Program-made: the position numbers and the translations under genes | Origin: Oscillospiraceae bacterium | Lineage (GTDB): Bacteria; Bacillota; Clostridia; Oscillospirales; Oscillospiraceae | Direction of reading: 5' to 3' | Assembly (NCBI GenBank): GCA_020866945.1 | Contig: JAJBVW010000122.1 | Coordinates: 1-32,124 of the forward strand | DNA: 32,124 nucleotides | Shown: positions 1 through 32,124 of the stretch, in pieces | Numbering within the stretch: position 1 is the first letter of the stretch | Layout of the letters: every line of letters begins with the position of its first letter | The notes under the pieces: generated by a model | What the model saw: only the letters and a program-made list of their open reading frames with translations | The model's database searches: none | Told to the model about the DNA's origin: nothing

Positions 1-386
1 CGAGTAGAAATTTTCTCCATGGCGCGTTGACAACGGTAGAGGCCAAAGAGGTACGGCAGCGTCATTTCCAGCGCCGTTCCTACAATGTTCACCGCCAGCG
101 CTATCGGCAAAGGAAACACAAGCCCCGACGCAACATACAGCAGCTTCAGGTATATCACAACCACAACGCTCTTAATGGCATATAAGCCCATGAACACCAG
201 GGCCGCCAGCCAAAGATTCTCCGGGGTGAAGCTCAAGATGGTATCCCCCGTTACATTATTGCCCAACAGGTATAACGCGATGAGGAATATCAGCGCCGGA
301 GCTATGGAAATATCCGCCGCAATAACAACCCCACGGGACGCATTTTCCGGCAATAGCTGCTGAAAAAAGCGCTTAAACCGTTTCAT
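1..386 (-). CDS. VTT-domain (TVP38/TMEM64/DedA-like) membrane protein, 3' part cut by window edge
   Basis: This gene is absent from the ORF track because it runs off the left edge. Reading the minus strand from the ATG at 386 gives about 128 residues starting MKRFKRFFQQLLPENASRG. A basic N-terminus is followed by a hydrophobic helix, a short loop, a second helix, and then the segment VFPLPIALAVNIVGTALEMT. That segment matches the small-residue-rich, Gly-containing core of VTT/SNARE-associated (TVP38/DedA) proteins, which are polytopic inner-membrane proteins with a re-entrant loop. Members of this superfamily have been linked to lipid scrambling or transport, but the substrate cannot be read here. 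The start is supported by a GAAGGAGATG Shine-Dalgarno 5-6 bases upstream and a strong sigma-A promoter at 415-443. The C-terminal half lies outside the window. Confidence 0.75.
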   Translation of the reverse strand, partial: MKRFKRFFQQLLPENASRGVVIAADISIAPALIFLIALYLLGNNVTGDTILSFTPENLWLAALVFMGLYAIKSVVVVIYLKLLYVASGLVFPLPIALAVNIVGTALEMTLPYLFGLYRCQRAMEKIST

Positions 387-414
387 TGCCTACATCTCCT
401 TCTATGTCACACTT

Positions 415-443
415 ATTTTATTAAAAACGCCTTGGCCTGTCAA
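415..443 (-). promoter_or_regulatory. sigma-A promoter for the VTT-domain gene
   Basis: On the minus strand TTGACA (438-443) is followed after exactly 17 bases by TAAAAT (415-420). This is a near-consensus housekeeping promoter about 30 bases upstream of the ATG at 386. Confidence 0.75.
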
Positions 444-507
444 GACTATGCGGGTCAATTCTTAACCATACCGTTACAGGTTGATTCCAAATTGCTATGA
501 TTTTGTG

Positions 508-536
508 TTGCAAGAAAATCATAATTAGGATATAAT
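508..536 (+). promoter_or_regulatory. sigma-A promoter for the secreted beta-helix protein
   Basis: TTGCAA (508-513), a 17-base spacer and TATAAT (531-536) lie 37 bases upstream of the ATG at 574. The AGGAGGAACG ribosome-binding site sits between them. Vegetative expression is implied. Confidence 0.75.
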
Positions 537-573
537 GTTCCTTGTAATTTATTTATTAGGAGGAACGTAACGC

Positions 574-2877
574 ATGAAGAAATTCACCAAGCTCCTGTCC
601 CTGTGCCTGGCCGTCGCCATGCTCCTGGGGCTGAGCGTCACGGCCTTTGCCGCAGAGGACGACTGGGTCGATTATCAACAGTATGTCATCAGCTATGCTG
701 AGGCCGGCGCTCCCACGGAGGAGGACGCCGTTTCCATGACCGAAATCATTATGGCCTGCGAGGATATGGACGACATCGCCGCTGCCTCGGAGATCCAGGT
801 GTTCTTTGAAGTCCTGGGCGCGTTGGACTATGACGCATGGGTAGCGGCTGGTCAGCCCGAAGCCGGGGATATGGACAGCTCCGCCTCCGGCGAGGCATCT
901 GATGAGGTCGGGACCGCCGAGGCTGCTTCGGATGAGGCGTCCGGCGAAGCTTCTGACGAGGCATCCAGCGAAGCTTCCGGCGAAACCACTGCTCCCGCCT
1001 ATGGCGACCTGGAGGAGGAAGCCGGGGACAACGCTGTTGTCTCCTATCATGAGGACTATGTCACCTACGTCACCGACGGCGAGGAAGTGACAGTGGAAAT
1101 CGCTGAGGGGCAGACCGCTTATCTGACTGTAGACGGCGTGAACATTCCCATGGCTGTTGGCAACTATGACGGCACCGTGGCCATCGACGTAGTTGATCCT
1201 ATCTTTGAGTCTGAGGACTATCAGTCCAGCGACAAGGATGTTGACCTGACCACCGAGCTTGCGAGCGTTATCTACATCACCGAGGACGGCCTCCAGGAGA
1301 GCCAGTCCGTCCTCTCCGCTGCTGTGGACGGCGAGATCACCGACACCTCTGTCACCGGTGTGACCATCACCTCTGAGGACGTGGCCGCTCTGTCCGGCAT
1401 CCGCGCCGGCGGCAGCGCCACTGTGGAGGTTTCCGATGTCACCATCACCCTGTCCGGCGAGGGCGGCAACGACTTCATGGGCCAGGGCGCAGCCCTCTGC
1501 GCCACTGACGGCGCCACCCTGATTGCCACCAACGTGACCGCCACTGTTTCCGGCTATGTCCGGGGCTGCACCTTTGCAGGCGGTGAGTCCACCCTGATGG
1601 TTTATGATTCCACCTTCATCTGCGACGCCGGTGAGTATAACGCCGACGCCACCGTCTCCGGCGCTGCCATGAGCCAGCCCCCCGCGGGCCTGGGCGTTTA
1701 CGGCAACACCCGTCTGAACAACATGGTTCACAACGCCACCGAGTACTTTGAAAACTGCACCTTCATCAGCCGCAACTGGGGTTGCCTGGGTGTGGACGCC
1801 GTTGAGAACGGCACCCTGACCTGCGTTGACTGCTCCATCACCATCACCGAGAGCGGCTACGGCGCTTACTCCATCGGCGCCTGCGTGGACACCTTCACCG
1901 GCTGCACCTTTGACATCAACAACGGCGTCGTGGCCTTCGTGGCCGCAGACGGCACCGTTATCCTCAACGGCGGCACGGTTGCCAACTCCAACCGCTACGG
2001 CATCGTGACCCACCAGGCCATGGGCTACACCTCTGTGGTCAAGGTTCTGGGCGAAGGCACCGAGCTGAACTCCGCCTACTGCGCTATCATGGTCAAGGGC
2101 CGCTCCTCCGACATTGAGGTCGGCGACGGCGCTGTCCTGACCGCCTCTGAGACCGGCGTTCTGATTCAGGCTCAGGATAACGACGACACCGGCGCAGGCT
2201 CCGTCAACAACGAGGCCCTGGTCGCTGTCTCCATCCACGACACCGAGCTGGAAGGCGACGTGGTCATGAGCATGGCTCCTGCCGAGGGTAGCACCGCCAC
2301 CATGGCTGTGGCCCTGGATAACGCCACCATCACCGGCGCTGTCACCCTTTCCAACTCCACCCTGGCCATCGAGGACGGCAACATCTCCTTCGACAACATC
2401 CTGGACGTGGGCATGATTGAAAACGAGTACGGCCCCCGCGCCGACGAGACCTATCTGACCGTCACCCTGACCAACGGTGCTGTCTGGAACGTCACCGAGA
2501 CCAGCTACGTCTCTGAACTGACTGTGGACGAGACCTCCACTGTCAACGGCACTATCACCGAGGCCGACGGCTACTACATCGTGGAGCCAGCTGAGGCCGC
2601 CGCTTCTGATGAGGCCTCCGGCGAAGCTTCCACTGAGACCGCCGCCGCTGGGGACACCAGCGAGGAGGCTTATCAGGAGTATCTCCACACCTGGCTTCAG
2701 GCCGAGGACGAGGTCAACGAGACCATGACCGAGGACATCGTGGAAAACGAGTTCATGCCCCTGATTTACGCCGGGGATTACACCACCTTCCCCGCTGAAA
2801 TGCTCTGGGGCGATATGCTGGAAACCGGCAACCCCATGACCTACGATGAGTTCGTAGCCGCTGGCGGCGTGTATTAA
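574..2877 (+). CDS. Large secreted acidic protein with right-handed beta-helix-like core and duplicated terminal modules
   Basis: The 767-residue product begins with a clear Sec signal peptide (MKKFTKLLSLCLAVAMLLGL...AFAAED, cleavage near residue 27). Residues about 30-97 form a helical acidic module ending YDAWVAAG. Residues about 98-140 are a Ser/Glu/Ala linker with repeated ASDEASGEAS units. Residues about 150-670 are rich in Thr, Gly and Asn, with short repeating strand-turn stretches (for example GTVILNGGTVANSNRYGI) typical of pectate-lyase-like parallel beta-helices. A second Ser/Glu linker follows, and then a C-terminal module ending YDEFVAAG that resembles the N-terminal one. I see no LPXTG, SLH, LysM or choline-binding anchor, so it is probably released or held non-covalently. 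The catalytic activity is unknown; adhesin or glycan-interacting roles are guesses. It is flanked by its own strong promoter and a terminator, so it is probably monocistronic. The 710-residue antisense ORF is a codon-bias shadow. Confidence 0.85.
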   Translation: MKKFTKLLSLCLAVAMLLGLSVTAFAAEDDWVDYQQYVISYAEAGAPTEEDAVSMTEIIMACEDMDDIAAASEIQVFFEVLGALDYDAWVAAGQPEAGDMDSSASGEASDEVGTAEAASDEASGEASDEASSEASGETTAPAYGDLEEEAGDNAVVSYHEDYVTYVTDGEEVTVEIAEGQTAYLTVDGVNIPMAVGNYDGTVAIDVVDPIFESEDYQSSDKDVDLTTELASVIYITEDGLQESQSVLSAAVDGEITDTSVTGVTITSEDVAALSGIRAGGSATVEVSDVTITLSGEGGNDFMGQGAALCATDGATLIATNVTATVSGYVRGCTFAGGESTLMVYDSTFICDAGEYNADATVSGAAMSQPPAGLGVYGNTRLNNMVHNATEYFENCTFISRNWGCLGVDAVENGTLTCVDCSITITESGYGAYSIGACVDTFTGCTFDINNGVVAFVAADGTVILNGGTVANSNRYGIVTHQAMGYTSVVKVLGEGTELNSAYCAIMVKGRSSDIEVGDGAVLTASETGVLIQAQDNDDTGAGSVNNEALVAVSIHDTELEGDVVMSMAPAEGSTATMAVALDNATITGAVTLSNSTLAIEDGNISFDNILDVGMIENEYGPRADETYLTVTLTNGAVWNVTETSYVSELTVDETSTVNGTITEADGYYIVEPAEAAASDEASGEASTETAAAGDTSEEAYQEYLHTWLQAEDEVNETMTEDIVENEFMPLIYAGDYTTFPAEMLWGDMLETGNPMTYDEFVAAGGVY

Positions 2878-2900
2878 TTCTTACAAGCAAAAACAGCAGA

Positions 2901-2931
2901 ACAGACCCGGCTTCGGCTGGGTCTGTTTTTT
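2901..2931 (+). terminator. Rho-independent terminator after the secreted protein
   Basis: An 11-bp stem (ACAGACCCGGC / GCTGGGTCTGT, one G-U pair) is closed by a TTCG tetraloop and followed directly by a run of T. It lies 23 bases after the stop codon. Confidence 0.92.
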
Positions 2932-2933
2932 GC

Positions 2934-2962
2934 TTTCTTATTTCTCTCTGATAGGTTATAAT
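2934..2962 (+). promoter_or_regulatory. Probable promoter for the VanZ-family gene
   Basis: A perfect TATAAT (2957-2962) lies 32 bases before the ATG at 2995. The best -35 at 17-base spacing is the weak TTTCTT (2934-2939). It sits just after the preceding terminator, so a new transcript is expected here. Confidence 0.5.
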
Positions 2963-2994
2963 AGAGGTTGCTATTAAAATCAGGAGTGGCATAC

Positions 2995-3483
2995 ATGACA
3001 AATCGCAAGCTATGGCGGCTCATTTGGTGGATATATCTGGCGGCACTTATTGTGTTTGTGGTTATAAAATTCAATGGTTCCTTTGCAGAGCTTTCGGCAA
3101 GAATAGCGCGGGCCTCGCAGCCGGACAGCGTGAATTATAATCTGATACCTTTTCGGACGCTGTCTATACAGCTGAGACTTCTGAAGTCTCACTGGGCAGT
3201 TTATAATCTCCTGGGAAATTTTGTACCGTTCATCCCTTTCGGCTTTCTTCTTCCCATGGCATACTGCCGATTTGATTCGGCCGCAAAGGTCTTTGGAATC
3301 AGCATTTGCAGCATCGTATGCATTGAACTATTCCAGCTTGTTTCAAAACTTGGCTGCTTCGACGTAGACGACATCATAATGAACATGATTGGCATTATGT
3401 GCGGCTATCTTGTTTTCAAGCTGACCGCCAAAAAGAGAAAAGATGACCTGCCCCCTTCCCAATCTTCTCCACACGCGTTATAA
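2995..3483 (+). CDS. VanZ-family membrane protein
   Basis: The 162-residue product has the VanZ-like arrangement. An N-terminal membrane helix (LIWWIYLAALIVFVVIKF) is followed by VNYNLIPFRTL, the hallmark NLLGNFVPFIPFGFLLP helix, a third helix ending in IELFQL, and the DVDDIIMNMIGIMCGY helix. VanZ from the vancomycin cluster raises teicoplanin resistance by an unknown mechanism. Most chromosomal VanZ-like proteins are uncharacterised, and nothing here points to a resistance locus. I chose ATG 2995 because CAGGAGTG lies 8-9 bases upstream; the track's TTG start at 2968 has no such site and would overlap the promoter. It is followed 7 bases later by gluQ. Confidence 0.85.
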   Translation: MTNRKLWRLIWWIYLAALIVFVVIKFNGSFAELSARIARASQPDSVNYNLIPFRTLSIQLRLLKSHWAVYNLLGNFVPFIPFGFLLPMAYCRFDSAAKVFGISICSIVCIELFQLVSKLGCFDVDDIIMNMIGIMCGYLVFKLTAKKRKDDLPPSQSSPHAL

Positions 3484-3484
3484 T
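3456..3484 (+). promoter_or_regulatory. Candidate leaderless promoter for gluQ
   Basis: TTCCCA (3456-3461), a 17-base spacer and a perfect TATAAT (3479-3484) lie at the end of the VanZ gene. The -10 box ends 6 bases before the gluQ ATG, so transcription would start at or next to the A of the start codon. No Shine-Dalgarno is present. Confidence 0.45.
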
Positions 3485-3490
3485 AGAAAC

Positions 3491-4438
3491 ATGAACACAA
3501 CAGAGATAGGGCGATTTGCCCCAAGCCCTTCTGGGTATATGCACATAGGAAATCTGCTTTCTATGCTGCTGGCATGGCTGGACATCCGCGCTCTTGGGGG
3601 CCGGATGATATTCCGTATGGAGGATTTAGACCCAGCACGCTCTAAACCGGAATACGCCAAGGCTCTGGCGGATGACCTGCACTGGCTGGGTCTGGACTGG
3701 GACGAGGGCTGGCCGGATCCCGCCTACAGCCAGAGCCAGCGGACGGCTCTCTATCAGGAAGCGTTTCACACACTGGAGCAGCATAATCTTGTCTATCCCT
3801 GCTATTGCAGCCGGGCACAGCGTCTGGCTGCTTCTGCTCCTCATCCCGGCGAGGAACGCAAGGAGTCAGGTTGTCCATGCCAGTATCTGACCGCCGCGCA
3901 GCGGACGAAATTGGAATTATCTGGCCGCCGTCCTGCCTGGAAGATAAAGGTTCCTGACGAAATGACAACTGTAGCTGACGGACATTATGGCAGCTTTTCT
4001 CAAAATCTTAAACAGGATGTAGGCGATTTCATTCTCCGCCGGGCGGACGGAATCTTTGCCTATCAGCTGGCCGTCAGTGTGGACGATATGCTTATGTGCG
4101 TGACCCGCGTGGTGCGGGGCCATGACCTGCTCTCCTCTGCGCCCCGGCAGGCATGGCTCATCCGCACTCTGGGCGGCGTTCCCCCCGCCTACTGCCACGG
4201 GCCGCTGCAGGTGTCCCAAGGGAGGAAGCTCTCCAAGCGCCTCGGAAGCCTCAGCACGCAGGCCCTGCGTAAGACCTACACGCCGGAGACACTGACCGGC
4301 ATTCTGGCCTATTCCGCCGGGCTTCTGCCAAAACCGGAACCAATAGCGGCAAGAGAACTGGTCAGCCTCTTCTCATGGGACAAAGTTTTTCTACAGGACA
4401 TCCCCTTTGACCAGACATTCCTTGCCAATAAATTGTAA
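3491..4438 (+). CDS. gluQ: Glutamyl-Q tRNA(Asp) synthetase
   Basis: This 315-residue class I aminoacyl-tRNA synthetase-like protein lacks the anticodon-binding domain of GltX. In proteobacteria GluQ activates glutamate and attaches it to the queuosine base of tRNA(Asp) rather than to the 3' end. Visible motifs are IGRFAPSPSGYMHIGN (the HIGH-type signature, here HIGN), a CYC cluster plus later Cys/Tyr (CPCQY) consistent with the zinc site around residues 100-130, DVGDFILRRADGIFAYQLAV, and KLSKR (the KMSKS counterpart) near residue 260. The start at 3491 is the one that aligns with known GluQ N-termini. The track's earlier start adds residues that overlap VanZ. There is no Shine-Dalgarno, but a -10 box sits immediately upstream. 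Confidence 0.9.
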   Translation: MNTTEIGRFAPSPSGYMHIGNLLSMLLAWLDIRALGGRMIFRMEDLDPARSKPEYAKALADDLHWLGLDWDEGWPDPAYSQSQRTALYQEAFHTLEQHNLVYPCYCSRAQRLAASAPHPGEERKESGCPCQYLTAAQRTKLELSGRRPAWKIKVPDEMTTVADGHYGSFSQNLKQDVGDFILRRADGIFAYQLAVSVDDMLMCVTRVVRGHDLLSSAPRQAWLIRTLGGVPPAYCHGPLQVSQGRKLSKRLGSLSTQALRKTYTPETLTGILAYSAGLLPKPEPIAARELVSLFSWDKVFLQDIPFDQTFLANKL

Positions 4439-4486
4439 ATCGTCCCTGATTGATGCACAGGGAAAATGAAATAAGGAGATAGAAGC

Positions 4487-5104
4487 ATGAAGGTATTACT
4501 GATAAATGGCAGCCCCCATGGAAATGGCTGCACTGCCAGAGCCTTGCGCGAGGTAGCAGATACTCTTGAGCAGCAGGGCATTGAGACTTTGACCATCCAG
4601 GTAGGAAATCAAAGCATCCGGGGCTGTATCGCCTGCGGAAGCTGCGCCAAGACAGGCTGCTGTGTATTTGACGACGCCGTAAACGAAGCGGCAGCATTAT
4701 TTGCCCAGTGCGATGGTCTGGTGGTCGGTTCCCCGGTGTATTACGCCTCCGCAAACGGAACATTGGTCTCCTTCCTTGATCGGCTGTTCTATTCCACCGG
4801 CTTTGACAAAACTATGAAGGTAGGCGCGGCAGTTGTCTCCGCCCGTCGGGGCGGCTGCTCCTCCACCTTCGATGAGCTGAACAAATATTTTACCATCTCC
4901 GGTATGCCGGTGGCGTCCAGTCAATACTGGAACAGCGTCCACGGTTTCACGGCGGAGGATGTAGAAAAAGACCAGGAGGGCCTCCAGGTTATGCGTGCTC
5001 TTGGCCGCAACATGGCATTTCTCATAAAATCCATTGCGCTGGGCAGAGAAGCCTTTGGCCTACCGGAAACGGAAGTGCGTGTGGCAACCAATTTCATCCA
5101 ATAA
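4487..5104 (+). CDS. Flavodoxin-fold NAD(P)H-dependent FMN reductase family protein with Cys cluster
   Basis: This 205-residue flavodoxin-like protein has an N-terminal phosphate-binding loop GSPHGNGCTARAL, which binds FMN in NADPH-dependent FMN reductases and iron-sulfur flavoproteins. It also has the Cys-rich segment CIACGSCAKTGCCVFDD (residues about 46-62) and the flavin-contact motif GSPVYYASANGTLVSFLDRL. The Cys motif recalls Isf-type iron-sulfur flavoproteins. Many clostridial homologues with the same motif are simply annotated as flavodoxin family or NAD(P)H-dependent oxidoreductase, so the electron partners are unknown. TAAGGAG lies 7-8 bases before the ATG. The gene follows gluQ by 48 bases on the same strand and ends at a strong terminator, so both may share a transcript. 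Confidence 0.85.
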   Translation: MKVLLINGSPHGNGCTARALREVADTLEQQGIETLTIQVGNQSIRGCIACGSCAKTGCCVFDDAVNEAAALFAQCDGLVVGSPVYYASANGTLVSFLDRLFYSTGFDKTMKVGAAVVSARRGGCSSTFDELNKYFTISGMPVASSQYWNSVHGFTAEDVEKDQEGLQVMRALGRNMAFLIKSIALGREAFGLPETEVRVATNFIQ

Positions 5105-5124
5105 AACCGAATTATATACATTTT

Positions 5125-5164
5125 GCAAAGGCACGGCTCTGGAGGTCGTGCCTTTGCTTTTTTT
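5125..5164 (+). terminator. Rho-independent terminator after the FMN reductase gene
   Basis: An 11-bp perfect stem (GCAAAGGCACG / CGTGCCTTTGC) with an 11-base loop is followed by seven T. It lies just before the convergent sleL stop. The opposite strand lacks a T run, so it probably works for the plus strand only. Confidence 0.88.
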
Positions 5165-5166
5165 CG

Positions 5167-6438
5167 TTATATAACCTTTTCCACACTGAACATGGATTCC
5201 AAAACCAAAAAATTTGCACGGAACAGGTTATTCAGATTCCAGAAGCTGACCCCCGCCAGGCCGTATTCGCTGACTAACTCATACTTAGCCCGCAGGCTGC
5301 GGGCATCCTCGAACCAGACCTCATGCTGTGCGCCGCTCCCGTCGGTATAGAGGAAGAAGGGCGATTGAGCTGTCTCGTCAAATTGGATGGCAGCTCCCAT
5401 CTGTCCCGCAAGAGTGACGGCCCCTACGTTGGTCAGCGGCTTTGCTGCCGACCCCTGAACAAAGGGAAGCGTCCAGTCATAGCCATAATTTGGCAGCCCC
5501 AAAAGCACCTTCCCTGACGGCATGACGGATACCGCATAATCAAGCACCTGGCGTACCTTGTCGATAGGAGCCACCGCCATGGCCGGGCCATAGGTATAGC
5601 CCCACTCATAGGTCATCAGCACCACGTAATCCACGGTTTTGCCGTGGAAAGCATAGTCATGGGCTGTGTATAAAAGCCCCTGCTGACTGTCGGACAGTTT
5701 GGGGGCCAGGGCCGTCACCACGATATATCCCAGGGTGTGCAGCCGCTCGGTGAGCCGGGAAATAAACTGGTTATAGCTGTCCCGGTCAAACTGATAGATA
5801 TACTCGAAATCTATGTTGATGCCATACCAGCTGCCCTGGGATAGCTTTGCCTCCACATTGTTCAAAAAATCATCCTGCGCCGCCTGATCCGTCAGAATCG
5901 CGTGAGCAATATCGCTGGAGAAACCGCCCTGCGCTTTCAGGTTTGTAATGGTCAAAAGGTTGGCTGTCCGCTCCCCTTCAGATGTGCCAGTGTTCATATT
6001 AAAGGTCTGCGTGAGAGCGCCTGTCACGTCTGTTCGATAGGAAAACGGAGAGAGAAAGGTCAGATACGGAAGCTGAGCGGATAACGTGTCATCCGTCGCG
6101 TCGGTTATGTAGCCGTTTACGACGATTTCCCCTAAATCCTGCCCCACTGCCGGTATGACGATGCTTTGCCCTGGATAGATGCGGTTTGGGTCAATAGACG
6201 GATTGACAGCGATAATTCTCTGGACAGTGACGTCATAGCGTCGAGCAATGGAAAACAGAGTCTGCCCTCGCTGAACGACATGAATGCGCTGGCCCTGCGG
6301 GATAATGAGCGCCTGCCCCACCGCCAGCACTGACGGATCATCAAGCTGATTAGCATATATAATATCATCCAACGTCACAGAATACCGCCGGGCAATGTTA
6401 TAAAGTGTGTCACCACTTTTTACCACGTATATTTCCAA
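5167..6438 (-). CDS. sleL: Spore cortex-lytic N-acetylglucosaminidase, two LysM domains plus GH18 (SleL/YaaH type)
   Basis: The 423-residue protein has two N-terminal LysM repeats, about residues 1-47 (YVVKSGDTLYNIARRYSVT) and 51-97 (HVVQRGQTLFSIARRYDVT). A glycoside hydrolase 18 TIM barrel follows, with the catalytic strand INIDFEYI (acid Glu) around residue 210 and the YDWTLPF segment. This architecture matches SleL/YaaH, which cleaves muramic-delta-lactam-containing cortex fragments during spore germination and is coat-associated. It implies the organism sporulates. The start is TTG at 6438, the only codon that begins the first LysM properly, preceded by an AGGAAAGGA site. Upstream, CATAGAAT resembles a sigma-E -10 element, in line with mother-cell control of yaaH in Bacillus. 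The 3' end abuts the convergent terminator. Confidence 0.88.
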   Translation of the reverse strand: MEIYVVKSGDTLYNIARRYSVTLDDIIYANQLDDPSVLAVGQALIIPQGQRIHVVQRGQTLFSIARRYDVTVQRIIAVNPSIDPNRIYPGQSIVIPAVGQDLGEIVVNGYITDATDDTLSAQLPYLTFLSPFSYRTDVTGALTQTFNMNTGTSEGERTANLLTITNLKAQGGFSSDIAHAILTDQAAQDDFLNNVEAKLSQGSWYGINIDFEYIYQFDRDSYNQFISRLTERLHTLGYIVVTALAPKLSDSQQGLLYTAHDYAFHGKTVDYVVLMTYEWGYTYGPAMAVAPIDKVRQVLDYAVSVMPSGKVLLGLPNYGYDWTLPFVQGSAAKPLTNVGAVTLAGQMGAAIQFDETAQSPFFLYTDGSGAQHEVWFEDARSLRAKYELVSEYGLAGVSFWNLNNLFRANFLVLESMFSVEKVI

Positions 6439-6468
6439 TGAGATTCAATCCTTTCCTGGTGATACCCC

Positions 6469-6476
6469 ATTCTATG
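6469..6476 (-). promoter_or_regulatory. Sigma-E-like -10 element upstream of sleL
   Basis: The minus strand reads CATAGAAT, 7 of 8 matches to the sigma-E -10 consensus CATACAnT, 30 bases before the TTG start. A candidate -35 ATA lies 19 bases upstream, one base outside the usual 16-18. The assignment rests mainly on the known sigma-E control of yaaH. Confidence 0.35.
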
Positions 6477-6507
6477 CTATTGTTCGGAAGTTGCTTATTA
6501 TTCGGAT

Positions 6508-6555
6508 AAAAAACGAGCTGCGCCAGGATACATATACGGCACAGCTCGTTTTTTC
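6508..6555 (-). terminator. Rho-independent terminator after the DUF4364 gene
   Basis: The minus strand shows a 12-bp stem (ACGAGCTGTGCC / GGCGCAGCTCGT, one G-U pair) followed by six T, beginning next to the DUF4364 stop codon. The A run on the other side makes it potentially bidirectional. It separates DUF4364 from sleL. Confidence 0.88.
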
Positions 6556-7092
6556 TTACTCCGACTCGTCTTCAGATTCGAGGAATATCTCAATGATTCG
6601 GTTGTATATTTCCTCCGCTCTATCACGGAATTTGGACTCAATCCGCTGAGCCTGAGCCTCATCTGGAACAGCAAGCCGCATGGAGATAATTTCACCCATA
6701 CCGTCAGAGAGGCGCAGGCTGACAGTCTTTCCGCCGTTGGAGGCTGCCTCGGAGGCAGTTTCTATCATGCTGCTTCGGCTCATGGCGGCGGCCACCGGCG
6801 CAGTCAGTCGCTCCGCCTTGGCCCGCACGGAATAGGGCAGGCTGGAAGCCACAGTGTTCACGTTCCGACGGCCCTTTTCAGTGATTTCATATTTCCCGTC
6901 CGCGTCGGTGACGTGTCCCGTCTTTACAAGCTCCGCGAGGCAGTCCGTATAATCAAACCAGGTAAATCCCCCGTCCAGCAGCGTTAGGTCTGACAGCACC
7001 AGCGGCTCCACCGGGCCGGGCAGCTTTTCAAGGATGAATAGTATTAGTATTTTAATGTCCAGCTTATCCCGGATAAAACCCAGGTTCTCCAT
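6556..7092 (-). CDS. DUF4364 family protein (winged-helix-like, clostridial)
   Basis: The 178-residue product starts MENLGFIRDKLDIKILILFIL and matches my memory of the DUF4364 family, found almost only in Clostridia. The N-terminal half (about residues 5-85) reads like a winged helix of PadR/MarR type: KILILFILEKL, then a recognition-helix-like segment, then the wing YEITEKGRRNVN. The C-terminal half holds two strand-like segments (KTVSLRLSDGMGEIISMRLAV) and a helix. A transcription-related role is plausible but not shown. I chose ATG 7092, which has GGGAAGGGA 5-6 bases upstream. The track's ATG 7122 has no ribosome-binding site. It ends at a strong terminator and is divergent from the gene at 7238. 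Confidence 0.78.
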   Translation of the reverse strand: MENLGFIRDKLDIKILILFILEKLPGPVEPLVLSDLTLLDGGFTWFDYTDCLAELVKTGHVTDADGKYEITEKGRRNVNTVASSLPYSVRAKAERLTAPVAAAMSRSSMIETASEAASNGGKTVSLRLSDGMGEIISMRLAVPDEAQAQRIESKFRDRAEEIYNRIIEIFLESEDESE

Positions 7093-7193
7093 ATACGTTC
7101 CCTTCCCGCCTGTCTTTTTCATTTATCATACCACAAATTTCAATCCTCGTACAGGATAATTTCACATTCCGCCGCTCGGCGCATAGACTGTAG

Positions 7194-7214
7194 TGAACGC
7201 CGGGTTCACCCGGC
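7194..7214 (+). repeat. Two overlapping, mutually exclusive inverted repeats in the leader of the 7238 gene
   Basis: TGAAC-N5-GTTCA (7194-7208) and GCCGGG-TTCA-CCCGGC (7199-7214) share bases and cannot both fold. They end 9 bases before the GAGGAGG ribosome-binding site. Confidence 0.5.
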
Positions 7215-7237
7215 AAATACGAAGAGGAGGTATCATC

Positions 7238-8032
7238 ATGGCGGACAGCCAGGAGTACACGGAAGCCGTGTGTATCCATACAAGGAAAATCTACGATAGC
7301 TGCCGCGACAAGGATTGTGTGGAGGATCTGCGGGTGTATCCCACCGTCAGCTCTCAGCCATACATAGAGAGCGCCTTCAGCGTGCGGCCCGCTTCCGCAA
7401 CGCTGCTGTATGCAAGCGTGGACGTGGATGAAATAAGCTTCAACCGGGGCTATTTCACGGTAGACGTGACCTATTTCTACGAGGTGACGGGCCAGACCTT
7501 CCCGGGGGAAAACCAAGTGCAGGGCCTGTGCGTATTCAACAAGCGGGTTATGCTGTTCGGTAGCGAAGGCTCCGCCAAGGTCTACAGCTCAGACGGAACC
7601 TTTGCGGACAGCGACACTCAGCCGGTAGCCGTGGTAGAATGCGTAAATCCCATCGCACTGAACATGAAGCTGGTGGACGCCTGCCCGACAGGACTGGCCG
7701 CCGATGTGCGGGACATTCCGCCAAGCATTCTTGCCCATTTTGGAGAGGATTTGGTACTGTCAGACGGCTCCCGTATGCTGATGACAACGCTGGGACAGTT
7801 TTCTATCATTCGCCTGGAACGGGATACTCAGCTTGTCGTGCCGGTTCATGACTATTGCCTGCCGGATAAGGAGTGCATCTCCGGCACGGAGGACGATCCC
7901 TGCTCCATGTTCTCCCGTATCCGTTTCCCGGTGGAGGAGTTCTTCCCGCAAGACAGCATCGACGCCGCAGAGGTTTATCGCTCGGCCATTCAAAATCGGA
8001 CCGCCACGCACGATGCCGCTGCAAAAAACTGA
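7238..8032 (+). CDS. Conserved clostridial protein of unknown function with CIHTxxIYDSCRDKDC motif
   Basis: The 264-residue product carries a Cys-rich N-terminal motif (VCIHTRKIYDSCRDKDCVEDL, residues about 11-31; quoted as consecutive parts CIHT, DSCRDKDC). A long all-beta stretch follows, with alternating hydrophobic residues (YFTVDVTYFYEV). There is no signal peptide and no membrane helix. Two more Cys sit near the C-terminus (DYCLPDKECISGTEDDPC). I believe similar proteins occur widely in Oscillospiraceae and Lachnospiraceae without a named function. A metal- or coat-related structural role is only a guess from the Cys pattern. The start at 7238 is chosen for its GAGGAGG site 8 bases upstream; the track's 7193 start has none. 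It converges with the glmM-linked gene at 8070 with no strong terminator between them. Confidence 0.7.
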   Translation: MADSQEYTEAVCIHTRKIYDSCRDKDCVEDLRVYPTVSSQPYIESAFSVRPASATLLYASVDVDEISFNRGYFTVDVTYFYEVTGQTFPGENQVQGLCVFNKRVMLFGSEGSAKVYSSDGTFADSDTQPVAVVECVNPIALNMKLVDACPTGLAADVRDIPPSILAHFGEDLVLSDGSRMLMTTLGQFSIIRLERDTQLVVPVHDYCLPDKECISGTEDDPCSMFSRIRFPVEEFFPQDSIDAAEVYRSAIQNRTATHDAAAKN

Positions 8033-8035
8033 CAA

Positions 8036-8061
8036 AAATGCAGTCGGGAAATGCAGTCCGG
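8036..8061. repeat. Imperfect 13-bp tandem duplication between convergent genes
   Basis: AAATGCAGTCGGG (8036-8048) is followed directly by AAATGCAGTCCGG (8049-8061), with one mismatch. It lies in the 37-base gap between two convergent stop codons and affects no reading frame. Confidence 0.8.
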
Positions 8062-8069
8062 CACATTTT

Positions 8070-8729
8070 TCACGTTCTGGGAACTATGTTGCTCTTGTCC
8101 TTATAGATATGGCCTGCCGGAACTACGCCCCGAACAGAGGAAAGAGGATAAACACTGCTCTCCCGGCCTATAACCGTACCGGGGTTCAGGACGCTGTTGC
8201 AACCCACCTCCACATGGTCGCCCAGCATGGCGCCCACCTTTTTTCGGCCTGTCTCATGGCAAATCGTTCCCTCCAGGATAACGACCAGGGTCTTGTCGCT
8301 TTTCACATTGGAAGTGATGCTCCCGGCCCCCATATGGGCCTTATAGCCCAGGATGGAGTCCCCCACATAATTATAATGAGGCACCTGCACGCCGTCGAAC
8401 AGGATTACATTTTTCAACTCTGTGGAGTTTCCCACTACGCAGCCCTCCCCTACCAGGGCGTTGCCGCGTATAAAGGCGCACTGGCGCACCTCTGTCCTGT
8501 GACCAATAATGCATGGGCCATGGATGTAAGCAGAAGGGAACACCTCCGCATCCTTTGCAATCCAGACATCCTCTGCCGGGTGGTTGTATTCCTCCGCCGG
8601 GAGAGTTTTTCCCAGGGCAAGAATAAAATCACCGATGCCTTCCAGAGCCTCCCAGGGGTACTCCGTTGTCTCCAGCAGCGGAGCCGCCGCAGTGTGCTCC
8701 AATGAATACAGCTCCCTTGTGGTAATCAT
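8070..8729 (-). CDS. Left-handed beta-helix (hexapeptide) transferase resembling the GlmU acetyltransferase half
   Basis: The 219-residue protein has an N-terminal helical segment and then repeated hexapeptide turns (VWIAKDAEVFPSAYIHGPCI, AFIRGNALVGEGCVV). The stretch PHYNYVGDSILGYKAHMGAG with ITSNVKSDKT corresponds to the P-H-x-x-Y-x-G-D...GAGxITxN motif of the GlmU C-terminal domain. That domain transfers acetyl from acetyl-CoA to glucosamine-1-phosphate. No nucleotidyltransferase domain is present, so the common label 'UDP-GlcNAc pyrophosphorylase' would be only partly justified. The start overlaps the glmM stop by 4 bases (ATGA), indicating translational coupling with the enzyme that makes GlcN-1-P. 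This supports a role in amino-sugar nucleotide synthesis for cell wall. Whether it really acetylates GlcN-1-P is inference. Confidence 0.8.
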   Translation of the reverse strand: MITTRELYSLEHTAAAPLLETTEYPWEALEGIGDFILALGKTLPAEEYNHPAEDVWIAKDAEVFPSAYIHGPCIIGHRTEVRQCAFIRGNALVGEGCVVGNSTELKNVILFDGVQVPHYNYVGDSILGYKAHMGAGSITSNVKSDKTLVVILEGTICHETGRKKVGAMLGDHVEVGCNSVLNPGTVIGRESSVYPLSSVRGVVPAGHIYKDKSNIVPRT

Positions 8730-10081
8730 TTTCTCACCTCGATAAGACAGCCGATTTTCTCCATCACGGCAATAATTCGGTTCACCGCAGCTTCGCAGGT
8801 CTCTGTCGTTCCAGCCTCCGCCATGACCCGGAGGACAGGCTCTGTCCCGCTCTTGCGAAGCAGTACCCGTCCGTCGTCGCCAAACTCCTGCTCCACGACG
8901 GCCACCTCTGCGGCCACACGTTCGTCCGCCAAAACTGCGTCCTTGTCTGTGACGACAACATTTTTCAGTACCTGGGGATAGGTGGTCACATCTGATACAA
9001 GCGATGACAAGGGAAGCTGGGTCTCTATCATTACACGCATGACCATAATGGCCGTGATGATACCATCCCCGGAGCGGGCATACTTGCGGAAAATGATATG
9101 TCCAGACTGCTCGCCGCCGATGAGGTGCCCATTGGCCTTCATGTTTTCATAGACATAGCGGTCTCCTACAGCGGTTTTTTCATAGGCAATGCCCGCCGCG
9201 TCCAGCGCCTTATACAATCCAAAATTGGACATGACCGTAGTCACGACCGTATTGGACGGGAGCTGGTCATTGTCCTTCAGGAAACGGGCGCAGAGATACA
9301 TAATTTTGTCTCCGTTGACCACCTGGCCCCGTTCATCCACGGCCAGGCACCGATCTCCGTCCCCATCAAAGGCGAAACCGCAGTCTACATGATGCTCCCG
9401 AACATACGCCTGAAGCCCCTCGATATGCGTGGAACCGCAGCCGTTATTGATATTCGTCCCATCCGGCTGAGCGTTTATCACCTGTACCTTGGCCCCCAGG
9501 GCTTTGAACACCGCCTCCGCAATCATCCACGTGCTGCCGTTGGCGCAGTCCAAAACGATTTTCCTGTCCTCAAAGGGACGGTCAGAGATGTCAGTCAGGT
9601 AGCCGATATACCGGCTGCGGCCAGCGTAATAATCCACAGTACAGCCGACCTTTTCCCGCAGGGCGTAGGGCAGCTCCGGCAGCAGCCCGTCGATATAGCG
9701 CTCTATCTCGTCCTGGAGGGTATCGTCCATCTTTTCGCCTTCGCCGTTTATCAGCTTGATGCCGTTATCATAAAAGGGGTTGTGGCTCGCAGAAATCATG
9801 ACGCCGCAGTCAAACTCCTCTGTTCTTGCGATATAGGAAACGCAGGGCGTGGTAGTGACGTGCAGCAGATAGGCGTCCGCGCCGGAAGCCACGATACCTG
9901 CGGCCAGGGCATTTTCATACATATAGCTGCTGCGGCGCGTATCCTTGCCGATGACAATACGGGCCTTATGTGTCTGGCCATAATACCAGCCCAGGTAGCG
10001 TCCTATCTGAAAGGCGTGAACAGGATTCAGGCCCACATTCGCTTCTCCGCGAAAGCCGTCCGTTCCAAAATACTTTCCCAA
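8726..10081 (-). CDS. glmM: Phosphoglucosamine mutase
   Basis: The 451-residue protein interconverts glucosamine-6-phosphate and glucosamine-1-phosphate in the cytosol, on the path to UDP-GlcNAc and peptidoglycan. All family signatures are visible: MGKYFGTDGFRGEANV at the N-terminus, the phosphoserine loop MISASHNPFYDNGIKL (about residues 96-111), the metal loop FDGDGDRC (about 240), the sugar-binding GGEQSGHII (about 323) and the phosphate-binding RKSGTEPVLRVM near the C-terminus. The length is normal. The start codon is TTG, not ATG: GAGGAGG lies 7 bases upstream and the family N-terminus begins exactly there. It is first in a two-gene unit with the beta-helix transferase. A 15-bp perfect dyad lies 28 bases upstream. 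Confidence 0.97.
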   Translation of the reverse strand: MGKYFGTDGFRGEANVGLNPVHAFQIGRYLGWYYGQTHKARIVIGKDTRRSSYMYENALAAGIVASGADAYLLHVTTTPCVSYIARTEEFDCGVMISASHNPFYDNGIKLINGEGEKMDDTLQDEIERYIDGLLPELPYALREKVGCTVDYYAGRSRYIGYLTDISDRPFEDRKIVLDCANGSTWMIAEAVFKALGAKVQVINAQPDGTNINNGCGSTHIEGLQAYVREHHVDCGFAFDGDGDRCLAVDERGQVVNGDKIMYLCARFLKDNDQLPSNTVVTTVMSNFGLYKALDAAGIAYEKTAVGDRYVYENMKANGHLIGGEQSGHIIFRKYARSGDGIITAIMVMRVMIETQLPLSSLVSDVTTYPQVLKNVVVTDKDAVLADERVAAEVAVVEQEFGDDGRVLLRKSGTEPVLRVMAEAGTTETCEAAVNRIIAVMEKIGCLIEVRK

Positions 10082-10109
10082 AATTTATCCTCCTCATAAA
10101 AACAATAAT

Positions 10110-10124
10110 CCGTTCATAGAACGG
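10110..10124. repeat. Perfect 15-bp dyad between glmM and the DUF421 gene
   Basis: CCGTTC-ATA-GAACGG is a perfect palindrome in the 66-base divergent gap. It overlaps the candidate -35 of the DUF421 promoter and lies upstream of the glmM ribosome-binding site, so it could be an operator for either or both. No T run follows it closely. Confidence 0.55.
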
Positions 10125-10141
10125 GTTTGCGTTGGCATACT
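10113..10141 (+). promoter_or_regulatory. Candidate leaderless promoter for the DUF421 gene
   Basis: TTCATA (10113-10118), 17 bases, CATACT (10136-10141). Both are 4/6 matches. The -10 ends 6 bases before the ATG, the same distance as at gluQ and the 11484 gene. There is no convincing Shine-Dalgarno. Confidence 0.3.
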
Positions 10142-10147
10142 AAGACT

Positions 10148-10834
10148 ATGCTGACTATTTTGAAAATTTTTATAAACGCTGTAATCATCTATGGGGTACT
10201 GGTTCTCCTTCTGCGTTTGATGGGGAAACGGCAGTTGGGCGATCTGGAGCTTTCAGAGCTTATTGTCACCGTGCTGGTGTCCCAGGTGGCCTCCACTCCC
10301 ATCACTGACCCGGAGAAGCCTCTCTGGTATGGCATTGTCCCCGTCATCACTTTGCTTGGGTTGGAACTAATATTGTCGTTTTTAATGGCAAAAAGTGTGA
10401 AATGTCGTGCAGTTTTGGCAGGCCAGCCTGCCCTGCTCATTGTCCATGGACGCATCGACCAGGGGCAAATGCGCCGCAATCGCTTCACCCCGGACGAGTT
10501 GGCCGAAGCGCTGCGAAACGAGGGCGTGCTGGACATGAACGCGGTAGACTATGCCATATTAGAGACGGATGGACGCTTAAACGTCATCCTGGCCCCGGAG
10601 AATCGCCCCGTTACCGCCGGGCAGATGAATCTGACCCAGGAGGACACAGGGTATCCCCTGATTGTCATAAATAATGGCCGGGTCATGGAAAACAACCTCC
10701 GAATCCTGGGCCGCGACATGAATTGGCTGAACGCACAGCTCAAGGCTCAGGGGCTGAAAAATCCCCATCAGGTTTATATGATGACAACGGATATGGCAGG
10801 GGGCATATTTCTGGCCCCAAGGGAGCCAAAATAG
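10148..10834 (+). CDS. DUF421 (YetF/YrbG-type) membrane protein
   Basis: The 228-residue product has three N-terminal membrane helices (IFINAVIIYGVLVLLLRL, a second around LIVTVLVSQVAS, a third around IVPVITLLGLELILSFLM). The family signature RLMGKRQLGDLELSELIV lies between helices one and two. A cytosolic alpha/beta DUF421 domain follows, with RIDQGQMRRNRFTPDELAEALR and YAILETDGRLNVIL. Homologues in Bacillus (YetF, YdfS, YkjA and relatives) are numerous. In spore formers some have been tied to spore membrane or germinant-receptor-related channels, but the function here is not readable. The start choice is uncertain: TTG 10127 would add seven residues, and neither start has a Shine-Dalgarno. 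It converges with nrdR with a 2-base gap. Confidence 0.82.
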   Translation: MLTILKIFINAVIIYGVLVLLLRLMGKRQLGDLELSELIVTVLVSQVASTPITDPEKPLWYGIVPVITLLGLELILSFLMAKSVKCRAVLAGQPALLIVHGRIDQGQMRRNRFTPDELAEALRNEGVLDMNAVDYAILETDGRLNVILAPENRPVTAGQMNLTQEDTGYPLIVINNGRVMENNLRILGRDMNWLNAQLKAQGLKNPHQVYMMTTDMAGGIFLAPREPK

Positions 10835-10836
10835 GG

Positions 10837-11313
10837 TCAGTTGCTCCCGTTTTCTCCCTGCTTGTCACCCAGGAGCTTTGTAAGCTCCTCCATAAAGGTG
10901 TTCAAATCCTTGAATTGACGATAAACAGAGGCAAAACGGACATAAGCCACCTCATCCAAATCCTTCAGGCGCTTCATAATCATTTCCCCGATTTCCGTTG
11001 TTGTAATTTCGCGCTCCAGCGCGTTTTGCAGCTCCGCCTCCACGGAATCGGCAATGGCTTCCAACTGGCGCAGGGGAACGGGGCGCTTCTCGCAGGCGCG
11101 CACCATACCGTTTACGACCTTCACCCGGTCGAAGGTTTGGCGGCTGCCATCTCGCTTTATCACAACGAGGGGCATACGCTCAACCTTTTCATGGGTTGTG
11201 AACCGTTTTGAACACATCAGACACTCTCGCCGGCGGCGGATGGTACTGCCCTCGTCCGCCGGGCGGGAATCAATGACCTTGCTCTCCGCATAGCCGCAAT
11301 AGGGACACTTCAT
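10837..11313 (-). CDS. nrdR: Transcriptional repressor NrdR
   Basis: The 158-residue product has an N-terminal zinc ribbon with two CxxC pairs (CPYC and CLMC, residues 3-34) and the [17 protein letters not shown] signature. An ATP-cone domain follows ([18 protein letters not shown] onward). NrdR senses ATP/dATP and represses ribonucleotide reductase genes by binding paired NrdR boxes. No RNR gene is in the window. I chose ATG 11313, which begins the conserved MKCPYCG and has GGGAGGG upstream; the track start adds five residues. The C-terminus is slightly longer than usual (DKQGENGSN). Its own promoter region carries a dyad that could mediate autoregulation. Confidence 0.95.
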
Positions 11314-11366
11314 GACGAACCCTCCCACAATTTTTTAAATTCTGAATCTACCAAATATCGAAAATA

Positions 11367-11393
11367 ATTATAACACACATCGCAACATATTGC
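11367..11393 (-). promoter_or_regulatory. nrdR promoter -10 and adjacent 12-bp near-palindrome
   Basis: On the minus strand TATAAT (11367-11372) is preceded by GCAATATGTTGC (11382-11393), a 12-bp dyad with one mismatched pair lying in the -35/-10 spacer. The -35 is weak. The position suits a repressor site. It is AT-centred like NrdR boxes but does not match the published consensus well. Confidence 0.4.
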
Positions 11394-11448
11394 TACAAAA
11401 ATATTATGTCGCCCTCATAAATCTTCCAAAGCGGGAAGAAATTGTGCC

Positions 11449-11477
11449 TTGCGGCGGCTGGCGTTTTTTTATATGAT
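11449..11477 (+). promoter_or_regulatory. Candidate leaderless promoter for the small membrane gene at 11484
   Basis: TTGCGG (11449-11454), 17 bases, TATGAT (11472-11477). The -10 ends 6 bases before the ATG, so the transcript would begin at the start codon. No Shine-Dalgarno is present. Confidence 0.45.
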
Positions 11478-11483
11478 AGAGCC

Positions 11484-11726
11484 ATGAAACATTTTTTACA
11501 TAGCTTCAAGCAAATATCTCCGGCAGGCCTGCTGGCAGTACATATTATTCTGGCGTTCTGCTGTGTCATGGTGTTCGCCGCCTTCGTGATATGCCTGTTC
11601 GCGGGAACGCCATGCGCCGCTAATTTCAATCTTTACCGCCTTGCGCAGGAAATGGCGGACACCCCGGCGGGTGTTCTCCTGCTGGCAGGTATTGCGCTCA
11701 TTATTTTTGAATCCCAGCATTTTTGA
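11484..11726 (+). CDS. Small two-helix membrane protein, unknown function
   Basis: The 80-residue product MKHFLHSFKQISPAGLL... has two hydrophobic helices: about residues 16-41 (VHIILAFCCVMVFAAFVICL) and about 62-75 (TPAGVLLLAGIALIIF). A short loop between them contains a Cys (GTPCAANFN). I do not recognise a family. Support for its being real comes from the promoter placed at the start, the matching membrane pattern, and GC-biased third positions. The track gives an earlier start (11442), but ATG 11484 fits the promoter. Its last residues (ESQHF) come from a 16-bp tandem duplication; without that it would end ESQPR. The 3' end is antisense to the extended tail of the RNase M5-like gene. It is divergent from nrdR. 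Confidence 0.5.
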   Translation: MKHFLHSFKQISPAGLLAVHIILAFCCVMVFAAFVICLFAGTPCAANFNLYRLAQEMADTPAGVLLLAGIALIIFESQHF

Positions 11727-12316
11727 ATCCCAGCCGCGATAGCCTTAATTTCCTCCAGGGATGAGAGCACGTTTAGCGCCTCCAGCATGGCGTTTGTCGT
11801 CATGCGCTCCGGCAACCCCAGCGCCTTTAGCAATATACCCCTGCTGGCCGCGCTGTCCGGGCGCCCGGAAAAGCCAAGGGCATACAGCTCCGCCTTGGTG
11901 ATAGGTGGAGCCTTGCTCTCCTGCTCTGAAGTCTCATCCAGTACGGTAACGCCTGCACGGCGAAGAGCCTGCTCCAGTATTTCCCGGCTCATACCCTCTA
12001 CGCCCAGCTTTCCCTCCCTGGAGGGGGCTTTTTTTCTCCGTTCCTTGCCGTAAATATCCGGTACATAGGCGTGCTTCCCCATCGAGGGATCTATGGCTCC
12101 CCGGAGAAATTTGCGAATCACAAAGCCGCCGCCGTCCCCATCCGTCAGCACAACCAGCCCCCTAATCTGGGCAAGGCGGCGCAGAAGAGCCAGCTTTTCC
12201 TCATCGGAAAAAATACCGAAACCCTTGGTCTCTATGATAACCGTGTCCACAACCTGCGCCAGTGCAGCCTTATCATACCGGCCCTCCACTACGATGGCCT
12301 CCTGTATCCGCATCAT
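11633..12316 (-). CDS. rnmV: TOPRIM-DUF4093 ribonuclease M5-like protein with a frameshift-extended C-terminus
   Basis: The 227-residue product has an N-terminal TOPRIM domain: AIVVEGRYDKAAL (metal-binding Glu), ETKGFGIF, and VVLTDGDGGG (DxD). A DUF4093 region around residues 130-195 follows. This matches clostridial RNase M5-type proteins; RNase M5 matures 5S rRNA in Bacillus. No 5S gene is nearby, so the substrate is inferred. The last 28 residues (from CWDSK onward, Arg-rich) look non-native. They arise because an exact 16-bp tandem repeat at 11703-11734 shifts the frame just before a TAA stop. Removing one copy gives a 199-residue protein ending AAGIQK. The ATG overlaps the holA stop by 4 bases, so translation is coupled. 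It is the last gene of the alaS-HIT-comEC-holA run. Confidence 0.82.
   Translation of the reverse strand: MMRIQEAIVVEGRYDKAALAQVVDTVIIETKGFGIFSDEEKLALLRRLAQIRGLVVLTDGDGGGFVIRKFLRGAIDPSMGKHAYVPDIYGKERRKKAPSREGKLGVEGMSREILEQALRRAGVTVLDETSEQESKAPPITKAELYALGFSGRPDSAASRGILLKALGLPERMTTNAMLEALNVLSSLEEIKAIAAGIQKCWDSKIMSAIPASRRTPAGVSAISCARR
11703..11734. repeat. Exact 16-bp tandem duplication spanning two convergent gene ends
   Basis: ATTTTTGAATCCCAGC occurs twice back to back (11703-11718 and 11719-11734). Sixteen is not a multiple of three, so the second copy shifts both the plus-strand small gene and the minus-strand RNase M5-like gene at their C-termini. Confidence 0.97.
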
Positions 12317-13359
12317 GATCGATCCACGGCGAGCTGCATCAGCAGCTCCTTCATCAGAGTCTCCGGCTCGCCGCCGGTGTCCTTCATGCGATAATCACAC
12401 TGAACGCAAAGACTAACCGCTCTGGCCAGCCGCTCCTGGGAATAGTTTTTGCAGGCACCTTTCAGCAGCCGCAGCGGATAGGCCCGTCCGGCAAGCTCCG
12501 GGATGCAGGAAGTAATATAATCTTCCCCCCTGCTGCTGTCCGCGGCTACACGGGCTACATACAGCCGCCGAAACTGCTCGCTGACCATGGCAATCTGCTT
12601 TTGGGGCGGTTCATCCCGATCCGCCAGCAAATCCGCCAGTACGCCTGCCGCCTTATCATACGCCCGGCGTCCCAGGGCATCTGTCAGATTGAAAATTGTG
12701 GTCTCCGGGGCGCGGCGGGCCACAGCGTCGATGTCACGCTTTGTGATAAATTCCCCCTGTGCATAACCGGCAATTTTGATAATCTCTGGTATCAGGGTAT
12801 TCATCCTGGCTCCACAAACCCAGATAAGATACCTCGCGTCAGCCCCATCGATGCTTTTCCCCTGCCCCTCAACGCGGCGGGAAACCCAACGGATAAGCTC
12901 ATTCTCCCGCGGGCTTGAAAAAGCCAAGTCATACCCCGCCTTTTTCATGGCCTTCACGGCGCCAAGTCGGCTGTCCGGACTGTACTCCGGGCCAAAGAGA
13001 AAAACCACCGTGGCCCATTCCGGTATATCTGACAACAAACTTTTCAGCCTCTCCGGGTCATAGGCAGAGGTCTTGTTTACGTCAAAATCCCGCACCTCTA
13101 CAAGTGTGTGTTCTCCCATAAAGGGCATCGCCTCTACGCTTTCCGCCAGCTTCGCAATATCCAGCGCTTGGCCTTGCAGCCGATGATGGTTAAATGCCTC
13201 CGTATCAGGCTCCAGGCACTGCTTTTTCAGTTCCTCGAGAAAACTGTCCCGCAGATAATCCTCCTCACCACGGAGGATGTATACCCGCGCCGGGCCTTCA
13301 CTCCGAAGGCGCTTTATCTCCGCACTGTAGTCCGCGCCGCCCTTTTCCACTTTAGCCAT
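12313..13359 (-). CDS. holA: DNA polymerase III delta subunit
   Basis: The 348-residue protein is the clamp-loader subunit that opens the beta sliding clamp. It has the family's N-terminal ARVYILRGEEDYLRDSFLEEL segment, an AAA+-like core without a working Walker A (ATVVFLFGPEYSPDSRLGAVKAM, then ELIRWVSRRVEGQGKSID), and the C-terminal helical collar domain (NLTDALGRRAYDKA; KQIAMVSEQFRRLYVAR). The length is typical of Firmicutes (about 340). The start is well supported by AGGAGG 6-7 bases upstream. It overlaps the comEC 3' end by 8 bases and the RNase M5-like start by 4, so it is embedded in a tight operon. Confidence 0.93.
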   Translation of the reverse strand: MAKVEKGGADYSAEIKRLRSEGPARVYILRGEEDYLRDSFLEELKKQCLEPDTEAFNHHRLQGQALDIAKLAESVEAMPFMGEHTLVEVRDFDVNKTSAYDPERLKSLLSDIPEWATVVFLFGPEYSPDSRLGAVKAMKKAGYDLAFSSPRENELIRWVSRRVEGQGKSIDGADARYLIWVCGARMNTLIPEIIKIAGYAQGEFITKRDIDAVARRAPETTIFNLTDALGRRAYDKAAGVLADLLADRDEPPQKQIAMVSEQFRRLYVARVAADSSRGEDYITSCIPELAGRAYPLRLLKGACKNYSQERLARAVSLCVQCDYRMKDTGGEPETLMKELLMQLAVDRS

Positions 13360-15631
13360 TTTCTTCCTCCTCTGTCATCGCGATAGCCACGTTTCCTTCC
13401 TCATCCGTCCGCAGCACCGTGGGGCAATAGACCGACAACCGTTCCAATATTTCCTCCGCCGGCAAATTATAGGAATTATACCCCACGGATATAACCGCCG
13501 TCTCTGCCTGAACTGTTTGGAGGAACAGCGCGCTGGATGCGGTCTTAGAACCATGGTGCCCCACCACCAGCACGTCTACATCCGGCACAGCGTCCTGTGC
13601 CAGCAGCACCGTCTCGGCGTTCTCTCCTGCATCCCCCATAATGAGGGCCGTTCCGCCGCCTATTTTCGCCAGAACAACAATGCCACGTTCATTTTCATCG
13701 CTGCCTGCCTGGGGCAGATACATGGTCAGAACCATATTGCCCACCTGAGCCGTGCAGTCTGAGGACAGCGCAACATTCTGGGTTCCCAGGCTCTCCGCCA
13801 GAGCCAGAATATCCGTCAGTGTATCGTCTGCATCCTCCGCGTCTGCGGGATAGATGAGATAATTAACCTCCATGCGGTATAAAAGCTCCTCAACTCCATT
13901 GGTATGATCCTCATGGAGATGGGTAAGAATCAGAATGTCTATTTCCGACTGCCCCAGGCTCAGCAGATAATCCGCAGCCACATCACCGGCATTATCCAAG
14001 CCGCTTCCGCCGCAGTCAACAAGCACTGTGGCTGTCCCGTCTGTCAAAGCCACACTTTCCCCCTGGCCCACATCCAGCACGGTCAGTATGCCGCCCGCCT
14101 GCCGGATAGATACATCCCCAGTCAGTAGCACAGCGCACAGACCTATGACACAAAGACCAGCCGGAATGCCGAAATGAATGAACACACCCAGTCGTCTCAG
14201 GACATACCACAAAATCATCAGTCCATATACGCTGATAAGCCACAGCGCGGCTCGATTATCCGCTGTATACAGACAGGCAAAGGGCATGGCGCCTATGGTT
14301 TCATATACCAGCATACACCACCGAACGAGCCAGCTAAATGCCAGTCCCAACAGTGATGCAAGCTCAGGCAGCAACGCGCCAATGGCGCAAAGTATATACC
14401 CCGCCCCAAAGCAAATCTCCACTGCCCAGAGGGTCAGCAGATTCGCCACCGGCGAAAAGAGCGGCACGGTGCCAAAATACCATGCGGACAGGGGCAAGGC
14501 AAATGCCGTGGCGCTGATGGTGCAGTTCAGACTGTTTACCGTTGTTCGCATCAGCTTATTTCTCATAGGCAGATGTGCATGACACCAGCCCGACAGTTTT
14601 GGCATCAAAAACAGCAGTCCAATAACGCAGGCAAAGCTGAGCTGCAATCCCACACCGGCCACTGCCGCCGGATTTATCAGCAAAAGCAGAAGAAGCGCCG
14701 CAGAAAGACTAGTGGGCGAATCGTTCTCCCGTCCCAGGACAGGAGCCAGCAGCAGAATCGACTGCATCACCGCAGCGCGAACGATGGATGGCCTGCACCC
14801 GGCCATCAGGGTAAATAAAACAATGACCGCAATGCTCAAAAGGCTGGCCCACCGGCTCTTTCCCAGGACGGTCTCGCAGTAGGACGTCAAAACAAACAGG
14901 TGCATTCCGCTGACGGCCACAATATGCAGCACCCCAGACAGACGCATGGCAGTATAATGGCCGCCGTCGTTCTTCAGCGCTGTTGTGTCGCCGGTTAACA
15001 GCGCCGTCATGAATGGAGCCGTGTCAGAAGGAAATATTTCGCCGCAGATTGTCTTAATACGCTGACACAGCACCTTCGGGAAGTAAAGCCACGCCTGACT
15101 GGAACGTCCTGTCACCGTCACGTCGCCTCTTATATAACCCAACAGATTCTGATTCTGGGCGGTATATGTCCTTGTGCGCTCCCCGGCACGCACCAGCGCC
15201 GAGGTAATTTTTATCTCCGCTTGGATAACATCCCCTGGTGCAAGTTCCGGCATCTCGCCGGAATAGAGATACAGCACTGCCTGTTCCCGGGGTGCTCCTT
15301 CGGTTATCCGCACCTCCAGTTTTGTATAGCCGTCTCCCTCCTGGGGATAGTCCGTTACAACGGCTGTCACCTCCGCCGTCTCGCCCACCAGCGCCTCGCA
15401 CGGCTTTATATGGAGAGTATAGTGGCCCCACCACCATAAAATTCCCACACTGGCAGACAGAAGCAAAATAAGCATCCGCCTTCGGTTGTCACCTCGAAGG
15501 GTTAAGGCTGCCGGAGACAAGACAGCAAGGGCTGCCGCAATATACGGCAGCCCCGATACTGGCAGAATATCATACTCCGCCAAAATAACGGCAGCGGTAA
15601 ATCCAATGGCCGCCCATGCCAGCTTTCGCAC
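13352..15631 (-). CDS. comEC: ComEC/Rec2 DNA-uptake channel protein
   Basis: The 759-residue polytopic membrane protein has the full three-part layout. It starts with an N-terminal DUF4131/OB-like region (about residues 1-180) after two membrane helices. The Competence domain follows, with the membrane bundle GVLHIVAVSGMHLFVL and FTLMAGCRPSIVRAAVMQSI (about 225-490). A C-terminal metallo-beta-lactamase-like domain (about 510-750) carries DVGQGESVAL, HLHEDHTNG and GHHGSKTASS. In Bacillus, ComEC imports single-stranded transforming DNA and the lactamase-like domain may degrade the other strand. No comEA or other competence gene is in the window, so competence is not established. The start is GTG at 15631, 9 bases after the HIT stop and without a clear Shine-Dalgarno, so coupling to HIT translation is likely. 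Confidence 0.93.
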   Translation of the reverse strand: MRKLAWAAIGFTAAVILAEYDILPVSGLPYIAAALAVLSPAALTLRGDNRRRMLILLLSASVGILWWWGHYTLHIKPCEALVGETAEVTAVVTDYPQEGDGYTKLEVRITEGAPREQAVLYLYSGEMPELAPGDVIQAEIKITSALVRAGERTRTYTAQNQNLLGYIRGDVTVTGRSSQAWLYFPKVLCQRIKTICGEIFPSDTAPFMTALLTGDTTALKNDGGHYTAMRLSGVLHIVAVSGMHLFVLTSYCETVLGKSRWASLLSIAVIVLFTLMAGCRPSIVRAAVMQSILLLAPVLGRENDSPTSLSAALLLLLLINPAAVAGVGLQLSFACVIGLLFLMPKLSGWCHAHLPMRNKLMRTTVNSLNCTISATAFALPLSAWYFGTVPLFSPVANLLTLWAVEICFGAGYILCAIGALLPELASLLGLAFSWLVRWCMLVYETIGAMPFACLYTADNRAALWLISVYGLMILWYVLRRLGVFIHFGIPAGLCVIGLCAVLLTGDVSIRQAGGILTVLDVGQGESVALTDGTATVLVDCGGSGLDNAGDVAADYLLSLGQSEIDILILTHLHEDHTNGVEELLYRMEVNYLIYPADAEDADDTLTDILALAESLGTQNVALSSDCTAQVGNMVLTMYLPQAGSDENERGIVVLAKIGGGTALIMGDAGENAETVLLAQDAVPDVDVLVVGHHGSKTASSALFLQTVQAETAVISVGYNSYNLPAEEILERLSVYCPTVLRTDEEGNVAIAMTEEEENG

Positions 15632-15640
15632 CGGCGGCGC

Positions 15641-16003
15641 TTATATCATCTGGTCTGGCATACGCTTGCCGCCCAGAAGATGAAAATGCAGATGCTGCAC
15701 GCTCTGCCCCGCATCCGGCCCCACGTTGGAAATGATGCGATAGCCATTTTCAAGCCCCTCGCCCTTGGCGATTTTTGGTATGGCCTCCAGGCAGCGAGCC
15801 GCAACAGAGGAGTTGCCGCTGTCCAGCGCGTCCGCAGAGGGGATATGCTCCTTCGGAATGACCAGAATATGCGTTGGGGCCTGGGGTGCTATGTCCCGGA
15901 AGGCATAGCAGTAGTCGTCCTCATATACCTTGGTAGAGGGAATTTTCCCCTCAATGATATTGCAGAACAGGCAGTCAGAATCGGCGTTGATAACCATAGA
16001 CAT
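15641..16003 (-). CDS. HIT-family nucleotide hydrolase/transferase (HinT-like)
   Basis: The 120-residue product carries the histidine triad QSVQHLHFHLLGG (HxHxH, residues about 100-112) and the N-terminal DCLFCNIIEGKIPSTKVYED with a CxxC typical of zinc-binding HinT relatives. Such proteins hydrolyse nucleoside phosphoramidates (for example AMP-lysine). Those form as side products of aminoacyl-tRNA synthetases, which makes the position directly after alaS sensible. GGGAGGG lies 7-8 bases before ATG 16003. The gap to alaS is 23 bases, consistent with one transcript. Confidence 0.92.
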   Translation of the reverse strand: MSMVINADSDCLFCNIIEGKIPSTKVYEDDYCYAFRDIAPQAPTHILVIPKEHIPSADALDSGNSSVAARCLEAIPKIAKGEGLENGYRIISNVGPDAGQSVQHLHFHLLGGKRMPDQMI

Positions 16004-16026
16004 AGGTTTTCCCTCCCAATATTCTA

Positions 16027-18669
16027 TTAAATGCCCAGCTTGCGGGCCACGATGTCATCCACAATAGCGAGGGCGTTGTCGGTCATAAGGATGTCCTTGC
16101 CGCCGCCCATAGCGGACTCGGCCTTGCCGCCGCCGTGGCCTCCCGCCACAGCGCAGACCTCCTTGATGATGTCTCCGGCCTTAATGCCCTTTGCCACAGC
16201 TTCTTTGCCACATACCGCCTGGAAGGTCAGCTTCTCCCCGTTGATGCCGGCAAAAACAGCCACACAGTCCGGCTCCTTGTCCCGGAGCTTATCGCCCATG
16301 CGGCGCAGCTCGTCCGTGCCGACGTTAGGAATGGTTGTAGTAAGAACCTTTAACCCGCCAATATTCTTTGCCGCGAACAGGAACCGCTCCACCTCGCCGG
16401 ACATAAGCTGATCCTGCACCTTATAAAGAATCTGGAGAAGAGTCTTTACGTTTTGCAGCACATCCGTCAGCTTTTCTGCCAGCTCCGCAGGCTGAGCCTT
16501 CACCAGCGCTGCGCTCCTGGCCAGAAGATGATAGCTGTCCTCAACCTGTGTGAGGTAAAGCTTGCCCGTAACAGCCTCAATACGGCGAACGCCGGAGGCG
16601 ATGGAGCTTTCAGAAACAATACGGAAGGGGCCGATTTTGGCAGTATTGTCCACATGGGTGCCGCCGCAAAGCTCGATAGACCAGCCGCCCATGTCCACCA
16701 CACGAACCACATCGCCGTATTTTTCCCCAAACAGCGCCATAGCGCCCTTTTCGCGTGCCTGGTCAATAGGCATTTCCTGTATATCCACGTTTAGGCCGGA
16801 CAGTATCTCATCGTTCACCTGTGTGGCAACCTGGCGCAGCTCATCCGGCGTTACAGCAGAGAAATGGGTAAAGTCAAAGCGCAGATAGTCCGCCTCCACA
16901 TAGGAACCGGCCTGATGCACATGGTCGCCCAGAACATTCTGCAAAGCCTTTTGCAGCAAATGCGTGGCGGAATGGGCGCGGCGTATGGCGTTCCGGCGTT
17001 CCACATCCAGCGCCGTCTCCACCTTATCGCCAACAGAGAACCCGCCGGTAATGACCGTGCCGGAATGGAGGTATTTTCCGCCCTTGTTTTTCTGCACGTC
17101 CGTAACGCGGAAAATGTTTTCCCCGTTTTTGATAACACCCTGGTCGGCGGTCTGACCGCCCATCTCCGCGTAAAAAGGCGTTTTGTCCAAAACCAGAACG
17201 GCCTCCGCCCCGGTGGAGATTTCATGGGTCAGCTCCCCGCCCAGCACCATGGCCAAAATTTCACCGGTGTCCGCTGTCTTTTCATAGCCGGTAAACTCCG
17301 TGGGGGTGTTGTCAAGACCGAGGTCAAGGCCCTGCCATGCCTCGCTCATATCGCCGCGGGCCTCTCTCGCCCGCTGGCGCTGCTGCTCCATCAGCTCCTG
17401 GAATCCGGCCTCATCCACGGACATCCCAGCTTCCTCGGCCATGTCCTCCGTCATATCCAGAGGGAATCCATAAGTATCATACAGCCGGAAGGCATCCGCG
17501 CCGGAGAAAACGTCCTGCCCCGCCGCCTTGTGTCCGTTCAGCATATCGGCGAAAATGTGCATACCGGCGTCGATGGTCTTGGCAAAATTCTCTTCCTCGA
17601 CCCGAACGACCTTGGTGATATAAGCCTGCTTCTCCCGCAGGTCAGGATAGGCGCACTCGTTTTCGTGAATCACCATGTCCACAACTTTATAAAGGAACGG
17701 CTCGTTCATGCCAAGAAGCTTCCCGTGGCGGGCGGCACGGCGCAACAGGCGGCGCAGTACATAGCCCCGCCCCTCGTTAGAGGGAAGGACACCGTCACAT
17801 ATCATCATGGTAGCAGAACGAATATGGTCAGTGATGACACGCAGAGACACGTCCATCGTGTGACTTTGGCCATAAGTGGCCCCGGTCAGACGGGAGACCT
17901 CGTTCGTGATGTTCATGACCGTGTCCACATCAAACAGGGAGTCTACGTCCTGGCAGACCACAGCCAGACGCTCCAGACCCATGCCGGTGTCTATGTTTTT
18001 CTGGGCAAGCTCCGTATAGTTATCGTGCCCATCGTTATTAAACTGGGAAAAGACGTTGTTCCAGACCTCCATATAGCGGTCGCAGTCGCAGCCCACGGTG
18101 CAGGTAGGTTTGCCGCAGCCATATTCCGGACCTCGGTCGTAATATATTTCCGAGCAGGGGCCGCAGGGGCCGGATCCATGCTCCCAGAAGTTATCCTCCT
18201 TGCCGAAGCGGAAAATTCGCTCCGTCGGGATACCAATGTCCTCATGCCAGATATTAGCCGCCTCATCGTCATCCAGATAAACGGAGGGATAGAGCCGCTC
18301 CGGGTCAAGGCCCACCCACTCCGGACTTGTCAAAAATTCCCAGCTCCAGGCAATCGCTTCTTTTTTGAAGTAATCACCGAAGGAGAAGTTTCCAAGCATC
18401 TCAAAATAGGTGCCATGACGGGCAGTCTTGCCGATATTTTCAATGTCGCCGGTACGGATGCACTTCTGGCAGGTGCAGACCCGGTGACGAGGCGGCTCCT
18501 GTTCCCCAGTGAAATAGGGCTTCATGGGGGCCATGCGGGAGTTTATCAGAAAAAGGATGTGGTCATGCTGTGGATTCTGCGATATGCTGGGCAGCAGAAG
18601 GGGGCGCGTCGTCTCAAAGAAGGACAAAAACATCTCCCGCAGCTCATTTACACCGTATTTCTTGTTCAT
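16027..18669 (-). CDS. alaS: Alanyl-tRNA synthetase, with an abnormal patch near the N-terminus
   Basis: The 880-residue class II synthetase attaches alanine to tRNA(Ala). Visible parts are the catalytic core (TARHGTYFEMLGNFSFGDYF, WEHGSGPCGPCSEIYYDRG, IDTGMGLERLAVV, NEGRGYVLRRLLRRA), the editing domain with HSATHLLQKAL and ELCGGTHVDN, and the C-terminal Gly-rich oligomerisation domain (AGGHGGGKAESAMGGG). Between residues 21 and 45 the expected SKGH...LPSFSL.P...LLLINSGM is replaced by TTRPLLLPSISQNP...FLINSR. Several near-invariant residues are lost there although the flanks are normal and the frame is intact. AGGTAGG precedes the ATG by 5 bases. A TATAAT lies 15 bases upstream of the ATG, giving a very short leader and leaving no room for a T-box. 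Confidence 0.96.
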   Translation of the reverse strand: MNKKYGVNELREMFLSFFETTRPLLLPSISQNPQHDHILFLINSRMAPMKPYFTGEQEPPRHRVCTCQKCIRTGDIENIGKTARHGTYFEMLGNFSFGDYFKKEAIAWSWEFLTSPEWVGLDPERLYPSVYLDDDEAANIWHEDIGIPTERIFRFGKEDNFWEHGSGPCGPCSEIYYDRGPEYGCGKPTCTVGCDCDRYMEVWNNVFSQFNNDGHDNYTELAQKNIDTGMGLERLAVVCQDVDSLFDVDTVMNITNEVSRLTGATYGQSHTMDVSLRVITDHIRSATMMICDGVLPSNEGRGYVLRRLLRRAARHGKLLGMNEPFLYKVVDMVIHENECAYPDLREKQAYITKVVRVEEENFAKTIDAGMHIFADMLNGHKAAGQDVFSGADAFRLYDTYGFPLDMTEDMAEEAGMSVDEAGFQELMEQQRQRAREARGDMSEAWQGLDLGLDNTPTEFTGYEKTADTGEILAMVLGGELTHEISTGAEAVLVLDKTPFYAEMGGQTADQGVIKNGENIFRVTDVQKNKGGKYLHSGTVITGGFSVGDKVETALDVERRNAIRRAHSATHLLQKALQNVLGDHVHQAGSYVEADYLRFDFTHFSAVTPDELRQVATQVNDEILSGLNVDIQEMPIDQAREKGAMALFGEKYGDVVRVVDMGGWSIELCGGTHVDNTAKIGPFRIVSESSIASGVRRIEAVTGKLYLTQVEDSYHLLARSAALVKAQPAELAEKLTDVLQNVKTLLQILYKVQDQLMSGEVERFLFAAKNIGGLKVLTTTIPNVGTDELRRMGDKLRDKEPDCVAVFAGINGEKLTFQAVCGKEAVAKGIKAGDIIKEVCAVAGGHGGGKAESAMGGGKDILMTDNALAIVDDIVARKLGI

Positions 18670-18684
18670 TCGTTCCTACCTCTT

Positions 18685-18690
18685 ATTATA
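18685..18690 (-). promoter_or_regulatory. -10 box of the alaS operon promoter
   Basis: A perfect TATAAT on the minus strand sits in the 47-base mltG-alaS gap. No good -35 is seen at 16-18 bases. Transcription would start about 9 bases before the alaS ATG. Confidence 0.5.
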
Positions 18691-18716
18691 TTCAAGTTTC
18701 TTGTTTGATGGTCATA

Positions 18717-20060
18717 TCAGGAATAAGGATGTTCCGCCGCAAAAGCGTTAAACTCATCGCTTGTGGAGAAGAACTCCGTCACCCATGTTCCGCTGTCCGT
18801 CTCATAAGAGTACCAGTACCAGTAGTTTGTACTCTCCGGGTTCAGCGCCGCCTCGATAGACGCGAGGCCAGGGTTGCAAATAGGCCCGGCAGGTAAACCA
18901 GCGTACAGATAGGTGTTATAGGGACTGTCTATCGCCAGATCGTCGCTGGTCAGCTCAAAGGTGCTGCTGCCAAGGATATAGTTGATAGTACTGTCCAGAC
19001 CAAGCGTCCAGCCCGCATTCAGACGGTTATAAATAACGGACGCGATAGTGGCTCGTTCCTCGTCGCTGCCGGCCTCCTTCTCGATCAGTGAGGCAATAAT
19101 AATAATGTCATGCATGGTATAGCCCATGGATGCCGCCTGCTCCTCCATTTCCTCTGTCAGCTTGTTGGAGGTGTTGCGCAGGAAACGGTTTATAGCCACT
19201 GTGGCCGACTCGCCCTGATAGAAATCATAGGTATCCGGGAACAGATAGCCCTCCAGGCGGTTTGCGTCTCCCAGCTCCAAATCGGCCAGGAAGTCATAAT
19301 CAAAATCATAATTGGCGGCAGCTTCCTCCAGCTCCTCCACCTCGCAGATGTTGTTTTCCTCCAAAAGCGCAAATATCTGCGAGAGTGTATAGCCCTCTGG
19401 GAAGGTGACGCGGGTGACCTCCTGACTGCCGGAGCCAAACTGCATGGTGGTGACAAGGGCGCGATAGTCCAGCTCCGTGGATACGTCATAGGTGCCGGGG
19501 TCTATCTTTGTGTCCGCACTGGAAAACTGGGAATAGAGCTTAAACAGCCACTTATATTCAATGATGCCGGCGTTTTTCAGCACGGTGGCCACCTGATCAA
19601 TGTCCACCTGTATCTCTTCGCCGTCCTCGTTTACGGCGTTTCCTTCCTCGTTGAAGGTGTCCTCATCGGTGGGTTCATAGGCTTCTATGGTCACCACCGC
19701 GGAAACCTCCTCCTTATTCAGCGCCAGCACGTCCGACGCCATCATCCAGGCGGCGCAGGCCAGCACAATGCTGACGCTGATAACAAACAGCGCGTAAAGT
19801 ATACCTCCGGCGACTCCTACCCGGCCATACCGCCGGAAACGGATGGGCATATAGTCCCTGGCCTCCGGCAAGTCCTCCTCGTCCGTGTAGTCAATGTCGT
19901 CCAGCTCAGAGTCGTATACGAGCATCTGGTCAGCCCGCAGATTCCGTCCTATGGTGGGCGTTACCCGCTCCAAAGGCTCCTGCTTTTGTGGCTTGGCCGG
20001 TTTGTCCTTTTTCTTTCTCTCCATCCAGACAGGCTTATACTGAGGCTTGCTCTCTACCAA
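18717..20060 (-). CDS. mltG: Endolytic murein transglycosylase MltG (YceG-like)
   Basis: The 447-residue protein has a charged cytosolic N-terminus (about 90 residues, Lys/Pro-rich then acidic), a single membrane helix (GGILYALFVISVSIVLACAAWMM split across residues about 100-122) and an extracellular YceG domain. The catalytic region SLIEKEAGSDEERATIASVI (Glu acid) and GLDSTINYIL are visible. MltG cuts nascent glycan strands and helps set their length at the membrane. The start is uncertain. TTG 20060 is the only upstream start before a stop codon, but its best ribosome-binding site (AAGGAAG) is 11-18 bases away. An internal ATG at residue 13 is the alternative. The preceding acidic hypothetical gene ends 60 bases upstream, so the two are probably one transcript. 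Confidence 0.9.
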   Translation of the reverse strand: MVESKPQYKPVWMERKKKDKPAKPQKQEPLERVTPTIGRNLRADQMLVYDSELDDIDYTDEEDLPEARDYMPIRFRRYGRVGVAGGILYALFVISVSIVLACAAWMMASDVLALNKEEVSAVVTIEAYEPTDEDTFNEEGNAVNEDGEEIQVDIDQVATVLKNAGIIEYKWLFKLYSQFSSADTKIDPGTYDVSTELDYRALVTTMQFGSGSQEVTRVTFPEGYTLSQIFALLEENNICEVEELEEAAANYDFDYDFLADLELGDANRLEGYLFPDTYDFYQGESATVAINRFLRNTSNKLTEEMEEQAASMGYTMHDIIIIASLIEKEAGSDEERATIASVIYNRLNAGWTLGLDSTINYILGSSTFELTSDDLAIDSPYNTYLYAGLPAGPICNPGLASIEAALNPESTNYWYWYSYETDSGTWVTEFFSTSDEFNAFAAEHPYS

Positions 20061-20120
20061 ATCAGCAGATTCAGCTTCCTTCTTATTCCCTCGTCGTTCG
20101 GAGGTGTTTTGCCGCTGCTA

Positions 20121-20537
20121 TTACTCATCATCGGGAGCTTTACCCTTTACCTCCAGCTTCAAATCATTCAGGTACGAAAAAACGGCGCGGACATGGAAAT
20201 CATCCGACTCCTTCGCCTTCTTTCGGTCGGCACCTTGCTGACCGGCGGGCTTCTGGCCCTTGGCGGAGTCCTTTCCCTGGTGATTCAGCGCAGACAGCAC
20301 CGCATCCACCTGATTCGGATCAGCATCAGCCCAGGCAGCTGTATCGGAGGAAGCATCCTTTGATGATTTCCGGCCGCTTGCCTTTTTTTCACCTGAGGCA
20401 AAAAAATCCTCATCAAAGACAAAGGATTCGCTCTCCCTTGCCGTGTCCTTCTCTGTATTCCCGCCCTGGATGTCTCCATCCATCAGGTCGTCAAAATTCG
20501 GAAGGTCAAAATCGTCATCTGGGGTTCTATGCGACAT
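20121..20537 (-). CDS. Hypothetical acidic, probably disordered protein upstream of mltG
   Basis: The 138-residue product begins MSHRTPDDDFDLPNFDDLMDG and is dominated by Asp, Glu, Ser, Lys and Ala, with low-complexity stretches (SGEKKASGRKSSKD; GQKPAGQQGADRKKAK). A more ordered C-terminal piece follows (DDFHVRAVFSYLNDLKLEVKG). There is no signal peptide, membrane helix or known domain that I can see. GAAGGAGAG precedes the ATG by 6 bases, so it is very likely translated. It lies directly ahead of mltG on the same strand; a regulatory or scaffolding link to cell-wall synthesis is possible but only from position. Confidence 0.7.
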   Translation of the reverse strand: MSHRTPDDDFDLPNFDDLMDGDIQGGNTEKDTARESESFVFDEDFFASGEKKASGRKSSKDASSDTAAWADADPNQVDAVLSALNHQGKDSAKGQKPAGQQGADRKKAKESDDFHVRAVFSYLNDLKLEVKGKAPDDE

Positions 20538-20618
20538 GAAAACTCTCCTTCACAAATGTCACCTCAAAAGGCGCTGCGTCATAGTATGACTCGGATGAAC
20601 CGCGCACCGCCGCCTATA

Positions 20619-20654
20619 CCGCGCTGGCGGTGGTCACGAAAAATTTCAGCGCGG
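20619..20654 (+). repeat. 8-bp inverted repeat ahead of the Cys-rich peptide
   Basis: CCGCGCTG (20619-20626) and CAGCGCGG (20647-20654) are perfect complements around a 20-base loop. The hairpin ends 16 bases before ATG 20671 and borders the ribosome-binding site. Confidence 0.6.
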
Positions 20655-20670
20655 AGAAAGGGCTTTTAAT

Positions 20671-20793
20671 ATGTTCTGCAATTCCTGCAATAACGGCGGC
20701 TGGCTTTGGATCATCATCATTCTGATTCTTCTGTTCTCCTGCGGCTGCGGCAACAGCTGCGACGGTGGCTGCAACAACGGCTGCGGCTGCTGA
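20671..20793 (+). CDS. 40-residue Cys/Gly/Asn-rich peptide with one membrane helix
   Basis: This gene is too short for the ORF track. The product is MFCNSCNNGGWLWIIIIILI-type: a Cys-rich head (FCNSCNNGG), an almost pure Ile/Leu helix (WLWIIIIILILLF), and a tail of CGCG and CxxGC repeats (8 Cys in 40 residues). AAAGGG lies 8 bases before the ATG and a perfect-palindrome terminator follows 37 bases after the stop, so it is a complete monocistronic unit. I recall similar tiny proteins in gut Clostridia, sometimes mislabelled 'chorion class high-cysteine protein'; no function is known to me. Membrane anchoring with metal- or disulfide-linked tails is an inference. It sits alone on the plus strand between two minus-strand operons. 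Confidence 0.72.
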   Translation: MFCNSCNNGGWLWIIIILILLFSCGCGNSCDGGCNNGCGC

Positions 20794-20830
20794 ACGGTCG
20801 AGGCAAAGAGATAATTCCGCTTTCCATATT

Positions 20831-20857
20831 GGGGCTCATATGAGCCCCTGCTTTTTT
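20831..20857 (+). terminator. Rho-independent terminator of the Cys-rich peptide gene
   Basis: GGGGCTCATATGAGCCCC (20831-20848) is a perfect 18-base palindrome, followed by TGC and six T. It overlaps the last codons and stop of the convergent tmk gene. Confidence 0.85.
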
Positions 20858-21510
20858 ATCAGGGAAAATATCTCCTGGCTCTTCTCCTCGGCCTCCCGCT
20901 CCCGGCCGTCCTTTTCCCAGGCTACGACCTGCCAGCCATAATGCGCGGCGGCAAGCTTTCCTGTAGCCAGGCACTGACGGAGATAATGTTCATCCTGCTC
21001 GTGGATGTCCGGCCTCTCTCCCTGAGCCGCCGCACGGCGGCGTATACGGGATAGGGAGGTATTCATATCCACATCCAGATATATCACCATGTCCGGCCTG
21101 GGAAGCTCCAGGCGGATGTATTCAAAATCGTAAAGCCAATCAAAAAACGCGCCCAGTTCCTCCCTGGGAACCTTGCTGCCCTGATGGACGGCATTGGAGG
21201 TTGTATAGCGGTCTGCCAGTATCAGCCCGCCAGACTCATATATTCCGCCCCAGTCCTGCTTATAGGCAGCATATCTGTCCACAGCATAAAACGCGGCGGC
21301 AGCGCAGGCATTTACATCCTCCGGCTTGCTTCCAAACGCGCCGGACAGATAGAGCCTTATCAGCGCCGAGGATTCCTCCTGATAGCGCGGGAATACCGTG
21401 CTGTGAAACTGGATGCCCTCCTGCCGGAAGCGCTCCTGGAGCAGCCTGTATTGCGTGCTTTTTCCGCTCCCATCAATGCCTTCCAGAACAATCAGCTTTC
21501 CGCTCTCCAT
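20836..21510 (-). CDS. tmk: Thymidylate kinase (dTMP kinase)
   Basis: The 224-residue product phosphorylates dTMP to dTDP. It shows the P-loop LEGIDGSGKSTQ near the N-terminus, the nucleoside-binding DRYTTSNAVHQGSKV, and the VIYLDVD strand followed by a lid-like basic segment (SRIRRRAAAQGERPDIHE). The track runs the ORF 73 residues further upstream, but that part is the overlap with the preceding glycosyltransferase. ATG 21510 begins the family consensus (ESGKLIVLEGIDG) and overlaps the glycosyltransferase stop by 19 bases. Its ribosome-binding site is only AAGAGAG, so coupling is likely. It is third in the sirtuin-tagA-tmk run. Confidence 0.93.
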   Translation of the reverse strand: MESGKLIVLEGIDGSGKSTQYRLLQERFRQEGIQFHSTVFPRYQEESSALIRLYLSGAFGSKPEDVNACAAAAFYAVDRYAAYKQDWGGIYESGGLILADRYTTSNAVHQGSKVPREELGAFFDWLYDFEYIRLELPRPDMVIYLDVDMNTSLSRIRRRAAAQGERPDIHEQDEHYLRQCLATGKLAAAHYGWQVVAWEKDGREREAEEKSQEIFSLIKKQGLI

Positions 21511-22217
21511 CGACTCATTCTCTCTTTCAATACCGCCGCCGCAAAAAGAGGCAGGCGGCTCTGTCGTTTTATTCTTCCCGGCTCCTGCATCAGGCGATAT
21601 AGCCATTCCAGGCGCAGGCGTATCCAAATATTTGGGGCGCGTCGTTTTCGCCCGGCCAGGACATCCAGACATCCGCCCAGTCCCGCCATGAGGCCCACGG
21701 GAAGCTGTCCTCTGGGCGATGCCATCCAAAGCTCCGGCCTAGGAGAACCGAGGCACACCAGCAGAAGGTCAGGCCGCGCCGCACGTATCGCTTCCAAAAT
21801 CGGTTCCTCATCCGAAAAATAGCCGTCATGTACGCCGCAGACAGCCACGCAGGGAAATTGCTCCTGTATCCGCCGGGCCGCATCCTCTGCTACGCCGGGC
21901 TTTCCGCCCAGGAGAAAAACGCGCCCCTCCATTTTTGCCAGAAGCGCCAGCAAAAAGTCATAACCGCTGACCCGCTCCGGCACGGGGCATTGCAGTACCT
22001 GGCTGGCCCAGACGATGCCGACGCCGTCGGCCAGAGTCATATCCGCGCCTGCAATGGCAGCGCGTAGCGCTTTATCTCTCCGACAGGCCCAGACAATCTC
22101 CGGGTTCGGCGTGCAGACATAGGCGCACCGCTGCCGTCCCATTTCCGCCATAGCCCAAGCTACAGCCTCCGCTGCCGTCACCCGGTCAAAATCAACGCCC
22201 AGGATGGAGGCTCTCAT
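21492..22217 (-). CDS. tagA: WecG/TagA/CpsF-family glycosyltransferase
   Basis: The 241-residue GT26 family protein transfers N-acetylmannosamine (or a related sugar) from the UDP donor to an undecaprenyl-PP-GlcNAc acceptor at the membrane, an early step in wall teichoic acid or similar glycans. Motifs are VCTPNPEIVWA, ADGVGIVWAS, VSGYDFL, FLLGGKPGVA, CLGSPRPELWM and GGCLDVLAGRKRRAP, ending with LEWLYRLMQEP. The usual PRQE tetrad reads PRPE here, a notable change at a conserved position. The start overlaps the sirtuin stop by 4 bases (ATGA). No other wall-glycan genes are in the window, so the glycan is unknown. Confidence 0.9.
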   Translation of the reverse strand: MRASILGVDFDRVTAAEAVAWAMAEMGRQRCAYVCTPNPEIVWACRRDKALRAAIAGADMTLADGVGIVWASQVLQCPVPERVSGYDFLLALLAKMEGRVFLLGGKPGVAEDAARRIQEQFPCVAVCGVHDGYFSDEEPILEAIRAARPDLLLVCLGSPRPELWMASPRGQLPVGLMAGLGGCLDVLAGRKRRAPNIWIRLRLEWLYRLMQEPGRIKRQSRLPLFAAAVLKERMSRWRAES

Positions 22218-22933
22218 ACCTGAGAAAATACCTCCCCAATATTGCCCCGGACAATCAGGTCGGCCGCGCCGTCTCTCGGCGTCTGTCCCCGGTTTACCAG
22301 CACAAGCTTATGGCCCTGGTAGTAGTTAATAAGTCCCGCCGCCGGATAAACGGCCAGACTTGTGCCGCCAATGATGAGCATATCCGCCCGTGAGATATAC
22401 ATAACGCTCCGCTGAAGGATGTCCTCATCCAGGGATTCCTCATACAGCACCACATCCGGCCTTACGACTCCGCCGCAGGAGCTACACTTCGGCACGCCCT
22501 CACAGTCGTTGATATAATCCGCCGGATAGGCCCTGCGGCATCTGGCACAATAGCAGCGGGCAGTAGAGCCATGAAGCTCCAGCACATTTTTGCTGCCTGC
22601 CGCCTGGTGCAGACCGTCGATATTCTGAGTCAGAATGGCCTTGAGCTTTCCCTCCTGCTCCAGCTCCGCCAGACGGCGGTGGGCTGCGTTGGGCTTCGCC
22701 CCATGCACCACAAGCTTTGCATGGTAGAATCGGTAAAATTCCTCCGGGTCGCGCTCAAAAAAGCTGTGGGACAGGATGGTCTCCGGCGGATAGGCCCACT
22801 GCTGGTTATACAGACCGTCCACACTGCGAAAATCCGGGATGCCGCTCTCCGTAGAGACGCCAGCTCCGCCGAAAAAGACGATATTGTCGCTCTCCGCTAT
22901 CCATTGGCGCAGTTGTTCAATCGCATCGCTCAT
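22214..22933 (-). CDS. cobB: NAD-dependent protein deacylase, sirtuin (Sir2/CobB) family
   Basis: The 239-residue product removes acyl groups from lysine using NAD. Visible motifs are FFGGAGVSTESGIPDFRS (NAD-binding), TQNIDGLHQAAG, the catalytic His in LELHGS, the zinc-binding pairs CYCARC and CSSC, VRPDVVLYEE, and GGTSLAVYPAAGL. Start choice: ATG 22933 has AAGGAG 9 bases upstream and gives a normal N-terminus. The track's ATG 22969 adds twelve residues and has only a weak site. A strong promoter at 22983-23011 drives this gene and probably tagA and tmk behind it. Confidence 0.93.
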   Translation of the reverse strand: MSDAIEQLRQWIAESDNIVFFGGAGVSTESGIPDFRSVDGLYNQQWAYPPETILSHSFFERDPEEFYRFYHAKLVVHGAKPNAAHRRLAELEQEGKLKAILTQNIDGLHQAAGSKNVLELHGSTARCYCARCRRAYPADYINDCEGVPKCSSCGGVVRPDVVLYEESLDEDILQRSVMYISRADMLIIGGTSLAVYPAAGLINYYQGHKLVLVNRGQTPRDGAADLIVRGNIGEVFSQV

Positions 22934-22982
22934 AATGGGACTCCTTCCCGCCGTTTCCTGTCCGGCCATGATAAATCACCCT

Positions 22983-23011
22983 ATTATAATATATCCAGAA
23001 AGCTTTTTCAA
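22983..23011 (-). promoter_or_regulatory. Sigma-A promoter of the sirtuin-tagA-tmk run
   Basis: On the minus strand TTGAAA (23006-23011) and TATAAT (22983-22988) are separated by exactly 17 bases. The run starts about 50 bases downstream. Confidence 0.82.
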
Positions 23012-23064
23012 TAAAAATTCCCGTTTTGTCAGTCTCTCCCAGCCGCACATGGGAGCGAAATGAC

Positions 23065-23096
23065 AAAAAAACACGGGGCAAGCCCGTGTTTTTTTC
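23065..23096 (-). terminator. Rho-independent terminator after rpsU
   Basis: A 7-bp GC-rich stem (ACACGGG / CCCGTGT) with a 5-base loop is extended by A/T runs on both sides (at least six each). It stands 20 bases after the rpsU stop and could act on both strands. Confidence 0.88.
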
Positions 23097-23116
23097 TTTT
23101 TTTGAGGTAGAACGCA

Positions 23117-23302
23117 TTAATAATAACGCTTATGTTTGTTCTTCCGTGCAGCTTCGGATTTTTTGCGACGCTTGACGCTGGGAGTCTGATAGTATTCCTT
23201 GCGGCGAAGGTCGTTCATAACGCCAGCCTTGGCACAGCTCCGTTTAAAGCGCTTGAGCGCGTTATCGAGAGATTCGTTCTCCTTCACATGGATTTCCGAC
23301 AT
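23117..23302 (-). CDS. rpsU: 30S ribosomal protein S21
   Basis: The 61-residue strongly basic product shows the S21 consensus: [20 protein letters not shown], then [13 protein letters not shown] and a Lys/Arg-rich tail ([19 protein letters not shown]). S21 sits on the 30S platform near the 3' end of 16S rRNA and helps initiation. GGAGGG lies 9 bases before the ATG. It has a private perfect consensus promoter and its own terminator, so it is a strongly expressed single-gene unit between leuS and the sirtuin run. Confidence 0.97.
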
Positions 23303-23372
23303 TTTATTTTTCCCTCCCTCCGAATACGCCTCATTATGTGCTTAATATGTGCTCTTTTTTTGAACCTTGGAT

Positions 23373-23401
23373 ATTATAATGTTTTACCGCCGGATTGTCA
23401 A
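23373..23401 (-). promoter_or_regulatory. Perfect consensus sigma-A promoter of rpsU
   Basis: On the minus strand TTGACA (23396-23401), a 17-base spacer and TATAAT (23373-23378): a 12/12 match at ideal spacing. It begins 7 bases after the leuS stop codon. Confidence 0.93.
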
Positions 23402-23408
23402 GAAATTC

Positions 23409-25820
<2,412 letters not shown>

Positions 25821-25823
25821 CTG

Positions 25824-26177
25824 TCACGCCTCTATTTCTGCAATGTTAATTTCCTGCGCGTCGCTCCAAAGGCGCTCCAGGTTGTAAAATTCTCTGGTCT
25901 CCTTCTGGAAAATATGGACGATAAGACATCCAAAATCCAGCAGCAGCCAGTTGCTGTTTCGATAGCCCTCCCGGCGCACCGGCGGCATACCAGCCTCTGA
26001 AAGGCGTTTATCCACCTCGTCATACAGCGTGCGCACATGAGGCGTGGAGTTGGCCGTGCAAATCAGAAAATAATCCGCCAGCACTGTCAGCTCCGTTGTT
26101 TTTAAAAGACGAATGTCAGACGCCTGCTTGTCCGACAGGGCCTGCACCGCCAGTTTTGCCGCTTCAAAAGGTTCCAT
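25824..26177 (-). CDS. rsfS: Ribosome silencing factor RsfS
   Basis: The 117-residue product matches RsfS (YbeB/Iojap): AAKLAVQALSDKQASDI, then LADYFLICTANSTPHVRTL, EGYRNSNWLLLDFGCLIVHIF and REFYNLERLW. RsfS binds L14 on the 50S subunit and blocks subunit joining when nutrients are scarce. I chose ATG 26177 with GGGAG 8-9 bases upstream; the track's start at 26216 lacks a site. A TATAAT on the minus strand about 20 bases upstream hints at an extra internal promoter, but without a good -35. The gap to nadD-yqeK is 85 bases. The nadD-rsfS pairing is standard in Firmicutes. Confidence 0.94.
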   Translation of the reverse strand: MEPFEAAKLAVQALSDKQASDIRLLKTTELTVLADYFLICTANSTPHVRTLYDEVDKRLSEAGMPPVRREGYRNSNWLLLDFGCLIVHIFQKETREFYNLERLWSDAQEINIAEIEA

Positions 26178-26262
26178 TCTCTTTCTCCCGCCTGCATAAA
26201 TTATAATGGTTTCCAAATTTGCAAGGATTTGTCTGTATGCTATATAGGCAGCGTCTCCCGGT

Positions 26263-27483
26263 TCATCCGGGGATAGGCGCGTCCGCCGTCCAGGGAAATG
26301 GCTCCAACCCCCGTTCTTTCAGCCGGGCGGCATACCATGCCTGGGCATCCACTGTGTTATTGTGGGGAATCTGTCCCCTGTCGCGAACTTCCTCCAGACT
26401 CATGCGAAGGCCCAGCTCCATGGCCATATCCAAATCCTGATAGGCCGCCTGCCGCAGCTCCGCAAGGCCGGAAAAGCCGTTCCGTCCCGGTTCAATATAG
26501 TCCGCGAGATAGATAATCTGCTCCAGCGTCGTCATATCCGGGCGGCCCGTGGTATGCCAGCGGACAGCCTGGACGATATGGTCAGGGCATCCGAACAGCT
26601 CCGCCGCAAATGCGGCCCCTGTCCGGGCGTGGAGTAGCTTTTCACTGACCCGCTCCCGCTCATCTAAAATAATAGCATATTTATCACAGAGAATCAACTG
26701 CTCCGCCATAGTCAGTTTTTTTGTAATGTCATGGACAATGGCAGCCTCCGCCGCATCCTCCACATCCTGACCCCAGCGTTCCGCCAGACGGCGGGCCTCC
26801 TGCTCCGTGCCGCGCACATGAGCCACCCGCTTGGGCGCGAGATAGGCGTAGGCCCGTTCCCTCAGCCAGTCAAAATCCGGCTTTGCTCCGTATAGACGAC
26901 GGCGGATGATATATTCATAGACAACGTCGGGTAAAAGCTCCCTCCCCTGCCGCCGAGGCAGAAGCTCCCGTATATCCGTGGAAGCAGCCTCGACCGGCTC
27001 TCCCGCCAACACATATATCGTGGCTCCATATTTCTCGTGGAGAAGGCGCGCCTTTTTTTCCACCGCGCCGGAGGTGTCTGTTTCACGGGCAAACACCGCG
27101 ATGGAGGCAAGGGCCATCACCTCCTCCGGCTCATGCCACTGGTCGATGGTCAGAAGCATATCCGTTCCCACGAGAAACACCAGCTCCGCCTCCGGGTAAA
27201 GAGCCTTAAGCTGCCGAAGGGTATCGGCTGTATAGCTTTTCCCCGCCCGTTCCAACTCGATATCCAGGGTCTCCCCGCCGGGGATCTCCGCCGCCGCCAG
27301 TCTTGTCATGGCAAGCCGGTCAGAGGCAGCGGGGCTGCCCGCAGCCAGTTCCTTATGAGGAGGGATAGCCGCCGGGATAAAAAACACCCTGTCCGGCTCC
27401 AAGGCCGCGGCGGCGATATTGGCTGAGCGCACATGGCCCAGATGGGGAGGATTAAAACTGCCGCCATAAATCAAAATACGCAT
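26263..27483 (-). CDS. nadD: Fusion of nicotinate-nucleotide adenylyltransferase (NadD) and YqeK-type HD hydrolase
   Basis: The 406-residue protein is two enzymes in one chain. Residues 1-200 are NadD, which makes deamido-NAD from NaMN and ATP: GGSFNPPHLGHVR (nucleotidyltransferase HxGH), PHKELAAG, LVGTDMLLTIDQW and ASTDIRELL. Residues about 205-400 are an HD-domain protein of YqeK type, which in Bacillus and relatives hydrolyses diadenosine tetraphosphate symmetrically: RVAHVRGTEQEA, IVHDITK (HD pair), LLHARTGA, VRWHTTGRPDMT and IIYLADYIEPGR. In Bacillus these are adjacent separate genes (nadD, yqeK, rsfS), so the fusion keeps the ancestral order. No stop or frameshift separates the halves. 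Fused forms are, to my knowledge, found in other Clostridia. Confidence 0.94.
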   Translation of the reverse strand: MRILIYGGSFNPPHLGHVRSANIAAAALEPDRVFFIPAAIPPHKELAAGSPAASDRLAMTRLAAAEIPGGETLDIELERAGKSYTADTLRQLKALYPEAELVFLVGTDMLLTIDQWHEPEEVMALASIAVFARETDTSGAVEKKARLLHEKYGATIYVLAGEPVEAASTDIRELLPRRQGRELLPDVVYEYIIRRRLYGAKPDFDWLRERAYAYLAPKRVAHVRGTEQEARRLAERWGQDVEDAAEAAIVHDITKKLTMAEQLILCDKYAIILDERERVSEKLLHARTGAAFAAELFGCPDHIVQAVRWHTTGRPDMTTLEQIIYLADYIEPGRNGFSGLAELRQAAYQDLDMAMELGLRMSLEEVRDRGQIPHNNTVDAQAWYAARLKERGLEPFPWTADAPIPG

Positions 27484-27486
27484 CTT

Positions 27487-27783
27487 TTATCCCTTTGGCA
27501 AGATAATTTTAGCCCCATTATCCCGTTTTTTATACAGGACAAACACATTTCCGATAACCTGCACACCCTCGGCCTGACAAGCCTGACACAGAGCGGCCTG
27601 GGCTTCCGCCGCTGTCAGCATGGACGCCTCCTGGACACGGCCCTTGACCAGTTCACGTGCCGCCAGCGCGTCTCTGGCCTCGGCAATAACAGGCTCGGTC
27701 ACGCCGGCCTTGCCCACATAGAGGATGGCTTCCTCCTTCTGGGCCAGGGAACGAAGATAGGCCCGCTGCTTACCTGAGAGCAT
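27487..27783 (-). CDS. yhbY: CRM-domain RNA-binding protein YhbY
   Basis: The 98-residue protein is a single CRM domain: LSGKQRAYLRSLAQKEEAI, then the GxxG-type loop YVGKAGVTEPVI, LVKGRVQ, and the C-terminal QVIGNVFVLYKKR. Homologues associate with pre-50S ribosomes. The start at 27783 has an AGGAG site about 11 bases upstream. It overlaps the XTP/dITP pyrophosphatase stop by 14 bases and ends 3 bases before the nadD-yqeK start, so it is tightly packed in the operon. Confidence 0.94.
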   Translation of the reverse strand: MLSGKQRAYLRSLAQKEEAILYVGKAGVTEPVIAEARDALAARELVKGRVQEASMLTAAEAQAALCQACQAEGVQVIGNVFVLYKKRDNGAKIILPKG

Positions 27784-28366
27784 AATATTTTTCCAACTCC
27801 TCCCGAAACGCCGCCAGAGCCTTAGCTCGGTGCGAGATTGTATTTTTCAGCTCCTGGCCAAGAGCCGCAAAGGACTGCTCATAACCCTCCGGCGCAAAGA
27901 CCGGATCATAGCCGAAGCCGCCGTCCCCCTGGGGCGCTGATAATATATGGCCAGGACATTCCCCTCTGGCCCGCAAAACATCTCCGTTAGGAAATACGCA
28001 GCAGATGCAGCTGACAAATTTAGCACGGCGATTCTCCGCACCCTCCAGCTTTTGAAGAAGATATTCATATTTCTGCTGGTCCGTCCATTCCTTGCCGCCG
28101 CCAAAGCGGGCGGAATGAACGCCAGGTTCGCCGTTCAGAGCCTCCACACACAGGCCGGAATCGTCTGCCACGGCTGGGAAGCGGGTATACTGGCAGACCG
28201 TGGAAGCTTTCAGGAAAGCGTTCTCCTCAAAGGTTTCGCCGGTTTCATTGACCTCAAAGTCCACCCCGGCCACAAGCTGAGGAACCAGGCCGATGGACAG
28301 CGGTTCCAGAATTTCCTTAAACTCCCGAACCTTCCCCATGTTGTTCGTAGCAAGAATAAATGTCAC
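27770..28366 (-). CDS. rdgB: XTP/dITP pyrophosphatase (RdgB/HAM1 family)
   Basis: The 198-residue product hydrolyses deaminated purine triphosphates (XTP, dITP, ITP) to monophosphates and keeps them out of nucleic acids. Motifs are ILATNNMGKVREF at the N-terminus, ETFEENAFLKA, the metal-binding VADDSGLCVEALNGEPGVHSARF quoted in part (ADDSGL, PGVHSARF), and GGFGYDPVFAPEGYEQSFA, then the C-terminal SHRAKAL. It starts 4 bases inside the ftsY stop (ATGA overlap), so translation is coupled. Confidence 0.96.
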   Translation of the reverse strand: MTFILATNNMGKVREFKEILEPLSIGLVPQLVAGVDFEVNETGETFEENAFLKASTVCQYTRFPAVADDSGLCVEALNGEPGVHSARFGGGKEWTDQQKYEYLLQKLEGAENRRAKFVSCICCVFPNGDVLRARGECPGHILSAPQGDGGFGYDPVFAPEGYEQSFAALGQELKNTISHRAKALAAFREELEKYYALR

Positions 28367-29232
28367 TGCACCATGGCCTCCGCAAATTCTCTCGCGTCAA
28401 AGGGGCGCAGATCCTCAGCCCCCTCGCCTACGCCCACCAGCTTCACCGGCACGCCCAGACGGCTCGCAATCGAGAACACCACGCCGCCCTTCGCCGTGCC
28501 GTCCAGCTTGGTCAGTACAATGCCGGTAACGCCAGCGGCCTTGGCAAACTGCTCGGCCTGAATAAGCCCATTTTGTCCCGTTGTGGCGTCCAGCACAAGA
28601 AGTATCTCCCTGTCCGCCTCCGGCAGCTCCCGGCTCAGAACCTTGGTAATCTTGGTCAGCTCGTTCATGAGGTTCTGCTTGTTGTGAAGCCTCCCGGCGG
28701 TGTCCACAATCATGATGTCTGTGCCTCTGGCTTTGACCGCGTTGCAGCCGTCAAACACCACGGCGCCGGGGTCGCCCCCCTCGCCATGACGGACAATCTC
28801 CGCACCGGTGCGCTTGGCCCAGATGCCAAGCTGCTCCGAGGCGGCGGCCCGGAAGGTATCCGCTGCGCACAGAAGGACTTTTTTTCCGTCCTGCACATAG
28901 CGGTTCGCCAGCTTGCCAATGGTTGTGGTTTTTCCCACGCCGTTCACGCCGACCATTAAAATTACGGAGGGCTTTGTGTTCAGCGTAAGCTCTGGCGGGC
29001 CTGCCTTTTCCATCAGCTCTGTCAGGATGTCTATCAGCTTCTGGCGCACCTGCTCGCCCTTCAGACCCTTTTGCTGGCGCAGGGCTTCCACCGCCTGCTC
29101 CGCCGTCTCAACCCCGGCATCCGCCAGGATAAGCTTTTCCTCCAGCTCGTCCAGAAAATCCTCGTCCACCCCGGAAAAGGCAGAAAACAACCCAGACAGA
29201 AAGCCCTTTTTCTTGTCGCTAAATAGTGCCAT
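28363..29232 (-). CDS. ftsY: Signal recognition particle receptor FtsY
   Basis: The 289-residue SRP GTPase docks ribosome-SRP complexes at the membrane. After a very short N-terminus (MALFSDKKKGFLSGLFSAF) come the four-helix N domain and the G domain, with VGVNGVGKTTTIGKLA (P-loop), DTFRAAASEQL, DTAGRLHNKQNLMNEL, TKLDGTAKGG and GVGEGAEDLRPFD. The acidic A domain of enterobacterial FtsY is absent, as is usual in Firmicutes. It follows smc with a 14-base gap; smc-ftsY adjacency is a common Firmicutes arrangement. Confidence 0.97.
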   Translation of the reverse strand: MALFSDKKKGFLSGLFSAFSGVDEDFLDELEEKLILADAGVETAEQAVEALRQQKGLKGEQVRQKLIDILTELMEKAGPPELTLNTKPSVILMVGVNGVGKTTTIGKLANRYVQDGKKVLLCAADTFRAAASEQLGIWAKRTGAEIVRHGEGGDPGAVVFDGCNAVKARGTDIMIVDTAGRLHNKQNLMNELTKITKVLSRELPEADREILLVLDATTGQNGLIQAEQFAKAAGVTGIVLTKLDGTAKGGVVFSIASRLGVPVKLVGVGEGAEDLRPFDAREFAEAMVQ

Positions 29233-29246
29233 ATGATTACTCCTTT

Positions 29247-32124
29247 TTATGCCTCCGCAGTCTTTTGCGCTTCCGCAAGGTCAAGCTCTATGACCCGGCT
29301 GACGCCCTTTTCCTGCATGGTCACGCCAAACAGCACGTCCGCCTGCTCCATAGTGCCCCGGCGGTGTGTGATTACAATAAACTGTGTCTTATTCAGCCGG
29401 TGCAGATAGCTTGCGAAGCGGATGACATTTTCTTCATCCAGCGCCGCCTCAATCTCATCCATGACGCAGAAAGGCGTGGGCTTCAGCTTCAAAATAGAAA
29501 AATACAGCGCGATAGCCACGAAGGATTTTTCCCCGCCGGACAAAAGACTTATGTTAGATACCGCCTTACCCGGCGGCTGAACCTTTATCTCTATGCCGCA
29601 GTTGAGCACATCGTCCTCATCCTCCAGGCGAAGAGAGGCCTTGCCGCCGCCAAAAAGCTCCAAAAATGTGGTCTGGAAGCTCTCGTTTATAGCCTGAAAC
29701 TCCCGGCTTAATATTTCCTCCATCTGGCTGGTTATGTCCCCGATGATGTCCAGCAGCTCATTTTTCGCCTTGGCAATGTCGTCCCGCTGCTCTGTGAGGA
29801 AATCATACCGCTGGCCAACTCGCTCGCTTTCCTCGATTGCGCCCAGGTTCGGCGTTCCAAGCTCCCGAATTTTGCGGCGCAGCTCGGCGATGCGCCGGTT
29901 GGCGGCGGTAAGGCTCTCGATGGGCTGGCGCTGGGCCTGCGCCGCCGTTCGGCTCAGCTCATAGCTGTCCCAAAGCTTGTCCACAAGCTGTTTTTCCTCC
30001 ATCTCGGCGGCCATGGTTTGCCGCTCAATAGAGGCCACGAGACGTTCCTGATCCAGAAGAGTCTCATTCTGCCGCTGGGCGTCTCTGTCTGCCTGGGTGC
30101 GCTTGGCCTCCAGCTCCAGCTTTTGGGCCGTAATGGCCTGTATATCCTTCCGAATGGACTCCGCACGTTCCGCAAGCATTCTGCCCTTTTCGGTGTTGGT
30201 CTCAATATCGGCGCTGATTTGCGCATCCCGGCGGTGGTATTCCTCCATCAGGGCACGGCGCTGGCTGTCTCCGGCGGCCATGGCATTTTTCACGCTCTCC
30301 AGCTGGGCGGCGCTGGTTTTTTTCGCCTCCCGCTCTGCCTGGAGCGTCGCTTCCTCCCGCTGCGCCTCGGAAAGCTCCTGCCCCGCCACATCCATGTCAT
30401 ATCTTGCAGCAGCAAGCTCCCGCTCCGCCTGCTCCAGCGCCGCCGCCTTTTCTTTCTGGCGGGCCTCAAGAACCTGACGTTCATCCGCCAGACGCTTCAG
30501 CTCGTTGGCACGGGAGATTATGCCCGTACCCCTTGCCGCGCTGCCGCCAGTCATGGAGCCGCCGGCATTTACCATCTGTCCGTCCAGGGAGACGATGCGA
30601 AGCTGATTCTGATGCCGGCGGGCGATAGCGATGGCATCGGAAAGAGTCTCCGCTATAATGGTGCGCCCCAGTAAATAAGCAAATATCTGCCGGTATGCCC
30701 CATCAAATTCCGCCAAATCAACGGCCAGGCCCATATAACCTTTCTCCCCCACGGGAAGCCGGTCAAGGGTGCGGCCCCGAATGTCGCTGATGGGCAGGAA
30801 TGTGGCCCGGCCACCATCCCGGCGCTTTAAAAGCTCGATGGCGGCTCGTCCGTCCTCCGGCGTGTCCACGATGATATTCTGAGCAGCCGCTCCCAGAGCG
30901 GTCTCTATGGCCAGGGCAAAGCGGTCTTCCGTACGGACAAGATTCGCCACCGGGCCGTGGATGCCTCGCAGGGAACCGCGTTCCTTTTCCCGCATAACAG
31001 TTTTGACCGCGCGGTTGAAGCCCTCGTAATCCTTTTCCATTTCCGTCAGCATGGTGATACGCCCGTCCATGCTGCGTCCGTCCACGGTCAGCTTTGTAAG
31101 CTCCTCCCGCAGAGAAGAAACTCTGTTCTCCCGGCCAGACATTTTCATCCTGTGGCCGTTCACGATATTAGAGAGCCGGTCGGTCTTTTCACGAATCGCC
31201 TGGCCCGCTTCTGCCAGCTCCTCCACCCGGCGGCACAGAGCCTCTATCTGGTCGTCCAGTGCCTGAACGCGCCCCGCGTCCTGGCTCATGTCGTCCTCTA
31301 GCCGCTGAATGCTGGCCAGGTTATTTTTTCGGTCTGTCTCCAGCACGGCCCCGGCGCTGCGGTTTTCCGCGATTTCGTTTTCCGCCGCCGTCAGTTTTTC
31401 CCGCAGAGCCTCGGTTTCCAAATCCTTTTCCCGCATACGCTCGGAAATCGACTCCGTGTAGCGGTAGTTTTCCGTCACCTGCGCTCTGGCCTTTTCCAAA
31501 TCCGCCTGAGCCTGGGCGTAGCTCTCCTTGATGGCCCTGGTCTGCCCGGCAAGCTTATCCAGCGTCTCCATCCAGGCTGACACCTCCAGGGTGCGCAGCT
31601 CCTCCCGGAGAACGAGATATTTCTTCGCGACCTCCGCCTGCTTTCGCAGCGGGGTCAGCTGAAGCTCCAGCTCGTCTATTTTATCTCCCACGCGGAGAAG
31701 CGTTTCATCTGTAGAGGCCAGCTTGCGTTCCGCCTCCTCCTTGCGAAAGCGGTAGCGGGAAATCCCGGCGGCCTGCTCAAAAATCTCCCGGCGGTCTGTG
31801 CTCTTGGCAGAGACAATTTCGCTGATGCGGCCCTGGCCGATAATGGAATATCCATCCCGCCCGAGGCCCGTGTCCATCAAAAGCTCGTTCACATCCCGGA
31901 GACGAACGGTCTCCCGATTTATGTAGTATTCGCTGTCCCCGCTCCGGTAATACCGGCGGGAGATGGAAAGCTCGTCGCTGTCCACAGGGAAGATATGGGC
32001 GGTATTATCCAGAATCAGCGTCACCTGGGCGAAGCCCAGCTTACCGCGCTTTTCCGTTCCGCCAAAGATGACATCCTCCATCTTTCCGCCCCGCAGGGCG
32101 CGGGTGAGCTGCTCGCCCGGGCGC
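29247..32124 (-). CDS. smc: Chromosome segregation ATPase SMC, N-terminus cut by window edge
   Basis: The reading frame continues past the track's start to the window edge (RPGEQLTRALRGGKMEDVIF), so the true start and Walker A lie outside. About 958 residues are visible: the rest of the N-terminal head (GRDGYSIIGQGRISEIVSAK), an N-side coiled coil of about 230-240 residues, a hinge of about 175 residues (DYEGFNRAVK...ARGTGIISR) with Gly-rich GQMVNAGGSMTGG, a C-side coiled coil, and the C-terminal head with NLGAIEE, the ABC signature LLSGGEKSFVAIAL and Walker B FCVMDEIEAALDEEN. Adding about 60 missing residues gives about 1,015-1,020, against about 1,186 in Bacillus. The shortfall lies in the coiled-coil arms. 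ParB-loaded SMC dimers organise and separate chromosomes. Confidence 0.95.
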   Translation of the reverse strand, partial: RPGEQLTRALRGGKMEDVIFGGTEKRGKLGFAQVTLILDNTAHIFPVDSDELSISRRYYRSGDSEYYINRETVRLRDVNELLMDTGLGRDGYSIIGQGRISEIVSAKSTDRREIFEQAAGISRYRFRKEEAERKLASTDETLLRVGDKIDELELQLTPLRKQAEVAKKYLVLREELRTLEVSAWMETLDKLAGQTRAIKESYAQAQADLEKARAQVTENYRYTESISERMREKDLETEALREKLTAAENEIAENRSAGAVLETDRKNNLASIQRLEDDMSQDAGRVQALDDQIEALCRRVEELAEAGQAIREKTDRLSNIVNGHRMKMSGRENRVSSLREELTKLTVDGRSMDGRITMLTEMEKDYEGFNRAVKTVMREKERGSLRGIHGPVANLVRTEDRFALAIETALGAAAQNIIVDTPEDGRAAIELLKRRDGGRATFLPISDIRGRTLDRLPVGEKGYMGLAVDLAEFDGAYRQIFAYLLGRTIIAETLSDAIAIARRHQNQLRIVSLDGQMVNAGGSMTGGSAARGTGIISRANELKRLADERQVLEARQKEKAAALEQAERELAAARYDMDVAGQELSEAQREEATLQAEREAKKTSAAQLESVKNAMAAGDSQRRALMEEYHRRDAQISADIETNTEKGRMLAERAESIRKDIQAITAQKLELEAKRTQADRDAQRQNETLLDQERLVASIERQTMAAEMEEKQLVDKLWDSYELSRTAAQAQRQPIESLTAANRRIAELRRKIRELGTPNLGAIEESERVGQRYDFLTEQRDDIAKAKNELLDIIGDITSQMEEILSREFQAINESFQTTFLELFGGGKASLRLEDEDDVLNCGIEIKVQPPGKAVSNISLLSGGEKSFVAIALYFSILKLKPTPFCVMDEIEAALDEENVIRFASYLHRLNKTQFIVITHRRGTMEQADVLFGVTMQEKGVSRVIELDLAEAQKTAEA

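Follow-up and report, generated by a model that had tools for sequence, protein, structure and literature searches.

A 16-bp tandem duplication in the overlap of two convergent genes alters both C-termini in an Oscillospiraceae genome

Introduction

Overlaps between neighboring genes can lengthen when a stop codon is lost and one gene is read on into the next, a route described for unidirectional gene pairs (PMC3887535). Short tandem duplications place an exact copy of a DNA stretch directly beside it and can be tolerated at gene ends; for an event of the present kind, literature searches gave general background only. The RNase M5/DUF4093 Toprim proteins (TIGR00334, PF13331) form the closest described family for one of the two genes studied here.

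We report a locus at which a 16-bp tandem duplication lies where an RNase M5-like gene meets a convergent small gene tail to tail. The locus sits in a 32,124-nt contig of an Oscillospiraceae bacterium, analyzed over its full length and referred to as the window, and the genome is a fragmented draft of 228 contigs with 10-N scaffold joins. It was compared within a set of 35 genomes of the genus, i.e., this one and 34 others, of which the five closest are designated G001-G005; those near relatives that carry names were assembled from metagenomes and have NODE names in the SPAdes style.

Results

An exact 16-bp tandem duplication had been claimed in a sequence-only reading of the window, and this was borne out, since two copies of ATTTTTGAATCCCAGC were located head to tail at 11703-11734, directly adjacent and with 0 mismatches. 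No further match to ATTTTTGAATCCCAGC was found elsewhere in the window at ≤2 mismatches (0.07 expected), none of the shuffled sequences held two matches, and the 32-mer comprising both copies has a single occurrence in the whole 2.14-Mb genome. When 1.33 Mb of the same genome (141 contigs) was surveyed for exact tandem repeats with a period of at least 13, the ATTTTTGAATCCCAGC pair and only two others were obtained, namely a duplication of 20 bp in two copies and a multi-copy array with an 18-bp unit. Given that ~0.04 such repeats are expected by chance in this survey, the assembly does contain a true duplication, which chance similarity would not account for. As the 1.33 Mb held just one further exact duplication in two copies with a period of at least 13, besides the 18-bp array, there was no sign of a genome-wide wave of such duplications.

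The two other repeats were located as follows. The 20-bp exact two-copy duplication (AAGGACGACCCAGACTATTG; L039:10571-10610, G000:C2) lies at the 3′ end of a small gene and shortens its tail from KDDPDYWEWP to KDDPDY, G004 being single-copy at this site. The 18-bp array (L172:2277-2329, G000:C209) consists of about 3 exact tandem copies and is in-frame in a long minus-strand ORF whose C-terminus resembles a cell-wall anchor signal. A scaffold gap of 10 N at L039:2087 (G000:C2) has an overlap of 9 bases between its two flanks and probably marks a place where a join was missed.

Since 16 is not divisible by 3, the extra bases shift the ancestral TAA-TGA of the M5-like gene out of frame and translation continues 28 codons further, such that the protein reads ...AAGIQK and then CWDSKIMSAIPASRRTPAGVSAISCARR. 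The earlier statement that the stop codon is destroyed thus holds as to the change of frame and fails as to the codons themselves, because TAA-TGA is retained. The addition of 28 residues was likewise confirmed, while their description as Arg-rich fits only mildly (4 Arg and 1 Lys in 28). The overlap with the convergent gene, proposed as 94 bases, was measured as 94 bp. The small gene ends ...IIFESQHF at 11726, its last residues having changed from PR to HF with the protein length unaltered; this agrees with the proposed conversion of ESQPR to ESQHF. The coordinates of all features are collected in Table 1.

Table 1. Features at the convergent gene junction and its neighbors (window coordinates)
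Feature	Position	Strand	Remark
First copy of ATTTTTGAATCCCAGC	11703..11718	.	Exact match; single copy here in relatives
Second copy of ATTTTTGAATCCCAGC	11719..11734	.	Exact match; two-copy junction private to this genome within the genus
RNase M5-like gene (Toprim + DUF4093), 227 aa including extension	11633..12316	-	ORF; Pfam DUF4093 match; Toprim and TIGR00334 below cut-off
Conserved M5-like part, codons 1-199	11720..12316	-	dN/dS ~0.17 vs nearest relative
28 extra residues (CWDSKIMSAIPASRRTPAGVSAISCARR), mostly antisense to small gene	11636..11719	-	ORF; separate frame in relatives
Convergent small gene with hydrophobic stretches (80 aa counted from ATG)	11484..11726	+	ORF; conserved in most of genus
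Tail-to-tail overlap of both genes	11633..11726	.	94 bp here vs 26 bp in close relatives
holA (DNA polymerase III delta), upstream of M5-like gene, same strand	12313..13359	-	
nrdR, downstream of convergent small gene	10837..11328	-	

M5 identity is 95-96% for G001 and 83-84% for G002-G005. The alignment showed ATTTTTGAATCCCAGC as a single copy in all of these close relatives (5/5), and in each of them the tail-to-tail overlap is 26 bp. Their M5-like protein ends ...IQK or ...IPE, equivalent to AGIQK, followed by TAA or TGA, and their small gene ends ESQPR or ESQPQ. In G001 the junction reads GGGATTCAAAAATAATGAGC, with the M5 frame ending ...GIQK at TAA and then TGA and the small gene ending ESQPR. 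The two-copy junction was found in none of the 34 other genus genomes, even when 3 mismatches were allowed, and viral contigs scanned for the one-copy junction gave no match, as expected. The single copy, the AGIQK-equivalent M5 end and the ESQPR/ESQPQ endings of the five closest relatives therefore show that two copies are the derived state, which is private to this genome among the 35. The earlier reading that one copy is ancestral and that one event altered both C-termini is supported by this comparison. A long M5 tail as the ancestral form was ruled out, given that the 34 other genomes all lack the two-copy junction. Residues of the extension match G001, G002 and G004 only in a separate frame past the M5 stop; the extension is the small gene read in antisense, and no protein tail was inherited.

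The M5-like protein matches Pfam DUF4093 (PF13331) over residues 103-193 at 1.2e-19 and 71.1 bits, above the gathering cut-off of 25. Its match to Pfam Toprim, at 8.9e-5, is just under the cut-off. Because the match to TIGR00334 (RNase M5) reaches 64 bits against a curated cut-off of 110.65, ‘M5-like’ is the apt cautious name for the gene at 11633-12316. The Toprim motif residues E11, D59 and D61 are invariant among relatives and the DUF4093 match stops at residue 193, ahead of the altered tail; the change is therefore confined to tails beyond the conserved parts. In comparison to G001, codons 1-199 of the M5-like gene gave a dS of 0.106 and a dN of 0.018 (ratio 0.17), and the small gene a dS of 0.079 and a dN of 0.012 (ratio 0.16). 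Both ratios rest on few changes and are rough, and they place both gene bodies under purifying selection.

The small gene (11484-11726, plus strand) codes for about 80 aa with hydrophobic stretches (MK.FLHSF..ISP.GL...), and most of the genus has it conserved on the strand facing the M5-like gene. A search of Pfam and NCBIfam gave no match for it; its product is membrane-protein-like.

The two genes are conserved, lie on opposite strands and share their 3′ ends, as convergent overlapping genes do. Elsewhere in the genus, the M5 and small-gene ends range from ~129 bp apart to 35 bp overlapped. In another species, G026, the M5 frame runs into the antisense of the small gene over a 100-bp overlap (L027:2118-2217), and the M5 tail includes MSPIPARSSTPAG. 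The G026 tail STMMSPIPARSSTPAGASARAFASR can be aligned with the window tail SKIMSAIPASRRTPAGVSAISCARR, since the two are translated from one and the same antisense frame, and the G026 extension is independent of the one described here. Such an independent extension shows that tails of this sort are tolerated; taken together with the variable end spacing in the genus, it indicates that the tails of this gene pair drift freely, with the extension tolerated and unremarkable.

We found zero residual homology at the edges of the repeat, with no extra matching base beyond the two copies, and in the alignment no repeat flanks the single copy of the one-copy relatives. Single-strand folding of the repeat was no better than that of shuffles (z 0.77), giving no unusually stable hairpin, and hairpin-promoted slippage was rejected on this value. 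In the lack of edge homology, of a flanking repeat and of a notable hairpin, the data speak against classical slippage, which works from edge microhomology or a pre-existing repeat, and the slippage event named in the sequence-only reading is not supported. That reading had also considered a very recent allele; this stands only to the extent that the duplication postdates the split from the nearest relative (dS ~0.1). The identity of the two 16-bp copies dates the duplication only weakly.

Discussion

We consider it likely that the locus carries an ordinary lineage-private tandem duplication, which arose in a convergent overlap after the split from the nearest relative and edited both C-termini. 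A single 16-bp duplication would have occurred in this lineage after its separation from the nearest sequenced relative (G001), inside the ancestral 26-bp tail-to-tail overlap. It would have moved the M5-like TAA-TGA out of frame, extending translation by 28 codons that are read antisense to the small gene, and replaced the last two residues of the small protein, PR, by HF. We infer an origin independent of homology, by staggered-break fill-in or template switch, and not slippage between pre-existing repeats. The allele would be real in the organism and both proteins would stay functional, as only tails beyond the conserved domains change. The duplication is probably neutral or nearly so, tolerated because it falls within the terminal codons of the two genes.

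The duplication could also have been produced during assembly, two pieces with a 16-base shared end having been joined untrimmed while the organism is single-copy, and this we regard as unlikely. An untrimmed join would give the observed lack of edge homology, and the draft does contain many scaffold joins (48 N runs in 1.33 Mb, 43 of them of 10 N); however, where this assembly leaves a join unresolved it places Ns, and the window contains no such site. Recurring exact overlaps of 55 bases at contig ends point to k=55, and a simple k-mer artefact is unlikely because this value exceeds the 32-bp repeat, so that graph assembly would need reads spanning both copies. The presence in the same assembly of a second private exact zero-homology duplication (20 bp) would fit an assembly fault. 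Yet that duplication (L039:10571), which is also frame-shifting and is single-copy in G004, likewise falls among the final codons of a gene, whereas artefacts are expected anywhere and mostly inside genes. The gene-end position of both frame-shifting duplications is what genuine mutations would be expected to show after filtering by selection.

Two further readings would give the altered tails a function. One copy of an exact adjacent repeat can be deleted through slippage or recombination, an event that would here restore the short forms, and a reversible phase switch, in which 16-bp copy gain and loss toggles two C-terminal forms of both proteins, had been suggested on the earlier reading. 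We judge it very improbable. Two copies occur only here, the close relatives being single-copy and the junction absent from the rest of the genus, so no relative offers a further copy number as a phase-variable locus would; no edge microhomology is available to regenerate the second copy; and the genes are of housekeeping type, with bodies intact in both states. Hardly any credence is left for a two-state element, mixed in the population, through which an RNase M5-like enzyme and a small membrane protein would switch their C-termini together. It is just as far-fetched that the M5 tail was selected, e.g., as an added basic tail that contacts RNA. Independent entry of G026 into the same antisense frame could be taken in its favor, but it is the codons of the small gene that incidentally keep the antisense frame open, the tail is missing in nearly all relatives and, with 5 Arg/Lys of 28, it is only mildly basic. 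The predicted structure of the extended protein (mean pLDDT 50.3, 7 sequences) is too poor to interpret and does not inform the question.

Read as a lineage-private duplication, the locus offers a clean, polarised case of a small duplication that, by falling in a tail-to-tail overlap, alters two proteins at once and makes the overlap longer; a second species has entered the same antisense frame on its own. It would serve as an example of the neutral drift of gene ends, and it carries a caution for annotation, as differing C-termini may stem from one small lineage-private insertion.

With the RNase M5/DUF4093 Toprim proteins the M5-like protein shares the Toprim and DUF4093 architecture; it differs in its TIGR00334 score (64 vs 110.65) and in a 28-residue extension that is not common to close relatives. 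The event itself resembles other short tandem duplications in being an exact head-to-tail copy of adjacent DNA that shifts the frame and is tolerated at gene ends, and its only distinction is the position in a convergent overlap, where two C-termini are edited at once. As in overlaps formed by stop-codon loss, a 3′ extension into the neighbor lengthened the overlap; here, however, the pair is convergent, the change is a 16-bp duplication instead of a point mutation, and the genes already overlapped by 26 bp.
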